A stretch of DNA of 64,000 bases, from NCBI RefSeq assembly GCF_030068505.1, contig NZ_JAQOSO010000096.1, positions 62,001 to 126,000 on the forward strand. Reading direction: 5' to 3'. The notes beneath the pieces were generated by a model. It saw nothing but the letters and a program-made list of their open reading frames with translations, did not search any database and was not told the origin of the DNA. Shown piece after piece: positions 1 to 64,000 of the stretch (positions within the stretch are counted from its first letter, which is position 1; each line of letters begins with the position of its first letter). The translations under genes and the position numbers were made by a program. The stretch comes from Roseofilum capinflatum BLCC-M114. GTDB lineage: Bacteria; Cyanobacteriota; Cyanobacteriia; Cyanobacteriales; Desertifilaceae.

Positions 1-452
1 AGGGAGGGTTGGGGAAAGCGTCGGCTGGGTAACCGAGCGGCAGAGAAGTTTCCAGTGCTTGGAATCACGCCACTGGAATTAATGGCAAAATGGGAAAAGA
101 CTTGATATCCTTGGTTCCTCAATCTGGGCACAATAGAAGCCATACTCATCCTATAAGTCAGTGCTTGTACGCCTTCTACCGTTTCCAGTTGGCTGCCTGA
201 CTCTTGAAATAAATGGCACACTTTGATCTGATTGTTGGGAATTCCGGTGAGGCGGCTAATGTTTGCTATATCGTTATCTTGGGTATTTTGGATAAAAATA
301 AATCGGCTGTTTAAGTTACAAACCTCACTGGAAGACGATCGCCAATTCCAGCTCTGAGCAATGGATGCCTGTTGAGGAATAAGGACGCGAGCAAGGGGAA
401 TAAGGGCGATCGCCAATCCCAATACAGCCAAGCGGATACGTTGTGTGATCAT
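1..452 (-). CDS. Hypothetical secreted protein, C-terminus beyond the window
   Basis: An open frame on the minus strand runs from an ATG at 452 to the left edge with no stop, so at least 150 residues are present and the C-terminus is missing. A GGGAG sequence lies about 9 bases upstream of the ATG. The N-terminus reads MITQRIRLAVLGLAIALIPL followed by a polar stretch with an Ala-rich end (ASIAQS), a typical signal peptide, so the product is probably exported. The mature part has a Cys-containing segment (EVCNLNSRFIFIQN) and an IKVCHLF segment, which could form a disulfide. I do not recognise a family. The existence of the gene is well supported; its function is unknown. Confidence 0.6.
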   Translation of the reverse strand, partial: MITQRIRLAVLGLAIALIPLARVLIPQQASIAQSWNWRSSSSEVCNLNSRFIFIQNTQDNDIANISRLTGIPNNQIKVCHLFQESGSQLETVEGVQALTYRMSMASIVPRLRNQGYQVFSHFAINSSGVIPSTGNFSAARLPSRRFPQPS

Positions 453-728
453 CTATTTACTCCCAAGAACTCTCGATCAAAAGCAGTGCCTCAGTCTCGG
501 ATTAAAGACTTATGTTATCGGATCTTGCTAGGGCCTATCTCACCGATCCGGGAAATCTGGAACTTTGAGTGCCTCAATTATGATCTCTATCACGTCCTAG
601 GGTTTATTAACATCACCTGTGCATCATCTCCAATCTCACAGGATCAGTGTCGATCCTGTCACGGGCAAATGCTGGTTCATTGGCGAAGATAGGATTATCG
701 ATAAATGAGTTGTATTTCCTTAAGCATC

Positions 729-929
729 ATGTTTACTCCCACCACCACCCTCCAACCGATGATTCAATTCTTGCAACGGGATCTAGAACTGCCAGCTACC
801 TCCATTCGCCTAGCGTTGCGCCACCATGATAGTAATCCGAGTCTGTTGCCGATGACCCTATGGCAGTATGGATTGATTACGTTAGAGCAACTCGACAAAA
901 TCTATGATTGGCTGTTTTCGCAAGTCTAA
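729..929 (+). CDS. DUF2949 family small protein
   Basis: A 66-residue protein (74 residues if the in-frame ATG at 705 is used). The pattern MIQFLQRDLELP, then SIRLALRH, then LPMTLWQYGLITLEQLDKIYDWL matches the cyanobacterial DUF2949 family as I know it, which is normally 60-75 residues and of unknown function. Neither start has a strong Shine-Dalgarno sequence. The ATG at 729 is chosen because homologues begin only a few residues before the MIxFLQ motif. No transmembrane segment is visible, so the protein is probably cytoplasmic. It stands alone, convergent with the PepSY gene. Confidence 0.7.
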   Translation: MFTPTTTLQPMIQFLQRDLELPATSIRLALRHHDSNPSLLPMTLWQYGLITLEQLDKIYDWLFSQV

Positions 930-953
930 GGGATCTCTGCTCCTCATTCTGGC

Positions 954-1229
954 TTATCCTCTTCTACGGGGACGAGATTGAAACCACATCAGGATACCAC
1001 TACTGGCTAAGAGAAGTAATCCGAAGGCATTGAGAAAAGGATAAATCAGTTCTAGGTTAATCCTGCCAAAGTGACCGCGATGGAATTCGAGCAACCACAA
1101 AAAATCATTAGCTTTTCCAGTAACCACTGCAACTTGAAACAGCGATCCAGTGATTAAGGTCAGCAGAATGGGAAACACCATAATCGGTGCTAACCAAAAG
1201 TGCAAACGACGGATATAGATTCTATTCAT
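954..1229 (-). CDS. PepSY-associated small membrane protein
   Basis: A 91-residue protein with two hydrophobic segments, about residues 12-34 (FWLAPIMVFPILLTLITGSL) and 62-82 (YPFLNAFGLLLLASSGILMWF), joined by a loop with EFHRGHFG. The RRLHFWLAP start and the GHF/IGHxxxxxNxxGLxxLxxSGxxxW spacing are typical of PepSY-associated transmembrane proteins, many of which lie near metal or redox membrane systems. The start overlaps the end of the upstream gene by 8 bases, so the two are translated together. The pair probably shares the MerR-type promoter at 1492-1523. Its biochemical role is unknown. Confidence 0.65.
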   Translation of the reverse strand: MNRIYIRRLHFWLAPIMVFPILLTLITGSLFQVAVVTGKANDFLWLLEFHRGHFGRINLELIYPFLNAFGLLLLASSGILMWFQSRPRRRG

Positions 1230-1464
1230 TCATCTTGTTTTTCGCTGTAATTAATACAATAGGTGTGGCCACTAAAGCAAATACCATGAATGTTCCCACA
1301 TCGAGCATGGGATAGGCAGGAGGGGTATGTATCCCAGGGGCGATTTCTTGATGCACCATTACGGGAGTAGGAGAGGGTTGGATCTCTTCTTTCGCATTGG
1401 GTTCAGGTTCCACAGGGGGGCGGTTATGGGAATGTCCAGCATGGGCAAGCAGAGGAAAAGTCAT
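1222..1464 (-). CDS. Small His-containing membrane protein, first gene of PepSY pair
   Basis: An 80-residue protein starting at MTFPLLAHAGHSH. In-frame ATGs at 1488 and 1482 exist but lie at or before the expected transcription start of the promoter at 1492-1523, so 1464 is preferred. After the short N-terminal segment comes a Pro/Glu-rich linker (NRPPVEPEPNAKEE), then a hydrophobic segment near the C-terminus (GTFMVFALVATPIVLIT) and a basic tail. The AHAGHSHN cluster could bind a metal. The gene overlaps the PepSY gene by 8 bases. I do not recognise a named family. A link to metal homeostasis is inferred from the divergent MerR gene. Confidence 0.5.
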   Translation of the reverse strand: MTFPLLAHAGHSHNRPPVEPEPNAKEEIQPSPTPVMVHQEIAPGIHTPPAYPMLDVGTFMVFALVATPIVLITAKNKMNE

Positions 1465-1491
1465 GGCATTGAGGTTCGGCATCTCCATGCT

Positions 1492-1523
1492 ATGGTAAAC
1501 TCTCTAGTCAAGGGGAGAGTCAA
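1492..1523 (-). promoter_or_regulatory. MerR-type divergent operator/promoter with long spacer
   Basis: On the minus strand TTGACT (1518-1523) and TACCAT (1492-1497) are separated by 20 bases, longer than the normal 17, as in promoters activated by MerR-family proteins. The spacer carries the dyad ACTCTC (1499-1504) / GAGAGT (1515-1520), placed as metal-sensing MerR proteins require. The site lies between the PepSY pair (minus) and the MerR gene (plus), so the MerR protein is the obvious ligand. Confidence 0.6.
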
Positions 1524-1542
1524 GGGAATTAAGGTAAATCCT

Positions 1543-1974
1543 ATGTTGTCATCCCAATCTGAACGCTTATTGATCGGACAAGTGAAAGCCCAAAGCGGCG
1601 TTCCCATTAAGACGATTCGCTATTATGAACAGTTGGGATTAATTGAGTCGGTCGATCGCACCCAAGGGGGATTTCGCCTATTTTCGCCCCAGGTATTATC
1701 TCGGTTAGCTTTTATCCGGCGATCGCAACAACTCGGTTTCAGCCTGCAAGAAATTAAGCAAATTTTACACATTCACGATCGCGGTCAACTCCCCTGCGAA
1801 CAAGTACGCCACAATATCAATCTCAAAATTGCCGATATTGACCATCGAATTGCCGAATTAAAGCAATTAAAACAAGAATTACTTGATTTAATTCAAGATC
1901 CTCCTGATGTAGATAACTTAGAAGACCTTGTTATTTGCCCCATTATCCAACAATCTCATCCCAAATCTGATTAA
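1543..1974 (+). CDS. MerR family metal-responsive transcriptional regulator
   Basis: A 143-residue protein starting at MLSSQSERLLIGQ. The reading frame is open further upstream, but that stretch overlaps the operator and the divergent gene, so the ATG at 1543 is used. The N-terminal winged HTH (IGQVKAQSGVPIKTIRYYEQLGLI ... GFRLFSPQVLSRLAFIRRSQQLGFSLQEIKQIL) is diagnostic of MerR. A Cys in LPCEQVR sits where divalent-metal sensors such as ZntR have Cys79, and a second Cys lies in the C-terminal VICPIIQ metal-binding loop. This favours a divalent metal (Zn, Co, Cd or Pb type) over Cu(I); the exact metal is not readable. It probably controls the divergent PepSY pair. Confidence 0.85.
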   Translation: MLSSQSERLLIGQVKAQSGVPIKTIRYYEQLGLIESVDRTQGGFRLFSPQVLSRLAFIRRSQQLGFSLQEIKQILHIHDRGQLPCEQVRHNINLKIADIDHRIAELKQLKQELLDLIQDPPDVDNLEDLVICPIIQQSHPKSD

Positions 1975-2004
1975 ATTAGAATAGAATCAGGAATCCGGGG
2001 CGTT

Positions 2005-4710
2005 TCAAGATCGCTGAATATGGATTAAATTCGACATATTCTCAAACGTATCATCATGGCTAATCACAAACAATTGCCGGAACGACTTTAAATTTCCAAT
2101 TGCCTCCGCCAACAGTTGGCGACGCGGGCGATCCATATTCGTCGTCGGTTCATCAAAAAAGGCAATATCTAAATCTGATAACGTCCGTAAAATTGCCAAT
2201 CTCACTGCCAACGCCGCACACATTTGCTCCCCACCGGATAAACTCTTAAAATTGCGCTTGTGGCCATCTTCTTGCACCACAATATCATAGTCTTCTGTCC
2301 ATTCCAGGGCCACATTTTGCCGGTTCATCAATTCCCGAAAAATTGTATCCGCCTCTTGGGAAATTTCCGCCAAATAAAACTTCGTAATTCGGGGAGAAGC
2401 TTGATTAAAGAAAAAACGAGCATCTTTAACAAATTGCCAGTTACGTTGGGCTTTTTGTAGTTCCACTAAAGTTTGCTCTCGTTTTTTAGCAATTTCTCCC
2501 TTTTTAACTAAAGATTGACAAATTTCCGTTAACTGTTGTCGTTGGAATGAGAGCGTTGCTTCCAATTGTGCCAAGCGATTGTTTAAGTTCTGAAGGTCTT
2601 GATCGACCTGTTGAATTTCTGCTAAACTATAAGTAGAACTCAGGCGATCTAATTCGGCTTGTTTTTGCTGTTTTTCCGTTTCTAATTGTGCCCGTTTAGC
2701 GCTAATTTTCTCAAGGGACTGTTGTCGTTCTTCCAAGGTTTGAGCTTCTTTTTCAGATTGAACGTAGAGCAAATAACCGGAAGAATGCTCCTGTTTAAGT
2801 TGCTCTACCTTGCTTATTTGCGCTTCAAGCGTTTCAAAAGTGCTGAGTTGCTCATTGAGAGCGTCTAGAGAGTGCTGAATCGCTTGGTGTTGCTCCGTCA
2901 ACTGCTGCCATTCCTGGGCTATATTCGGGGCGCTGGCTAGTTGTTGCTCTAAAAGCTGACGTTGCCCTTTAGGGTTAGCAAGCTGTTGCAGGCGATCGCC
3001 AATTTCCTTTAACTCCCCACTGAGCGCCTCTTCCCCCTCAATTTTCTCCTCTAAGGCAATTAAGCGCGATCGCAACTCCTGCCCCTCCTGCTTCAATTGG
3101 GCTTCTTGTTTACGCTGACTGGGCAGATTTTTCAATTCCGCCCGACATTGATAAGCCAGTTCCAATTGCCCTCTTAAATCCTCACAAGTTGCCGTTAATT
3201 CCTGTTCGCTCACCTGTTGATTTAAGTCAGAAGCCATCTGATCGAGGCGCTCTAAACTCCGATCTTGGCAACGTTTCCCGGAAGTAATCAGGGTTTGTAC
3301 CTGTGGCTCTAGGGAGGGTAACAGGGGCTGGAGTTGCTGATAATAGGATCGCTGCTGTTCCCCCAAATCAATTAACGTATCAATCTCCTGGGCAAACTGC
3401 TGGGCGGCTGCCACCCTACTGAGTTGACCTTGATACTTTTGTAACTGCTCCTCTAGCTGGGGAATTTGCGCCACAGAGGGTTCTAAGGCTTGCAAGCGAT
3501 CGGCCTCTTGTTTTACCTCATTTAACCGCTCTAAACACTCATATAACTGTTGCTCCGTGCGTTCCTGTTCCCGCCTCCAATCTTGCACAGCTTGCAGTTG
3601 AGTGTGCAAGATTTGCTGTTTCTCTTCTAAGCTATTTTGCTCTTCTACCCCAGGCGCTAACTGTTCAATCTTCCGTTCTGCAACCTGACAACTTTCCCGT
3701 TGCATCTCCAATTTTGTCAATTGATGCTGCAACCGTTGGCAACTTTGCCCCTGTTGCTCTTTCTCCCGCAACAGTTGCTGTTGACTTTGCCGACTTTTTC
3801 CCAGTTCCCTTAACTCACCTTCCGCTCGTTCATAGGCGAGATAACTGGCTTTATTATCATCACACTTTTGGGCACTCTCTTGGGCTTGATGATAGGCTTT
3901 TTCTCGATGATAACACTCTTGATTCACTCGTTGATACTCTGCCTCTAACCCTTGTAGAGCGCGAGTGCATTCTTCCACCTGTTGCTGATGTTGCTTAAAC
4001 TTCTCTTGGCGCTGCTCTAGGGTATTGAGTTTCTCAACGACCGCCTTTTTTTCTACTTCCCCCTTCTCTATTCCTGCGTTAAATTCTTCATGGCGATCTT
4101 GCAGCGCTTGCCAATCTTCTAATTGTACATCAAAGCGTTCTAAATGTTGAGTACAAGTTGTAACTTCCTGTTCTGCAAATCGTTCTAACTCTCTCGATTT
4201 TTCCTGAGCTTTTTTATATTCTTCAACTCGTAAAATCGGATCAAATACAGCTTTGCGATCGCCTGGCTTTTTCAGGAAATCAACAGTAAACGTTCCTTGA
4301 GGAATCCCAATTGCATCTGAAAACACTTTGGCTAAATCCACATCTTTAGGAATTCCTAAGTGTTCTTGTAACCATAACACCACATCATTAACTTTAGTCG
4401 GGTCGAGTTTACTGTCAATCTGCGGATCGTAAAGCTCATATCCGCGCCGAGTGCAGCGTTTGACCTGATAAGTTCTACCATCTTGATTAGAAATAAATTG
4501 CACTGTGGCTTGGGCGCTTTTACTTCCCTTGCGAATTAAGTCTTCTCGTTGATACTCACAAGAGTTAAACATCACCCAAGCAATCGCTTCTAAAATAGAA
4601 GTTTTTCCTGCACCATTTTCGCCACAAATGGCATTACTTCCGGGTTCAAACTCTAGATATAGATCGGCGTGGGACTTAAAGTTTTTTAGGCTAATCGATA
4701 AAATTTCCAT
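2005..4710 (-). CDS. SbcC/Rad50-like SMC family ATPase
   Basis: A 901-residue protein with a split ABC-type ATPase at the two ends and coiled coil between. The Walker A is GENGAGKTS near residue 33; the ABC signature LSGGEQMCAALAVRLAIL and Walker B DIAFFDEPTTNMD lie in the last 90 residues, followed by the switch His (VISHDD). Residues about 180-750 are almost continuous Q/E/L-rich heptads. Members of this family act on DNA ends with the nuclease SbcD/Mre11, but no sbcD gene is in the window. No CxxC zinc-hook motif appears in the middle of the protein; a single Cys (SGKRCQDRS) lies there, so dimerisation may differ from classical Rad50. The family is secure; the exact name is less so. Confidence 0.85.
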   Translation of the reverse strand: MEILSISLKNFKSHADLYLEFEPGSNAICGENGAGKTSILEAIAWVMFNSCEYQREDLIRKGSKSAQATVQFISNQDGRTYQVKRCTRRGYELYDPQIDSKLDPTKVNDVVLWLQEHLGIPKDVDLAKVFSDAIGIPQGTFTVDFLKKPGDRKAVFDPILRVEEYKKAQEKSRELERFAEQEVTTCTQHLERFDVQLEDWQALQDRHEEFNAGIEKGEVEKKAVVEKLNTLEQRQEKFKQHQQQVEECTRALQGLEAEYQRVNQECYHREKAYHQAQESAQKCDDNKASYLAYERAEGELRELGKSRQSQQQLLREKEQQGQSCQRLQHQLTKLEMQRESCQVAERKIEQLAPGVEEQNSLEEKQQILHTQLQAVQDWRREQERTEQQLYECLERLNEVKQEADRLQALEPSVAQIPQLEEQLQKYQGQLSRVAAAQQFAQEIDTLIDLGEQQRSYYQQLQPLLPSLEPQVQTLITSGKRCQDRSLERLDQMASDLNQQVSEQELTATCEDLRGQLELAYQCRAELKNLPSQRKQEAQLKQEGQELRSRLIALEEKIEGEEALSGELKEIGDRLQQLANPKGQRQLLEQQLASAPNIAQEWQQLTEQHQAIQHSLDALNEQLSTFETLEAQISKVEQLKQEHSSGYLLYVQSEKEAQTLEERQQSLEKISAKRAQLETEKQQKQAELDRLSSTYSLAEIQQVDQDLQNLNNRLAQLEATLSFQRQQLTEICQSLVKKGEIAKKREQTLVELQKAQRNWQFVKDARFFFNQASPRITKFYLAEISQEADTIFRELMNRQNVALEWTEDYDIVVQEDGHKRNFKSLSGGEQMCAALAVRLAILRTLSDLDIAFFDEPTTNMDRPRRQLLAEAIGNLKSFRQLFVISHDDTFENMSNLIHIQRS

Positions 4711-4743
4711 GGAATGTTAATCCGTGAAGTTGGGTAATGTAGC

Positions 4744-4845
4744 CAACCTAAATGAGTTATGTAATCGCTGCCCCTCATCCCCCAGCCCCCTTCGGCTTCG
4801 CTCAGGGCAAGCCTTCTCCCGCAGGAGAAGGGGAGCAGAATTGCA
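4744..4845. repeat. Interspersed repeat, partner of the copy at 14400-14525
   Basis: This intergenic stretch contains ACCTAAATGAGTTAT followed by CCCTCATCCCCC and a hairpin-forming CCTTCTCCCGCAGGAGAAGG. The reverse complement of 14440-14525 has the same start motif and CCCTCATCCCCC block, so both are copies of one dispersed element in opposite orientation. The TTCGGCTTCGCTCAGGGCAA piece inside it also resembles the in-frame repeat at 51345-51372. Confidence 0.6.
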
Positions 4846-5727
4846 TCAAATCTCTTGTGCTGCATCCAGGAATAATTTACGAGCAACGGTTTGAATTCCG
4901 GTATGGCGATAGTAGTCGGTTGCTTGGTCAATAAATGCCGCCACAAAATCTAAACTATCATCGGAAAATTCAATAAATCCGCCGATATGTTCATAAACAC
5001 CTTGGGGGGTTAAGCCAACAGAACCCACCAAACTATTCATCCATCCTTCGACGGCGTTAAACGTATTGGTAATAAAGCCAAATTTGTCATCCCCAGGAAT
5101 AAACCCAGAAATGGCAGAAAAGGCGGGGTTGCCTTGAAAGGCACTTCTACCTTGAGTATCTAAAGTACCGTGAACTTTTTGTAAGAAATCTGGGCCTAGA
5201 GGAAGTAATCCATCGACGGAGACGAGGGTAGCCATCCGCATGAGGGAAGACCCTTGATAATGTTCAGTGAGTTCCGTGACAAATTCTCTGGGTTTGAGAA
5301 CATCTAGACCGTTTAACTTGCTGTAGGCAATTAATTCTACGACTAATTTTAAGCATAAATCCACGGATTGGGTGGTATCGGCTTTGGGGGTTAGCTTATT
5401 TAAAAATCCCAATAATCCAATTTTTTCGCCCACTTTATTGGCTAGAGCAGCCGCTCCCAGTGCCCGGTCTGCATTATCGATGGTTTGGTAGAACCAAATG
5501 GCGCTTTGATAGCCATTACTTTTATTGTTATACAGCTCGATCGCCCGGTTGCGGATGGCGCGAATGCGATCGCCGTCAGTTTCCCCGGTCACCACTTCAA
5601 TGGTATGGTCACAACCGACCAGATTATCCCACTCTCCAGGGACTATAAAATCCAGAGAATTGAGCATCTTGACCGTTAAGTTATCTGCCGGTAATTCGTC
5701 GAGCAACTTAATAATGGAATCGGCCAT
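4846..5727 (-). CDS. Conserved-looking hypothetical protein
   Basis: A 293-residue soluble protein starting MADSIIKLLDELPADNLTVK, with GGAG (in TTAACCAGGAGTTAAAG) 5-10 bases upstream of its ATG. No signal peptide or membrane segment is visible and no catalytic motif stands out. It is mainly helical, with features such as ETDGDRIRAIRNRAIELYNN, NADRALGAAALANKVGEKIG and a Gly/Phe-rich section (GFIPGDDKFGFITNTF). I do not recognise a family. It is divergent from the patatin gene with about 200 bases between them, so the two could share a control region. Codon use fits the neighbours. Confidence 0.7.
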   Translation of the reverse strand: MADSIIKLLDELPADNLTVKMLNSLDFIVPGEWDNLVGCDHTIEVVTGETDGDRIRAIRNRAIELYNNKSNGYQSAIWFYQTIDNADRALGAAALANKVGEKIGLLGFLNKLTPKADTTQSVDLCLKLVVELIAYSKLNGLDVLKPREFVTELTEHYQGSSLMRMATLVSVDGLLPLGPDFLQKVHGTLDTQGRSAFQGNPAFSAISGFIPGDDKFGFITNTFNAVEGWMNSLVGSVGLTPQGVYEHIGGFIEFSDDSLDFVAAFIDQATDYYRHTGIQTVARKLFLDAAQEI

Positions 5728-5925
5728 CTTTAACTCCTGGTTAAATACTGTCTTTATTGTGAATCCTCTGCCCTCTATGCGTCAATCATATGACTAGAAG
5801 CAATGATGAAGCAACAACCGGGCAGAACGGAGTTATGATAATTAAGGTTTTAAGGATAGACTGTAAGCGATCGCAGTCTACAATTCCTACAGCACCATCT
5901 ACAACCGTGATCTCCGAGGGTGAAC

Positions 5926-7065
5926 ATGGCATCATATACGAAAATTAATCCCCAACTGCTAGACGAGACAGGACTCCGACTCACAGAAGAACAAAAAGCA
6001 GAGATTTGGAGACGTTTTCCCAAGCCCATAGAGGGTTATTATTATGCCGATGCGATCTTTGAGGGAGGAGGAGTGCGGGGGATCGCCCTCTTAGGAGCCT
6101 TGCGCTGCTGTGAAGATTTGGGCATTCGCTGGAAAAAACTGGCCGGAACCTCTGCCGGTTCATTAACCGCAGCCTTCCTCGCTGCGAATTTTGCGATCGA
6201 TGAACTCGAAGACATCCTCAGTACCATCGACTACGATCGCATCCTATCGCAAAAAACCAGCCCCTTTATTTTCAACGGCGACCCTAGCAACGACCTGAAA
6301 GCCCCCTTATGGATGATTTTGTCCTTATTATTCACCCAACAACTCGGTCAATATGACTCCGATCCTTTCCGCCAGTGGATCGCGAAAACGATTAAACAAA
6401 CCGGAATTCAGACCTTTGCCGATGTTAAACGCCTCGATCCTCAACGGGAATTGAAGGTGGTCGTCTCTAATATTACCCACTGCGAAATGCTTGTCCTACC
6501 CGACGACCTCAATCCTAATGGCGATCGACTCAACTCAGAACAACAAACCCAGCGCAAGGCCATGCTAGAACAGCATCATATCAACCATCATGAAGACTTC
6601 AGCATTGCTGAAGCCGTGCGCTTATCTTCGAGTATTCCCCTATTCTTCAAACCGGAAAAACTCGGTAAAGCCTATATTCTCGATGGCGGTTTGCTCAGTA
6701 ACTTTCCCCTGTGGATTTATGATCGTCCTTCTGGCGATCCCCTTAACCCTCCAAAATGGCCCACCTTCGGCTTTCGCTTAATCGATCAAACCCTGAACCC
6801 TCCCGAAATTAACAACGCCCTTGACCTATTTACCGCCTCCATGCGAGCCATGGCCAATGCCAGAGACCGATACCATCTGCGCCAGGGCGATCAAGGGCGG
6901 GTAATCAATATTGATGTCACCGATGCCAACGTGACTACCACCGAGTTTTCCCTCAGTTCAGCTAAAAAAGTCCAACTCTATCGCTTAGGATACCAACATA
7001 CCAAAGACTTTTTCCTCCACCAGTGGAACTGGCAAGAGCATCTGATAGCGCGAGGATTTTGCTGA
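5926..7065 (+). CDS. Patatin-like phospholipase
   Basis: A 379-residue protein starting at ATG 5926 (GAGGG 6-10 bases upstream; a GTG two codons earlier overlaps that site). It carries all patatin landmarks: the oxyanion-hole motif EGGGVRGIALLGAL, the nucleophile elbow GTSAGS, and the catalytic Asp in DGGLLSNFP. Patatins are Ser-Asp dyad lipid acyl hydrolases. No signal peptide is visible, so it likely acts on inner-membrane or thylakoid lipids from the cytoplasm. Length is normal. It is followed by tRNA-Ser. Some patatins (CapV type) serve anti-phage signalling, but no cyclase gene is nearby, so a housekeeping lipid role is more likely. Confidence 0.9.
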   Translation: MASYTKINPQLLDETGLRLTEEQKAEIWRRFPKPIEGYYYADAIFEGGGVRGIALLGALRCCEDLGIRWKKLAGTSAGSLTAAFLAANFAIDELEDILSTIDYDRILSQKTSPFIFNGDPSNDLKAPLWMILSLLFTQQLGQYDSDPFRQWIAKTIKQTGIQTFADVKRLDPQRELKVVVSNITHCEMLVLPDDLNPNGDRLNSEQQTQRKAMLEQHHINHHEDFSIAEAVRLSSSIPLFFKPEKLGKAYILDGGLLSNFPLWIYDRPSGDPLNPPKWPTFGFRLIDQTLNPPEINNALDLFTASMRAMANARDRYHLRQGDQGRVINIDVTDANVTTTEFSLSSAKKVQLYRLGYQHTKDFFLHQWNWQEHLIARGFC

Positions 7066-7129
7066 AAAAAGTCTCTCGATCCCCTTGCCCATCTGGGCTA
7101 AGTTTGTTATCATAGGTAATGCTTACCTT

Positions 7130-7218
7130 GGAGAGGTGGCTGAGTGGTCGAAAGCGGCAGATTGCTAATCTGTTGAAGGTGTTAGCACCTTCCGAGGGTT
7201 CAAATCCCTCTCTCTCCG
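7130..7218 (+). tRNA. tRNA-Ser (anticodon GCU)
   Basis: The acceptor strand GGAGAGG (7130-7136) pairs with TCTCTCC (7211-7217), followed by the discriminator G. The anticodon arm CAGATT-GCT-AATCTG reads serine AGC/AGU codons. A long class II variable arm (GGTGTTAGCACC) and the T arm GAGGGTTCAAATCCCTC complete the fold. The CCA end is not encoded. Confidence 0.95.
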
Positions 7219-7300
7219 TTTCTCATATCCGAGTCCTGTCAAGGGATTCTGGCGCTAGGAAGGCGGTAACACCTAAGTACCCTACCAAAATCTACTTAAC

Positions 7301-7483
7301 CCTCCTCTGTCACTCTTGGAAATTCTAACGAATTTCCAAGAGTGACAGCCCGCGATCGCGAAGCGAAACGGAGTTTTATCGCGAAGCGTTTCATGTCGGC
7401 GACAGCCGAAAACGGAGTTTTATCGCTAACGAAAGAATCAGGGTTTCACACCCCTTTATCCGAAAGTGACAGAAGAGGGGTAC
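7301..7483. repeat. MITE-like block with an 18-bp perfect hairpin
   Basis: 7308-7325 (TGTCACTCTTGGAAATTC) is a perfect inverted copy of 7330-7347 around a TAAC loop. The outer ends CCTCCTCTGTCACT (7301) and AGTGACAGAAGAGG (near 7483) are inverted repeats too. Inside, the phrase ACGGAGTTTTATCGC occurs twice. No T-run follows the hairpin, so a simple terminator is unlikely. It has no credible protein-coding content. Confidence 0.55.
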
Positions 7484-7658
7484 TGTAGAGACAAGGTGGG
7501 TTCGTGCGGGTTTCCGCAAGCGGACATGAATACAAAAATAGTTGTCAGTCTACAAGATTTGGGTAAAACCCGCCCCTACAGAGATCTGTAGCGTAAATAA
7601 ATAGATTTGATATTACTTTACAGCGCAAAGCGCTGTAAATCTGGGTTATGATGGAGAC
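7484..7658. repeat. Patchwork of dispersed repeats between tRNA-Ser and the reductase pseudogene
   Basis: This gap contains GGTAAAACCCGCCCCTAC (seen again in 50779-50840), then AGAGATCTGTAGCG with AAATAGATTTGATAT, which occurs as its reverse complement near 34565-34600. It ends with the near-perfect palindrome TTTACAGCGC-AAA-GCGCTGTAAA at 7618-7640, matching the terminal repeats of the MITE at 32689-32827. No gene is seen here. Confidence 0.5.
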
Positions 7659-8640
7659 TTATACAGAAAAGGGATTAAATTTTTTCAAAGCAGATTCAAT
7701 TATACTCGCATATTTTAATTCTCCTGAAAATATCTTAAAGAAAGTGTGCCCAGAAGTCCCTTGCTCAATGCCGACTTTATAGGCTAAATGGGTAAATTGA
7801 TAAAATCCTTGGGCAATACGTTGAGCTAAAGCCATTTCTGAACCCCAGGTTTGAGCTAGGATGTGGGTATAGTCTTCTAGGGCATTTAAATCTCCTCCCA
7901 GGGCGCGATCGATCGCCTCAGATGCTTTTAGTCCACTCCAAATGGACGGACGAATGCCTTCTGCGGTAAACGGATCGACTAAACAAGCAGCCTCTCCTGC
8001 TAAAAGGGCGTTTTGGGTATGGAGCTTTTGGTTGCCATTCCACAGATAGATGGGATGAACCAATTGAGTATATTCTCGATCTCAAATTCAGTAGCGTAAT
8101 CTTTTAAAACTGCTCTCAAGTTCCCAGATTGACCGCGTGAAAACTTCCCTATCCCCATTGAGTATCCATCCGCTTTCGGGAAATTCCACAAATAGCCATG
8201 ATTTAAAAGACCGAACTCAATTTCAGCATGGGGATGGTGGAGATGCTCTCGTGTCACTTCAACCTCTAAAGCCGCTCCAGCAAAATGTTTGCGATGTTTA
8301 AATCCCAACCATCGCGCTAAAGGGCCTTTTGACCCATCGGCGGCAATCAAATATTTTCCTTGGATACAATCTTCAGGAGTATTCACTTGCCAACAGTGAC
8401 CTAAGCATTCAATGCCTTCAGCCGGGGTCTGATCTCGCAATGTTGCGCCCTGTTGCACCGCCTGTTGAACCAGAAAATGATCGAAAATATTGCGTCTGAC
8501 CATCCAAATTGCACCAGGACGGATATCAATTTCCACTGGTTTTTCTTTTTTCCAGGTACAGCGCACGGACTCAATTTTGGATGATAGGCGGCCGTTCCTC
8601 CTGCGGGGCCAGCGCCGACAATGATGCAATCAAAGCTCAT
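7659..8640 (-). pseudogene. Geranylgeranyl reductase-like FAD oxidoreductase, frameshifted and deleted
   Basis: Three overlapping frame segments together resemble an FAD-dependent geranylgeranyl reductase-family protein. The first has the dinucleotide-binding motif MSFDCIIVGAGPAGGTAAYH (from 8640). The second covers the substrate and FAD regions (PVEIDIRPGAIWMVRRNIFDHFL ... LIAADGSKGPLARWLG). The third has the conserved GEAACLVDPFTAEGIRPS motif. Between GGTAAYH and the second segment roughly 40 residues, including the PCGGG motif of this family, are missing and the frame changes near 8570. A second frame shift lies near 8060 (ENILNWF / VHPIYLWNGNQ). The real chlP is presumably elsewhere. The two lesions make a working protein unlikely unless there is a sequencing error. 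Confidence 0.8.
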
Positions 8641-8669
8641 AATCAATTAAAAATTAGAACTATTATCTA

Positions 8670-9239
8670 TTATCCAGACTTGCGACGGTTCAACAGTAGA
8701 GTGAGGGCAAAACCGGTTAAGCCTCCCACGAGTAACCAGACACATCCTAAGCCGATCACATCACCGATAAATTGACGAAACTGAACCCGGAGCAACCCCC
8801 CTAAAGCCCAACCACAGGCCAGGGCGATCGCCCAATCTATAATACTGGCAATAATCCAACGCCAGGCTTGGGGAACTTGGTGGGAGAGCAACACATATTG
8901 CCCCACACCGAGAACAAACCCCACTTTGGCCCCCTCCCAGAGACCATAGAGCAAGCGCCCAGAAATATCCAGGGTTCTGGGCGCAATCCAACCGATCGCC
9001 CCTAAATCACTCCATCCCATAATTGCCCAACACATAGCACTGATCACCATCCACCAGCCAGCCTGTTTGAGATGAGGCAAAAGCACAATGGCTTGCATCA
9101 GGCCGACAATTGCGCCCCCAATGAATCCTTCTGTGATTCCTATATCAGGTCGTTCGCCAATTTCAATCAGCAACAGACTCACTAGAAATCCGATGAAGGT
9201 CTGGATTGTCCATTGAATTCCAAAACCCGATCCAATCAT
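8670..9239 (-). CDS. Multi-pass membrane protein of unknown function
   Basis: A 189-residue protein with about five or six hydrophobic helices and almost no hydrophilic domain. It begins MIGSGFGIQWTIQTFIGFLV and ends in a short basic tail (LLLNRRKSG). Gly-rich helices (EGFIGGAIVGLMQAIVL, LWEGAKVGFVLGVGQYVLL) recur, suggesting an internal repeat. Similar small Trp/Gly-rich membrane proteins are common in cyanobacteria, but I know no function. It lies just upstream of the reductase pseudogene on the same strand with a 29-base gap. Confidence 0.65.
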   Translation of the reverse strand: MIGSGFGIQWTIQTFIGFLVSLLLIEIGERPDIGITEGFIGGAIVGLMQAIVLLPHLKQAGWWMVISAMCWAIMGWSDLGAIGWIAPRTLDISGRLLYGLWEGAKVGFVLGVGQYVLLSHQVPQAWRWIIASIIDWAIALACGWALGGLLRVQFRQFIGDVIGLGCVWLLVGGLTGFALTLLLNRRKSG

Positions 9240-9242
9240 GGG

Positions 9243-9310
9243 CGAATTATAGCGCTATGCGCTAGGGAATGGGGAATAGGGAATGGGGATAACTCATTAT
9301 TCATTACTCA
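9243..9310. repeat. Short dispersed repeat with GCGCT palindrome
   Basis: TTATAGCGCTATGCGCTAGGG followed by tandem variants of GGGAATGGGGAATAG and CATTATTCATTACTCATTACTC. The same architecture (AGCGC palindrome beside a seven-base ATTCCCT/ATTACCT tract) appears at 36280-36413, 40575-40701 and 58586-58735. Confidence 0.5.
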
Positions 9311-10483
9311 TTACTCAATAATCTCCCGCAGTCCGCGACGGCGAACTTGGGGAGACTCTGGGGCAATGTATCCCCACAAGCTTTCCCAATAAAAGAACGA
9401 AAAGCCGTCTAAGGAGCGATCGCGCACCACTTGCACTTGCTGTTCAATTAAATCTAAAGGAATAGGTGTTCTCAAGGTTCCCGTAGTAATTCCGATCGCC
9501 ACCGGCATCTTCTCCTGCAACTTCGGAATCACTGGATCGGGCAAATCGCGCAGAAACGTTTCCATCCCACTCCGATACACTTGAATCACCAACTCATCAA
9601 TTAAACCCTGTTCAGCCCAAGCCAGCCAGTTTTGTAGAAAATTGCGATAGGCAAACTCGCGGGGATTAGGGGACAAAGAAATAATACAATCCGGTTTAAT
9701 CTCTTTTACTCGGTCATGAATCCGCTTCATCACTTGAGTCAGTTTAGCAGCCCGCCAGCGCATCCATTGCACATTGCGATAATTTTCCGGCGGAATCTCC
9801 CCATTATGTTCCTGTTGATAAAGCCAGATCGTAAACGGATCGTAGCCCAACTCTACCGGCAAACTAAAATGGTCATCGAGTTGAATGCCATCCACATCAT
9901 ACCGGGTGACCACTTCCACAATCAGATCGATCAACAACTGCTGCACTTCTGGATGCAGAGGATTCAACCACTCTAGGCCATATTTTCCATGGTGCTGTAA
10001 CGGGAGTCCATCCCGACTTTGGGCTAACCAACTAGGATGACGTTTCACCAATAAGGAATTTTGAGGAGCCATAAACCCATACTCAAACCAGGGAATTACG
10101 CGCAGTCCCTGCTGATGGCCCAGAGTAATAATTTCTTCTAGAGTATCTTGACGAAAACGGATCGTATCGAGTAATAAATCTTGTTGGCGACCAATGACTT
10201 CTTTCGCCGTATCACTGGGATAAAACGTTACCCCTCGGTTCCAGGCAACAGGATAGATCGTGTTAAAATTGAGATCAGAGAGTTGGGCGATCGCCCGATT
10301 AATCCCCCAAGGACTATACAAAACTGCACTACTCACATTCGTCAACCAAACCCCCCGAATTTCATCGATCGCTTTTGGGGATTTAGCCTGTATGGGTTTG
10401 ACCACTTGCAACCCCATAATTAAGACCGTAATGATGAGGGCCAAGCTTACCCACTGCCATCGTCTTTCAATCTTTCGTCTCAT
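9311..10483 (-). CDS. Family 10-like glycosylhydrolase (GHL10/YngK type), exported
   Basis: A 390-residue protein with an N-terminal signal/anchor (WVSLALIITVLIMGLQVV) and then a TIM-barrel glycosidase-like domain beginning EIRGVWLTNVSSAV. Conserved landmarks are the first strand GVWLTN, IPWFEYGFM, the GIQLDDHF acidic motif, and SLSPNPREF. The GHL10 family is thought to hydrolyse envelope or extracellular glycans; the substrate is not known. A paralogue with SLH domains lies at 52441-54078 but lacks part of the acidic motif. The gene is isolated and divergent from the BrkB gene. Length is normal for a domain without extra modules. Confidence 0.85.
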   Translation of the reverse strand: MRRKIERRWQWVSLALIITVLIMGLQVVKPIQAKSPKAIDEIRGVWLTNVSSAVLYSPWGINRAIAQLSDLNFNTIYPVAWNRGVTFYPSDTAKEVIGRQQDLLLDTIRFRQDTLEEIITLGHQQGLRVIPWFEYGFMAPQNSLLVKRHPSWLAQSRDGLPLQHHGKYGLEWLNPLHPEVQQLLIDLIVEVVTRYDVDGIQLDDHFSLPVELGYDPFTIWLYQQEHNGEIPPENYRNVQWMRWRAAKLTQVMKRIHDRVKEIKPDCIISLSPNPREFAYRNFLQNWLAWAEQGLIDELVIQVYRSGMETFLRDLPDPVIPKLQEKMPVAIGITTGTLRTPIPLDLIEQQVQVVRDRSLDGFSFFYWESLWGYIAPESPQVRRRGLREIIE

Positions 10484-10630
10484 GGTTGGAGTGTCTACCG
10501 CATACCTTAGCCGTACTTTAACAAAATTCTACATCCTACTCTTACAGAATTAGGGGAACTCGAACACTAGCCGGATGGGAATAGATAAGCTTTGATAGTA
10601 GTGTACTCCCGTTCTTTCTGCGTCAGTTCC

Positions 10631-11650
10631 ATGAAACTCTACGCCATTTGGAGATTACTCAAAGAAACCTTAGTGCAATGGCAGCAAGACCGGGTTCCCA
10701 TCCTGGCAGCCGCCCTCGCCTATTATATGGTGTTTTCCTTAGCCCCCATGCTCATCATTGCTGTGGCAGTCGCTGGCTTTGTGATTGGACAGGAAGCAGC
10801 TCAAGAACAACTGGCCATTCAATTGCAACAGTTTATTGGCTCGGAAGCCGCCCAGTCCATTCAAACCCTCATTCAGGAACGCTATCAACCCCAATCGGGT
10901 CTGATGGCGACTATAATCGCGATCGCCACCCTATTGTTTGGCTCCACCACCGTCTTTGCCCAACTCAAAGTCGCCCTCAATATCATTTGGGGCGTTACCC
11001 CCAAACCCGAACGGGGTTTCTTGAACTTTCTCATGGCTAGAGTTCTCTCCGTTTTGATGATTATCGCGATCGGATTTCTCCTGCTCCTCTCCCTCGTCTT
11101 TAGCTCCGTTTTAGCCGGAGTCAGTGAATGGCTCGAACAATGGATGAATACCCCCGCCAGTATTTGGCGTTGGACAGATATTGGCGTTTCTTTCCTCGTC
11201 GTCACCCTTTTATTCGGAGCCATTTATAAAATCTTGCCCGATGCCAAAGTCGCTTGGTCAGATGTTTGGGTCGGCTCTACCCTAACCTCCATCCTCTTTA
11301 CCCTAGGTAAATGGGGAATTAGCTTATATTTAGGACAAAGTAGTGTCCGATCCTTTTATGGCGCTGCCGGATCATTTGTCATCTTATTATTATGGATTTT
11401 CTTTACTGCCCAAATCTTACTCATTGGCGCAGAATTCACCCAAGTTTGGGCCAATCGCTATGGCGAAACTATTCGCCCTCGCAGCCATGCCATTCCCACT
11501 GGTGAAGCATCCTGGAGTCCCCCCCAGACTTCCACCTCCAATTCTCAATCCTTAGAGAGCAATCGTAAAAAACGCAAGAGAGTTGTCAAACTTAAACGAT
11601 TTTTGCGTCAAGTCAAAAACACTCTAGACCATCCAGACAATCAACCTTAG
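10631..11650 (+). CDS. YihY/virulence factor BrkB family membrane protein
   Basis: A 339-residue inner-membrane protein; the ATG at 10631 (MKLYAIWRLLKETLVQW) is preferred over the upstream in-frame ATG at 10592. It has six hydrophobic helices and the family landmarks: LAAALAYYMVFSLAPMLII at the start, FGSTTVFAQLKVALNIIWGV in the middle, and the GAAGSFVILLLWIFFTAQILLIGAEFTQVWA block near the end. The last 60 residues are Ser/Lys-rich, cytoplasmic and probably disordered. The family was once called ribonuclease BN by mistake; its function is unresolved, with transport or envelope roles proposed. Confidence 0.9.
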   Translation: MKLYAIWRLLKETLVQWQQDRVPILAAALAYYMVFSLAPMLIIAVAVAGFVIGQEAAQEQLAIQLQQFIGSEAAQSIQTLIQERYQPQSGLMATIIAIATLLFGSTTVFAQLKVALNIIWGVTPKPERGFLNFLMARVLSVLMIIAIGFLLLLSLVFSSVLAGVSEWLEQWMNTPASIWRWTDIGVSFLVVTLLFGAIYKILPDAKVAWSDVWVGSTLTSILFTLGKWGISLYLGQSSVRSFYGAAGSFVILLLWIFFTAQILLIGAEFTQVWANRYGETIRPRSHAIPTGEASWSPPQTSTSNSQSLESNRKKRKRVVKLKRFLRQVKNTLDHPDNQP

Positions 11651-11678
11651 TTGTTCCCACTCTACCAGGCTTGCATCT

Positions 11679-12596
11679 ATGAATCATCTTACCCATTCTT
11701 TAGAATATAACCGCCTGCAAATGCTATCTTTTGTTGAGCATCTAGAAACCCAAATGCCCCAGGCTTCTCCCTATGAGATTGCCAATGAGTTGCGCCGCTA
11801 TACCCGCGAATCTTATACTAATCACTTGTTTCGTTGGGCGACTTTATCAGATGTTGAATATATCGATAATCGCTTAGATAAAACCATAGTATTATGCGGA
11901 CAAAGTACAGACTTTGCTCATTTTATTGCCTCCTTATCCGATCAAATTCAACTTCCAAGTTGGAAAAGCTTATTAAACTTCACCACATCTTGGACAAGTA
12001 AACACAGTTCTTGGAGTGGAGATTTATCCCAATCCATTCTCGATTTTCGTTCTGGAAAATTTTCGACCATTTATAAAGCCTTAGAAGCCGATGCCTCTGA
12101 ACCAGATTTAGCCGCTAATATAGCCGCATTTCGAGTCGGCTATATGGTCAACCAACAGACTCATTCAGGGATTCCTGGATTTCGTAAACCTCGCTATGGC
12201 ATAAAAATTTCAGAAGCCATTGTAGCTTATGATAGTGGATTTTACAGTGGGCAAGTGCGAGAATTTATTATTGAAGCCCTAAACGGTAAAATTGAGAAAG
12301 ATAAAATCATGAATCCGGGAGAAATAGAAGCTAAAATTCGTAAGTCTATTGTCGAGTTTTTGGCATTCATGCAGCTCTATCAGTTAGGAGTAAAAATTAA
12401 AAGTATGGCTAAAGTAGCCGAAAATTACCGGACTCTCTCTAAGATGACGCACCATGAGATCACCCCAGAGGAAGAAGCGGGGGAAGATGATGTTCGCATG
12501 GCGACTCTTTATTTCTTCAATTATTTAGTTCAGCAAGCTAATCTCGATCCGGTGCAGATGCATTTTATGCACGATCTCTGGAATGGTCGAGTTTAA
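11679..12596 (+). CDS. Hypothetical protein, unrecognised family
   Basis: A 305-residue protein starting MNHLTHSLEYNRLQMLSFVEHLE, 28 bases after the BrkB-family gene and on the same strand, so co-transcription is possible. It is soluble, mostly helical, with no signal peptide. Notable segments are ASPYEIANELRRYTRESYTNHLF, the DKTIVLCGQSTDFAHFIASL stretch and a highly charged C-terminal part (HHEITPEEEAGEDDVRM). The sequence is more AT-rich than the BrkB gene. No catalytic motif is apparent. Confidence 0.6.
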   Translation: MNHLTHSLEYNRLQMLSFVEHLETQMPQASPYEIANELRRYTRESYTNHLFRWATLSDVEYIDNRLDKTIVLCGQSTDFAHFIASLSDQIQLPSWKSLLNFTTSWTSKHSSWSGDLSQSILDFRSGKFSTIYKALEADASEPDLAANIAAFRVGYMVNQQTHSGIPGFRKPRYGIKISEAIVAYDSGFYSGQVREFIIEALNGKIEKDKIMNPGEIEAKIRKSIVEFLAFMQLYQLGVKIKSMAKVAENYRTLSKMTHHEITPEEEAGEDDVRMATLYFFNYLVQQANLDPVQMHFMHDLWNGRV

Positions 12597-12700
12597 GGGA
12601 ATAGGGAATAATCTTACAAAATACATTCAGCAGCTTCTTAGGGGGAGCGGTCATTGAGAATTCTAAATAATCCGCAAAATGCTCATAGAGGATAGCAAGC

Positions 12701-12895
12701 ATGATCAAACTACCACCAGAACTGGCAGTTGTTATATTTACTTTTGGGGCAGCTATGTTGCTCGGTTGTATTGTAGGCAAAGTCTCTATAAAGGGGATTG
12801 AGTTTGGAGCTAAAGATCGTTTAGCACGCTTTCTGTTGGGAATTTTTGGTACTATGTTTGTTGTTCTTTCCATTATTTCATTTATAAATATCTAG
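12701..12895 (+). CDS. Small membrane protein, hypothetical
   Basis: A 64-residue protein with two hydrophobic helices (ELAVVIFTFGAAMLLGCIVG and FLLGIFGTMFVVLSIISFI) joined by a charged loop (KGIEFGAKDRLAR). An AGGATAGCAAGC stretch precedes the ATG. It is convergent with the photolyase gene; the gap between them has a GTAGGG...CCCTAC hairpin at about 12911-12935 that could end both transcripts. I do not recognise a family. Confidence 0.5.
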   Translation: MIKLPPELAVVIFTFGAAMLLGCIVGKVSIKGIEFGAKDRLARFLLGIFGTMFVVLSIISFINI

Positions 12896-12938
12896 CCATT
12901 CCAGTAGTCTAGTAGGGCTGGCATTGCCCACCCTACAA

Positions 12939-14372
12939 CTATAGGTTTTCTTTCACCTGTTTATAACGCTGCTTGAATTCCCGTTGTTGTTGATTATGAT
13001 TGACAATGGGTGAGGGATAATTACAGGCTTGCCGGACTAAAGGCGGAATCTCTCCGGTGAGTAAATCTTTGGTTTCGACAGACGCTAACTCCGGTAACCA
13101 TTGGCGGATATATTGTGCTTCTGGATCGAATTTTTGCCCTTGACTGGCAGGATTAAAAATCCGTAAAGGTTTGGCATCCATGCCACTCGATGCGCTCCAT
13201 TGCCATCCCCCATTATTGGCGGCTAAATCTCCATCGATGAGATGTTGCATAAAATAGCGCTCTCCCCATTGCCAATTAATGATTAAATCTTTGGTTAAAA
13301 AGCTGGCAACAATCATCCGACAACGGTTATGCATCCATCCGGTTGTGTTCAATTGGCGCATGGCTGCATCGACGATGGGATAGCCGGTTTTTCCTTCGCA
13401 CCAAGCTTGGAAATGTTGGGGATTATTGTCCCAAGGGAAGTGTTTAAATGGCGCTCGATAGGGGCCATCAGCGAGTTCGGGAAAGTGGTAGAGTACATGC
13501 TGGTAAAATTCTCGCCAGGCTAGTTCTTGTTGCCAAGTTTGGATGTTTTGACGACTTTTATCGCTGGACGATTTTTTGATTGCTTCTTGGGTGGTTTGCC
13601 ACACTCTGCGAATACCGATCGCTCCCAACTTCAAAGCGGCACTGAGCTTCGATGTACCTTCTATACTGGGGATGTTGCGCTGTTGCTCGTAGGTTTCGAG
13701 GGAGCGATCGCCAAATTTCTGCAATTGCTCTTCAGCAGCCCGCTCTCCCGGTATAATCACCAACTCTTTTTTCTCAGAATATCCCCAATCCTTCAAACTC
13801 GGAAAATCAATACTCTCCACCCGATCTAACACTTTTTTCTGTGCTTCGGTTAACCCCGATCCCGGTTGTAAATCAGCCACCGGATCGAGTTTCTTTTGTC
13901 CTTGCCAATTCTTCCAAAAGGGAGTATAAACCGTGTAAACATTGCCCGCTTGCGTGCGAATATCTTCGGGAGCCACTAAAAGCTGATCCCAAAAATTTTT
14001 AACCTCAATTCCTTTCTCTTTCAAGCCTTCAGAAACTCGCTCATCTCGAACTTGACTGTAGGGTTCCACATCCCGATTCCAAACCACCGCTCTTACCCCT
14101 AAATCCCTAGCTAGATTCGGAATCACTTGCTCCGGTTTCCCTTGCAATAAAACAAACGGATGATTCAATTTTTGATAATTATCCTGTAGCTCTTGCAAAC
14201 ATCCCAGAAGATATTGTAAACGAACCGGTGCAATATCCTCCCGGTTTAAAATATCGGGATCGAAGCAAAAACAACCCACCACAGAATGGGCTTTAGATTG
14301 GGCATAGCTTAAGCCCAAATTATCCGTAACTCTTAAATCCCGGCGATGCCAAAATAAAATCAGATTCGACAT
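12939..14372 (-). CDS. phr: Deoxyribodipyrimidine photolyase (CPD photolyase)
   Basis: A 477-residue class I photolyase that repairs UV-induced cyclobutane pyrimidine dimers using light and reduced FAD. The N-terminal antenna domain begins [18 protein letters not shown]. The C-terminal FAD domain shows the family signature: [43 protein letters not shown]-like [15 protein letters not shown] and RIFNP. Length and motif order are normal. The strong resemblance to the cyanobacterial 8-HDF (deazaflavin) type is inferred from the overall form, not from a direct ligand match. It is divergent from the Uma2 gene, with an interspersed repeat between them. Confidence 0.93.
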
Positions 14373-14399
14373 ATATAGCTAGTCTAAAATAAGTTGTGC

Positions 14400-14525
14400 A
14401 ACGAGAAATGCCCTCTCCCTGAATCCCTCTCCCGTGGGAGAGGGACTTTCCCCCCGTCTCCCACGAGAGAAGGGGGTAGGGGGATGAGGGACAATCGTTA
14501 TATAACTCATTTAGGTTTGCTCTAT
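14400..14525. repeat. Interspersed repeat, inverted relative to 4744-4845
   Basis: This intergenic element contains a CCCTCTCCCGTGGGAGAGGG hairpin and an imperfect second hairpin (CTCCCACGAGAGAAGGGGG), and ends ATAACTCATTTAGGT, the reverse complement of the start of the 4744-4845 repeat. It occupies most of the 222-base gap between the divergent photolyase and Uma2 genes. Confidence 0.6.
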
Positions 14526-14594
14526 CCTCTCTTAATACACTCTCTGAAGTTTGCGCTAGTGTAGAAGCGATCGCCAAAACTCAAGCCACCAGCT

Positions 14595-15365
14595 ATGACT
14601 TCCACAGAACACTCTACTACCTTACCCGATCGCACTCAACTTCCCAATTCCCTTGAGGAAGACTACTTCGATCTCCTACCGGATCACACTCAACTCCCCT
14701 GTGAGGATGGCTCCTTTGTGAAAAACTTCCAAGAACTCCCCCAAAGCATCTTACTAACAGACTCCATTCGTCCCATTCTCGATCAACTTCATCCAGAAAG
14801 TGACTATTGCATTGGTCAAGATAGTGGAATTTACTGGCAGCTAACCCATCCTCCCGAAAAAGGAGCAGAATGTCCCGATTGGTTTTATGTGCCCAATGTA
14901 CCGGCTACCCTAGATGGGCAAATGCGTCGTTCCTATGTCCTGTGGAAAGAATTGGTTCACCCTCAAATTGCCATAGAGTTCGTTTCTGGAAACGGTTCAG
15001 AAGAACGGGATCAGACTCCTCTTTTCGGTAAATTTTGGGTGTACGAACAAATCATTAAGCCAGCCTATTATGCAATTTACGAAGTCAAAAAGTCCAGTGT
15101 AGAAGTGTATGAATTGGTCGGCGGTCAATATCAACTCCTCTCAGCCAACTCACGCGGCCATTTTGCCATTCCGCCAATGGGCGTAGAATTGGGGATTTGG
15201 CAAGGACGGTATCAAAATGTCGATCTGCCCTGGTTACGCTGGTGGGATAGTGAGGGGACTTTATTACTAACTGGAGAGGAGCGATCGCAGGAAGCGGAGC
15301 GTCGAGCCAACCTCCTTGCGGCTAAACTCCAGGAATTAGGCATCGATCCGAATGAAATTCAATAG
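14595..15365 (+). CDS. Uma2 family endonuclease (DUF820)
   Basis: A 256-residue protein of the Uma2/DUF820 group, a PD-(D/E)XK nuclease-fold family greatly expanded in cyanobacteria. The core shows a strand with PDWFYVPNVP, then LVHPQIAIEFVSGNGSEERDQTPLFGKFWVYEQIIKPAYYAIYEV, in which the Asp, the Glu of IEFVS and later charged residues are the likely metal site. The C-terminus has the family's usual helix (EERSQEAERRANLLAAKLQELGIDP). The N-terminus carries a duplicated Leu-Pro-Asp-x-Thr-Gln-Leu-Pro phrase. Its biological role is unknown; a relation to mobile DNA is often suspected. Confidence 0.8.
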   Translation: MTSTEHSTTLPDRTQLPNSLEEDYFDLLPDHTQLPCEDGSFVKNFQELPQSILLTDSIRPILDQLHPESDYCIGQDSGIYWQLTHPPEKGAECPDWFYVPNVPATLDGQMRRSYVLWKELVHPQIAIEFVSGNGSEERDQTPLFGKFWVYEQIIKPAYYAIYEVKKSSVEVYELVGGQYQLLSANSRGHFAIPPMGVELGIWQGRYQNVDLPWLRWWDSEGTLLLTGEERSQEAERRANLLAAKLQELGIDPNEIQ

Positions 15366-15551
15366 CCCTTGCACCTACGAGTAGAGTTGACTAATAATCT
15401 GGTGGAGAACTTGCGTAATCCCCCCTAATACCTGGGGGGAATTGGGGATCTGAGCCAACATTCTAATCTAAATGCCCTAATCTATTAGGATGACTGCTAG
15501 ATCGCCTGCAATCTACCCCAAACGTCAACCCCTATCTATGAGGTCTGTAGT

Positions 15552-17360
15552 GTGAGGAGTGCCTTATTTATTTCTAGTCTATCAGTGAGTGCCTTAGTAT
15601 CTCTGATAGCTCCGAGCTGGGCGAGTTTGCCCATGACTGCTGATTCAGTGGAAATAAGACCTGACCCCCTTTCCCCGAATCTGGAATGGGTTCCTGAACC
15701 CCTAGAACCTATAGCACCTCCTGAATCGTTCTCTTGGAGTTTGTCTCCGGTTTCTCCTCTTGAGTCTCCTACCCTTTGTTCGTCTATTGCTCCCCCTGAA
15801 CTGATGGAGAATACGCCTCACTGTTCTCCCCTCTCCCAAGATACGGAGATGTCCGAACCCACTCAACCGATTCAGGTGCAGGAAATTCGAGTGATGGGAA
15901 GTACGATTTTTAGTCAGGAAGAACTCAAGGAAGTTGTGAGGGAATATGAAGGTCAATCCCAAACCCTAGAGCAACTGAGGGAAGCGGCCGATAGAATTAC
16001 TGAACTCTATTTGAATGGGGGGTATATTAATAGCCGGGCACTTTTAGGCGATCAGGTGGTGGACAATGGGGTTGTGGAAATTCAAGTTATTGAAGGCCGT
16101 TTAGAAGAGATTGTGGTGGAAGGGGCAGGGCGTTTAAATCCGAGTTATGTTACCAGCCGGATTCGGCGAGGGGCAGGGGTTCCGTTAAATAGTGCTTCGT
16201 TGGAAAATGAATTAAGACTGCTGAAAACCGATCCCCTGTTCGAGAGTGTAGAAGCGAGTTTACAACCGGCCGCGGAGATTGGGCAAAGTAAACTAACGGT
16301 GCGGGTGAGCTTAAAGAAACCTCTGACGGTTAATTTATTTGCCGATAACTATTCACCGGCTAGTGTGGGATCGGAGCGGATTGGGTTTCGGCTGGGATAT
16401 CAAAATTTGACGGGTTTGGGCGATCGCGTCATCCTTGGTTATAACCGTACCACCACCGGCGGAGATACCAGTCGCTATGAGTTTATCTATCGTATCCCCT
16501 TAAATGCTATGGATGGCTCGTTTACCATCCAATTTCTACCCGATAATAATGAAATTAGTAATATTGAACTCCAAGATTTGGGCATTCGCGGCGAAACGCA
16601 ACGCTATGAATTTGACTATCGCCAGCCGATTATTCGCTCTCCCCGTCAAGAGTTTGCCCTATCTGTAGGATTTTCCCACCATCGCGGCCAAACCTTTTTG
16701 GGCGATATTCCCTTTGGCTTTGGAGAAGGGCCAGATGACCGAGGAAGAACCCGCAGCAGCGCCATTCGCTTCGGTCAAGAATATGTGCGTCGGGATGCGA
16801 CAGGCATTTGGGGGGTGCGATCGCAGTTTAACCTGGGTATAGATGCCTTTGGTGCAACCCTCAATCCCGGATCGACCCCCGATAGTCGTTTTTTCAGTTG
16901 GCTTCTCAGTTTACAGCGCCTGCAACGGTTAGGGGATCATCATTTACTCACCTTCCGAGGAGACCTACAACTAGCCACTACGAGCTTACTTCCCTCACGG
17001 CAATACGTCATTGGTGGCGGTCAATCCGTTCGAGGATATCGACAAAATGCCCGCTCTGGAGATAATGGGTTTTTAATCTCCATTGAAGACCGAATTACCC
17101 TACAACGGGATAGCAAAGGTCAACCTACCCTCATGGTTGCTCCTTTTCTCGATTTAGGGCAAGTCTGGAATAGCCGAGATAATCCTAATATTTTAGCCTC
17201 TGAAAACTTTTTAATGGGGGTGGGAGTAGGATTACTCTGGGAAGTCGCCCCCGGATGGAATATTCGCTTTGATTATGGTTATCCGATTATCGATCTCCCT
17301 GACCGAGGCAATAATGCCCAGGATGATGGGTTTTATTTTAGTGTCAATGTGGAGCTTTAA
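15552..17360 (+). CDS. ShlB/FhaC/HecB family two-partner secretion porin (TpsB)
   Basis: A 602-residue outer-membrane protein with a GTG start at 15552 (the upstream ATG frame stops at once). The signal peptide is MRSALFISSLSVSALVSLIA, followed by a Pro-rich linker (about residues 30-105). POTRA repeats follow (IQVQEIRVMGSTIFSQEEL ... VVEIQVIEGRLEEIVVEGAGRLNPSYV), then a 16-strand beta-barrel ending in YFSVNVEL, with the RGYRQNARSG element of the L6 loop. TpsB porins export large TpsA exoproteins, but no TpsA gene is in the window. Its stop is two bases from the end of a convergent Rpn gene. Confidence 0.9.
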   Translation: MRSALFISSLSVSALVSLIAPSWASLPMTADSVEIRPDPLSPNLEWVPEPLEPIAPPESFSWSLSPVSPLESPTLCSSIAPPELMENTPHCSPLSQDTEMSEPTQPIQVQEIRVMGSTIFSQEELKEVVREYEGQSQTLEQLREAADRITELYLNGGYINSRALLGDQVVDNGVVEIQVIEGRLEEIVVEGAGRLNPSYVTSRIRRGAGVPLNSASLENELRLLKTDPLFESVEASLQPAAEIGQSKLTVRVSLKKPLTVNLFADNYSPASVGSERIGFRLGYQNLTGLGDRVILGYNRTTTGGDTSRYEFIYRIPLNAMDGSFTIQFLPDNNEISNIELQDLGIRGETQRYEFDYRQPIIRSPRQEFALSVGFSHHRGQTFLGDIPFGFGEGPDDRGRTRSSAIRFGQEYVRRDATGIWGVRSQFNLGIDAFGATLNPGSTPDSRFFSWLLSLQRLQRLGDHHLLTFRGDLQLATTSLLPSRQYVIGGGQSVRGYRQNARSGDNGFLISIEDRITLQRDSKGQPTLMVAPFLDLGQVWNSRDNPNILASENFLMGVGVGLLWEVAPGWNIRFDYGYPIIDLPDRGNNAQDDGFYFSVNVEL

Positions 17361-17361
17361 A

Positions 17362-18321
17362 TTAGAGACATTTTAGCCAGGTCGCTAAATCTTCAACAGT
17401 CTTGAAGTCCAAAACCTCTTCTCCTAGACTTTCTAAATCTTCAATGGATAAGCTTTCAATTTGACTACTTATCTCCTCTGGGATTTCTCCAAAACGTTTT
17501 TTGATTTGACGCATAATTAAGGCGATCGCTTGCTCTAGCTTTCCTTCTTGTCTGCCTTCTTGTCTGCCTTCTTGTCTGCCTTCTTGTCTGCCTTTTTGTC
17601 TGCCTTTTTCTTCCGCATAAGTTATTCTTCCTCTTTCATCTTGTAGCATCATCCCTCGCTGATCTACTATTTCAAATTCTTCGGGGGTCATGTTGGCTTG
17701 ACTGGCTAGATTTAACGCCAATTCTATCTCCGATACTTCCCCCAAATTCTCTGGTACTTCCTCTAAAGTTGCCGCTTCCTTGAGGAAATAAATCCATTTA
17801 TCTGTTAAGCTCTGTAACTCCGATAAACTTTTCTTGAATTTGGGAATTTCCACAAAAATCAATCGTAATTCTTTCTCTAGGATTTTCAGCTTTTTTTCCT
17901 CCTCTTCTTGAAACACAAATTTATTGATGATTTTTGAACTGTCTTTTAGTAAAATAAAATCGGTGATGGTTACGGCTATGGCTGGATTTAATCGGGGGTA
18001 GTATTCTCCTTTGATTAACTGATTAGCATAAGCTTTGGTTAAGTTGTAGGCGACTCGTTTTTCAAATGCTGCCATGGGTGCGACTTGCATTTCTATGACT
18101 ACGATTGAACCGTCATTCAGAACTGCTTTTACATCTAAATAAGTGTCTTTTAAGCTCAGGACTTGACCGGGATTATAGGGATTTTTGATGGTTAAGGATT
18201 GGATGATTTTTTCTCCATCATAAACGATGGCATTGAGAAAACTGATTAATATTTGTTGGCTTTGTTCTGAACCAAATATTTTTTTGAAGGCATAGTCTAT
18301 CTTCGGGTTGATAAATCTCAT
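17362..18321 (-). CDS. Rpn family PD-(D/E)XK recombination-promoting nuclease/putative transposase, copy 1
   Basis: A 319-residue protein starting MRFINPKIDYAFKKIFGSEQ, the typical Rpn/PDDEXK start. The nuclease core is DTYLDVKAVLNDGSIVVIEMQVA, with Asp and the Glu-x-Gln as likely metal ligands. Rpn proteins are genome-encoded nucleases linked to RecA-independent recombination and, in some hosts, phage defence. A run of four-residue units (GRQE repeated, about residues 240-260) is encoded by a 12-bp tandem repeat at 17543-17604. A close paralogue lies immediately upstream at 18424-19308. Confidence 0.85.
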   Translation of the reverse strand: MRFINPKIDYAFKKIFGSEQSQQILISFLNAIVYDGEKIIQSLTIKNPYNPGQVLSLKDTYLDVKAVLNDGSIVVIEMQVAPMAAFEKRVAYNLTKAYANQLIKGEYYPRLNPAIAVTITDFILLKDSSKIINKFVFQEEEEKKLKILEKELRLIFVEIPKFKKSLSELQSLTDKWIYFLKEAATLEEVPENLGEVSEIELALNLASQANMTPEEFEIVDQRGMMLQDERGRITYAEEKGRQKGRQEGRQEGRQEGRQEGKLEQAIALIMRQIKKRFGEIPEEISSQIESLSIEDLESLGEEVLDFKTVEDLATWLKCL

Positions 18322-18423
18322 GGTTTTTTCCTGTTGAGCTTGAAGGGCTAGTTTTAGTTTACCACAGTCTCTCGCTGACTTAATATTAAACTCGTTGCGA
18401 TCGACTCTTGCTTGTTTACCGTA

Positions 18424-19308
18424 TTATCGATCTTTTAGCCAGTTCGCTAAATCTTCCAGACTATTGAAGTCTAAAAAATCTTCTCCTAGACTTTCTAACT
18501 CTTCAATCGATAAGCTTTCAATTTGACTGCTTATCTCCTCTGGAATTTCTCCAAAACGTTTTTTAAGTAAACGCATAATTAATCGTTTGCCTCCTTTTTG
18601 TTCCGCATAAGCCACTCGCCCTCTTTCATCTTGCAGCATCATCCCTCGCTTATCTACTATTTCAAATTCTTCGGGAGTCATGTTGGCTTGACTGGCTAGA
18701 TTTAACGCCAATTCTATCTCCGATACTTCCCCCAAATTCTCTGGTACTTCCTCTAAAGTTGCCGCTTCCTTGAGGAAATAAATCCATTTATCTGTTAAGC
18801 TCTGTAACTCCGATAAACTTTTCTTGAATTTGGGGATTTCCACAAAAATTAGCTTGAGTTCTTTCTCTAGCATCTTCAAGTTTTTTTCTTCTTCCTTAAA
18901 CACAAACTTATTGATGATTTTTGAACTCTCTTTCAGCAAGATAAAATCGGTGATGGTTACGGCTATGGCTGGATTTAACAGTGGGTAGTCCTCTCCTTTT
19001 GTTAACTGATTTGCATAAGCTTTGGTTAGGTTGTACGCTACTCGTTTGTCAAATGCTGCCATGGATGCGACTTGCATTTCTATGACTACGATTGAACCGT
19101 CATTCAGAACTGCTTTTACATCTAAATAAGTGTCTTTTAAGCTCAGGACTTGACCGGGATTATAGGGATTTTTGATGGTTAAGGATTGGATGATTTTTTC
19201 TCCATCATAAACGATGGCATTGAGAAAACTGATTAATATTTGTTGGCTTTGTTCTGAACCAAATATTTTTTTGAAGGCATAATCTATCTTCGGGTTAATA
19301 AATCTCAT
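18424..19308 (-). CDS. Rpn family PD-(D/E)XK nuclease/putative transposase, copy 2
   Basis: A 294-residue near-duplicate of the gene at 17362-18321, identical over the first 75 residues and highly similar throughout. It has the same DVKAVLNDGSIVVIEMQVA core. The difference is that the GRQE tandem tract is absent: AEQKGGKRLIMRLLKKRFGE replaces AEEKGRQKGRQEG...LIMRQIKKRFGE. The loss is about 25 residues and keeps the frame. The upstream 40 bases are also duplicated. Both genes read away from hypF and could be expressed separately because each keeps its own leader. Confidence 0.85.
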   Translation of the reverse strand: MRFINPKIDYAFKKIFGSEQSQQILISFLNAIVYDGEKIIQSLTIKNPYNPGQVLSLKDTYLDVKAVLNDGSIVVIEMQVASMAAFDKRVAYNLTKAYANQLTKGEDYPLLNPAIAVTITDFILLKESSKIINKFVFKEEEKNLKMLEKELKLIFVEIPKFKKSLSELQSLTDKWIYFLKEAATLEEVPENLGEVSEIELALNLASQANMTPEEFEIVDKRGMMLQDERGRVAYAEQKGGKRLIMRLLKKRFGEIPEEISSQIESLSIEELESLGEDFLDFNSLEDLANWLKDR

Positions 19309-19405
19309 GGTTTTTTCCTGTTGAGCTTGAAGGGATAGTTTTAGTTTACCACAGTTGTGATTAATATAGCATTAAACCAGCACCAATTTTAAGTATAAAT
19401 ATAGG

Positions 19406-22012
19406 TTAAGTTGATTCTGTGGTTCTGGCGATCGCGATCGCCCCCTGTCCCAAGGATACCCCACCATCATTTGACGGCACTTTTGCCTGGGATAAGCACT
19501 CATAGCCTCTCGCTTCCAGGTTTTTGGTTAATTCTTCCAGCAAAATCCGGTTTTGGAAACATCCTCCAGAGAGGGCAATTTTTTCAATATCGAGTCCATC
19601 TAATTGACACTGATGGGCTAATTTTTCCACGAGATGGGTTATCCCTTGGATTAAACCTTGGTGAAACCGGGTTGCAATTAGGGAAAGGGTTGCCCCTTGA
19701 CTCAAGTCTTCTAAGAGGGAATGCCACATGGGGCGAGGATCGAGAGAGAGAAGGTTATGACTGGAGGTACGGTATTTTGCTCGAAGATCCCCCCAACCCC
19801 CCTTAGAAAGGGGGGCAGCAAGCAAAGTCTCCCTTTTTAAGGGGGATGTAGGGGGATCGATAATCTCAAAGGGATAAGGAAAATCAGCGTCAGAGACTGA
19901 GAGTAAATGGCGATCGACTGCCATTTCTAATTCGATCGCCCCTTGTCCTTCAAACAGGGCGCGATCGCGACATAGACCGATCGCCGCCGATACCGCATCA
20001 AATAACCGTCCTGCTGAACTTGCCAGGGGTGTATTGAGTCGTTTTTGCAGCATTTGGTCAAAGAGAGCGATCGGTTGGTTTTGCCAATAGTCAAAGAGTT
20101 CTAAATGACCATATTTTTTGTGCAACATTTGCCAGTCAAAAGCGGCTTTTAAGTGGGCGTAGGTGTTGCGCCAGGGTTCCAGAATTGCCTTTGTACCACC
20201 AATCATCGCCACCGGTTTTAAGCTTGCCAACCGTTGATAGCCTCGATAATCTGCCAGGAGAAACTCACCGCCCCAAATCGTACCATCCTCGCCAAATCCC
20301 AAACCATCCAGGGCAATGCCCAAGACGGGAGCAGTATCTAAGGGGATGCCATTTTCGACTAAGCAACTGGCAATATGGGCATGGTGATGTTGAACTTGAA
20401 TCAGGGGTAAATTCTGGGTTTGGGCGTGGTCTTGGGCGAGTTTGGTGGAGAGATATTCCGGATGGAGATCGGCGACTAAAAATTGAGGTTGATGATCGTA
20501 AAGTTGGCGAAAAAGTTGCAGATTTTTTTGATAATCTGCGTAGGTAATGGGGTTTTCTAAATCCCCTTGATGTTGGGATAAAATAGCTTGATTATTTTGG
20601 ATCAGGCAAAAGGTAGATTTGAGTTCTGCGCCATAGGCTAATATTTTAGGGCAGTTTTCCCTGCTATGCCCTGCATGTCGATCCCCCCAACCCCCCTTTT
20701 TTAGGGGGGCAGCAAAAGTCCCCCTTTTTAAGGGGGATGTAGGGGGATCTGTTGGATTGTGCCTTGTTGCAGAGGAACCTGCTGTATGGCTCCGCTCAAA
20801 TCCTGGCGGAAGGGCGATCGCCCCCGGAACATACCCCCGACTGCGACGCAATAACCGGGGTTTTCCTGCCATGACTCGCACGACGGAATCATCCATACGG
20901 TTAGCGATTTCTCGGTTATGAAATAATACTGTATCCGCTAATCCGATCAGTTTTGTCCTGGCTTCTGCGTTACTGATTAACTGGGGTTCATGGGATAAAT
21001 TGGCGCTGGTCATCACTAAGGGATAATTCAGGGTTTCAAGTAACAGAAGATGCAGGGGAGTATAGGGAAGCATAAAACCGAGGGTTGTTACTCCAGGGGC
21101 GATCGCCTCCGGTAACCTCTCCCCACCCTCCGCATTCAACAGCACAATGGGAGCCGCACCACTCCTGAGCGTCTCCTCTTCGGCTGCACTCACCTGACAA
21201 TAGCGCCGAATAACAGCAATATCCCGCGCCATCAGTGCAAAGGGTTTGCCATATCTGCGTTTGCGTTGACGTAAGCGGTTTACAGCTTCTGGGTTAGTAG
21301 CATCGCAGGCTAAATGGAAGCCACCTAAGCCGCGAATAGCTAAAATTTCTCCCTGTTCGATCCGGGAAATTACTGTTTCTATCTCTTGTCCCGGTTCCCA
21401 AACCGCGTTTTTATCGGTGAGGGACTCTAGCCAAAGTTTCGGCCCGCAAACCGGACAAGCAATGGGTTGTGCATGGAAACGGCGATCGCCTGGATCGTCA
21501 TATTCTCGCTGACAGTCTGGACATAAGGGAAAGTTCGCCATCGTTGTTGAGGGGCGATCGTAGGGAACCCCTCGAATAATCGAAAGCCTTGGCCCGCAAT
21601 GGGTACAGTTCGTAAATGCATAACGATAGCGGCGCTCAGAAGGCGTACTAATCTCTGCCACACAAGCCCCACAAGTGGCAGTATCCGGCGCTATTTGAGT
21701 CTGGGTTTTGCCCCCCACACTCTCCACAATGGCAAACCCTTCAAACCCCACAGTCGGCTCTAGCGCTTCGGTTTCAATCGATTCAATCTCTGACAGGGGG
21801 GGCGCTTCAGACTCTAACCGTTGCCGAAATACAGATAACGCTTCCGGTTCTCCAGCAATGCGAATGCGTACCCCTTCCCCATCGTTGCAAACTTCACCCC
21901 CTAGCCCCAGCTCATGGGCTATACGCCAAACATGGGGTCGAAATCCCACCCCCTGAACCCGTCCTCGAACTCGAATTTGTAGGGTTTTTTCAGCAGTCTT
22001 TTTGGGTTTCAT
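19406..22012 (-). CDS. hypF: [NiFe] hydrogenase maturation carbamoyltransferase HypF
   Basis: An 868-residue HypF, which makes the carbamoyl group that HypE turns into the cyanide ligand of [NiFe] hydrogenase. Domains in order: acylphosphatase (RVRGRVQGVGFRPHVWRIA, about 10-100), two zinc fingers (CGACVAE...CTHCG and CPDCQRE...CPVCG), a YrdC-like domain (IEQGEILAIRGLGGFHLACDA, about 220-400) and a Kae1-like domain with HHHAHIASCLVEN and a late LSGGCFQN. Usual HypF is about 750-780 residues. The excess is largely explained by two in-frame insertions of a dispersed repeat, near residues 422 and 719, each encoding DPPTSPLKR...KGGWGD. No other hyp or hydrogenase gene is in the window. Confidence 0.93.
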   Translation of the reverse strand: MKPKKTAEKTLQIRVRGRVQGVGFRPHVWRIAHELGLGGEVCNDGEGVRIRIAGEPEALSVFRQRLESEAPPLSEIESIETEALEPTVGFEGFAIVESVGGKTQTQIAPDTATCGACVAEISTPSERRYRYAFTNCTHCGPRLSIIRGVPYDRPSTTMANFPLCPDCQREYDDPGDRRFHAQPIACPVCGPKLWLESLTDKNAVWEPGQEIETVISRIEQGEILAIRGLGGFHLACDATNPEAVNRLRQRKRRYGKPFALMARDIAVIRRYCQVSAAEEETLRSGAAPIVLLNAEGGERLPEAIAPGVTTLGFMLPYTPLHLLLLETLNYPLVMTSANLSHEPQLISNAEARTKLIGLADTVLFHNREIANRMDDSVVRVMAGKPRLLRRSRGYVPGAIALPPGFERSHTAGSSATRHNPTDPPTSPLKRGTFAAPLKKGGWGDRHAGHSRENCPKILAYGAELKSTFCLIQNNQAILSQHQGDLENPITYADYQKNLQLFRQLYDHQPQFLVADLHPEYLSTKLAQDHAQTQNLPLIQVQHHHAHIASCLVENGIPLDTAPVLGIALDGLGFGEDGTIWGGEFLLADYRGYQRLASLKPVAMIGGTKAILEPWRNTYAHLKAAFDWQMLHKKYGHLELFDYWQNQPIALFDQMLQKRLNTPLASSAGRLFDAVSAAIGLCRDRALFEGQGAIELEMAVDRHLLSVSDADFPYPFEIIDPPTSPLKRETLLAAPLSKGGWGDLRAKYRTSSHNLLSLDPRPMWHSLLEDLSQGATLSLIATRFHQGLIQGITHLVEKLAHQCQLDGLDIEKIALSGGCFQNRILLEELTKNLEARGYECLSQAKVPSNDGGVSLGQGAIAIARTTEST
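19786..19858. repeat. GATC-flanked C/G-rich repeat inside hypF (second insertion)
   Basis: Seventy-three bases running from GATCCCCCC to GGGGGATC. On the coding strand they read DPPTSPLKRETLL...SKGGWGD. The arms (AAGGGGG/CCCCCTT types) can fold into nested hairpins. It is the same element as at 20680-20749 and the core of the MITE at 32725-32796. Confidence 0.8.
20680..20749. repeat. GATC-flanked C/G-rich repeat inside hypF (first insertion)
   Basis: Seventy bases from GATCCCCCC to GGGGGATC. On the coding strand they read DPPTSPLKRGTFAAPLKKGGWGD, with extra low-conservation residues on both sides (RSHTAGSSATRHN before, RHAGHSRENC after). The insertion lies between the YrdC-like and Kae1-like domains, where extra residues should be tolerated. 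Confidence 0.8.
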
Positions 22013-22027
22013 TGACTCAATCTAAAT

Positions 22028-22150
22028 TTATTGCTGTACATCCCTCAAAATCTCCTCCAACGTTAACTTCTGTGGATATCTAGTCTGTACTTGCGGTAAA
22101 ATATTAGCCGTCGCCTCACCAATAACGGCCAATCCATACAAAACTGCTTT
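22028..22150 (-). pseudogene. HepT/DUF86 (HEPN) toxin remnant
   Basis: Directly after the TAG stop of the MNT gene the same frame continues as KAVLYGLAVIGEATANILP, QVQTRYPQ and LTLEEILRDVQQ, then TAA at 22028. The first half matches the DUF86/HepT helix that usually reads YNLAIIGEA. The N-terminal third and the RX4-6H active-site region are missing, so only about 40 codons of the toxin remain. HepT toxins normally lie beside MNT antitoxins, which supports this reading. Confidence 0.6.
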
Positions 22151-22444
22151 CTAGAAGGCACGTATAGCCTCCTTTAATACCTTTTCCTTGAAAGCTGGTT
22201 TGAGGGAATTCGGCGTACCCAAATCTACCGAGCAGCCTAAGATCTCTTCCAGATAATGCTTGAGACCCAGAAATGTAAATAACCCAACCGGCCGCTCAAA
22301 TTCTACCAGCAAATCTACATCGCTGTCTGCATGAGCCATATCTCTAGCCACCGAACCAAATAAAAACAACATTTTTACTGAAAATTGCTGCAATTGTTCA
22401 CGATGCTCTGATAATTGTTGTAGAACGGTTTGCTTACTTAACAT
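22151..22444 (-). CDS. MNT-type minimal nucleotidyltransferase (MntA-like antitoxin)
   Basis: A 97-residue protein with the nucleotidyltransferase signature LFGSVARDMAHADSDVDLLVEF (the first part GSVAR, then the metal-binding SDVDLLVEF). MntA proteins AMPylate and neutralise HepT HEPN toxins in type VII toxin-antitoxin pairs. Here the partner is reduced to the remnant at 22028-22150, so the enzyme is probably an orphan. Its last codons (EAIRAF) end at a TAG directly before the remnant, suggesting a deletion that fused the two genes. Confidence 0.8.
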   Translation of the reverse strand: MLSKQTVLQQLSEHREQLQQFSVKMLFLFGSVARDMAHADSDVDLLVEFERPVGLFTFLGLKHYLEEILGCSVDLGTPNSLKPAFKEKVLKEAIRAF

Positions 22445-22519
22445 TTCGTTCCCCCTGTCAACTTTGCCCCGATCAACTTTGATTGTTGATTCCAGGATAA
22501 ACCTGACCAGCTTTCTTGT

Positions 22520-22960
22520 TTAGGTTTGAGATTGATATCCATAGAAATCAATCCGATAATCGGTGATTTTCACCCCAGTTTGCTGCTCAATTTGGGCGAT
22601 CAGCTCTGGGGGCAGTTCGACATGAATATCGAGAATTTTGCCATTATCTAAGCAATTGATATGGGAGTGGGGGTCACTAATATGACCATAAAGCCGTCCA
22701 TCGGCGCGATCGACACATTCAATAATCCCTTGGGAAGAAAGGGCTTCGAGATTCTGATACACTGAGGTATGACCGATCGCCCGTCCCTGTTGATTGAGCA
22801 GGTCATAAATATCCCTTGCTGACAGATGCTCCTGTTCTTGCCAGAGCAATTCCAGAATAAACCGCCGTTGACGACTCAGGCGCATTCCTAAATGTTGACA
22901 TCGATCAATGGCCTCTTCTAAAGAGCGGATCGGTTCTAAGGTGTTAGGTTGGTTGCTCAT
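22520..22960 (-). CDS. Fur family regulator, PerR/FurC-like
   Basis: A 146-residue Fur-superfamily repressor starting at MSNQPNTLEPIRSLEEA; the longer frame begins at 23005 but adds 15 unlikely residues. The winged helix reads RLSRQRRFILELLWQEQEHLSARDIYDLLNQQGRAIGHTSVYQNLEAL. The regulatory-metal region is HISDPHSHINCLDNGKILDIHVE. The structural CxxC zinc motifs of classical Fur are absent, as I recall for cyanobacterial PerR/FurC proteins, so a peroxide sensor is the best guess, with Zur or Fur less likely. It stands alone, and its own promoter region (22961-23125) could be autoregulated. Confidence 0.75.
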   Translation of the reverse strand: MSNQPNTLEPIRSLEEAIDRCQHLGMRLSRQRRFILELLWQEQEHLSARDIYDLLNQQGRAIGHTSVYQNLEALSSQGIIECVDRADGRLYGHISDPHSHINCLDNGKILDIHVELPPELIAQIEQQTGVKITDYRIDFYGYQSQT

Positions 22961-23125
22961 TGTTAATGATATGGGTTCTCCTAATCTATACATGCTAAAC
23001 AGCATCAGGATGCGCTCATCAGGGTCAAAGCGCGATCGCTTCTAAAGTAAACTCATTACCACTTTAACTCACATTTTCGAGGCGTGTCGGCAGTCAATAG
23101 GAGAGAGTAACTCTTTTAGCTCTTT

Positions 23126-23373
23126 TAAAAGCCTAGGGTTTTCAAGGCGATCGCCCCTGGAGGATCTTGGGGCATATAGTTAAGTTGCTCCCATAATGGT
23201 TGGTAATGGCTCCCATCACCAGAGCATCGGTGACCATTAAACCACTAAAGCCCAAATCTTGGCGCAGTTTCTGGGTGAGAATTGTGGCGGATAAGGTAGC
23301 AGGATAGCGCTCATTCCAAGCGGGAATCTGCAAATGGGCGCTCATAATGCCATCGACTCCAGAGGCGATCGCC
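23126..23373 (-). pseudogene. Truncated, internally deleted copy of nagZ
   Basis: This stretch repeats parts of nagZ (26656-28227). It starts with the nagZ 3' end (AAAAGCCTAGGGTTTT), jumps to CCCCTGGAGGATCTTGGGGCAT, then continues through the segment encoding GVDGIMSAHLQIPAWNERYPA and TDALVMGAI. The first internal junction and the outer right junction both lie on a GGCGATCGC (HIP1) sequence. The reading frame is open for 89 codons (from 23411), but no GH3 active-site module remains. It is a remnant lying downstream of the TPR gene. Confidence 0.85.
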
Positions 23374-23407
23374 ACTATTTTCCGTTTATGAGCTTGCAGA
23401 ATTTCGT

Positions 23408-25282
23408 TCATAGGCCATCAAACACTCCTAGTTTTCTAGCCAGCCAAGTTAACACCTTAGAACACCAATTTTTTTGAGAACTTGGCTGGTAGTATAAAAA
23501 TCTAATCAAACTATATCCTGACTCTTGATATCGCTGTAAGTTACGGAGGACAATTACGCGGTTATACCAAGCCCAGTGAAAGTCCGGTTGCAGTTGTAGG
23601 GCGCGATCGCAGCTCTCTAGGGCTTCCTCATATCGCTCTAAGTTATTCAGGGCATTACCTCGGTTGTGCCAAGCATAGTGAAAGTTAGGTTGCAGTTGTA
23701 GGGCGCGATCGTAGCTCTCTAGAGCTTCTTCATATCGCTGTAAGTTCTTCAGGGCAACACCTCGACCATTCCAAGCATAGTGATAGTCCGGTTGCAATTG
23801 TAGGGCGCGAACATAGCTTTCTAGGGTTTCCTCATATCGCCCTAAGTTATAAAGGGCAATACCTCGGTTAGCCCAAGCCAAGTGATAGTCAGGTTGCAAT
23901 TGTAGGGCGCGAGCATAACTCTCTAGGGCTTCCTCATATCGCCCTAAGTTCTCCAGGGCAATACCTCGGTTATTCCAAGCATAGTGATAGTCTGGTTGCA
24001 GTTGTAGGGCGCGAGCATAACTCTCTAGGGCTTCCTCATATCGCTCTAAGTTCTTCAGGGCAAAGCCTCGGTGAAACCAAGCCAAGTGATCGTCAGGTTG
24101 CAGTTGTAGGGCGTGATCGCAGCTCTCTAGGGCTTCCTCATATCGCTCTAAGTTCTTCAGGGTACGACTTCGGTTAGTCCAAGCTAAGTGATAGTCTGGC
24201 TGTAGTTGTAGGGCGCGATCATAGCTTTCTAGGGCTTCTTCATATCGCTGTAATTCATCTAGGGCAATACCTTGGTTAGTCCAAGCCTGATGAAAGTCAG
24301 GTTGTAGTTGTAGGGCACGAGCATAGCTTTCTAGGGCTTCTTCATATCGCTCTAACTTATTCAGGGTATTACCTCGGTTAGTCCAAGCTAAGTGATAGTC
24401 TGGCTGTAGTTGTAGGGCGCGATCATAGCTTTCTAGGGCTTCTTCATATCGCTGTAAGTTCTTCAGGGCAACACCTCGACCATTCCAAGCTATGTGAAAG
24501 TCAGGTTGCAGTTGTAGAGCGCGATCATAGCTTTCTAGGGCTTTTGTATAATCCTGACTGCTGTAGAAGAGTAGTCCTTGCTTTGCCAATAATTTTGCTT
24601 TTTGTTCATCATTCGATGAATCGAGCTGAATGAGTTTTTCTTTAATGTCTAAAATTTTTGCGATCCGTTGTTCTGGGGTGAGATTGAGATATTCTTCGGA
24701 ATCTGCACCGACTAGCTTTTGACAAGCTTGTTCTAGCTCCTCTGCACTCTCAACGAATCGAAAAAAACCCGATCGCCAGTCAAAAAAATCCGGCGCTCTT
24801 TGAATAAAATAATCGATGACAAAGTAGGGAACTAGAAACACCATGCGAATGGGTAAATGCGCCTCAAACATCTCCCGTTGCCGATTCAAATGACTCAGAA
24901 GCGGTGGCACTCCCTTCCAACTGTAGTTATAGATTTCCTTAGCAGTCCAACCCGCCAGACGCTTCGTATCTTCATAGCTGTATAGGGCTTGCTCTACTCC
25001 ACTAATACAGGCAATTTCAAACCCCTCTGTCTGATGTCGTTCTCGCAACTCTGGATAAAGGGTTTCACTCTCCCGATTTAACTCAATTTCTACTATCCGT
25101 TTCTGGGGAAAACGTTCTCGAATTGCACGGATAACTTGGGTTCCCTGAGCGGGACTACATTGGACAAAAAACAAACCAAATCCCTTTTTCCGTCGCAAAG
25201 CCCGCAGGATATCGGCAATCACCTCCGCATTTTCTGCGCTCCAACGACCTAACTCTGGAAAGTCTGTCCAAGGTTTAGTCAT
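23408..25282 (-). CDS. TPR protein with degenerate P-loop NTPase-like N-terminal domain
   Basis: A 624-residue protein starting at ATG 25282, which overlaps the stop of the ATPase gene by four bases (ATGA). The frame opens five codons earlier. Residues 1-210 resemble a STAND-like NTPase fold that has lost a proper Walker A (GLFFVQCSPAQGTQVIRAI) but keeps a hydrophobic strand and trailing motif (MVFLVPYFVIDYFIQRAPDFFDWRSGFFRF). From about residue 245 come TPR units, ten of them nearly identical (34 residues, around RYEEALESYDRALQLQPDYH). The near-identity at DNA level points to recent amplification. TPR arrays bind protein partners; here the partner is probably the neighbouring ATPase. Confidence 0.8.
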   Translation of the reverse strand: MTKPWTDFPELGRWSAENAEVIADILRALRRKKGFGLFFVQCSPAQGTQVIRAIRERFPQKRIVEIELNRESETLYPELRERHQTEGFEIACISGVEQALYSYEDTKRLAGWTAKEIYNYSWKGVPPLLSHLNRQREMFEAHLPIRMVFLVPYFVIDYFIQRAPDFFDWRSGFFRFVESAEELEQACQKLVGADSEEYLNLTPEQRIAKILDIKEKLIQLDSSNDEQKAKLLAKQGLLFYSSQDYTKALESYDRALQLQPDFHIAWNGRGVALKNLQRYEEALESYDRALQLQPDYHLAWTNRGNTLNKLERYEEALESYARALQLQPDFHQAWTNQGIALDELQRYEEALESYDRALQLQPDYHLAWTNRSRTLKNLERYEEALESCDHALQLQPDDHLAWFHRGFALKNLERYEEALESYARALQLQPDYHYAWNNRGIALENLGRYEEALESYARALQLQPDYHLAWANRGIALYNLGRYEETLESYVRALQLQPDYHYAWNGRGVALKNLQRYEEALESYDRALQLQPNFHYAWHNRGNALNNLERYEEALESCDRALQLQPDFHWAWYNRVIVLRNLQRYQESGYSLIRFLYYQPSSQKNWCSKVLTWLARKLGVFDGL

Positions 25283-26577
25283 TCCAACTCCTTCCACAGT
25301 ACGGGATGCACATCATACCAAGTTTGCTTATCTCCCTTCTCATCAAAATAGCGATATTCCAACAGACAACGATTAAACAACAAACTGCGCTCAATTGGGT
25401 CATTTTCAATATCTTTTGACTGATGTACTTCTCGCAAGATTTCCCATTGATTTGCCTCCACTGCCCGCCGATAAACATCTCGTAAATTATCCGTCGCCCG
25501 TTGTACTGCACGTGCTTGAATGGGCAGGGTATCAGTCTTTTTAATCGCTTCCTGCATTAATTGTATGAAATCTCGCACATAACCGCCACTCATTAAACAT
25601 AATTGTCGGAAAATTTGCTCAGATTCAAATACCTCTGGAACGAAATTATCGCGCAAACGCTCAGGAACCCGCCGTTTAATCAGATTTCGCAAAATCTCCA
25701 AGCCTTTATCGTCAGGGTCATTATTTTTCTGGCGCACCATAATTGAGGGTAAAACTTGGGGAATACCATAATTAACATGCAGTTCTGTTGCCCAGCGAGA
25801 ATAGATGAAGGAAATGGGCACAGTATAAACAATATGGCAATTCAGCGCCTTCAATTGTTCGTTCCGGTCAAGAAAAATTTCCTCATGGTTACTGCGCCCA
25901 TTTTCCTGAAAAATGGGCACAATTCGATCTAAATTATCGGCAATTACCAGCAGTTTGGTCTTCTCTGGTAAATGTTGTTTTCCATCTGCAATAAAGGCAT
26001 TCAAAGCTTCAATCAGCGTTTCTGTGTGCGGTTCAACCAACTCGCGAATTTTCTGTCGTTGTCCGGGTTCCATCCGCACTGCTGCCGTTAATTTGGCAAA
26101 CATTTGTAATCCCACTTCTAAGTTAAGCTGATCGACCTTAATCTCCATCAGCATCACCTCTTTCAAGTCCTGTAACCGGTCTTGCAACCAACTCAGTATC
26201 GGCTGAGAGTCTGCGTTTTTTAACTCTTCCAACAGGTGACGGGTGCAAGCCAGTAAAATATCGGTATACTGGGCATCCTGAACACTCAGGTCTTCTTCAT
26301 CTGCCGCAAAATAGACGACCTTATGATGCCGGTCTTCCAAGTCTTTTTTCAGCCGCAGCAATTCCGTGGTTTTCCCGGAGCCACGATGACCAGAGTATAG
26401 CTGATAGGTGAATGCTTGCGATCGCCGCACTGTTCTCCCCAAATCCTTCACCACATCCTCATCCCCGCGCACCGAGCGACAGTCCACATACCTTGGATCT
26501 CCCGGTTGCAGTGGAGTCGGGGTAAAGTTGTTATACATCTCATCAAGGAGATCTTCCATTTCGTCGGGACTGATCAT
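25279..26577 (-). CDS. P-loop ATPase (AAA/STAND-like) paired with TPR protein
   Basis: A 432-residue protein with Walker A YSGHRGSGKTTEL (about residue 61-73) and Walker B LLVIADNLDRI (about 211-221). A later sensor-like region (CHIVYTVPISFIYSR) and a C-terminal winged-helix-like section (SGGYVRDFIQLMQEAI ... FNRCLLEYRYF) follow. The layout recalls KAP/Orc-like AAA ATPases. The next gene overlaps it by four bases, so the two are translationally coupled. No nuclease, protease or membrane effector domain is visible in either. Function is unknown; a sensory or defence role is a hypothesis. The start at 26577 gives a normal N-terminus (MISPDEMEDLLDEMY). Confidence 0.8.
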   Translation of the reverse strand: MISPDEMEDLLDEMYNNFTPTPLQPGDPRYVDCRSVRGDEDVVKDLGRTVRRSQAFTYQLYSGHRGSGKTTELLRLKKDLEDRHHKVVYFAADEEDLSVQDAQYTDILLACTRHLLEELKNADSQPILSWLQDRLQDLKEVMLMEIKVDQLNLEVGLQMFAKLTAAVRMEPGQRQKIRELVEPHTETLIEALNAFIADGKQHLPEKTKLLVIADNLDRIVPIFQENGRSNHEEIFLDRNEQLKALNCHIVYTVPISFIYSRWATELHVNYGIPQVLPSIMVRQKNNDPDDKGLEILRNLIKRRVPERLRDNFVPEVFESEQIFRQLCLMSGGYVRDFIQLMQEAIKKTDTLPIQARAVQRATDNLRDVYRRAVEANQWEILREVHQSKDIENDPIERSLLFNRCLLEYRYFDEKGDKQTWYDVHPVLWKELE

Positions 26578-26655
26578 GGTTCAAGACCGATAGGACTAGA
26601 GAACAGAGCAGAAGGGTTCACGCCTCATTTTATCCCAAATCTAAAGCTTGATCGT

Positions 26656-28227
26656 TCAAAAGCCTAGGGTTTTGAGGGCGATCGCCTGTGCATCTGGCAT
26701 TTGTCCGTAACTGAACACATAAGGCACATCATTGGGCAGTTGGGGACGGAGAAATTCCAGGATATAAGGACTGCCATAAATGACCAAGGCTTGCAGAGTA
26801 TCAGTTTTAAGCAAGGCTTCAAACCAGGCGATCGCCGTTTCATTCAACGTGGAACTGCCGCGAAATGGATGACCGCGAACGAATAATTGTAACAAGGTGG
26901 GCTGTAGACCTTGGGTGGGTAAACTGGGGGTATGACGGTCTACGAGCTGCAACGGATATCCCTTAGCTTCTGGGATCAGAATTGCAGGCGCGGGTTTAGC
27001 CAACACGGAGCAATCCAAGGCATTATCAACTACAATTAAATTGCGTCCTCCTTGGAGATTGAGGGGCAGATTACCGCCGGTTTCCTGGGCATCCTGAAGG
27101 ACTGACTGCACGATTTTGCGGGTTTCTGGGGTTCCCAGAGCTTGGGGAAATTGCGGAGAATCAGGTCTCGGTTTAACTTTCTGTTTGGCTTGAAAAATGC
27201 GCTCTACGGAAGCTTGAATCCGTTCTGGGGCAATTTTTCCAGCTCGGACGGCTGCACAGACGGCGGCGATCGCCCCTGGAGGATCTTGGGGCATGAGCAG
27301 AATATCTACCCCCGCTTGCACGGCTAAAACGGCGGCTTCATTGCTGCCATAATGGTTGGCAATGGCTCCCATCACCAGAGCATCGGTGACAATTAAACCA
27401 CTAAAACCCAACTCTTGGCGCAGTTTCTGGGTGAGAATTGTGGCGGATAAGGTAGCAGGATAGCGCTCATTCCAAGCGGGAATCTGCAAATGGGCGCTCA
27501 TAATGCCATCGACTCCAGAGGCGATCGCACTCTGAAATGGGGGTAGCTCAATCTCGGCTAACCGCTCTTCTGAATGGGGAAGCACCGGTAATTCTAGATG
27601 GGAGTCTACTGCCGTATCGCCATGGCCGGGAAAATGTTTAGCTGTGGTTAAAATGGGATAGGATTTAGCGCCCTGAATATAGGCGGCGGTTAATTGACTG
27701 ACGGCTTGTGGCGTTTCTGCAAAGGCACGGACATTAATCACCGGATTTTGGGGATTATTATTCACATCCACCACCGGCGCATAGAGCCAATTTAAGCCGA
27801 TCGCCACTGCCTCTTGTGCTGTCCTTTCCCCCATCTGTTGGGCATAGTGGCGAGCGGCTTGGGGAGACTTTTCAGCGATCGCCCCTAGAGCCATAGGGGG
27901 AGGGAAATGGGTAGCGCCACTAAAGCGTTGTCCTACTCCTTCCTCCACATCTGCCCCCACCAACAGGGGAAAGGTTGCCCAACTCTGCAACCGGTTAATG
28001 CGATCGTGCAGTTCGGCAGCGCTTCCCCCAACTAATATCACTCCACCCACACCCCACTGGGCGATCCAGGATTTTAGGGTTTCATTGACGGGTTCCCAGT
28101 CGGGGTAGCGAATTTGATGATCGAACAAATAGCCACTTGCCCGAATCACGACCATTTGGGCAACCTGTTGTTCTAAGGACAGAGAAGCTGGATCGGGCAG
28201 ATGAGAAGGATGGGTGGGATCTAACAT
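26656..28227 (-). CDS. nagZ: Beta-N-acetylhexosaminidase NagZ (GH3)
   Basis: A 523-residue GH3 enzyme that removes N-acetylglucosamine from muropeptides during cell-wall recycling. Signatures: LLVGADVEEGVGQRF, the catalytic KHFPGHGDTAVDSH loop whose His and Asp act as acid-base dyad, GVDGIMSAHL and the nucleophile Asp in GFSGLIVTDALVMGAI. The C-terminal extension beyond residue 360 resembles the second GH3 domain of longer family members. It is in a run with rbfA and DUF751 upstream and the ATPase-TPR pair 78 bases downstream. Part of the gene is duplicated at 23126-23373. Confidence 0.93.
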   Translation of the reverse strand: MLDPTHPSHLPDPASLSLEQQVAQMVVIRASGYLFDHQIRYPDWEPVNETLKSWIAQWGVGGVILVGGSAAELHDRINRLQSWATFPLLVGADVEEGVGQRFSGATHFPPPMALGAIAEKSPQAARHYAQQMGERTAQEAVAIGLNWLYAPVVDVNNNPQNPVINVRAFAETPQAVSQLTAAYIQGAKSYPILTTAKHFPGHGDTAVDSHLELPVLPHSEERLAEIELPPFQSAIASGVDGIMSAHLQIPAWNERYPATLSATILTQKLRQELGFSGLIVTDALVMGAIANHYGSNEAAVLAVQAGVDILLMPQDPPGAIAAVCAAVRAGKIAPERIQASVERIFQAKQKVKPRPDSPQFPQALGTPETRKIVQSVLQDAQETGGNLPLNLQGGRNLIVVDNALDCSVLAKPAPAILIPEAKGYPLQLVDRHTPSLPTQGLQPTLLQLFVRGHPFRGSSTLNETAIAWFEALLKTDTLQALVIYGSPYILEFLRPQLPNDVPYVFSYGQMPDAQAIALKTLGF

Positions 28228-28255
28228 GGCTCTACACCACAGCTTTACTCATTGT

Positions 28256-28660
28256 CTACTCATTGTCTTCAGTGGAGACACTATTTTCTGAGTCCTCGTG
28301 GGCATCATGTTCGTGGGAAATCTGGTTAATCAGATGCAACAGGCGATCGCCCCTTTCCAAAGAGCGATCTTCTAAAAAGATCACCTCTGGAGTGCGGCGT
28401 AACTGCATCCGATGGCCCAGTTCATAGCGAACATAGGAGGTTGCTGATTGCAATCCTTCCATGGTTTCGGCTTTTGCTTCTTCCGTCCCATAAATACTGA
28501 CGAAAATTTTAGCATGTTGCAGATCTCCAGAGACATCCACATCCGTAACGCTGACCATACCCGCCCCTACTCGGTCATCTTTAATGCCATGAATCAACAT
28601 CTGACCGACTTCGCGTTTAATTTGGGAGGACACGCGAGAGACACGACGACTGTTAGCCAT
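28256..28660 (-). CDS. rbfA: 30S ribosome-binding factor A
   Basis: A 134-residue RbfA, a KH-fold protein that binds the 30S subunit near helix 1 of 16S rRNA during late maturation and cold adaptation. It starts [22 protein letters not shown], and the core [31 protein letters not shown] and [31 protein letters not shown] are diagnostic. The acidic C-terminal tail ([18 protein letters not shown]) is family-typical. nagZ begins 28 bases after its stop. A GGAGG stretch about 8 bases before the ATG is a good ribosome-binding site. Confidence 0.95.
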
Positions 28661-28719
28661 AAGACCTCCTCCACATTTTGGGGTGATTAGCGGTTATCTT
28701 CTCTGGTTTGATGGTATCT

Positions 28720-28923
28720 TCACACCGGAGATAATCCTAGCATAGCCCGTAATGTCAGGGTTAGGAAGACAAAACCCGAAACTAAGAGTCCTAAAGTGGC
28801 GATCGCCGTTACCGGATTCTTAAACAGGGGCTGGACAGATTTGAATAAAAAGAAGAAAATACCCAGCGTAAAGGTAATCAAGTACCGAGGATAGCGCGAT
28901 ACGTTCTGAAAGAAGTCTCCCAT
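28720..28923 (-). CDS. DUF751 (Ycf33-like) membrane protein
   Basis: A 67-residue protein starting MGDFFQNVSRYPRYLITFTLGIFFFLFKSV, with two hydrophobic helices and a conserved FKNPVTAIATLG loop. This matches DUF751/Ycf33, found in cyanobacteria and some plastid genomes and of unknown function, probably thylakoid-associated. It lies 59 bases upstream of rbfA on the same strand. Confidence 0.85.
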   Translation of the reverse strand: MGDFFQNVSRYPRYLITFTLGIFFFLFKSVQPLFKNPVTAIATLGLLVSGFVFLTLTLRAMLGLSPV

Positions 28924-29064
28924 GGGATAGATATTTTAAGTGTGCAACAACTCAACAGGTTTCTAGTTATTCTACCTTCAGTCTGAACGACCAACCAAAA
29001 TTTTGGTCGCAGAATCAATCTATGTTAACGAACCCATCTGGAAGTGATGTAGTGTCCAAGATTA

Positions 29065-29220
29065 GCGATCGCGGCCAGATCTGCCATAATGCAAGCAAGA
29101 ATAGACATATCACAGTTATGCCCAAGTCTCGAACCCTCTACGTTTGCAATCAATGTGGGGCAGAATTTTCTCAATGGTGGCGAAGCGATCGCCCTGAATG
29201 GACGATCAACAACCGGGTTA
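29065..29220 (+). pseudogene. Copy of the radA promoter and first codons, internally deleted
   Basis: The segment beginning GGCCAGATCTGCCATAATGC repeats radA 29946 onward almost exactly through the start codon and the first 20 codons (KSRTLYVCNQCGAEFSQW, ATG at 29118). It then loses the second zinc-finger half and rejoins at the ACAACCGG of the radA codons for NNR. It lies just past the 3' end of the methyltransferase gene. It could still act as a promoter, since the region upstream of the ATG is intact. Confidence 0.85.
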
Positions 29221-29222
29221 AA

Positions 29223-29912
29223 TCACAGGACAACATGAACAAAGCTATGCTGTGAGGGTTTTTGGGGATAATGAACGATGCTCACTTGGCTACCTGGGAA
29301 GCGCTGTTCTAGGTCTGCTGCGAAGCGATCGACATTATGAACGGCTAGATCGGGGGCTTGTTCTAGACGACTGGGAGCAATATATTTGATATCATTCAAA
29401 AATAGGCTAAATCCACGGTTAGCCAACTGGGCCATTTTGTCAGTGAAGGCGCGATCAAATGATTCTTGATCTTTTTTCTTGGGACTTAATGAGCCAATGG
29501 AAAAAATCCAATCAAAGGTTTGTCCTGGGAAAGGATAGGATAAAAATTCACCACAAACAAATTCAGCTTGCGGATCGTGACCATAGAGCTGTTTAGCCAC
29601 TCGATCAAACTCAGGCAAAAATTCCAAACCCACATATTTGCCTTGAAAGTGCTGTTGTTCTCGCAAAAATTGCAGAAAATAGCCCTGACCAGAACCAATA
29701 TCTAAAACGCTTTGTATCTCTTGCCAATTGTGTTGAGGTAAATGACTAATACCTTGATAGAGCGATAAAGCTTTCTCTTCTGAACTCCAACGAGCAGCCA
29801 TCAGAGAGCGATCGCCATGTTTCTCAATCGCCTTTTGGTAGAACTGTGTAATTTTTTCTGGTTCTGCTACCATTGCTGCTTCTGAGGCAGTATAGTTTTC
29901 GTTATTCATCAT
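29223..29912 (-). CDS. Class I SAM-dependent methyltransferase
   Basis: A 229-residue protein with motif I VLDIGSGQGYFLQFL (about residues 68-82), an acidic motif II (YVGLEFLPEF) and a post-I strand (FVCGEFLSYPFPGQTFDWIFSIGSL). These define the Rossmann-like SAM-binding fold. The substrate is not predictable: no DPPY/NPPY amino-methylase motif and no clear lipid-substrate motif are seen. An ATG three bases downstream (29909) is an alternative start. The gene points away from radA and lies between radA and a truncated copy of the radA 5' end, which suggests acquisition. Confidence 0.8.
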   Translation of the reverse strand: MMNNENYTASEAAMVAEPEKITQFYQKAIEKHGDRSLMAARWSSEEKALSLYQGISHLPQHNWQEIQSVLDIGSGQGYFLQFLREQQHFQGKYVGLEFLPEFDRVAKQLYGHDPQAEFVCGEFLSYPFPGQTFDWIFSIGSLSPKKKDQESFDRAFTDKMAQLANRGFSLFLNDIKYIAPSRLEQAPDLAVHNVDRFAADLEQRFPGSQVSIVHYPQKPSQHSFVHVVL

Positions 29913-29990
29913 CTTCTATCCTTCCTTGCTCTGACGAGCGATAAGGGCCAGATCTGCCATAATGCAAGCAAGAATAGATATATCACAGTT

Positions 29991-31550
29991 ATGGCTAAGT
30001 CTCGAACCCTCTACATTTGCAATCAATGTGGGGCAGAATTTTCCCAATGGTTCGGTAAATGCTCTGCTTGCAATAGTTGGGATTCGCTGATCGAACAGGT
30101 GAGCGGCCCGGTGACTCCCACGAACAACCGGTTGGGGTTGCTGAATCAGGAGTGGCGCAAGGATGGGGGGCGATCGCCGACCCAGAGCGGTCAACCTCGC
30201 GCTGCGATTACCCTGGATGCCATTTCCGATCAAGCGGTTTTACGGATGGATTCCGGGTTCTCGGAGTTAGACCGGGTACTCGGTGGCGGCATTGTGCAGG
30301 GGTCTTTGGTGCTGATTGGGGGAGAACCGGGGATCGGAAAATCGACGCTGCTGTTACAAATGGCTAATCAGCTCTCCCAACATTATGCGGTGTTATATGT
30401 ATCTGCGGAAGAGTCGGGACAACAGGTAAAATTACGGGCAGCGCGGTTAGGAGTGGGGGAAGAGGAAGAAGAGGAGAAACCGAAACTCAAGCATGGATTT
30501 GATGCGGTCATCGAACCGAAGCCGAAGGGAAAGAAGGGAGAAAAGTCGGAGGAACCACAGTCAAATTTTTATCTATTACCGGAAACCGATTTAGAGGAAA
30601 TTTTACGGGAGTTGGAAGCGCTCAAACCCCGTTTAGCGGTGATTGATAGTATTCAAACCATTTATTTTCCGTCTCTGTCGTCTGCTCCGGGTTCGGTGGC
30701 TCAGGTGCGCGAGTGTACTTCGGCGCTGATGCAGGTGGCGAAACGGGAAAATATTACGTTATTTATTGTCGGCCATGTGACGAAGGATGGCTCTTTGGCG
30801 GGGCCGAGGGTGTTGGAGCATTTAGTGGATACGGTATTGTATTTTGAGGGCGATCGCTTTGCATCTCATCGGTTGTTGCGCTCCATGAAAAATCGCTTTG
30901 GCGCAACCCATGAAATCGGCGTGTTTGAAATGGTCGCTCAAGGATTGGCAGAAGTACCGAATCCCTCGGAGTTGTTTTTGGGCAATCGGGATGAGAAGGT
31001 ATCGGGAACTTGTACCATTGTCGCCTGCGAGGGGACGCGCCCGATTGTGGTGGAATTGCAAGCGCTGGTGAGTCCGACAAGCTACGGTTCCCCCCGTCGG
31101 GCTACCACTGGAGTAGATAATAATCGCTTGTTGCAGATTTTGGCGGTGTTGGAAAAGCGGGTAGGTATTCCTTTATCCAAGCTCGATACTTATGTGGCTT
31201 CTGCGGGGGGGTTAGGGGTAGAGGAACCCGCCGCAGATTTGGGGATTGCGGTGTCTGTGGTGGCTTCATTCCGCGATCGCCTCGTCGATCCGCGCACAGT
31301 GATTATTGGTGAGGTAGGTTTGGGGGGACAGGTGCGAGCAGTGTCGCAATTAGAACTGAGATTAAAGGAAGCCGCGAAGCTCGGCTTTAAGCGGGCGATC
31401 GTTCCCAAAGGGCAGTCTTTACCCGACTTAGGCTTAACCATTCTCCCGGTTGGGCGAGTTCTGGATGCGATCGTTTCTGCCATTCCCGTACAACCTCCCT
31501 CCGAAAATTCACCAGAGTCTGAATTGGAATTAGATGAATTAGACCTTTAA
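29991..31550 (+). CDS. radA: DNA repair protein RadA
   Basis: A 519-residue RadA, a RecA/DnaB-like helicase that extends D-loops in recombination. The order is normal: an N-terminal C4 zinc finger (CNQCGAEFSQWFGKCSAC), Walker A GGEPGIGKSTLLLQM, an extended charged insertion near residue 160-190 (GEEEEEEKPKLKHG...KPKGKKGEKSEEPQ) which is unusual, Walker B LAVIDSIQTI, the KNRFGATHEIGVFEM motif, and the Lon-like C-terminal domain ending ELELDELDL. The 5' end (with promoter) is copied at 29065-29220 and the last about 180 bases at 32393-32572 and 33476-33660. It is divergent from the methyltransferase gene. Confidence 0.95.
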   Translation: MAKSRTLYICNQCGAEFSQWFGKCSACNSWDSLIEQVSGPVTPTNNRLGLLNQEWRKDGGRSPTQSGQPRAAITLDAISDQAVLRMDSGFSELDRVLGGGIVQGSLVLIGGEPGIGKSTLLLQMANQLSQHYAVLYVSAEESGQQVKLRAARLGVGEEEEEEKPKLKHGFDAVIEPKPKGKKGEKSEEPQSNFYLLPETDLEEILRELEALKPRLAVIDSIQTIYFPSLSSAPGSVAQVRECTSALMQVAKRENITLFIVGHVTKDGSLAGPRVLEHLVDTVLYFEGDRFASHRLLRSMKNRFGATHEIGVFEMVAQGLAEVPNPSELFLGNRDEKVSGTCTIVACEGTRPIVVELQALVSPTSYGSPRRATTGVDNNRLLQILAVLEKRVGIPLSKLDTYVASAGGLGVEEPAADLGIAVSVVASFRDRLVDPRTVIIGEVGLGGQVRAVSQLELRLKEAAKLGFKRAIVPKGQSLPDLGLTILPVGRVLDAIVSAIPVQPPSENSPESELELDELDL

Positions 31551-31643
31551 GTGTTGAGCTAAATGAGCAAAGGTTATAATGAGCTGAGTCTTCACTTTTT
31601 ACTTGGTCTACCTGACCCACTCTAATCCTATTAAACGGAAACC

Positions 31644-32060
31644 ATGCCTCAATACGACCTCTATCATCATGAAGTTAAAAATGCATTGAGCAAAGATGGC
31701 TGGTTAATTACTGACGATCCTTACACTTTAGAGTATAAAGGACTTCGTTTATATGCGGACTTGGGAGCGGAAAAATTATTGGCGGCAGAGAAAGAAGAAC
31801 GGAAAATTGCGATCGAGATTAAAGTTTTTAACAGTATTTCACAAATCACAGAACTACAAAAAGCTATAGGGCAGTACAATATGTATCAAAGTATATTAAA
31901 CCGTGTTAGCCCAGAGCGAAAGCTATTTTTAGCGATTTCAGAGGAAGTGTATAACGATTTTTTTCAGAAACCAGCGATTCAAGATATTATCAACGATCAA
32001 AAGATGTACTTAATGATTTTCGATCCAGAACAGGAGGTGATTTGTCAATGGCTCAACTAG
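31644..32060 (+). CDS. xisH: XisH family protein
   Basis: A 138-residue protein that matches XisH, known in Anabaena as a factor needed for excision of the fdxN element with XisF and XisI. It is an Rpn/PD-(D/E)XK-like nuclease-fold family. Visible landmarks: YHHEVKNALSKDGWLITDDP, LYADLGAEKLLAAEKEERKIAIEIK (Asp and Glu-x-Lys of the PD-EXK type) and the C-terminal YDFFQKPAIQDII-like helix. No XisF recombinase or fdxN element is seen, so the pair probably has another role. The 3' end overlaps xisI. Confidence 0.9.
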   Translation: MPQYDLYHHEVKNALSKDGWLITDDPYTLEYKGLRLYADLGAEKLLAAEKEERKIAIEIKVFNSISQITELQKAIGQYNMYQSILNRVSPERKLFLAISEEVYNDFFQKPAIQDIINDQKMYLMIFDPEQEVICQWLN

Positions 32061-32392
32061 AGAATAAGCTGGAGCATTATCGCCAAATTATTGCTCAGAT
32101 TCTCCAAAATCACGGTCAATATAAACCGAGTCATGGAGACCTAGAAACGTTAATAGTTCAAGATGAAATTGGGAATAATTACTTATTACTCGATGCTGGA
32201 TGGGATCGCACTGGACGGGTTCATGCAGTGGTTTTTCATCTGAGGATTCTTGATAATAAAATCTGGATTGAGGTAGATGGGACAGAAAAAGGAATTGCCT
32301 TAGAATTAATGGAGCTAGGCATTCCTCAAGAAGATATTGTTTTAGGATTTATTCGCCCCAAAAATCGCCATGTCACTAATTCTGTAGCGTAA
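32048..32392 (+). CDS. xisI: XisI family protein
   Basis: A 114-residue XisI protein, the constant partner of XisH. The ATG at 32048 has an AGGAGGTGA site 7 bases upstream and overlaps the end of xisH by 13 bases, showing translational coupling. A TTG two codons earlier is in frame but lies too close to that site. Landmarks: LEHYRQIIAQILQNHG, the DEIGNNYLLLDAGWD strand and KIWIEVDGTEKGIALELMELGIPQEDIVLGF. The stop codon abuts a copy of the radA 3' end. XisHI pairs occur widely in cyanobacteria in several copies. Confidence 0.9.
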   Translation: MAQLENKLEHYRQIIAQILQNHGQYKPSHGDLETLIVQDEIGNNYLLLDAGWDRTGRVHAVVFHLRILDNKIWIEVDGTEKGIALELMELGIPQEDIVLGFIRPKNRHVTNSVA

Positions 32393-32572
32393 GCGGCGAA
32401 GCTCGGCTTTAAAAGGGCGATCGCTCCCAAAGGTCAATCTTTACCCGACTTAGGGTTAATCATTCTCCCGGTGGGGCGGGTTTTGGATGCGATCGTCTCT
32501 GCCATTCCCGTACAAACTCCCTCCGAAAATTCCCCAGAGTCCGAGTTAGAGTTAGATGACCTAGACCTTTAA
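32393..32572 (+). pseudogene. Copy 2 of the radA 3' terminal segment
   Basis: About 180 bases match the last 60 codons of radA (31371-31550), from AAGCTCGGCTTTAA to the stop. The radA frame is open throughout (KLGFKRAIAPKGQ ... ELELDDLDL), and most differences from the intact radA are synonymous. The segment begins directly at the xisI stop. It shares with copy 3 (33476-33660) an Ala for Val, a Thr for Pro and a DDLDL end, so copies 2 and 3 are closer to each other than to radA. Confidence 0.9.
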
Positions 32573-32596
32573 TTGCCCTATTTAAAAAGGCTAGAA

Positions 32597-33172
32597 TCAT
32601 GGAACTTGAACGATTTGGGCGATCGTTTCCCCTAAACGAATAAAGTCTTTTGGATTGAGAGTCAATAAAACATCTACACCGACATTTACAGCGCTTTGCG
32701 CTGTATCGGTGGACAGTAGGAAAAGATCCCCCCTTGCCCCCCTTAAAAAGGGGGGAATAGGAAAGTCCCCCTTTTTAAGGGGGATTTAGGGGGATCAAGA
32801 TGTCCCACATAACAGCGAAAACTGCTGTATAGCTGCTTGCGCGATCAATGCATCATAAATAGAACCTCCAGTCAAATTTAGACTAACCATGTTTGTCATC
32901 ACAGCATGATAGTCTTTCGCTGCGAAAGGAACCGTTTCTAATCTCTCTAAGTTTTCTGTAATTAACTGTTGAGCTAAATGAGCAGAAATACGCGGTCTCA
33001 GGGGAAGACGAGTTAGTACAGAGTAAGTTTCTGCTAGAGTATGGGTAGCAACAAGCCCATCAATTTCTCGTATTTTTGCTCGATTGAGCCAATCAGCACA
33101 GGATTGATGATGGGGATGGCTCACTACAAACGCTGACACCAAGATAGAAGTATCAAACAGGACTTTTACCAA
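32597..33172 (-). pseudogene. VapC-type PIN-domain toxin interrupted by a MITE
   Basis: The 5' part (125 codons, to 32795) is a PIN-domain ribonuclease: LFDTSILVSAF with the first Asp, a middle Glu (TLAETYSVL) and DALIAQAA with the third acidic residue. It is cut after AAI by the 139-bp element at 32689-32827. Beyond the element the same frame resumes as NVGVDVLLTLNPKDFIRLGE and ends QIVQVP before TGA at 32597. Removing the element plus one TA rejoins the two parts in frame as a 144-residue VapC. As it stands, the protein ends early in FSLLCGTS and lacks the last strand and helix. It overlaps its AbrB-type antitoxin gene by 7 bases. Confidence 0.85.
32689..32827. mobile_element. 139-bp MITE with TA target duplication
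   Basis: The element starts CAGCGCTTTGCGCTG and ends with the inverted variant CAGCGAAAACTGCTG, and carries TGGACA/TGTCCC further in. It is flanked by TA on both sides (32687-32688, 32828-32829), as for IS630/Tc1-type insertion. Its core (32725-32796) is the C/G-rich GATC repeat also found in hypF. It encodes nothing. Confidence 0.85.
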
Positions 33173-33417
33173 TTCATTTGCTCCTGAATTCGTTCCTCTC
33201 GCAAAGCATGGATAATATCAAGGTTATCCGTTTTTTCTGAGTTCACGACTAGCACGCTCCCTTCATAGGAAAGGTTTGCTTCTTCGTGAATTGGGGTTAA
33301 GATAATCTTTCCATCTTGCACTTCTAAATGCAGAGAGGTGGCAATAGTTAAACCGAGTTTTTCCTGTACGGCTTGGGGCACTTGGATGCGTCCCCATTCA
33401 TCCATCTGAACGCTCAT
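33166..33417 (-). CDS. AbrB/MazE-type antitoxin of the VapC pair
   Basis: An 83-residue swapped-hairpin (SpoVT/AbrB) protein starting MSVQMDEWGRIQVPQAVQEKLGL; the ATG at 33417 is used because the nine codons before it are not part of the family. The first 45 residues are the DNA-binding fold; the C-terminal tail (VNSEKTDNLDIIHALREERIQEQMNW) should wrap the toxin. It overlaps the vapC start by 7 bases, the usual antitoxin-first order. The toxin is interrupted, so the antitoxin is now without function or acts only on other toxins. A damaged copy lies at 34192-34451. Confidence 0.85.
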   Translation of the reverse strand: MSVQMDEWGRIQVPQAVQEKLGLTIATSLHLEVQDGKIILTPIHEEANLSYEGSVLVVNSEKTDNLDIIHALREERIQEQMNW

Positions 33418-33475
33418 AATTCTTAATCTTTTTGAAGACTTCAACAGGATTCACTATTTTAGCATAGGTATAAAA

Positions 33476-33660
33476 AGGAAGCCGAGCTTCGCGGCTTTAA
33501 GCGGGCGATCGCTCCCAAAGGGCAGTCTTTACCCGACTTAGGCTTAACCATTCTCCCCGTTGAGCGGGTTTTGGATGCGATCGTCTCTGCCATTCCCGTA
33601 CAAACCCCCTCCGAAAATTCCCCAGAGTCCGAGTTGGAGTTAGATGACCTAGACCTTTAA
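33476..33660 (+). pseudogene. Copy 3 of the radA 3' terminal segment
   Basis: About 180 bases repeat the radA 3' end in open frame (GFKRAIAPKGQSLPD ... ELELDDLDL, stop at 33658-33660). Its left edge carries GCCGAGCTTCGCGGC, the exact reverse complement of the 15 bases at the same place in radA (31371-31385), and this changes AKL to ELR in translation. The stop abuts the convergent brnA stop. Confidence 0.9.
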
Positions 33661-33888
33661 TTACAATACTTTTTCCAGGCGTTCAGCAATCCACACTTTA
33701 ATCAAGGACTGTCGGGTGATTCCCAACCGTCTTGCTTCGCGATCGAGTGCTTGAATCATCCACTCTGGAAAATCAACATTTACCCTTTTTTGCGTTAACT
33801 CACCCCGTCGTGCTTGACTGAGATCGAGGTATTCAACAATATCTTCTTCTCCTCGGTCAAACTTTTCATCAAATGTCTTAGCTTTCAT
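33661..33888 (-). CDS. brnA: BrnA-type ribbon-helix-helix antitoxin
   Basis: A 75-residue protein with an RHH domain in its second half (KRVNVDFPEWMIQALDREARRLGITRQSLIKVWIAERL), typical of antitoxins that pair with BrnT. It is encoded downstream of brnT and overlaps it by 11 bases, the usual toxin-first BrnTA order. RHH antitoxins repress their own operon. Its stop touches the end of the third radA 3' segment. Confidence 0.85.
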   Translation of the reverse strand: MKAKTFDEKFDRGEEDIVEYLDLSQARRGELTQKRVNVDFPEWMIQALDREARRLGITRQSLIKVWIAERLEKVL

Positions 33889-34138
33889 AAAGTTCTATCT
33901 CCTGTTTTCGTGAACGTCGAACTGAGATGATGCGTATTTTGCTCTCTCTGTAAGCAATAATAGCTGACCAGCATTTTCCTGCAATTTGCCCAATGACTAA
34001 AAAGCGAGGCTCATCCTCTGTGCGAGCTGGGATCTCTAACCGTTCTGGATCGTCCCAAAGTTCTTGGGCTTCTACAAAATTAATCCCGTGTTTTGATCTA
34101 TTGCTTTCACTCTTGTTTTGATCGAATTCAAACTCCAT
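33878..34138 (-). CDS. brnT: BrnT-type ribonuclease toxin
   Basis: An 86-residue RelE-fold toxin; start at MEFEFDQNKSESNRSKHGINF (ATG 34138), five codons into a longer frame. Diagnostic BrnT pieces are EFDQNKSESNRSKHGI near the start, a middle strand (DEPRFLVIGQIAGKCWSAIIAYRESKIRIISVRRSRKQEIELYE) and the C-terminal RxISxRR motif. BrnT cleaves mRNA. The pair looks intact: no frameshift is seen. Upstream lies the damaged AbrB copy and a repeat. Confidence 0.9.
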   Translation of the reverse strand: MEFEFDQNKSESNRSKHGINFVEAQELWDDPERLEIPARTEDEPRFLVIGQIAGKCWSAIIAYRESKIRIISVRRSRKQEIELYES

Positions 34139-34191
34139 TTTTATACCTATCAAGAAAATAATATCAAAACCCTAACTCTCTCCCCTATCAA

Positions 34192-34451
34192 TCAAAAAAC
34201 TCTCCAATTCATTTGCTCCTGAATTCGTTCCTCTCGCAAAGCATGGATAATATCAAGGTTATCCGTTTTTTCTGAGTTCACGACTAGCACGCTCCCTTCA
34301 TAGGAAAGGTTTGCTTCTTCGTTAATTGGGGTTAAGATAATCTTTCCATCTTGCACTTCTAAATGCAGAGAGGTGCAATAGTTAAACCGAGTTTTTCCTG
34401 TACGGCTTGGGGCACTTGAATGCGTCCCCATTCATCCATCTGAACACTCAA
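34192..34451 (-). pseudogene. Damaged duplicate of the AbrB-type antitoxin gene
   Basis: About 250 bases are nearly identical to 33166-33417, but GAGAGGTGGC has lost one G (34374-34377 region), shifting the frame after LGLTIA. In addition the start ATG has become TTG (34449-34451), immediately next to the end of a CATTGCGA-type repeat. No vapC follows. It is a relic of a copy of the 33166 gene. Confidence 0.85.
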
Positions 34452-34575
34452 CAGTATGTCATTGCGAATGGAATGCAGTGGAATGAAGCAATCTCGCCTA
34501 TCCCGGTAGACTCGGCGATCGCTTCCCTGCGATCGCCATGACAACTGTTTAGCCGGACTTGATATTATATCAAAT
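34452..34575. repeat. CATTGCGA-type dispersed repeat
   Basis: Ends share TGTCATTGCGA (left) and TGACAACTGTTTAGCC with GGACTTGATAT (right). The same parts occur at 61660-61812 in the opposite orientation (GTCCGGTTAAACAGTTGTC ... TTCGCAATGACATACTATA). It touches the damaged antitoxin start, so its insertion probably replaced the gene's leader. Confidence 0.6.
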
Positions 34576-34598
34576 CTATTTGTTTACGCTACAGATCT

Positions 34599-34632
34599 CT
34601 GTAGGGGCGTTTCACACGAAACGCCCCTACAG
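34599..34632. repeat. Perfect 15-bp inverted repeat downstream of ndhD
   Basis: CTGTAGGGGCGTTTC (34599-34613) and GAAACGCCCCTACAG (34618-34632) are perfect inverted repeats around ACAC. The preceding ACAGATCTCT and AAATCTATTTG match, in reverse, 7570-7612. It lies just past the ndhD stop and could stop transcription, although no T-run follows on the ndhD strand; a mobile repeat is the better reading. Confidence 0.55.
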
Positions 34633-34656
34633 GGAATTTTTTGGACAATTCAATTT

Positions 34657-36243
34657 TTAAATCTGAGGAGCCGTCATCCCTTGAGCTAGGTGAGCGGGAA
34701 CCTCTTCGAGTGCCACCGATGAAGATTCAACCAAGGTGGGGACAGCATTGCGTAACCTAGCTGTATACTCCACCGTAGTCGGATCGTAAATTTGGGTGAC
34801 AATTTTCGGATAGAGTCCGATACCGATAATGGGAACCAACAAGCAGGCAATGATAAAGACCTCGCGGGGTTCCGAGTCTACTAACACCTCATGTTCGACT
34901 AACTCCTTGTTTTCTGGGCCATAGCATATTTCTCGCAACATGGACAACAGATAAATCGGGGTTAAAATTACACCCACAGCAGCCAGGAAGACTACCAGAA
35001 CCTTAAAGGTGGAACTGTAGGCATCACTGGTGGTAAAGCCGATAAATACGGTTAACTCAGCCACAAAACCACTCATACCGGGCAGTGCCAAGGAAGCCAT
35101 GGAGCAAGCTGTCCACATGGCGAACATCTTCCGCATCTTTTGACCGACTCCGCCCATTTCATCCAACATTAGGGTATGGGTGCGGTCATAGGTTGCACCA
35201 ACGAGGAAGAATAAACTGGCTCCGATTAAGCCGTGGGAAATCATTTGTAGCATTGCGCCACTGAGTCCCAAGTTGGTGAAGGAGCCTAAGCCAATGAGAA
35301 CAAATCCCATGTGGGAAATGGAAGAGTAGGCGATTTTGCGCTTCAGGTTCCGTTGAGCAAAGGACGTGAGAGCTGCATAGACGATGTTAACTACGCCGAG
35401 GATGACCAAAATGGGGGCAAAGACAGCGTGAGCATCGGGTAACATGCCAGCATTCATGCGGATGAGGGCATAGCCTCCCATTTTTAAGAGGATACCGGCA
35501 AGTAGCATGTGTACGGGAGCGGTGGCTTCACCGTGAGCATCTGGTAGCCAGGTATGGAGGGGGAAAACGGGAAGTTTGACGGCGTAGGCGATGAAGAGGC
35601 CAGCATAGAGGAATAGTTCCAAGTTTAGGTTATAGTCCTTAGCGGCGATCGCCTGCATATCAAACGTAACGGTATCCCCATAAAACGCCATCGCCAAGGC
35701 CACCAGCAGGATAAACAGGGAACCCCCAGCCGTATACAGGATAAACTTAGTCGCTGCATACAGCCGTTTTTTACCGCCCCAAATCGAGAGCAGCAAATAA
35801 ACCGGAATTAACTCCAATTCCCAAACCAGGAAAAAGAGCAACATATCCTGAACTGCAAAAACGGCAATTTGTCCGCCATACATGGCCAACATCAGGAAGT
35901 AGAAGAGCTTGGGCTTCATGGTCACTGGCCAAGCCGCTAACATAGCCAAGGTGGTAATAAAGCCGGTGAGAATAATCAGAGGCATGGATAAGCCATCTGC
36001 ACCCACCGACCAATTCAGGTCAATTTGGGGAACCCAAGCATATTTCTCGACTAATTGCAAATCCGGGTTACTTAAGTCATAGCCGGTGCAGAAGGCATAG
36101 ACAATAAAGGCAAAGTCAATCAGTCCGACAATCAGAGAGTACCAACGTACTGTTTTCCCGTCCTCATCTGGAATAATCGGCAACAGCAGAGAAGCCGCGA
36201 TGGGAAACAAAATAATGATCGTTAACCAAGGTAAATCAGTCAT
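34657..36243 (-). CDS. ndhD: NAD(P)H-quinone oxidoreductase chain 4 (NdhD1 type)
   Basis: A 528-residue multi-pass proton-pumping subunit of cyanobacterial NDH-1, in the thylakoid membrane, used in respiration and cyclic electron flow. It has about 14 hydrophobic helices and the antiporter-like landmarks: [15 protein letters not shown] with its Glu, [36 protein letters not shown] with its Lys, and [16 protein letters not shown]. The [20 protein letters not shown]-type loop and length fit NdhD1. It follows ndhF (36414-38444) on the same strand after 170 bases of repeats, so they may still be co-transcribed. The ATG at 36243 has no obvious strong ribosome-binding site. Confidence 0.96.
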
Positions 36244-36279
36244 AAGTGCTTAGTAGGTAGAGGTGTCGGGAGGTGAGGA

Positions 36280-36413
36280 GATGGGATGGGGAGGATTGGG
36301 GAATGGGGAGATTGGGGGGATGGGATGGGGAGATGGGGAGATGGGGGGATGGCCTATTCCCTATTCCCCATTACCTATTCCCCATTACCTATTCCCCATT
36401 CCCTATTCCCCAA
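36280..36413. repeat. Minisatellite tract between ndhF and ndhD
   Basis: Tandem variants of GGGGAGATGGGGGGATGG are followed by tandem CCCATTACCTATTCC and CCCTATTCCCC units. The tract belongs to the same class as those at 9243-9310, 40625-40690 and 58640-58720. It has no coding value. It sits inside what would otherwise be an ndhF-ndhD operon. Confidence 0.7.
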
Positions 36414-38444
36414 TTACCCAATTCCAGAGAAGATCACTAATCCCAAAACTGCGCCAAAGACAATCAGAGCATAGAATTGGGCGCGACCATTTTCAAAATA
36501 TTTGAGACCTTCACCCGTGATTAGGGTAACAAACCCGGTTAAGTTTACCGCACCATCGACGACTCGGAAATCGACTTCCATCACTTGCCTAGCAACCCGG
36601 CGCATTCCCATGACAAAGACGGAATCGTAAATCTCGTCAAAATACCATTTGTTGAGAGATAATTGATACAGGGGTTGAATGGATTTGGCGATCGCCCCTG
36701 GATCGATTTGACGGCTCAGATACATCAGTGAGGCCAGGGTAATGCCAATTAACCCTACACCAACCGAGCTGCCTGCCATGGGCAAAAATTCTGACCATTC
36801 AAACTCGGCTGCGGCTTCGGCCATATCGAAGGCTTCACCGGGAGCATGGATAAAGGCTTCAAAATAGTTAGCAAAGGGTGTGCCCACCCAACCCACTAAC
36901 ACGCTAGGAACCGCCAGCGTCATCAGGGCAAAGGTCATGGAGAGGGGAGATTCATGGGGACTATGGGCATGATCATGGCCATGGTCATCATGATGATCGT
37001 CATGGCCCGCAGAACCGGAAACACCCGCAGACTCGCGGACGAGTTCGCGAATGGCTTCATCATTACCCCTAAATTCTCCTTCAAACGTGGAGAAATACAT
37101 GCGGAACATATAGAAGGCGGTAATTCCAGCCGTTCCCCAACCAATGGCCCACAGTAGGGGATTGGCAGCAAAGGCATTGCCAAGAATTTCATCTTTTGAC
37201 CAGAATCCAGCAAAGGGAGGAATTCCACAAATGGCCAGAGTTCCGATTAAAAAGGTGGTGGAGGTAATGGGCATATATTTCCGCAAGCCCCCCATTAAGC
37301 GCATATCTTGGGCTAAAACGGGGTCATGGCCAACGACTCCTTCCATGCCATGAATGACGGAACCGGAGCAGAGGAAGAGCATGGCCTTAAAGTAAGCATG
37401 GGTCATCAGGTGGAATAAACCAGCGCTGTAGGCTCCGATGCCCATGGCCATAATCATGTAGCCCAGTTGGGACACTGTGGAATAGGCTAATCCTTTCTTA
37501 ATATCGTTTTGGGTGATGGCGATGGTGGCCCCTAAGAAGGCGGTAAAGGCTCCTGTCCAGGCAATCACATCCATGGCCACGGGGGTATGCTCGAAGACGG
37601 GATACATGCGAGCGACTAAGAACACGCCAGCCGCGACCATGGTGGCAGCATGGATGAGGGCGGAAATGGGGGTGGGGCCTTCCATCGCGTCAGGAAGCCA
37701 CACATGGAGCGGAAACTGGGCTGATTTGGCGACGGGGCCTAAAAAGACCAAAATGGCGAATAGACCGGCTAGAGCGCTCGATATCACGCCGTCTGAGACT
37801 AAATCGGCTAGGTTCTCACCCATGGCTTCAAACTCGAAGCTACCGGTCGCCCAATAGAGGCCGAGGATACCGAGGAGGAGGCCAAAGTCACCGACGCGGT
37901 TGACGACAAAGGCTTTTTGACAGGCTTCGGCGGCGGCGGGGCGATCGTACCAAAATCCGATCAGCAGGTAGGAACACATGCCCACCAATTCCCAAAATAC
38001 ATACACTTGCAGCAGGTTGGGACTCACGACTAACCCCAACATCGATGAGCTAAACAGGCTCAAATAAGAATAGAAGCGCACATAGCCAGAATCGTGGCTC
38101 ATGTAGCCATCGGTGTAGATCATCACCAAGAACGCCACAGTGGTCACGATCGCCAACATCACCGACGTGAGCGGATCGATCACATAACCCATGGTGAGGT
38201 GAAAATCGCCAGCCGATGCCCAGTCTAAGGTGTAGGTATAGACTTCATGGCCTTGAATTTGGCTCCACAAGAGGGCAAAGGACAACACCATGGCAGCCCC
38301 TAACAGGGATACAATCACCACAGCATTGATTTGTCGTAAGTTATTCGTTGCTTTGTTGAAAGATATTAAACCCAGGCCAACCAGCATCGCGCCCAATAAG
38401 GGCAGTACGGGGATTAACCAGGCATATTCATAGAGGTATTCCAT
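36414..38444 (-). CDS. ndhF: NAD(P)H-quinone oxidoreductase subunit 5 (NdhF1 type)
   Basis: A 676-residue membrane subunit of NDH-1. Landmarks: MEYLYEYAWLIPVLPLLGAMLV start, MIYTDGYMSHDSGYVRFYSYLSLF, FWELVGMCSYLLIGFW, the AKSAQFPLHVWLPDAMEGPTPISALIHAATMVAAGVFLVARM block with the key Lys and His, and KKGLAYSTVSQLGYMIMA. A cytoplasm-facing loop near residue 490 is rich in His and Asp (GHDDHHDDHGHDHAH). The C-terminal long transverse helix region is present. Upstream, an inverted repeat at 38527-38547 may be a regulator site. Length fits NdhF1. Confidence 0.96.
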   Translation of the reverse strand: MEYLYEYAWLIPVLPLLGAMLVGLGLISFNKATNNLRQINAVVIVSLLGAAMVLSFALLWSQIQGHEVYTYTLDWASAGDFHLTMGYVIDPLTSVMLAIVTTVAFLVMIYTDGYMSHDSGYVRFYSYLSLFSSSMLGLVVSPNLLQVYVFWELVGMCSYLLIGFWYDRPAAAEACQKAFVVNRVGDFGLLLGILGLYWATGSFEFEAMGENLADLVSDGVISSALAGLFAILVFLGPVAKSAQFPLHVWLPDAMEGPTPISALIHAATMVAAGVFLVARMYPVFEHTPVAMDVIAWTGAFTAFLGATIAITQNDIKKGLAYSTVSQLGYMIMAMGIGAYSAGLFHLMTHAYFKAMLFLCSGSVIHGMEGVVGHDPVLAQDMRLMGGLRKYMPITSTTFLIGTLAICGIPPFAGFWSKDEILGNAFAANPLLWAIGWGTAGITAFYMFRMYFSTFEGEFRGNDEAIRELVRESAGVSGSAGHDDHHDDHGHDHAHSPHESPLSMTFALMTLAVPSVLVGWVGTPFANYFEAFIHAPGEAFDMAEAAAEFEWSEFLPMAGSSVGVGLIGITLASLMYLSRQIDPGAIAKSIQPLYQLSLNKWYFDEIYDSVFVMGMRRVARQVMEVDFRVVDGAVNLTGFVTLITGEGLKYFENGRAQFYALIVFGAVLGLVIFSGIG

Positions 38445-38526
38445 TGAAAATCAGCCTATCTGAAAATGTCCTATTTCTGGTTGAAAGTTCAACTACATTT
38501 TGTCCAACCGTGAGTCTGTCAGCAGA

Positions 38527-38547
38527 TCTCACTCATTACAAGTGAGA
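38527..38547. promoter_or_regulatory. Inverted repeat upstream of ndhF
   Basis: TCTCACT (38527-38533) and AGTGAGA (38541-38547) are perfect 7-base arms around CATTACA, about 85 bases before the ndhF start and in the gap shared with the glycosyltransferase. The T-N11-A spacing within it fits a LysR-type site, as NDH-1 genes are often under LysR (NdhR/CcmR-like) control. The regulator is not identified. Confidence 0.35.
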
Positions 38548-38639
38548 ATTCGCTTCTGACTCAATATTGTGGCATACCCCTTGCCGGGTTGGAACTAAAG
38601 ATTATTTTAAGATCTGCTGGGAAGCCATTCCAATTTACC

Positions 38640-40436
38640 TCAATTATCAATGAAAACACGGGCTTGTTCCCTGTTCTGATTGAGGGTATGAATCACTTCT
38701 GCTTTGCTAATTCGCACCAGTTGATATACGCCTTGTTGATCCAAACGTTGGTACTGTTGGGGTTCAAATCCCATGTTGGTGAAGGTTTGTGGTTCTCCTA
38801 AAATCAGGATTGTGTTAGGCGTTTCCGGGTTTTGGATCAGGTTACCGAGGGTAACGAGGGCTTTTTGAGAATGATCGGCATAAATGACGGTACTTTGAGT
38901 ATAAAAGGTGAGGCTGGGTTTCCAGAAGCCGACCATCACCAGAGGTTCGCTCGGTTGTCGGGTTTGGGTGACGGTTTGGGCGAGTTCCCGTAGGGGGAGT
39001 TGTCGCTGTTGATCCACGATCGCAGTGATGGGGGTAACCAGAAGGATCATAAAGGCGGCAAAGGCGATCGCATTCACAGTCCATAACCCGCGCCACCATT
39101 TTCCCAGGAGGGTGATGAAGAGGGCGATCGCCAGAATTGTATAATGCCATGCCAATTGCAAGAGAAAACCCGATTCTTGTAAGGTGATGCCTAAGTTGGG
39201 CATGGAGGGATCGTTACTCAGGAAGGGAGCAGCCAAGGGTGCAAGAGTCGCTAGGGCTAAACAGATAATGATATTGGCCACACCGCTCCAGAATAGTCCA
39301 GGGTTGGGGCGTTTGGAGTGAGCCGCTTCCGGTTCGCTCCACATGAAGGCGACTAGAATGCCGCAAGCTGGCATTACGGGGAGGATGTAGCTAGGCAGTT
39401 TGGTCACAGCAATGGTAAAAAAGACCAAAATGCAGATCAACCAGAAGAATGCAAACATCCGTAGATGCTGCCTGCGGGGTTGCCGTAACCAGGCGCGACG
39501 CTGCCAAAATCGGGTTTTGAACAGAGCTACAGGAAGATACACCGACCAGGGAAAAAAGCCGACGAACAGGGTGGGAATGTAAAAATACCAAGGTGCAGAG
39601 TGGTTATTGACGACGCGGGTAAAGCGCTCGATGTTGTGATAGCCAAAGAACGAATTCATATAGTCCCAACCATTGGCCAAAGTGACCAGGATATACCAAG
39701 GGAGAGTTAGGGAGAAAAACAGCAGTAAACCCGCCTTCAGGTTCATTTCTCCTAAGACCAGTTTCAGGTTGCCCATGTAGGTTAAAAAGCAGACAATGAT
39801 TAGACCAGGCAAAACGATACCCACGGGGCCTTTGGTGAGGACAGCCAGAGTGCAGAAGATATAAAAGGCTTGATACCACAATTGTTTGCCGTGCCGCTTG
39901 GGGGTGGCGTAGGCAAAGAAGAAGGAAAATAGGGCAGCCCCCATGCAGGCACTCAGGAGCATGTCCGAGACTCCCATCCGCGCCCAGGCAATGGTTTGCA
40001 CATTGAGCATGATCGCGGTTGCGCCAATGCAACCGGCGATCGCAAAGGGTGGGGTGGCTCCTGGGGAGCGGCCGAAGCGGCGTAGGGTGTAAAATCCAAA
40101 CAAGCCCAAGGCGATCGCCGCCAGAGCTGAAGGCAGACGCACCGCCCAAGGGTTGACTCCCATCGCCTGATAACACAGAGCCATGGCCCAATAGATCAGG
40201 GGCGGCTTATCAAATCGGGTTTCGCCATTAAAATAGGGTGTGATCCAATCTCCCGTAACTGTCATTTGCCGCGCTGCTTCGGCAAACAGGGGTTCAGTTT
40301 CATCGACCAAACCCATACCGCCTAAGTCCCAGATAAAGGCGATAATACCGATGCTGATCAGCCAAACCAGGCAGATCGTTGAGGCGATCGCCGGTTTGAA
40401 GGGTTTTGGTCTCTTGGTGGGTAACGACTCCCCCAT
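38640..40436 (-). CDS. Glycosyltransferase family 39 (ArnT/PMT-like) membrane protein
   Basis: A 598-residue protein starting MGESLPTKRPKPF; the ATG at 40436 is chosen over 40451, which gives only five more residues. About 11 hydrophobic helices follow. The first loop carries GLVDETEPLFAEAARQMTVTGDWITPYFNGETRFDKPPLIYW, the hallmark of ArnT-like GT39 enzymes with the catalytic Asp-Glu pair and Lys-Pro-Pro. These transfer sugars from polyprenyl-phosphate donors to lipid or protein acceptors on the periplasmic side. The C-terminal domain (residues 480-598) is soluble. The acceptor is not predictable. Confidence 0.9.
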   Translation of the reverse strand: MGESLPTKRPKPFKPAIASTICLVWLISIGIIAFIWDLGGMGLVDETEPLFAEAARQMTVTGDWITPYFNGETRFDKPPLIYWAMALCYQAMGVNPWAVRLPSALAAIALGLFGFYTLRRFGRSPGATPPFAIAGCIGATAIMLNVQTIAWARMGVSDMLLSACMGAALFSFFFAYATPKRHGKQLWYQAFYIFCTLAVLTKGPVGIVLPGLIIVCFLTYMGNLKLVLGEMNLKAGLLLFFSLTLPWYILVTLANGWDYMNSFFGYHNIERFTRVVNNHSAPWYFYIPTLFVGFFPWSVYLPVALFKTRFWQRRAWLRQPRRQHLRMFAFFWLICILVFFTIAVTKLPSYILPVMPACGILVAFMWSEPEAAHSKRPNPGLFWSGVANIIICLALATLAPLAAPFLSNDPSMPNLGITLQESGFLLQLAWHYTILAIALFITLLGKWWRGLWTVNAIAFAAFMILLVTPITAIVDQQRQLPLRELAQTVTQTRQPSEPLVMVGFWKPSLTFYTQSTVIYADHSQKALVTLGNLIQNPETPNTILILGEPQTFTNMGFEPQQYQRLDQQGVYQLVRISKAEVIHTLNQNREQARVFIDN

Positions 40437-40574
40437 AACGGCTGCTCCCAAGTCCGTAGGTTATGCGATTCTCAATTTACCAAATCTGGGCGTTATTTTT
40501 GGGATTTGATATTAGACCAACCGATTCTGCTCACTTTACTGCTATATCTTGATCGATCACCCAAACTTGAGATC

Positions 40575-40701
40575 AAGCATACAGCGCTTGGCGCTGTTAT
40601 GGTGTACAGTCTTAAAGGCTCAAAGCCATGTACCACAAACCTATTCCCTATTCCCTATTCCCTATTCCCTATTCCCTATTCCCTAGCGCGAAGCGCTATA
40701 T
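40575..40701. repeat. MITE-like element at the 3' end of the HEAT transporter gene
   Basis: It starts TACAGCGCTTGGCGCTGTTA and TGTACAG, like the left end of the vapC MITE, continues through tandem TATTCCC units, and ends TAGCGCGAAGCGCTATA. The terminal AGCGC palindromes are related. The last bases provide the stop codon of the gene at 40683-43790. Confidence 0.6.
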
Positions 40702-43700
40702 TTCTGCGGTTGAGACAGACACCAGAGAAGGCGAGGACAGCGATCGATCAGATAATCAAATTGTTTACTCGATAGAGTTAAAAAAGAACAATCGGTTTGA
40801 GTAACCACTTTGTACCAAGGCTTTTCGAGAGCAGCAATTTCACCAAAATATTCTCCAGGGTTAAGCGTTAGGGTCTGGGCTTCTACTGTGTCGGGATGGT
40901 TATATAAAGTTACTTGACCCTCGGCGATCAGATAGAGTTTAGCTTGGTGGGGGTCGCAGACGTAAAGGGTGGAGTTTGCAGGGCGATCTTCTGGATAAAA
41001 AAGGGAGTTGAGTTCTTCTAATTCATCAAGGGATAGGATGTTCAATAGGTGGGTTTGTTTCAGGAAAAAGAGTTGGCTTAAAAACCAGTCTTGTTGGGGG
41101 ATTTCTTCTTGTTGACCCGTTGCTAGGGATTGGGCAATCCTGCGAACGAGGGGGCTAGAGTCTTCTTCTAAGTGAGGAGGGATGAGATGGGGGGTAGGCG
41201 AGAGGATGAATAATGCACCAAGGCGTAACCAGCGATCGTTCTGTTGACTAAGTTGGTTGATTAATTCCGATTCGGATAAAACAGCATGAGAGACAGATGT
41301 TGGAGCATTATCCAATAGGGGAAGAATGGGACGGATAAATCGTTGATGTTTCAGGGACATCAAGGTTTCTAGGGCATTGGCTCGCAGACGAGCATCGGTT
41401 GTCGTCAGTAAAGGTTGAATCTGTTGAATAGTTTTTTGGTCATCCAGTACGGATAAAACATAAAAGACACGCCGAAGGACTCGTTGTTGATAGTCATCCA
41501 GAATAACCTTTAAAAACTTGGCATAGGGGGCATGGGAGTCAATACTTTGAATCCAGGAGGGGGTTTTGGCAACTGCTTTATAATCAGGTTTGAGGAAGTC
41601 ATAGAGCATATTGAGGGCGCGGCGACTTCCTACTTTAGCTAGGGTGGCGATCGCCATTTCCACGACCTCATAGCGAGGGGAATAGAGATAGATACGAGCT
41701 ACTTTTAAGCTGGCTTCCCCATAATTGGCTAAGGCTGTGGCTGCCCATAACCGGACTGCTAAACTTGAATGTTGCAGTCCCATGGCCACATCCAGCAGTA
41801 AATTGGGATTTTGGACAACGCCCATGACCTTAAAAGCTACTGCCCTAGATAACGGATCGATATTGGCGAGTTGGGTCGCGGCTAACTCTCCTAAATCTCT
41901 TTCTCCAGGGCGAGCAAGTAGGGCTAACACATCTAATCCTTGACGAGTCACCTGTAGGGAAGCCCCCTTTAAGAGCATTTGCAGATAGGGAATAAATTGG
42001 CGATTTTTGGTACTACGAATGGCTCGAATTAAGGTAAGTTTGGTGGTTTCATCGAGGGGAGTATTCCAAAAGATTTGGCAGGCCTGGTAAATTTGAGGAT
42101 GTTGACTTTGCGCTTCAATAGAAGCTACACACAGAAGAGCTTGTTGTTGAAGATTGGGGTTTTGACCGAGGCTTTCTAACTGTTCATTGGTGAGTTTATA
42201 TTTACTGGCAATAATTGCTTCTAGGGCTAACAGGCGTAGGGTTTGATCCTCACTTTTGAGAAAAGGCTCTAAAAAATCGAGCATCTGGGGACTGGGACAA
42301 CTTTGGAAAAATTGAACCAGATGGCGATGAATCTCTGGGTGGGGATTGATGAATAGGGGTTGAATGTAGATTAAAAATTGTTCAGGTTTTTTCAGGCGAG
42401 AGGCAAGAGAAAGGGCGAGAATAATGTTTTGAAGATCGCCACTGATGAGCATCTCGATCACTTCAGTTTCGCAGCGTTTGGGTAATTGGGTTAATCCTCC
42501 TCTTACATCATCAAAGTGAGTGGAACCCGATCGCAATAAACTCAGCAGGGATTGTAGATAACTTTTACCCATACCATAGCGGACGATCAAAAAGAGTAAG
42601 CTAAAGCCCATACCCAATTGAGCAATTTGGGATAGACTGAATCGCTCTAATCCCCAGAGCAAAAGGCCGGCGGTGGCTAGACCGAGAGAGTAGAATAAGC
42701 CGTTGCTGATGGTGCGAATCCGGCCGACTAAAGGATAGGGAACGGCGTTATAGTTGAGGCTTTGAATGGGTTGATTAATGCTATCTTCAATGCCATTGGT
42801 ATTACAATTGCAAATTATGGCAGCGATTAAGTTGCCTTGAGTTCCTAATCCGAGAAAGCTGAGAAAGGTGGTCATGGGATAAACTAAGTTCATTCCCATG
42901 ACCCCAATCCGATTGAGCAGGGGTTGGGTACAGGTGTAGAGAATGACAAAGGGAATGATGCTGTTGATCATTCGCATGATGCCTAAAAAATGGGTCAGTT
43001 GGCGATCGCCCTGAAAGGTTTGGGTATAGATACTAAAGTAAAGAAACTCGCCAATGGTATACAGGAGAATAGTTAAAAAGGTGCTGGTGGCTAAGAAGCC
43101 AATGATTGGATAGTCTTTCAGGGTTCCTAAGCGGGAACTGGTAGTGGGAGGGTTGACGGAATCTGGGGAAGTTGAGGGTTCTATGGGGTTTTGGGTATGG
43201 TCGAGATAGAGCAGTTGAATAAAAACGATCGCATAAAAAAAGGGCAGAATTAAGATCAGATTTTCGGGTGTAATTCTTTGCGAGAGGATACTGATTAACC
43301 CTCCACCTAATAACCCCCCTAAAGCGGTTGCCATTCTCAGGGAGGGGGCGTATCGCTTCCAGTCTAGGGTGGTAAAGTAATCGGTGACTAAGCTGGGAAA
43401 GAGGACTTCGGTGACTAAAGTCCATTGAATATAGAAGCTGATGTAAAGGATGAAGTAAACCCAGGGGCGATCGAACAGAATCAATAGACGTAAGGCGATC
43501 GCCAGTCCGAGGGCAAGGATGAGAAAATATTGTAAGAGTCGGGGGCGATGGGTGCGATCGACGATTTGCGATAATCCCAGATATACCGGGATAGAAACCC
43601 CTCCCATGATCATATAGGACAGGGGCAGAGAGGATGGGCCGGCATGTTGTAAAAAGAGGGCACTTCCTAGGGTTAACCCAATGACACTAAAGTTCATCAT

Positions 43701-43790
43701 GGAGATGGCCAGGAGGAACAGTTGTGTTAAACGGTTAATGGGCAATAGGTCATGGGGAATAGGTAATAGGTTGCCTTCAGGTCTACTCAT
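40683..43790 (-). CDS. NTT/MFS-type transporter fused to HEAT repeats and a cyclic-nucleotide-binding domain
   Basis: A 1035-residue protein. Residues about 20-430 form 12 hydrophobic helices (for example LFLLAISMMNFSVIGLTLGSALFL and GGLLGGGLISILSQ), resembling Npt1/Npt2-type nucleotide transporters. Residues about 450-860 are alpha-helical HEAT-like repeats. Residues about 905-1020 form a cNMP-binding (Crp-like) domain with the GEYFGEIAALEKP phosphate-binding-cassette motif. A ligand-gated transporter is the inference. The first 22 residues (MSRPEGNLLPIPHDLLPINR) and the last four (SASR) are encoded by repeat DNA; the last part of the MITE at 40575-40701 supplies the stop. A start at MMNFSVI or nearby is possible. 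Confidence 0.75.
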   Translation of the reverse strand: MSRPEGNLLPIPHDLLPINRLTQLFLLAISMMNFSVIGLTLGSALFLQHAGPSSLPLSYMIMGGVSIPVYLGLSQIVDRTHRPRLLQYFLILALGLAIALRLLILFDRPWVYFILYISFYIQWTLVTEVLFPSLVTDYFTTLDWKRYAPSLRMATALGGLLGGGLISILSQRITPENLILILPFFYAIVFIQLLYLDHTQNPIEPSTSPDSVNPPTTSSRLGTLKDYPIIGFLATSTFLTILLYTIGEFLYFSIYTQTFQGDRQLTHFLGIMRMINSIIPFVILYTCTQPLLNRIGVMGMNLVYPMTTFLSFLGLGTQGNLIAAIICNCNTNGIEDSINQPIQSLNYNAVPYPLVGRIRTISNGLFYSLGLATAGLLLWGLERFSLSQIAQLGMGFSLLFLIVRYGMGKSYLQSLLSLLRSGSTHFDDVRGGLTQLPKRCETEVIEMLISGDLQNIILALSLASRLKKPEQFLIYIQPLFINPHPEIHRHLVQFFQSCPSPQMLDFLEPFLKSEDQTLRLLALEAIIASKYKLTNEQLESLGQNPNLQQQALLCVASIEAQSQHPQIYQACQIFWNTPLDETTKLTLIRAIRSTKNRQFIPYLQMLLKGASLQVTRQGLDVLALLARPGERDLGELAATQLANIDPLSRAVAFKVMGVVQNPNLLLDVAMGLQHSSLAVRLWAATALANYGEASLKVARIYLYSPRYEVVEMAIATLAKVGSRRALNMLYDFLKPDYKAVAKTPSWIQSIDSHAPYAKFLKVILDDYQQRVLRRVFYVLSVLDDQKTIQQIQPLLTTTDARLRANALETLMSLKHQRFIRPILPLLDNAPTSVSHAVLSESELINQLSQQNDRWLRLGALFILSPTPHLIPPHLEEDSSPLVRRIAQSLATGQQEEIPQQDWFLSQLFFLKQTHLLNILSLDELEELNSLFYPEDRPANSTLYVCDPHQAKLYLIAEGQVTLYNHPDTVEAQTLTLNPGEYFGEIAALEKPWYKVVTQTDCSFLTLSSKQFDYLIDRCPRLLWCLSQPQKYSASR

Positions 43791-43866
43791 TTCCCTATCT
43801 CCATGTTTGGGTGTCTGGGTGTTCTTCTATCTCCATGTTCCCCCATCTCCCTATCCCTCCCTCTGC

Positions 43867-44448
43867 CTAGCCATAATAGGAGGGTTCATTCCCTGGCTTC
43901 CACTTGATGTTACAACCAAGACTTGGCTTTTGCTCTGGGTTGACGGGTTGTCCGGCTAAGGTGGTTTCGATCGCCTGGCGCAGGTCTGTACCAGTTACGG
44001 GAATCTCGGTGCTGGGGCGAGAGTCATCGAGTTGACCTCGGTACACGAGACGGCGATCGCTATCAAAGAGGAAAAAATCGGGCGTGCAAGCAGCCGTATA
44101 GGTTTTCGCCACTTCTTGGGTTTCGTCATAGCAAAGGGGAAAGGTAAAGCCTAATTCTACAGCCATCTGTTTGAGTTGTTCCGGAGCATCATCGGGATAT
44201 TTCACCGCATCATTGGCGCTAATCGCCACGATTCCCAAGTCCGTCTCCTGATAATCTTTCCCTAAGCTTGATAATTGGCTCTGAATATGTTTGACAAACG
44301 GGCAATGTTTACAAATAAACATCACCAACAGGGCTTTGTTCTGGGCAAAACTCTCTAAAGAAATAATTTCTCCAGAAACCACATCTGGGAGTTGAAAGTT
44401 GGGCGCTAGAGTGCCTAACGCCAACATGGTTGATTCGGTTCTAGCCAT
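43867..44448 (-). CDS. Thioredoxin-fold peroxiredoxin-like protein
   Basis: A 193-residue AhpC/TSA-type protein. The N-terminal APNFQLPDVVSGEIISL start and the FICKHCPFVKHI motif (two Cys separated by Lys-His) place it in the PRX-like thioredoxin family that has CxxC in a KHCPF context. It should reduce peroxides or disulfides in the cytoplasm or lumen. A third Cys (FPLCYDET) and a fourth (TAACTPDFFLF) lie in the usual peroxiredoxin positions. The start may be at MLALGTLAPNF rather than MARTEST. Between it and the HEAT transporter gene lie repeat bases. Confidence 0.85.
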   Translation of the reverse strand: MARTESTMLALGTLAPNFQLPDVVSGEIISLESFAQNKALLVMFICKHCPFVKHIQSQLSSLGKDYQETDLGIVAISANDAVKYPDDAPEQLKQMAVELGFTFPLCYDETQEVAKTYTAACTPDFFLFDSDRRLVYRGQLDDSRPSTEIPVTGTDLRQAIETTLAGQPVNPEQKPSLGCNIKWKPGNEPSYYG

Positions 44449-44532
44449 AGGGATTCAATGCACAAAGTCGGTTGAACTGACGTTCATTGTACAAGTCAAT
44501 CCCCCATTCCCCCACAGAGGGCATGTCAGGTT

Positions 44533-45498
44533 TTAACTTCGGTCAACTTGGGCCAGAATTTCTGCTAGGATTTCTCCTGCACCACGTCCCCGCAGTTCTT
44601 CAGCCAAACTCGTACCGAGTTGTTCCGCCTCTTGGCAACTACCAGTAATTTGGTCGCGGATGAGCTGTTGACCGTCTAAACTGGCGACCATACCGACTAA
44701 GGTGAGGCGATCGCCCTCAATGGAGGTATTCACGCCAATGGGAACCTGACATCCTCCTTCCAAACTCCGCAGAAACGCCCGTTCTGCCAAACAGCGATAG
44801 AGTGTGGCTTCATGTTGGATCGCCTGAATAATGTCCAAGATTTCCGTATCTCCCTCCCGGCACTCGATACCCAATGCACCTTGTCCGACTGCATGGAGAG
44901 AAATATCAGAGGGAATCTCTTGTTGAATGCGATCGCCCATTTCCAAGCGCTTTAAACCGGCTGCCGCTAGAATGAGAGCATCATATTCCCCATCATCCAA
45001 CTTTTTCAGACGAGTATTCAAATTTCCCCGCACATCCTTAAACGTCAGTTTCGGGAAATGATGGCGCAGTTGGGCTAAACGTCGCAGGGAAGACGTACCC
45101 ACCACCGCACCATCGGGGAGGGTTTCCAATTTCTTATCCCCATACTTCCCATTTACCACCAGTGCATCGGCTGGGTTTTCCCGTTCTGTCACACAACCGA
45201 GAACCAAACCTTCCGGTAAATTCGTGGGTAAATCTTTCAGCGAATGCACAGCCAAATCTGTTTGTTTAGCCAGCATCCCCACTTCCAGTTCCTTTGTAAA
45301 CAACCCCTTATCGCCAATTTTCGCCAGGGGTACATCCAGGATTTTATCCCCTTGAGTACTCATGGTTTCAATTTCAAATTGGGTATGGGGATGATGGGCC
45401 TGGAGTTGAGCTTTTACCCATTCGCTTTGAACCAGAGCGAGTTGGCTTTTACGGGAACCCAGGCGTACAGTTCGGGTAGCGGTAGCAGAGGAGGTCAT
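44533..45498 (-). CDS. hemC: Hydroxymethylbilane synthase (porphobilinogen deaminase)
   Basis: A 321-residue HemC, which joins four porphobilinogen units into hydroxymethylbilane for heme, chlorophyll and bilin synthesis. Signatures: [47 protein letters not shown] with the catalytic Asp region, [11 protein letters not shown] and [11 protein letters not shown], where the Cys carries the dipyrromethane cofactor. The length is normal. The gene is on its own; the divergent WD40-Ig gene shares the 195-base upstream region. Confidence 0.97.
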
Positions 45499-45693
45499 TA
45501 ATGATAATTCTTATTGCACATAGACTGACTTGATCTAGAGTACCAGGAATGGGAAGGCAATAGGAGAAGTCAGGTTATATGGTTCTACCCGTTGCAAGAA
45601 TCGCATGAACTCGTTAGCATTTCCCATTAACAGCACACAGCCCTCTATTGATATGATGGCTCCAGTTGAGGCCAGAGGGTAAGGGTAGGAGCT

Positions 45694-47922
45694 ATGGTTG
45701 AAAAACTGATGAGTACGGAGCTATCCACTAAAGAACTCACGTTTCAACCGGGTTATGGGGTGGCTCAGTTTGAGGTGAAGGTACTCAACCAGGGCGATCG
45801 CTTCGCCAGTTTTCAGCTAGAGATTATCGCTGCGGGGGTTCCTCCCCAGGATGAGCGCACTTGGTACAGTCTCTCTCCAGAAGTCAGCACCAAGAAGCCT
45901 CCCGGAGATTTGACCCGGTTTATTGTGGAAATTCACCGCACCCCAATTTTAGGGTTTGTCGGTCTGGTTAATCTCACCATCCGTATTTTTTCCCTGGAAT
46001 TGGGAACGGAAGAACGGCATATCCTGCGCTTGCGGGTGCAAAAAGGGATCGGTGAACTGCTGATCCAGGCTGAACTCCCCAACTCTAAGCTCAAAGGGTA
46101 TCCCAATAGCGATCTAGAGCTTCCCATAAGGCTCCTGAATCCGGGTCAGAAAGAGATTACAGCCCTGATCGCTCTCTCTAGCTCCTATTCTTGGTTAAAC
46201 CGCTCTCCTGTCCCCCTGAGCTTGCCTCCGGGACAATGGATGGATTACAGCTTAGTTTGCTATGTACCAGATTTTGAAGAGGCGATCGCCAGCATCTCCT
46301 ACTTAGCCGACATCAAAATTACACACCCCGATGGCCCCCCGACCCAACTACAAGCCGCCATTGAAATTCTTCCCCAAGGTGAAATTCGCTTTGAAATTCC
46401 CCAGCCAGAGCAAACCCTCCCTCAAAAACGCCGTTGGCTCCCTTCCTGGAAATCCACCCCAGTGATGTATCCCTTAGAACTGGATAATCAGAGTAATCAA
46501 CGGTGTCAAACGACCATCGATTTACCCCTAGAGGAGAAGGACAACCGAAACCCACTGCAACTGGAACTGTCACCCCCAGAACATACCCTCAACCCCACCG
46601 AAACCCAAACCTTTGATCTGAGGGTAGAAACCCAACGGCCCTGGTTAGGATGGGTGCGGGAGCGTTTGATTCCCATTGAAGCCAACGTTTTGCCTGTGGG
46701 GGCTGCTTCATCTATCGGCATAGGAGCGGTTTTGAAACCCGCCCCGACAACGGCATCTGTTCCCATCATCGATCGCCAACAAACCCTAATGTTAAGAGTC
46801 TTTCCTATCGTGCCCCGATGGTTACAGGGACTGTTGATTTTAGGCTTGGCTTGGGTCTTCTGGTGGTTTATTTACGGACAATATTATTATATTCATCACA
46901 AAGGGCCTGTCATGACGGTACAACTGAATGGCTTAGGCGATCGCGTTCTCAGTGGCGGTATCGATCAACAGGTCAGAGACTGGATTATAGAAGGGAAAAA
47001 ACTCGAATTTATCGACATTCGCGCCCTGGCCGATAAAGCCGTTCGTACCGTCAAATATCGCCCCGTCGATAACAATCAAATGGCCATGGGCTTAGAAAAT
47101 GGAGAGATTCAACTGTGGGATTTATTATCCTATGAAGAAATGCCGGTGCGATCGCTCGTTTATCAAAAAGACGACCGGGTAATGGATCTCGAATTTACCC
47201 CCGACTCCCGCTATTTATACAGTGGTCATGGGAGCGGACTTCTGGCCAAATGGTATATCGGCCAAGACTTTGAGCAAATCCAAAACGTTAACGAACCCGA
47301 ATTAACCCAAACCTTTGAATTCGCCATTTCCGATCTCGCCTTTGTCGGTCAAGGTGCAGAAACCTTAGCCATTGCCGGTCGATTTAATCAACTCATCCTC
47401 TGGAATACCGCAGACAATTCAACCCAAACCGTTGATATTTCCGATCCCGATACCGCCACCGGCCAAGACAACTACATTACCAGTTTAGCCACTGCTGAAA
47501 AACGTCCCTTTCTCCTCGCCGTTGCCGATAATCAAGGCAGTATCAGTATTTGGAATTTACGCCCTTGTCTAGAACCCGGTTTAGGAGCAGGAGCCAATCC
47601 CCCTTGTGAACTGCTCGATCGCTGGGACAATAGTCATGAAGGTGAAGCCGTGCGCTCTATCGCCTTCAGTGCCGATGGTGCATACCTTGCCAGTGTCGGC
47701 GATGATGGTAGACTCATCCTCTGGCCCCTCAGAGACACTGGAGAGCGCTTAAGTAAATATCTTAAAGGAAAGGTTATATCCAACCATTCCCAATCCCTCA
47801 ATACCGTAGACTTATCCCTAATCCCCTCTCGCAGAAATAGAAGTGGTTCCCAACTGCAAATCGTCACCGGAGGCGATGATGGCAAAGTTAGACTCTACCA
47901 GGTGCAGTCCATTCGGGATTGA
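45694..47922 (+). CDS. Membrane-anchored protein with Ig-like N-terminal domains and WD40-type repeats
   Basis: A 742-residue protein; an AGGAG site lies 2-6 bases before ATG 45694. Residues 1-370 consist of beta-rich repeats that look like immunoglobulin-type domains (ELTFQPGYGVAQFEVKVLNQGDRF, SLPPGQWMDYSLVCYVPDF, TLNPTETQTFDLRVETQRP). A single hydrophobic segment (GLLILGLAWVFWWFIYGQYY, near 380) follows, then WD40-like blades (MAMGLENGEIQLWDL, VASVGDDGRLILWPL, VTGGDDGKVRLYQV). No signal peptide is visible, so the Ig part is probably cytoplasmic. The 1073-residue gene at 49102 has a related Ig-TM layout. Function unknown. Confidence 0.75.
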   Translation: MVEKLMSTELSTKELTFQPGYGVAQFEVKVLNQGDRFASFQLEIIAAGVPPQDERTWYSLSPEVSTKKPPGDLTRFIVEIHRTPILGFVGLVNLTIRIFSLELGTEERHILRLRVQKGIGELLIQAELPNSKLKGYPNSDLELPIRLLNPGQKEITALIALSSSYSWLNRSPVPLSLPPGQWMDYSLVCYVPDFEEAIASISYLADIKITHPDGPPTQLQAAIEILPQGEIRFEIPQPEQTLPQKRRWLPSWKSTPVMYPLELDNQSNQRCQTTIDLPLEEKDNRNPLQLELSPPEHTLNPTETQTFDLRVETQRPWLGWVRERLIPIEANVLPVGAASSIGIGAVLKPAPTTASVPIIDRQQTLMLRVFPIVPRWLQGLLILGLAWVFWWFIYGQYYYIHHKGPVMTVQLNGLGDRVLSGGIDQQVRDWIIEGKKLEFIDIRALADKAVRTVKYRPVDNNQMAMGLENGEIQLWDLLSYEEMPVRSLVYQKDDRVMDLEFTPDSRYLYSGHGSGLLAKWYIGQDFEQIQNVNEPELTQTFEFAISDLAFVGQGAETLAIAGRFNQLILWNTADNSTQTVDISDPDTATGQDNYITSLATAEKRPFLLAVADNQGSISIWNLRPCLEPGLGAGANPPCELLDRWDNSHEGEAVRSIAFSADGAYLASVGDDGRLILWPLRDTGERLSKYLKGKVISNHSQSLNTVDLSLIPSRRNRSGSQLQIVTGGDDGKVRLYQVQSIRD

Positions 47923-48072
47923 GAGAATAAATAACCAATTACACAATATCGCGTACCGGCTGTTAGAATTCATAACCAGAGGAACCCAGTTTCTGGAAGA
48001 TGGCTTCTTGTTTCAGTCAGAATTGGTGGTTTTCGAGATCCCCATATTGATAAAAGTGGTACAGCTCAAATC

Positions 48073-49065
48073 ATGGAAAGAAAATTAATTAGCACTTATG
48101 CGATCAATCCGAGAAATGTTGGAGATTTCATGTCATCACCGATTCATTATTTTGATTTTCCAGGTTGGCAAGTAGAAACCCTAGATTTTCGCTCTATTGA
48201 TCCAGATTTTCCAACCCCTCAAGGTGGTTTTGGTGGATCAATTTGTTTAGATAAAATAAAAAATACGAGTTCAAATACTCGCTATCATCTAATAGTTGGT
48301 GGAGGCGGTTTATTATTTCAAAGGTTTTGGAAATGTTTCCAGCAGCTTCAAGATATACGCAATCATATTCAAGGGCAATGGATTATTTGGGGAGCGGGTC
48401 AGCAAATCTACCCTAATTTCAAACTATCCCGTAATAAGCCGTTCATCAATGAACTTCAGGAGAATCATAAAAACTTTGATTATTCAGGCTATGTAGATCC
48501 TTTCAGTTTTGTAGGCATTAGAGATTTTAATCAAGGATATGATTGGGTTCCTTGTGTGAGTTGCATGAGCAAAGAATTTGATAAACACAGAGAAATAAAA
48601 CATGAATTTGTCGTATTTTCTCACGAAAAATTTAAGATAAAAATCGGCTCATTACCTCAGATGACTCACAACACACAAAATTTGCAAGAGGTTCTTGATT
48701 TCTTGGGATCTGGAGAAACAATATTGACCAGTTCTTATCATGGTGCTTACTGGGGTATGTTATTAGGACGTAGGGTTCTAGCTTTTCCATTTAGCACTAA
48801 ATTTTTAACGCTCAGGAACCATATTGGTATTTATCCTGTAAGCCAGTGGAAATATAGTAGACTGAAGATTCAGCCTTTCAAAACCACTTTCCTAAATAAG
48901 CTTAAGTGGGAATTTAGTTATGGAAATCATTTTTGGTGTTTTACTCGTAACTGGAAAAGATTTTTGCCCAACCAGATAACTAAAGATTCGTCCATCCTTC
49001 AAGAACATAGAAAGGCAAATATCCAATTCTATGAGCGAATCATGCAAACTCTCAAGGAGACTTAA
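48073..49065 (+). CDS. Polysaccharide pyruvyl transferase family protein
   Basis: A 330-residue protein with family motifs: the LIVGGGGLLFQRFW glycine-rich strand, IIWGAGQQIYPNFK and the late TSSYHGAYWGMLLGRRVLAFPFSTKF, which is the conserved S-x-H-G stretch. These enzymes attach ketal-linked pyruvate to exopolysaccharide or cell-wall glycans using phosphoenolpyruvate. The DNA is clearly more AT-rich than both neighbours and codon choice differs, which suggests transfer. It splits two Ig-like genes that look as though they belong together. No glycosyltransferase cluster is adjacent. Confidence 0.85.
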   Translation: MERKLISTYAINPRNVGDFMSSPIHYFDFPGWQVETLDFRSIDPDFPTPQGGFGGSICLDKIKNTSSNTRYHLIVGGGGLLFQRFWKCFQQLQDIRNHIQGQWIIWGAGQQIYPNFKLSRNKPFINELQENHKNFDYSGYVDPFSFVGIRDFNQGYDWVPCVSCMSKEFDKHREIKHEFVVFSHEKFKIKIGSLPQMTHNTQNLQEVLDFLGSGETILTSSYHGAYWGMLLGRRVLAFPFSTKFLTLRNHIGIYPVSQWKYSRLKIQPFKTTFLNKLKWEFSYGNHFWCFTRNWKRFLPNQITKDSSILQEHRKANIQFYERIMQTLKET

Positions 49066-49101
49066 GCTTAGAGGTATGAGAAGTTTTAATTTTTAATTGA
49101 C

Positions 49102-52100
49102 ATGACTCAATCGAATCCCCAGCTTAATCCGTTCAACCCGAGTAATTCCTTTAGTTCACGGTCTAATGGCAGTCAGTCCCTGAGCGTGATTACCAACCCA
49201 TCAGGCGATAGTGTCATTTCGGCTGGGGAAACCTTTGAACTGCGGGTAACGATTGGTAATCAAGGATTCCAAGGGGCAATTATCGATCTGTTTATTGATG
49301 ATTCTTCAGGAGTCCTCAAAACTTGGTGTCCGAACCCCTATGAACGGTTTGCCCTCAGTGCGGGAAGTAGTAGCGAGGTTGTTTTCTCCTTTCCCATTCC
49401 CGTAGAAGCAATTCCTGGTCAGTATACTTATCTTCTGGTGATTGATGCACCCAAGCATTATCCGGAAGAAACCCCCATCCGTCACCAAGCAACACTCCAA
49501 GTTCTGCCCCCCATTCAAGAAGCGGTTCAGTCTAATGACCCCACTTTTGCCCTGACTCCGGTTACCACTCCCGAAAAACCGGCGCTTCTCGAACTGGGTC
49601 AATCGCTGATCGTGACGGTTTTGGTGCATAATCGCTCTAATCGGGTCGATCGCTTTCGCCTCACTTGTACCGATTTACCGGAACTCTGGTGGGAAGTCCA
49701 TTATCCAGAAGGGATTAATGAGTTGGGGTTGGTGGTGATTCCCGATAATTTGGCCCTGAATCCAGGAGCGAAGGGAGAAGTTACTCTAGAGTTTCGCTTC
49801 CCTGTGGATACCAAAGCGGGCCGTTATTTACCGACTCTGCGCTTAACGGGGGAAAATAACCCGGAGTTGCTGTTATTGGATGTGGTCTATATCGAGGTTG
49901 TGCCTCGGTATGATTTGCGGGTGGATTTGCGGACATTGGTGGGTAAGGTGAGTCGGGAGGCGGCCCTCTTTCAGTTGCGCCTACAGAATCAGGGCAATAC
50001 TCTGCGACAGTTGCGCCTGACGGTGCGGGAAGATCAGGAGCGCCCGGTTTGTGTGTATGAATTAAATCCCGATCGCCTGAAATTGGATCAAGGGGAGCAA
50101 TGGCAAGTCGATATAGATGCAAAACCGGGGCCCTGGTGGCGCAGGCCATTGCTAGGTCAGGGACGCACGCTTAATTTTTATGTGCAACTGACGGATGATT
50201 ATCAACTGCCCTTACCCACAGATGAGATTGAGGGGAATTTTCTCTGGCAAGCTCGGCCCTGGTGGCAATTGCTGTTAGCAATTTTAGCGGGTTTAGGGTT
50301 ATTGGGCTTGTTGATTTTTGCGATTTGGTGGCTGTTTTTTAAGCCCCCCGCGCCTCCGAGAATTGAGGACTTTAACTCGGTTTCTCCGTCCTATGCGGCA
50401 GCGAATGATGATTTTATTTATCTGAATTGGGAAATTGGCAATGTTCGACAAATTCAGAGTTTGCAAATTTTGGGGCGATCGCCCAATGGTAATGTAACCA
50501 GTATTCCCGTTTCCTATAGTTTCAGCCGCCGAGGATTACCAGAAAGCTTACAGGAGTTCTGTACCCGGTCTTGGCGTACTTTAGTCTGTCGCAATATTCG
50601 CACGGATGCCCGCGAACCGGGGGATTATATTTTTGAGTTAAAGGTGACTGCCAAGCGATCGCAAGTTTCTCCCATTATCGCTAAAACTAACACGATCGCG
50701 ATCGCCCCCATTCCCCTACCAGAAATCCTGGAATTTCGGGCAACATTAGCACAACCCGATGCGGTACAACCGGGTTCTGTAAGGGCGGGTTTACCCACCG
50801 TATCGTCTGCAAACCGGGATCTCGGTGAACCCGCCCCTACCACGGGAAATTCTACCGGAAATGACCCAACCCACACCATTGAATTAAGTTGGAAAATCAG
50901 TAATCCTAGTGCGATCGCTGAATTGGGTTGGATCGGGCGCAACCCGGATGGAGTCGTCAACAGCGAGCAGCAGCGCACCGATCTACAATCTGGACTACCG
51001 GATGATTGGCGTAAGTATTGCACCTTTGACAATCAAACGTTGATTTGTGAGGCTGTTCCCGTCACCGTAGACGAATTTGGTCGTTATATCTTTGAACTCA
51101 CCGTTATTCCCGATCCGCGTATTGAAGGAGAAGCCCAAACTGCCCTGGCAGATGTGATTGAAATTAAAGCACCAGAGCCGCCCAAAATTATCGAATTTCA
51201 GCCCACCCAACCCCAGTATGAAATCGCTAGGGGGGAAGAAATACAGCTTGATTGGGCGATCGCCAATGCCGATCAAATTCAAGCCATAGTCTTGAAAGGG
51301 CGATCGGTTGAAGGCTTTGTTGCCATGCCAGAAATGCGCTTTTCCTTCGACTTCGCTCAGGACAAGCCCTTCAACTCAGCTATCCCCGAACGCCTAAAAT
51401 CCCTCTGCGATATCACCCTAAATCAACTGCGCTGTCGGAATATCACTCTCCCCATCTCTGAAAGCGGAAACTATCAATTTGAACTCGGTGTGATTCCCAA
51501 ACGGGGAACCGGAGAAATCACCGAAACCGAAACCACTGCCACCATTGCCCTAATTCCCCCTCCTGCCCCTCCCTCGCCGCAAATTCTGCAACTGCGATCG
51601 GGACAAACCACCTACAGCGAAGACCAAGGAGAAGAAATTTTACTCTCTTGGGAAATCGAAAACGCCGACCAACTGCAAGAGCTGCAAATTGTCGGTCGGG
51701 ATACCAATGGAATTGCTAGGGTTCCAGCCCGCCGTTATCGGTTCGATAGCGGCATCCCCAATGCCCTACAACCCTATTGTGTCCTAGCTGGACGTTTGAT
51801 TTGTCAAAATGTCCCCACTTCCGCCCGTCAAGGGGGAGAATACATCTTTGAAGTTAGCACTATCAGTAAACAAAATCCCTCAGAGGTGAGCGACAGACAA
51901 CAAACAGAAGTGATTCAAATCTTACCGCGCACCTATCCCCTCGCCATTACCGGCTTTACCGTCAATGGAGAAACTGCCCCCCTGCGCGTCGTGGTCACAT
52001 TGCAACCCGAAGAGCGCCCCGACCCTCTCAATCTAAGCTGGAGTGTCATCGGCGGCCCCAATACCCGTGTCCAATTACTCCCCTCACCCGGCACAGTCCC

Positions 52101-52323
52101 CTTAACCGGCACGCTGGCCTATCCCATCAGTCCCCAACCCGGACAAGAAACCCTCACCTTAACCGTCACTGGAGGAACCGGGCAACAATTGCAACGCACC
52201 CTAGTGATTGAAACCGTCCTTCCTCCCCCATCAGAGACTCCCCCATCTCCTACCACCGACCAACCCCTACCCGCAGAACCCGATGGCTTATCCCCTGCGG
52301 ATTTACCCCCACAGTTTGATTAA
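49102..52323 (+). CDS. Large membrane-anchored Ig-like repeat protein
   Basis: A 1073-residue protein. The N-terminal half (1-385) holds three beta-sandwich-like domains (VISAGETFELRVTIGNQG, LLELGQSLIVTVLVHNRSN, VSREAALFQLRLQNQGN). One hydrophobic segment (WWQLLLAILAGLGLLGLLIF, near 390) follows, then four homologous C-terminal units of about 105-130 residues (L.WEI.N...I..L...GR..G ... LP..L...C...L.C.NI ... G.YIFEL.V). A proline-rich tail ends it. Two dispersed repeats are inserted in frame, in units 2 and 3, as shown by comparison with the other units. The layout (Ig domains, single helix) matches the 742-residue gene 1.2 kb upstream. Function unknown. Confidence 0.75.
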   Translation: MTQSNPQLNPFNPSNSFSSRSNGSQSLSVITNPSGDSVISAGETFELRVTIGNQGFQGAIIDLFIDDSSGVLKTWCPNPYERFALSAGSSSEVVFSFPIPVEAIPGQYTYLLVIDAPKHYPEETPIRHQATLQVLPPIQEAVQSNDPTFALTPVTTPEKPALLELGQSLIVTVLVHNRSNRVDRFRLTCTDLPELWWEVHYPEGINELGLVVIPDNLALNPGAKGEVTLEFRFPVDTKAGRYLPTLRLTGENNPELLLLDVVYIEVVPRYDLRVDLRTLVGKVSREAALFQLRLQNQGNTLRQLRLTVREDQERPVCVYELNPDRLKLDQGEQWQVDIDAKPGPWWRRPLLGQGRTLNFYVQLTDDYQLPLPTDEIEGNFLWQARPWWQLLLAILAGLGLLGLLIFAIWWLFFKPPAPPRIEDFNSVSPSYAAANDDFIYLNWEIGNVRQIQSLQILGRSPNGNVTSIPVSYSFSRRGLPESLQEFCTRSWRTLVCRNIRTDAREPGDYIFELKVTAKRSQVSPIIAKTNTIAIAPIPLPEILEFRATLAQPDAVQPGSVRAGLPTVSSANRDLGEPAPTTGNSTGNDPTHTIELSWKISNPSAIAELGWIGRNPDGVVNSEQQRTDLQSGLPDDWRKYCTFDNQTLICEAVPVTVDEFGRYIFELTVIPDPRIEGEAQTALADVIEIKAPEPPKIIEFQPTQPQYEIARGEEIQLDWAIANADQIQAIVLKGRSVEGFVAMPEMRFSFDFAQDKPFNSAIPERLKSLCDITLNQLRCRNITLPISESGNYQFELGVIPKRGTGEITETETTATIALIPPPAPPSPQILQLRSGQTTYSEDQGEEILLSWEIENADQLQELQIVGRDTNGIARVPARRYRFDSGIPNALQPYCVLAGRLICQNVPTSARQGGEYIFEVSTISKQNPSEVSDRQQTEVIQILPRTYPLAITGFTVNGETAPLRVVVTLQPEERPDPLNLSWSVIGGPNTRVQLLPSPGTVPLTGTLAYPISPQPGQETLTLTVTGGTGQQLQRTLVIETVLPPPSETPPSPTTDQPLPAEPDGLSPADLPPQFD
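50779..50840. repeat. In-frame dispersed repeat in Ig-like repeat unit 2
   Basis: GTAAGGGCGGGTTTACCC (50779-50796) and GGTGAACCCGCCCCTAC (50824-50840) are inverted ends. Part of the same element (GGTAAAACCCGCCCCTAC) lies at 7564-7581. On the coding strand the ends give RAGLP and EPAPT. The other three units of the protein have nothing at this position. Confidence 0.7.
51345..51372. repeat. In-frame short repeat in Ig-like repeat unit 3
   Basis: CTTCGACTTCGCTCAGGACA (continuing AGCCCTTC) encodes FDFAQDKPF. Sister units read YRFDSGIPN or YSFSRRGLPE at the same point, so the piece was inserted in frame. The near-identical CTTCGGCTTCGCTCAGGGCA lies in the intergenic repeat at 4744-4845. Confidence 0.65.
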
Positions 52324-52325
52324 TG

Positions 52326-52440
52326 GGTTATAGCGCTTCGCGCTGTAGTAGACCGGCAAGCTTAAAAATAGGGGTAAACCATGTGCTATAAATACAACTA
52401 ATTGTTCAAGAAACCGGGTTTCTTAATCTCATAGCTGATT
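52326..52440. other. Short gap with one solo AGCGC palindrome
   Basis: The gap between the Ig-like gene and the SLH gene starts with TTATAGCGCTTCGCGCTGTA, a lone copy of the terminal repeat seen in several MITEs of this window. It also contains AAGAAACCGGGTTTCTT (about 52409-52425), a perfect hairpin with an AAGAAACC arm, which could end both convergent transcripts. Confidence 0.5.
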
Positions 52441-54078
52441 CTATGGAATGATTTGCGCTCGTTCGACTAATTCGGGAAAGAGGGCGTTAAATTCTTGTTC
52501 GGCTTGCTTTTGAGCGAGTATAGTCATGAGGGTGGTATAGGAAAAGAAACAGATTCCGGCTAAGTTGCGATCGCGCACTTCTCTTAAATGCTGTTTAATT
52601 TGCGCTAGGGATGTATTCTGAGTTGATACACCGAGACTGACGGGAATTTTATGTTTAGCTAGGGCGATCGCCGGATGGTCGAAGGAAGGTTGGGAATCTG
52701 TGTAAAGAATCAGTTCTTCAATCACGTTATCGCTTGCCCATAGTTGCGGATCTTGGAGCGTATTGTTGGCCTGAAGATCGGCCACAAAGCTGAGAATACA
52801 ATAGGGTTTCTCTTTTTTGATGCGGGCAGAAATTTGTTTGAGCAAGTCCGTGAGGCGATCGCGTCTCCAGTTTACCCAGGCAGCATCTTGGGGATTACTG
52901 GGGGGGCGTTTTCCCGGATAATCTTGCTGATAGAGTTGGGTGGTTAAGGCATCATAGCCTAATTCAACCGGTGGACAAAAAGAGGAGTCGAGTTGAATGC
53001 CTTCTATTTCATGCTGACTGACCATTTCTCCCACTAAATCTAGAATAAATTGCTGGACTTCAGGATGAAAGGGATTCAGCCAAAGATAACTTGATTCTCC
53101 AGCTCCAAATTGGGAACTGCCATCTTGACGGGTGGCGATCCAATGATGGCGGTTTTTCAGTAGGGGAGAATTGACGGGGAGTTTCAGTCCCCCTTGCAAC
53201 CAGCCAATAATGCCGATCCGCTTGCGGCGAGAGGCTTGTAGGGCTTCGGTTAAGGGATTGCTATAGAGGGGACGTAAGCCAGTAAGCTGTTGCAGGAGGG
53301 TGCTGGGGTAGGGGGTTTGACCTTGATTCCAGAGGCTGGGATAGAGGGTGTTGAAATTAAACTGGGATAAATAATCGATCGCCGCTTCTGTGTTGTTGGG
53401 AAAGAAGCGTAAGTTGGGAGTCAGTTGCGTTAACCCGACTCCCCGCAGTTCTCCCGTCAGTTGCACGGGGGGAGCAATGGTAACTTTGGCAATATATTGA
53501 TCGGGAACGGGGGAAACACTATTTTCGGTTTGTCGCGCTTGGGCGATCATGGAGACAATTTCGGCACGAGTGGCGATCGCATTGGGACGCAGTTGAGTCA
53601 CGTCCGGATAGTTAACGACTAGGGAGTGTTCAGCCGCAGCAGCGATCGGCGATCGGGCATATTCGGGAATCTGATCCGCATCCTCAAACGTCTCGTTTAA
53701 AGTCATCTCCACCAAGTTTTGCGGCTCATACTTCAAGCCATTACTCAAAGCCAGTAGTGCTTGCAGACGAGTCAGCCGATCCGTGGGCTGAAATCGCTGA
53801 TTAGGATAACCTCGCAGAAAGCCCGATTCATAGGCGTTGCGAATTACCCCATAAGCCCAATAGGAAGGAGGCACATCCTTAAATTGCATCCCCCCGATTT
53901 GACCCGTTTTCGGATAATGGGGAAATGCACGGGAAAGTAAGGCCGCAAATTCCGCCCGGTTCATGGGAGCATCCGGCTTAAATTGCCCATTGAGATAGCC
54001 ACTGACGATCTTTTGATCCGCCAGTTGTTCAACTACAGCTTGGGCCCAATGGTTGGTAATATCCGTGAATTTCGCCAT
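52441..54078 (-). CDS. SLH-domain protein with GHL10-like (probably impaired) glycosidase domain
   Basis: A 545-residue protein starting MAKFTDITNHWAQAVVEQL (ATG 54078). Residues 1-190 are three SLH modules (FTDITNHWAQ, FKDVPPSYWAYGVI, FEDADQIPEYA), which bind cell-wall-linked polymers. Residues 210-545 are a GHL10 domain homologous to 9311-10483. Compared with that paralogue, the acidic motif QLDDHF is QLDSSF, and WFEYG is WLQGG, so one conserved Asp and one Glu are lost. It may bind glycans without cutting them. No signal peptide is visible at this start, which is odd for an SLH protein and leaves the true N-terminus open. Confidence 0.8.
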   Translation of the reverse strand: MAKFTDITNHWAQAVVEQLADQKIVSGYLNGQFKPDAPMNRAEFAALLSRAFPHYPKTGQIGGMQFKDVPPSYWAYGVIRNAYESGFLRGYPNQRFQPTDRLTRLQALLALSNGLKYEPQNLVEMTLNETFEDADQIPEYARSPIAAAAEHSLVVNYPDVTQLRPNAIATRAEIVSMIAQARQTENSVSPVPDQYIAKVTIAPPVQLTGELRGVGLTQLTPNLRFFPNNTEAAIDYLSQFNFNTLYPSLWNQGQTPYPSTLLQQLTGLRPLYSNPLTEALQASRRKRIGIIGWLQGGLKLPVNSPLLKNRHHWIATRQDGSSQFGAGESSYLWLNPFHPEVQQFILDLVGEMVSQHEIEGIQLDSSFCPPVELGYDALTTQLYQQDYPGKRPPSNPQDAAWVNWRRDRLTDLLKQISARIKKEKPYCILSFVADLQANNTLQDPQLWASDNVIEELILYTDSQPSFDHPAIALAKHKIPVSLGVSTQNTSLAQIKQHLREVRDRNLAGICFFSYTTLMTILAQKQAEQEFNALFPELVERAQIIP

Positions 54079-54171
54079 AAGCGCTTGCACTCAGATTAAG
54101 GGTAATGTAACAGCCAATCATTATATTGGTAATCAGATACTTGCACTTGCGTAAAGTTTAGTTGCAATCTC

Positions 54172-54201
54172 TTGATCTGACCCCAATAACTCTTTTATAG
54201 T
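54172..54201 (+). promoter_or_regulatory. Promoter of RNA copy 1
   Basis: TTGATC (54172-54177) and TATAGT (54196-54201) with an 18-base spacer form a sigma70-type promoter. The expected start is near 54208. Confidence 0.75.
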
Positions 54202-54207
54202 GAAAAC

Positions 54208-54482
54208 GTGAAGCAAGTAAAGCTTCATTGGCAGATGAACAGCCACTTTGTACAAAACCCAGTAAAACGTTAAGAGGTAAATCACTGACTAACTGTTATC
54301 TGTCTCAGGATAGCACGGCAGCACCCCTACTGAAACTTGAAACTTCCTAAACTAGAGAAGCGGGGAGGAAAATCAACCAGTATTCACACTCATTTTGTTG
54401 AAGAACGTTGGACTCCAAATAGGCTCAAATAATAAAAGGAAGTCGCTCAGGAAGTAAGTCATCCGGGTGCTGCTGTCGTTTT
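54208..54482 (+). ncRNA. Candidate structured RNA, copy 1
   Basis: Predicted from the promoter to the end of the closing stem. The 5' hairpin is GAAGC-AAGTAAA-GCTTC. A long-range closing stem pairs GCAGCACCC (54318-54326) with GGGTGCTGC (54465-54473), followed by TGTCGTTTT. Inside it lies CAACC...GTTG, weaker here than in the other copies. I know no family with this layout. Evidence is the promoter conservation and co-varying stem, not expression data. Confidence 0.6.
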
Positions 54483-54534
54483 AAAGGTAAGATTGGGGAG
54501 AAAAATTAATTCAGTAAAGTTTGATTACAATCCC

Positions 54535-54563
54535 TTGATCGAACCCCAAAAAGTGTTTATAGT
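54535..54563 (+). promoter_or_regulatory. Promoter of RNA copy 2
   Basis: TTGATC (54535-54540) and TATAGT (54558-54563) with a 17-base spacer. The expected start is near 54570. Confidence 0.8.
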
Positions 54564-54569
54564 AAAAGC

Positions 54570-54844
54570 ATGAAGCAAGTAAAGCTTCATTGGCAGATGA
54601 ACAGCCACTTTGTACACAACCGAGTAAAAAGTTAAGAGGTAAATCACTGATCAACTGTTATCTGTCGCAAGACAAAACGACAGCACCCCCACTGAAACTT
54701 GAAACTTCCTAAACTAGAGAAGCAGGGAGGAAAACCAACCAGTATTCACACTCATTTTGTTGAAGAAGGTTGGACTCCAGATAGGCTCAAATAATAAAAG
54801 GAAGTCGCTCAGGAAGTAAGTCATCCGGGTGCTGTTGTCGTTTT
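54570..54844 (+). ncRNA. Candidate structured RNA, copy 2
   Basis: Same layout as copy 1. The closing stem is ACAGCACCC (54680-54688) with GGGTGCTGT (54827-54835): the terminal pair is A-U where copy 1 has G-C, a compensated change. A second, outer pairing AAAACG/CGTTTT extends the stem. An inner stem CCAACC/GGTTGG is perfect. The unit ends in CGTTTTAAA, a weak intrinsic terminator. Confidence 0.65.
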
Positions 54845-54896
54845 AAAGGTAAGATTGGGGAGAAAAATTAATTCAGTAAAGTTTAGTTACAATCCC

Positions 54897-54925
54897 TTGA
54901 TCGAACTGAAAAAAGTGTTTATAGT
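54897..54925 (+). promoter_or_regulatory. Promoter of RNA copy 3
   Basis: TTGATC (54897-54902) and TATAGT (54920-54925) with a 17-base spacer. The spacer sequence differs from copy 2 while the hexamers are kept. Confidence 0.8.
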
Positions 54926-54931
54926 AAGAAC

Positions 54932-55206
54932 ATGAAGCAAGTAAAGCTTCATTGGCAGATGAACAGCCACTTTGTACAAAACCCAGTAAAACGTTAAGAG
55001 GTAAATCACTGACTAACTGTTATCTGTCGCAAGACAAAACGACAGCACCCCCACTGAAACTTGAAACTTCCTAAACTAGAGAAGCAGGGAGGAAAACCAA
55101 CCAGTATTCACACTCATTTTGTTGAAGAAGGTTGGACTCCAGATAGGCTCAAATAATAAAAGGAAGTCGCTCAGGAAGTAAGTCATCCGGGTGCTGTTGT
55201 CGTTTT
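54932..55206 (+). ncRNA. Candidate structured RNA, copy 3
   Basis: Nearly identical to copy 2 in the 3' half and to copy 1 in parts of the 5' half. The closing stem is ACAGCACCC (55042-55050) with GGGTGCTGT (55189-55197), and the inner stem CCAACC/GGTTGG is perfect. Repeat homology ends right after CGTTTTAAA, which marks the likely RNA 3' end. Confidence 0.65.
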
Positions 55207-55344
55207 AAATCACGCAAGTGGTAAAGAATTCTTCAGTTTATTTTCCACCCATTTATCAGAGATGCCGCTTATCATGGAATAGGGTATAGCATTGTATTTA
55301 ATCCCGAAAGGTGCAGCCCATCATTGGTAATTCTGAAGAAAATC

Positions 55345-56871
55345 ATGATCGCGTGGTTAGCTAATCAGAAAATTGGCAAAAAACTGGCCATACTAGGAGT
55401 GATGGTCACTGCACTCATTCTCATGAATATTGTGGGGATGATAGAAATTGCCAAAACCGGGTACTTTCAATTCTTAGAGCGCGAGCATATTGAATTTGCC
55501 CTGTTGATGCAGATTAAACTCGATCAAATACAAGAAACACTGCACCATACGGATAAGCTTGTAAACACATCCCTTGTGACAGCCAACTCCACAGAACGCT
55601 TAGAAATGGGCTTACAAACCCTCCTAGCCAACACCTTGGAATTGCCCATAGCCTGTCTTGATGCCGTTAATGATATTGAAAAATCTGCCTTCACGCTCTT
55701 AGGTTTCGGCGAAGTGTTTACGCTCTGCGAAAATGATATTGTCGATCTCAATGAAGCCAATGAGATCGTTGAGAACTATGTGAATCAGCGTATTTCCTCT
55801 GCATTCTTTGTCGATCGCTTCCAAGACTATCTCAATACCATTCAAAAGAATTCTCGCCGATTCTCCATCCTGGTTCCAGAAGCCCGGAATGTGGTGCAAA
55901 GTCTGGTTTTGATCGCCACCACCATCCTGTCTTTTATCGTTTTGGCCCTGTTTTTGCTCATTTCAAATCTGTTGAGAACCCCAATTGTGGCCATGTCCGC
56001 CCGGATTAAAGATATTGCTAGGGGTGAAGGAGATTTAACCCGACGGCTGAAGATTACCTCCCATGATGAAATCGGAGAGGTAGCCCATTGGTTCAACCTC
56101 TTCATTGAAAGGCTCCAGGGGGTGATGATCGACGTGAAGAGTGTGACCGGCCATGTTGCTGACGGTAGTTATGGCATGAGTGCTAGGGCAGCAGCCATGT
56201 CGGAAGGCGCAAATTCACAGGCAGCCGCAGCCCAACAAGTTTCCTCTTCCATGAAGGAGATCACGGCCACCATTCGTAAAAACACTGAAAATGCCCAGCA
56301 AACGGAGCAGTTGGCCCTCCAGGCCGCTGCCGATGCTACAGACACTGGGCAAGCAGTTGCCGAGGCGGTGCTGGCAATGCAGCAAATTGCTCAAAAAATT
56401 TCGATGATCGAGGATATTACTCGCCAAACCCGTATGCTCTCTTTAAATGCCAGCATTGAGGCAGTACAGGCTCAGGTCAGTGGCAAAGGATTTGCCGTGG
56501 TAGCCTCAGAGGTGCGAGCCTTGGCTGAACGAAGCCAAGCAGCAGCCACAGAGATTACGAATCTCGCCCAATCCTCTGTGAGGGTTGCAGAAAATGCGGG
56601 TGCAATGCTGCGGCGACTGGTTCCGGATATTCAAAAAACTGCTGAGTTAGTCCAAGAAATTAGTGCAGTGAGCAAAGAACAAAATACCAGTACCGAACAA
56701 ATTAACTGGGCTATTGAGCAATTAAACCGTATCACCCAGCAAAATGCTCTTACCTCGAAAGAATTAGCCACCATCGCCAAAGACCTTTCCACCCAATCTG
56801 AAGAACTCCAGCAGACGATTGCCTTTTTTAACACTGAGGGCATTACTCAACAGCGTTATTATCGCCAGTAA
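55345..56871 (+). CDS. Methyl-accepting chemotaxis protein
   Basis: A 508-residue receptor starting [18 protein letters not shown] (ATG 55345; a TTG seven codons earlier is in frame). Helix 1 ([20 protein letters not shown]) is followed by a periplasmic helical sensor of about 145 residues. Helix 2 ([21 protein letters not shown]) comes next, then a HAMP domain ([25 protein letters not shown]) and a signalling domain with the hairpin tip [42 protein letters not shown]. It would control gliding/phototaxis motility or another CheA pathway. No C-terminal pentapeptide and no che genes are nearby. The sensor domain is unlike any I can name. Confidence 0.9.
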
Positions 56872-57110
56872 CATTTTCTCAAGAAGACTACTGACGAGAT
56901 GGAAGCCTAAAATGGTAGATCTCGATACAGTTATGGGATGCATTTCCAGTTAAGGTCTATGTAGATTTGATCAAAAATCTATCCTTTTGAATTGAGTCAG
57001 GCTTGCGCTTGTAACTCTCAATTCTTGTGCAGCTATTTTACCAAAGATCCTAGAAACCCTAGGTAAAAATCAAGCTATCATCTGTTCCTTTAACATGAGC
57101 ATATTAAACC

Positions 57111-58547
57111 GTGTTGAGCTTTTTAAATGATTTGATTTGGGGCAAAATTTTAGTCTTTGTCCTGGTTCCTGTTGGTCTTTATTTCTCTATCCGATCGCGC
57201 TTTGTCCAATTTCGCTATTTTGGGCAAATGTTTGGCAATCTTCAAGATGCCTTTGCCAAAGAAGAAGGACATCTGAGTTCCTTTCAAGCTCTGGCCCTCA
57301 GTGTTGCCGGACGGGTTGGAGGGGGCAATATTGCTGGGGTCGCCGTTGCCATTACCCTAGGGGGCCCTGGGGCAATTTTTTGGATGTGGATCATTGGTAT
57401 AGTGGGCATGGCTACCAGCTTTTTTGAATGCATGATTGCCCAAGTGTTCAAAACAGCAGAACCTGACGGTTCCTATCGCGGTGGCCCTGCTTATTATATG
57501 GAGCGAGGCTTAAAACAACGTTGGATGGCAGCCCTGTTTTCTCTCCTGTTACTGGCAACCTTTGGCTTTGGCTTCAATGCGGTTCAGTCTTATACTGTGG
57601 CCACCTCTTTTCAAGAGACTTTTGGGTTAAGTCCCAATATTACTGGGTTTGCCCTCATGGTTGTTTTAGGGGTGATTATTTTTGGCGGGGTAAAGCGCAT
57701 TGCTGAGGTGGCTGAGTACGTTGTTCCGTTTATGGCCACGGGGTATTTCCTGCTGGCGATCTTTGTGATTCTCACCAACTTGGGGGAAATTCCGGCTGTA
57801 TTTGCCATGATTGTGCAGAGTGCTTTTGGGGTGAAAACGGCGATCGCCGGAGGAGTGGGCAGTACAATTATGTATGGTATCCAGCGCGGCTTATTTTCTA
57901 ATGAAGCGGGTTTAGGGAGCGCTCCCAATGTAGCGGCGATCGCCTATGTCAAACATCCCGTAGAACAGGGCATTGTGCAAGCCCTCAGCGTCTTCATCGA
58001 CACCCTGATCCTCTGTTCCTGCACCGCATCAGTGATCTTACTCTCGTCTGTTTATGAACCCGGTAACGACGCATTAGGCGGCGTAACCCTCACCCAACAA
58101 GCCATGGCTGAACATATGGGTTGGTGGGGTCAAGCCTTTATCACCATTGCCCTCTTCCTGTTTGCCTTTACCTCTATCATTTACAACTACTACTTGGGCG
58201 AGAATAGTCTGAACTTCTTCAGCAACGAGAATAAGATGTTATTCAATGGGTTTCGAGTGCTGACCCTAGCCTTAGTGATCTGGGGTGCAGTCCAAGATCT
58301 GGGAACCGTCTTTGGCTTTGCGGATGTCACCATGGGACTGTTAGCGATCGTCAATTTGGCGGCTCTATTAATGCTCTCTAATGTAGGGTTTGCCGTTCTC
58401 GATGACTATGATCAGCAAATGCAAAATGGAAAAACTCCCATTTTTATCGGCAGTCATTTTGCCAGTCTTGCCATTGACCCCCAAGCCTGGATGTCTCAAG
58501 CTATGAGTTCCGATGGTCTAGAAGCTCCCGATCCAGAGCTTTCATAG
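57111..58547 (+). CDS. Alanine/glycine:cation symporter (AGCS family)
   Basis: A 478-residue sodium-coupled amino-acid transporter with a GTG start (57111); the upstream ATG at 57095 is out of frame and stops after a few codons. Family landmarks: the GRVGGGNIAGVAVAITLGGPGAIFWMWIIGIVGMATSFFECMIAQVFK block, DGSYRGGPAYYMERGL, and GVGSTIMYGIQRGLFSNEAGLGSAPNVAA. About ten helices are visible. The substrate is probably alanine or glycine. The length is normal and the C-terminal tail is short. Confidence 0.93.
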   Translation: MLSFLNDLIWGKILVFVLVPVGLYFSIRSRFVQFRYFGQMFGNLQDAFAKEEGHLSSFQALALSVAGRVGGGNIAGVAVAITLGGPGAIFWMWIIGIVGMATSFFECMIAQVFKTAEPDGSYRGGPAYYMERGLKQRWMAALFSLLLLATFGFGFNAVQSYTVATSFQETFGLSPNITGFALMVVLGVIIFGGVKRIAEVAEYVVPFMATGYFLLAIFVILTNLGEIPAVFAMIVQSAFGVKTAIAGGVGSTIMYGIQRGLFSNEAGLGSAPNVAAIAYVKHPVEQGIVQALSVFIDTLILCSCTASVILLSSVYEPGNDALGGVTLTQQAMAEHMGWWGQAFITIALFLFAFTSIIYNYYLGENSLNFFSNENKMLFNGFRVLTLALVIWGAVQDLGTVFGFADVTMGLLAIVNLAALLMLSNVGFAVLDDYDQQMQNGKTPIFIGSHFASLAIDPQAWMSQAMSSDGLEAPDPELS

Positions 58548-58585
58548 CTTCCTGTAGATGGGCTATGCTGGAGCTAAAAGTAGGG

Positions 58586-58735
58586 TTTGTAAGCGCCTTG
58601 CGCTGTTATAGCGCAAGGCGCTAGGCAATAGGCATTATAGCGTGAAAAATGGTTTTCCTATTACACCTATTACCTATTACCTATTACCTATTACCCATTA
58701 CCTAATTACCCATTACCGCGCGAAGCGCTGTATCT
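58586..58735. repeat. MITE-like element with TATTACC tandem tract
   Basis: It begins with GCGCCTTGCGCTGTTATAGC and its inverted echo GCGCAAGGCGCT, continues with many TATTACC/CATTACC units and ends GCGCGAAGCGCTGTAT. It is the same class as 40575-40701 and lies in the gap between the symporter gene and the following membrane protein gene. Confidence 0.6.
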
Positions 58736-58754
58736 CACGTTCTGGAGTAAGCCC

Positions 58755-59132
58755 TTGGAGATTTCTAAAAAACACATCGGCATTTTTCTGATTACAACCG
58801 GGATTCTGGTTTTATTCATGCTGCTGTTCAAACTAGAACCCTATCTTTTAGAGTTTTCGAGTAATCCAATCTATGAGTTTATCGTCGGCAGCGAGGAGGA
58901 AATGAGGCAAATCGCGATCGCGAATAATGGCGATCAAGTCACTATCGAGCTGCCTCTAGGGTTCCTCAGAATTGTGGCTTTATTTTTTGGGTTTATGTTT
59001 CTGAGAATCTGGCTAGATATTGGTAGTAAATTGATCTCTGTGGGCCGTGAGTTGATGACCGATGATGTGAAGAATTTGGAAAAGCTCCTCGATAAATTAC
59101 TCCAATTTAAAAATAGAACTCCTTCGAGCTAA
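58755..59132 (+). CDS. Small two-helix membrane protein, hypothetical
   Basis: A 125-residue protein with a TTG start at 58755, preceded by GGAG at 9-12 bases. Helix 1 (IGIFLITTGILVLFMLLFKL) and helix 2 (LGFLRIVALFFGFMFLRIWL) flank a soluble loop (EFIVGSEEEMRQIAIANNGDQVTIELP). The C-terminus is a charged helix (TDDVKNLEKLLDKLLQFKN). I do not recognise a family. The start lies right beside the end of the MITE. Confidence 0.5.
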   Translation: MEISKKHIGIFLITTGILVLFMLLFKLEPYLLEFSSNPIYEFIVGSEEEMRQIAIANNGDQVTIELPLGFLRIVALFFGFMFLRIWLDIGSKLISVGRELMTDDVKNLEKLLDKLLQFKNRTPSS

Positions 59133-59165
59133 ATACCACCGTTTGTCATGATGCTATAACTCCGG

Positions 59166-60152
59166 TTAGTTTCTAAACCTTATCTGTCCGGGACGATTAT
59201 CTAAATGAACCCTCCCATCTCGAACCGGATAAAGTCCCATACCTCCTTCCCATGATTCATCCAAAACATCATATAATTCTTCACTGGTATATCCAGCAAC
59301 TTTAATGTCTACCCCCGATCCTGTGTAATGGGTGATTGGATTAGGATTGAGTCCATGGTTGTAGGGTCTTCGAGTGTACCACCTCAGAATTTCAACGTCC
59401 TCACCCAGTTGATCCTGAACAGTTTGCAGTCTTGCTGCCATGTCTTTGATATTTTCAATATGCTCAGGGCTAGTCGGAATAATTTTTTCTCCATTATATC
59501 CATCATTATCAATAATGGCTTGTCTCCAGGTAAAAACTGACTCATCAATAATGCGGCTATTCAAGTGTTCATCTGACCATTTTTCTACGCCTGTTGAAGG
59601 GGTTGGGCTAATTATGCCTAGATTATTTTCTAGCTGTTGTTTTTCCTCGACTAAAGCATCATAGACGGCTGTATCACCTGTGTTTTCAGCCCGTTCTTTT
59701 TCATGTGGAAGTTGAGAATTGATCTCATGGAGACGCTGCTGCTGTTGTTTTTGTTCTTGATTTAACTGATTATAATACAGTGCCCAACGGGTTCGAGAGA
59801 CTTCCGAGAAGCTGACTGTAGCGAAGAAGTTTGCTAATCGTATTCGTTCAATTAAGCGATCGCTGAGTGCGTTTTCGGTAAATTGACTCAAATATTCTTG
59901 GTCAATATTAATGCGTTCTAGCTCTAGCTGCTTGTATTGAATCTGAGCATTAATAATTGTTGAGAAGATACCCACTAGAACAGTTCCCAAGACAATTTTG
60001 GCAAAATCTAGCCACAGTTTAAGCTGTTCTAGTTCGGCTTTACTTTTAGTCTTCTTGGCCTCAGATTTTGGTGGCTCTGATTTTTGTCGATTTGCCTGGG
60101 TTGGTGTTGGTGTTTGAGGATGAGTTTGAACTGAAGCGTCTAGAGATGTCAT
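59166..60152 (-). CDS. Membrane-anchored coiled-coil protein with M15-like peptidase domain
   Basis: A 328-residue protein starting MTSLDASVQTHPQTP (ATG 60152; the preceding GTG is in frame). The N-terminal 40 residues are Pro/Lys-rich. One hydrophobic helix (FAKIVLGTVLVGIFSTIINA, near 52-71) is followed by a long coiled coil (about 80-185). The last 70 residues resemble a peptidase M15A-like fold: ITHYTGSGVDIKVAGY has the His and Asp of the HxxGxxxD zinc site, GGMGLYP and VHLDNR provide the second His. M15 enzymes trim peptidoglycan peptides. The order membrane helix, coiled coil, peptidase is unusual. Confidence 0.55.
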   Translation of the reverse strand: MTSLDASVQTHPQTPTPTQANRQKSEPPKSEAKKTKSKAELEQLKLWLDFAKIVLGTVLVGIFSTIINAQIQYKQLELERINIDQEYLSQFTENALSDRLIERIRLANFFATVSFSEVSRTRWALYYNQLNQEQKQQQQRLHEINSQLPHEKERAENTGDTAVYDALVEEKQQLENNLGIISPTPSTGVEKWSDEHLNSRIIDESVFTWRQAIIDNDGYNGEKIIPTSPEHIENIKDMAARLQTVQDQLGEDVEILRWYTRRPYNHGLNPNPITHYTGSGVDIKVAGYTSEELYDVLDESWEGGMGLYPVRDGRVHLDNRPGQIRFRN

Positions 60153-60285
60153 CACTATACCTGATTTAATTTAGATACGTCATGATATAAGTACCTAATC
60201 AGGTTTTGGCCCCCTTTTCCGGAAACTGAGCGCAGCATAATAGTTAATAAAGTGTTAAAGGTCAAGCACCTTCTGCCCACCCTAC

Positions 60286-60402
60286 TGCCGTGACAACCCT
60301 AAAATGGTGGGTTACGGCGGATTGATAGATTGCTGTCAGAGTCTAGGTTTTAGCCGCCTAACCCACCCTACGCTAATGCACTATTTTAGCTATGTCACGG
60401 CA
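60286..60402. mobile_element. 117-bp MITE with 10-bp terminal inverted repeats and CTAC duplication
   Basis: TGCCGTGACA (60286-60295) and TGTCACGGCA (60393-60402) are perfect inverted ends. CTAC lies directly outside both ends (60282-60285, 60403-60406). Inside, GGTGGGTTACGGCGG and CCGCCTAACCCACC form a second inverted pair with one base missing. No coding content. It sits in the 272-base gap between the M15-like and GT2-TPR genes. Confidence 0.8.
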
Positions 60403-60427
60403 CTACGATGATTGGTAATCATAGCGG

Positions 60428-61618
60428 TTATAGCTCAGTAAATCCCATGGTGGCTAGTTCTTGGCGGAGTCTTTCGCCTTCTGTGGGATTGATGCCTTTG
60501 TAAAGGCCGATCGCCTCTTTAAATGCTTTGAGGCTTTCGGGAACGTTGCCCCCTTTGAGATAGGTAACCCCTAGGTTTTGATAGGCTTGGGCATATTGAG
60601 GGTTATATTGTATGGCTTTGCGATAGGCAGCGATCGCGCTGTCGAGTTTTCCCAGCGTCTTAAACGCCATCCCTCGGTTAAAGTAACCGGTGGCAAACGT
60701 GGGGTCAATTTCGATGGTTTTCTGGTACATTAACAGGGCATCGCCTAGGTTGCCTTGGGCTTGTAGCAAGTTGCCCAGGTTATTATAGGCTCCCAGTTTT
60801 AGGGGCAATAACACCTCTATGGCGATCGCCTTTTTATAATACTTGATGGCTAGGGCAAACTGTTGCAGGCGACTGTATGCCAATGCCAAATGATAATAGA
60901 GTTCAAAGCGGACTAAATCGCTCGTATCCTGGGATAGGGCGCTTTCTAAGACCTCAATTCCCTGTTTGATCTCTCCCATTTGGCTGTAGAGCGCTCCCAA
61001 TTTGCTGCAAGTGTAGGGGTCTCCAGGATGCTCTTTTAAGTAGCTCTCCATGGCTAATTTCGCCCGCTCTGCCTTGTTTTGAGCGGCGATAATGCTGGGT
61101 TGATAGCCATAGTGATCGATCGCGATCGTTGGTAAACTGGCAATTTTCCAATTGGGTTCATACTTTAACAACGCTTCGACCGAATCATCCACAATGGCAT
61201 GATAGGGACGGGTAAATTGTACTTGGGGATGATTGCGAAATAGGCGAGACACCAGGGAATAAGGAGATTGGGTGGCTCCAATTTCATGACGAATGAGGTT
61301 AATCACTAAATGTTCTTCTGAAGTTATGGCCTGTTTCAAGGGGTTAATTACGCCAGGATTTAAGTGTTCATCGGCATCTAGGACTAAAATCCAGTCTCCC
61401 TGTGCATATTTGAGGGACTCATTACGGGCGATCGCAAAATCATTGCACCATTCAAAATACTCGACCTGTGCCCCCCATTGCTTGGCAATCTCCACGGTGC
61501 GATCCGTTGAACCGGTATCTAACACCACCATTTGATCGACCACATCTTTGACGCTTTTCAGACAAGCGGGAAGATTTTCTTCTTCATTTTTAACAATAAT
61601 GCACAGGCTTAACTTCAT
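60428..61618 (-). CDS. Family 2 glycosyltransferase fused to TPR repeats
   Basis: A 396-residue protein starting MKLSLCIIVKNEEENLPACL (ATG 61618). Residues 1-110 are a GT-A domain with KNEEENLPACLKSV, DTGSTDRTVEIA and the DADEHLNP metal-binding motif. Residues about 180-395 carry TPR units (AYSRLQQFALAIKYYKKAIAI, GNLGDALLMYQKTIEIDPTFATGYFNRGMAF, GKLDSAIAAYRKAIQYNPQYAQAYQNLGVTY). This is a common layout for cyanobacterial glycosyltransferases of unknown acceptor. The intergenic sequence upstream is a run of AATTAAC units plus a repeat. Confidence 0.9.
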   Translation of the reverse strand: MKLSLCIIVKNEEENLPACLKSVKDVVDQMVVLDTGSTDRTVEIAKQWGAQVEYFEWCNDFAIARNESLKYAQGDWILVLDADEHLNPGVINPLKQAITSEEHLVINLIRHEIGATQSPYSLVSRLFRNHPQVQFTRPYHAIVDDSVEALLKYEPNWKIASLPTIAIDHYGYQPSIIAAQNKAERAKLAMESYLKEHPGDPYTCSKLGALYSQMGEIKQGIEVLESALSQDTSDLVRFELYYHLALAYSRLQQFALAIKYYKKAIAIEVLLPLKLGAYNNLGNLLQAQGNLGDALLMYQKTIEIDPTFATGYFNRGMAFKTLGKLDSAIAAYRKAIQYNPQYAQAYQNLGVTYLKGGNVPESLKAFKEAIGLYKGINPTEGERLRQELATMGFTEL

Positions 61619-61659
61619 AATTAACAATTAACAATTAACAATTAATAATGGGTAATTGG

Positions 61660-61812
61660 GATTTGATATCATGTCCGGTTAAACAGTTGTCATTGCGACC
61701 GAAGGGAAGCAATCTCCAAGATTACCGGGACGGCTGAGATTGCTTCATTCCGCTTCGCTCCATTCGCAATGACATACTATAACTGATCCAACGGACTTGA
61801 TATGATCCCCCC
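61660..61812. repeat. CATTGCGA-type dispersed repeat, second copy
   Basis: TGATATCATGTCCGG with AACAGTTGTCATTGCGA at the left and TCGCAATGACATACTATAAC with CGGACTTGATAT at the right are long imperfect inverted ends. It matches 34452-34575 in reverse. The nearby 61619-61650 is a tract of AATTAAC units. Confidence 0.65.
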
Positions 61813-61856
61813 ATCCCCCCATCTCCATCCTCTAGAAGACGGGGAGAATGAGACGT

Positions 61857-62495
61857 TCAGGGACTCTCGAATTCTTCGCAGTCGCAGACAATGCTACTGA
61901 GAAAATCTTTGACAATGGCGATCGGCAACTCTAACTGTACCCCAACGCGATCCACAAAGGCGATCGCATCATTGGCCACTTGTTGCACGCGCTGGCCATC
62001 CACATAGAGTCCTTCCGTCGGATATTTCTGCAAGAACTCTAACAGGGAAATCTGGCCATCATCACTGGCAGATAGGGTAACCGCAGAGCGCAGAGCTTGA
62101 ATATTGGCTTTTCCCGACCGGGTACTAAATAAATAGCCTAATTCAAACAACACATACTCTCCCGGTAAGGAGTAAAACACCCGATCTACAAATAACAAGT
62201 TAAGTCCCACGTTATAGGTTAATAACTCGCGCATTTGCTCTGGCTCGGCATTGGCCGAATCAAGAATAAATCGAACGATCGCCGATTGTTCTCCCGTTTC
62301 CACAAATTCGGTCAAATCGGCAACCGGAACCGATCGAGAAACGGGGCCATACTTAAACACGACTCGTTCAGCACCGAGAGCTGCGGAACTTCCTAAACAC
62401 AGACTCGCAGCCGCCGCGCACACTAGGGGACGGGTGCGAACCATCCACTGAGAAACCTGGTGTTGAATGGACTGTATAACTGTAGACATAAGCAT
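61857..62495 (-). CDS. Secreted DUF1400 domain protein
   Basis: A 212-residue protein (start 62495; MSTVIQS at 62489 is an alternative). A signal peptide (PLVCAAAASLCLGSSAALGA) is followed by a stand-alone DUF1400 domain: AERVVFKYGPVSRSVPVADLTEFVETG, ALRSAVTLSASDDGQISLLEFLQKYPTEGLYVDG. DUF1400 normally precedes an alpha/beta hydrolase in cyanobacteria, but here the hydrolase is absent and the protein ends soon after CDCEEFESP. A paralogue follows at 62522-63316. Confidence 0.8.
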   Translation of the reverse strand: MLMSTVIQSIQHQVSQWMVRTRPLVCAAAASLCLGSSAALGAERVVFKYGPVSRSVPVADLTEFVETGEQSAIVRFILDSANAEPEQMRELLTYNVGLNLLFVDRVFYSLPGEYVLFELGYLFSTRSGKANIQALRSAVTLSASDDGQISLLEFLQKYPTEGLYVDGQRVQQVANDAIAFVDRVGVQLELPIAIVKDFLSSIVCDCEEFESP

Positions 62496-62521
62496 TGAGT
62501 CTCAAAGGTAATCAACCGGAT

Positions 62522-63316
62522 TTACTCAACGGTGGCGCTGAGACGAGAAAGGTTTGTGAAGCTGACGGACTCTAACACAATGGAATCATCGACTGTATTT
62601 TTAATCATAATTCCATCTTCCGTCACTTCCGCCGTATAGCTGCTGGGTTTGCAGGTATTGCTCGCAGGAGTAGAAGCAGAGAGTCCGTCAGTTGTGGGCA
62701 GATTACTGGAGTCTTCGCATTCACAGACGATATCTTGCAGGAAGCTTTTGGCCACTTCTAAGGCAGGAATAATCCGCTCGACCAGAGCTTTTGCTTGTAA
62801 ATAAAGCGGCTCTAAGTTAGTCACATCAACGGTAATAGTTTCGATGGGATAGCGTTCGAGCAAGCTGATTAACGACAGTTCCCCGTCTTCTTCCACGGCT
62901 TCTAGGAGGGTATTTTTGACCGCTTCTAAATCCTGGCTACTCGCGGATGAGGCGATCGCCTGATCTAATTTCAGGACAACAAACTCCCCTGTGGAGGTAT
63001 TTACCAAGTCTCGGAAAAAGTTAGGATTGACTCGAATCGATAAATTCAGGATATCTTGGACTTCCGAGGGGACTTGATCCGTATTGTCTAAGAAGCGCTG
63101 TAAATCCGAGGGAATTGTACCATTGCGGGCAAATTCTCTCAGTTCGCGCACCCCTAGGGTGACTTCCTCAGATTTATATTTGAAAATGATCGTATCCGCA
63201 GCTTGGGCAGTGGGAGCAAAACACACCAGACTGGCTGCACTGGCTGCGGTTCCCAACAAAGCGGCGATCGCTCCTTGGCGAAAACGATCTAGGGCATTGA
63301 TGCTAACTCTATCCAT
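62522..63316 (-). CDS. Secreted DUF1400-like protein with extra C-terminal part
   Basis: A 264-residue protein; ATG 63316 (MDRVSINALDRFRQGAIAAL) has a GAGGAG site 6-11 bases upstream, so the 36 extra residues of the longer frame are rejected. Signal peptide with AAS and AQA cleavage region, then a DUF1400-like domain: ADTIIFKYKSEEVTLGVRELREFARNGTIPSDL and SLISLLERYPIETITVDV. The C-terminal 70 residues (Ser/Thr-rich, then EDGIMIKNTVDDSIVLESVSF) are unique to it. Both paralogues end the core with a CxC-type piece (VCECEDSS, VCDCEEFE). They are 26 bases apart and likely co-transcribed. Confidence 0.8.
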   Translation of the reverse strand: MDRVSINALDRFRQGAIAALLGTAASAASLVCFAPTAQAADTIIFKYKSEEVTLGVRELREFARNGTIPSDLQRFLDNTDQVPSEVQDILNLSIRVNPNFFRDLVNTSTGEFVVLKLDQAIASSASSQDLEAVKNTLLEAVEEDGELSLISLLERYPIETITVDVTNLEPLYLQAKALVERIIPALEVAKSFLQDIVCECEDSSNLPTTDGLSASTPASNTCKPSSYTAEVTEDGIMIKNTVDDSIVLESVSFTNLSRLSATVE

Positions 63317-63568
63317 CGCGTTCTCCTCAACAGATGTGACTCTATGATAAGCATGATTGGCTCTGCTTGAATCTAAATCCCTTAAAAAATTAAAAATTAC
63401 GCCCGATCTCAATGACCCGCCCAAAACCTTGATGTACTGTTATAGAGCCTTCCCCTCATTTCCCCATCTTGCCATCCTCTTCAAAACCGGGCGCTTTTCA
63501 GGGAAGATAAATAAAGGAGGTTTAAACCCTCCTCTTGCGATCCAATCAACTATAGATTAAGCAACCTT

Positions 63569-64000
63569 ATGAATTCAGTCCTCGCCCCTGAGCAGAACTC
63601 AACCCGTGAAATCCCCTTATCTCCTGCCCAGCAGAGTCGTCCTGTGTTTCCCTTTACCGCTATTGTGGGACAGGAAGAGATGAAACTCGCCCTGCTGCTC
63701 AATGTGATTGACCCAAAAATTGGGGGAGTGATGATTATGGGCGATCGCGGTACGGGAAAATCGACAACTATCCGCGCTTTAGCCGATTTATTACCCGAAA
63801 TCGAAATCGTTGCCGATGACCCCTTTAACAGCGATCCCCACGATCAAGAGCTGATGAGTGATGAAGTCAGACAACGAGTGAGCAACCAAGAAACCCTCCC
63901 CATTACGCGCCGCAAAGTGATGATGGTAGATCTGCCTCTGGGGGCAACCGAAGACCGGGTATGCGGAACCATTGATATTGAAAAGGCTCTTTCTGAAGGG
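63569..64000 (+). CDS. chlI: Magnesium chelatase subunit ChlI, 5' part
   Basis: The gene starts at ATG 63569 (MNSVLAPEQNSTREIPLSPA) and runs off the right edge after 144 codons. The AAA+ core is clear: RPVFPFTAIVGQEEMKLALLLNVIDPKIGGVMIMGDRGTGKSTTIRALADLLPEI, with Walker A GDRGTGKST, and later KVMMVDLPLGATEDRVCGTIDIEKAL. ChlI hydrolyses ATP to drive Mg insertion into protoporphyrin IX, the first committed chlorophyll step. The N-terminal 20 residues are poorly conserved. AAAGGAGG at about 63513-63520 lies too far upstream to be its ribosome-binding site. Confidence 0.97.
   Translation, partial: MNSVLAPEQNSTREIPLSPAQQSRPVFPFTAIVGQEEMKLALLLNVIDPKIGGVMIMGDRGTGKSTTIRALADLLPEIEIVADDPFNSDPHDQELMSDEVRQRVSNQETLPITRRKVMMVDLPLGATEDRVCGTIDIEKALSEG

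Follow-up and report, generated by a model that had tools for sequence, protein, structure and literature searches.

The window analysed here is a 64,000-nt stretch of the Roseofilum capinflatum BLCC-M114 genome. A tandem array lies in it between a divergently transcribed gene for an S-layer-homology and glycosyl hydrolase-like 10 protein and a chemoreceptor gene on the strand of the array. The layout is as follows:

52441..54090, minus strand: upstream neighbour, divergent, S-layer-homology and glycosyl hydrolase-like 10 protein (Pfam)
54151..54513, plus strand: tandem unit copy 1, whole transcription unit and spacer (Tandem Repeats Finder, genome search)
54514..54875, plus strand: tandem unit copy 2 (Tandem Repeats Finder, genome search)
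54876..55210, plus strand: tandem unit copy 3, truncated, without the spacer past the RNA end (Tandem Repeats Finder, genome search)
54151..54166 (copy 1), 54514-54529 (copy 2), 54876-54891 (copy 3), plus strand: promoter box GTAAAGTTTAGTTGCA
54172..54201 (copy 1), 54535-54563 (copy 2), 54897-54925 (copy 3), plus strand: -35 TTGATC and -10 TATAGT
54208..54486, plus strand: predicted PmgR1-family RNA copy 1, with the start placed by the -10 and the end past the U-tract
54570..54848, plus strand: predicted PmgR1-family RNA copy 2
54932..55210, plus strand: predicted PmgR1-family RNA copy 3
55345..56871, plus strand: downstream neighbour, HAMP and MCP chemoreceptor, likely start ATG 55345 (Pfam, ORF)

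An earlier reading made from the sequence only had described a non-coding unit of about 362 bp present three times. Tandem Repeats Finder recovered this unit as 2.9 copies at 54151-55209 (period 362 bp, 93% matches), and no plus-strand ORF of 50 aa or more was found within the array. The first base of the array unit is the start of box GTAAAGTTTAGTTGCA, and copy 3 stops after CGTTTTAAA, the point at which the repeat had been said to end. As the unit spans GTAAAGTTTAGTTGCA to CGTTTTAAA, each unit corresponds to one whole transcription unit, containing the promoter box, -35, -10, RNA and U-tract. The predicted RNA is about 278 nt long in each copy; over its length identity is 98% between copies 2 and 3, and 94-95% between copy 1 and either of them. 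The S-layer-homology/glycosyl hydrolase-like 10 gene is the neighbour in the congeners too. Elsewhere in the window, at 58657-58717, units of 7 and 14 bp (CCTATTACCCATTA) form a short tandem array that spans 53-61 bp.

The promoter elements TTGATC and TATAGT were present as initially described, at 54172, 54535 and 54897, with spacers of 18, 17 and 17 nt in copies 1, 2 and 3. A generic promoter consensus scan yielded three matches versus 2.6 by chance, and therefore it is conservation, and not the scan, that constitutes the promoter evidence. A -10-like TAa.tTAatA is kept family-wide, and a 16-bp box, GTAAA(G/C)TTT(A/G)GTT(T/G)CA, is found about 56 nt 5' of the first hairpin of the RNA (P1) in at least 93 of 145 non-redundant promoters. 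Within the 64-kb window GTAAAGTTTAGTTGCA has only three matches, all of them in the array (0.03 expected). By its location, typical of an activator site just before the -35, the box appears activator-like. Comparison of the upstream box with the HLR1 consensus KTTACAWWNNKTTACAWW, the RpaB site, showed a fitting spacing and half-sites without clear match, the mean best score being 11.4 versus 11.0 for shuffles.

The consensus structure was taken from 105 diverse homologues aligned with MAFFT (alignment A3). It consists of P1 (GAAGC/GCUUC), P2 (GRCAGAU/AUCUGUC with an inner AACAGC/GCUGUU) and the closing stem P3 (AACANCACCC/GGGUGNUGUU), inside which P4, P5 and P6 are located. In copy 1 these elements occupy the following positions, with percentages of paired cells that are flattered, because the structure was derived from A3 itself:

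54210..54226, plus strand: P1 hairpin GAAGC/GCTTC (99.4% of cells paired, 105 sequences)
54230..54304, plus strand: P2 GGCAGAT/ATCTGTC (99.9% of cells paired, nearly invariant)
54315..54476, plus strand: closing stem P3, 54315-54326 with 54465-54476, then CGTTTTAAA (96% of cells paired, flattered also by the choice of 3' ends described below)
54336..54450, plus strand: P4 within P3, CTTGA.ACTTCCT with AGGAAGT..TCAG (13 of 13 pairs changed on both sides; alignment helices 6 and 7)
54363..54416, plus strand: apical stems P5 (GGGAG/CTCC) and P6 (TCAACC/CGTTGG) (alignment helices 8 and 9)

The 5' hairpin GAAGC/GCTTC, first noticed by eye, is found in all three copies. The long-range closing stem is present as noted, its length being 12 bp and not the 9 bp originally given; copy 1 has ACGGCAGCACCC/GGGTGCTGCTGT there, and copies 2 and 3 share ACGACAGCACCC/GGGTGCTGTTGT. 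The proposed pair swap between the copies is real (G-C to A-U), and the G-U intermediate of the same pair occurs in the second copy of a congener (L024). Copies 2 and 3 indeed form the inner stem CCAACC/GGTTGG perfectly; copy 1 has a single mismatch in it. The fold of copy 3 (-74.4 kcal/mol, z = -3.5) was better than those of all 200 dinucleotide shuffles.

Standard pairs made up 92.2% of 5,493 cells over the 53 pairs of A3, a value flattered by the derivation of the structure from the same alignment, as compared with 85.8% in shuffles and 39-49% in registers slid by 1-3 columns. Double changes are stronger evidence for the fold than the percentage paired: both-sided change was observed in 36 of the 53 pairs, and double-change cells numbered 387 versus 115 in shuffles, with none of 500 shuffles reaching 387. 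All 11 counted pairs of P3 were changed on both sides among the 105 homologues, with columns 174/383, for example, being A-U in 51 and G-C in 39, P3 figures that are also flattered because the 3' ends of the homologues were chosen by P3 complementarity; P4-P6 were not used in that choice. The loop of P2 contains near-invariant unpaired bases, AGAGGU(A)AAA in A3, and in copy 1 the near-invariant unpaired AGAGGTAAA at 54273-54281 is enclosed by P2. Conserved pairing among homologues, which had been put forward as a check on the RNA, was thus found in 105 homologues with heavy double change. That the fold is conserved and the RNA is real and structured is well supported. The suggestion that three genes for a structured RNA of about 275 nt stand in tandem also gains support, from over 100 homologues in which compensatory change is heavy and from the unit being a whole transcription unit.

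For the search of cyanobacterial genomes, likewise proposed earlier, a covariance model (R1) of the 5' domain with 98 positions was used, the 3' domain being assessed on alignment A3. The RNA gene family was found widely in cyanobacteria: R1 matched 165 of 245 genomes in the order and 111 of 291 in the class, mostly with one copy each, and 84 of 386 in the phylum draw, mostly once per genome; among the matches listed in the latter, all fall within the class. R1 matched none of the smallest genomes among those listed for the class, in which the RNA may have been lost or have diverged. Named genomes with the RNA pattern include Nostoc, Fischerella, Calothrix, Scytonema, Leptolyngbya, Acaryochloris, Nodosilinea, Crocosphaera, Spirulina, Planktothricoides, Richelia and others, and by these matches the RNA appears traceable through most of the large-genome cyanobacterial groups sampled, usually as a single copy. 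It should be added that the diatom symbiont Richelia intracellularis, the genome of which is reduced, retains the RNA (L147). A contig titled Endozoicomonas cretensis also matches the RNA pattern (L142), perhaps owing to cyanobacterial contamination of the assembly.

Since most genomes hold a single copy, tandem copies are a side feature of the family. By blastn, four congeners carry a tandem duplicate of the unit at the same site and a fifth has it once; matches in other families were weaker. A fourth, divergent copy of the RNA is located elsewhere in the R. capinflatum genome (L004, contig G000:C92). Two to three tandem copies with periods of about 311-590 bp were also seen in further lineages (L016/L037, L030/L031, L114, L100, L051 and L081). 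Copies within a genome are closer to each other than to their counterparts elsewhere (L024, L028, L027 and congeners), the sister species G001 and G002 being an exception. This pattern suggests concerted evolution of the tandem copies, with gene conversion or repeated rounds of local duplication as possible causes.

The Infernal search against Rfam, another of the checks envisaged in the sequence-only reading, pointed to no known family at the array: Rfam 15 gave no match there at gathering score or at E-values up to 5, nor any match at gathering score in 13 divergent member loci. 6S RNA (ssaA, RF00013), which likewise is abundant and structured in cyanobacteria, falls into a similar size class and has an independent gene, was rejected as a candidate, having no match in the array; the true 6S RNA is located elsewhere in the genome (G000:C81). 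NsiR1 is similarly produced from a tandem direct-repeat array in cyanobacteria (PMC3610870), however, it comes from 12 short repeats upstream of hetF, whereas the array RNA is a folded molecule of 278 nt that usually occurs in single copy. The Yfr2 family, compared via Rfam alone and without match, shares a multi-copy, widely conserved character among cyanobacteria, but is far shorter, at about 106 nt in Nodularia. In the sections consulted of conserved-sRNA papers on Nostoc and on unicellular model strains (PMC4734099, PMC2662882), no match could be identified.

The structured RNA is, nevertheless, already known by name in one model genus, as PmgR1 of Synechocystis, and the initial description of the unit as unrecognised is not upheld, its positional identity being PmgR1/Ncr0700. 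In three Synechocystis genomes (L222, L223 and L224) the RNA and hoxE are head-to-head, with 407-420 nt between the RNA start and the hoxE start codon, and beside hoxE no further conserved RNA was seen in this genus; a fourth genome (G015) has the RNA located elsewhere. PmgR1 is said, in the 2016 work of de Porcellinis and colleagues, to be widely conserved among cyanobacteria. The order hoxE(-), RNA(+), hypD(+) in genome G501 equals the arrangement reported for Synechocystis PCC 6714, in which the hox genes cluster with hypD, this not being the case in 6803 (PMC4060947). The hox operon of 6803 is designated TU1714, and its start is adjoined by the TSS of TU1715 (PMC11368403). TU1715 corresponds to Ncr0700, which in 6714 is a free-standing unit, TU3047 (PMC5386190), and Ncr0700 is PmgR1 according to the title of de Porcellinis et al. 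2016 (doi 10.1093/pcp/pcw128), as it stands in a reference list (PMC12475003). Ncr0690 (PsrR1) is encoded in the fabF-hoxH spacer, at the opposite end of the hox operon (PMC2662882, PMC12850537).

Because the Synechocystis RNA sits beside hoxE where TU1715, that is Ncr0700, starts, we are nearly sure that the RNA is PmgR1/Ncr0700 and that the array represents a tandem triplicate of pmgR1. We further consider it very probable that the locus comprises three tandem PmgR1 (Ncr0700) genes, each a complete transcription unit for a large structured cyanobacterial riboregulator. As is predicted for R. capinflatum, PmgR1/Ncr0700 of Synechocystis is a free-standing sRNA, and it is beside hoxE that the RNA family lies in Synechocystis genomes. 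The two organisms differ in copy number, one in Synechocystis as compared with three tandem and one dispersed in R. capinflatum, and in location, the array being beside a chemoreceptor gene instead of hoxE.

This assignment stems from position and not from a match to the 6803 record, and the published 6803/6714 comparison of Ncr0700 counts against it, with an overlap of 195 nt, shorter than the 285-nt element (PMC5386190). One could thus suppose that a different, still unnamed RNA came to lie beside hoxE in Synechocystis by chance and that PmgR1 is something else. We judge this very unlikely, given that TU1715, which equals Ncr0700, has its start directly at that of hox, that the RNA is on the correct strand beside hoxE in all three of the above genomes and that a second conserved RNA was not seen there. 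Amplification in tandem of a mobile element or transposon end would account for the tandem copies and for the presence of more than one locus in some genomes, but it has next to no probability: most genomes carry one copy, compensatory changes keep the RNA fold, the neighbours are conserved and plasmid and phage collections gave no match. A transposon end, which the sequence-only reading had named as the identification that would overturn it, is ruled out by the single-copy conservation.

The surroundings of the RNA in other genomes raise another alternative. A conserved cyanobacterial gene for a 256-aa protein with the motif M[AS]IIAL[KR]AWYL..YEPI follows the RNA on the same strand in 74 of 170 testable loci (median gap 71 nt), and the fourth R. 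capinflatum copy also precedes it (L004 1833-2603, G000:C92). The protein had no Pfam or NCBIfam family, and its predicted fold, of moderate confidence, showed weak alpha/beta matches only. As the fourth copy sits at the locus of this gene, the C92 site looks ancestral and the array in the window would be derived. The RNA might accordingly be read as a cis-acting, riboswitch-like 5' leader of the M[AS]IIAL[KR]AWYL gene that moved away in some lineages. We find this very improbable, since 96 of the 170 loci are without the gene within 1.5 kb, tandem copies distant from it are conserved, every copy has its own promoter and terminator-like end, and the Synechocystis RNA is a separate, very abundant transcript.

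With the array RNA assigned to PmgR1, data on the latter become relevant. PmgR1 is the most abundant transcript of strain 6714 and is maximal in darkness (PMC5386190), and within 30 min after a shift to higher light its level in Synechocystis shows a log2 change of -4.1, PsrR1 responding in the opposite direction (PMC12850537). It sediments next to RNase P RNA and, according to the title of the 2016 study, is required for photomixotrophic growth and glycogen regulation (PMC12475003); furthermore, it acts downstream of PmgA (PMC6166021). In the literature consulted we found no molecular target of PmgR1.

In the model that we propose, each copy would comprise an activator-like box, -35, -10 and an RNA of about 278 nt ending in the closing stem and then the U-tract, which together probably form the terminator. 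By analogy with Synechocystis, the array RNA may accumulate in darkness or low light, drop in high light and act in trans on carbon storage and mixotrophic metabolism. The tandem copies would raise the dose of the regulator, and gene conversion or repeated local duplication would keep them alike. Our best guess is a folded, probably protein-bound particle presenting the unpaired AGAGGUAAA of the P2 loop, instead of a simple antisense RNA. In its broadest form, the idea is that PmgR1 is a core cyanobacterial ribonucleoprotein RNA ranking with 6S RNA, tmRNA and RNase P RNA, working via its fold and the unpaired AGAGGUAAA (GAGGU being complementary to the 16S anti-Shine-Dalgarno) and not via antisense pairing, with some lineages raising its dose by tandem amplification; this we offer as a tentative and rather doubtful proposal.

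As far as the literature consulted shows, what appears new is the covariation-backed structure of this RNA, its breadth, the 16-bp promoter box and the recurrent tandem amplification. PmgR1 is without an Rfam family, and alignment A3 and model R1 supply a covariation-tested structure for it. The invariant bases and the shared promoter box are the first targets for mutation, and genomes in which the tandem copy number is one, two or three represent a natural dose series.
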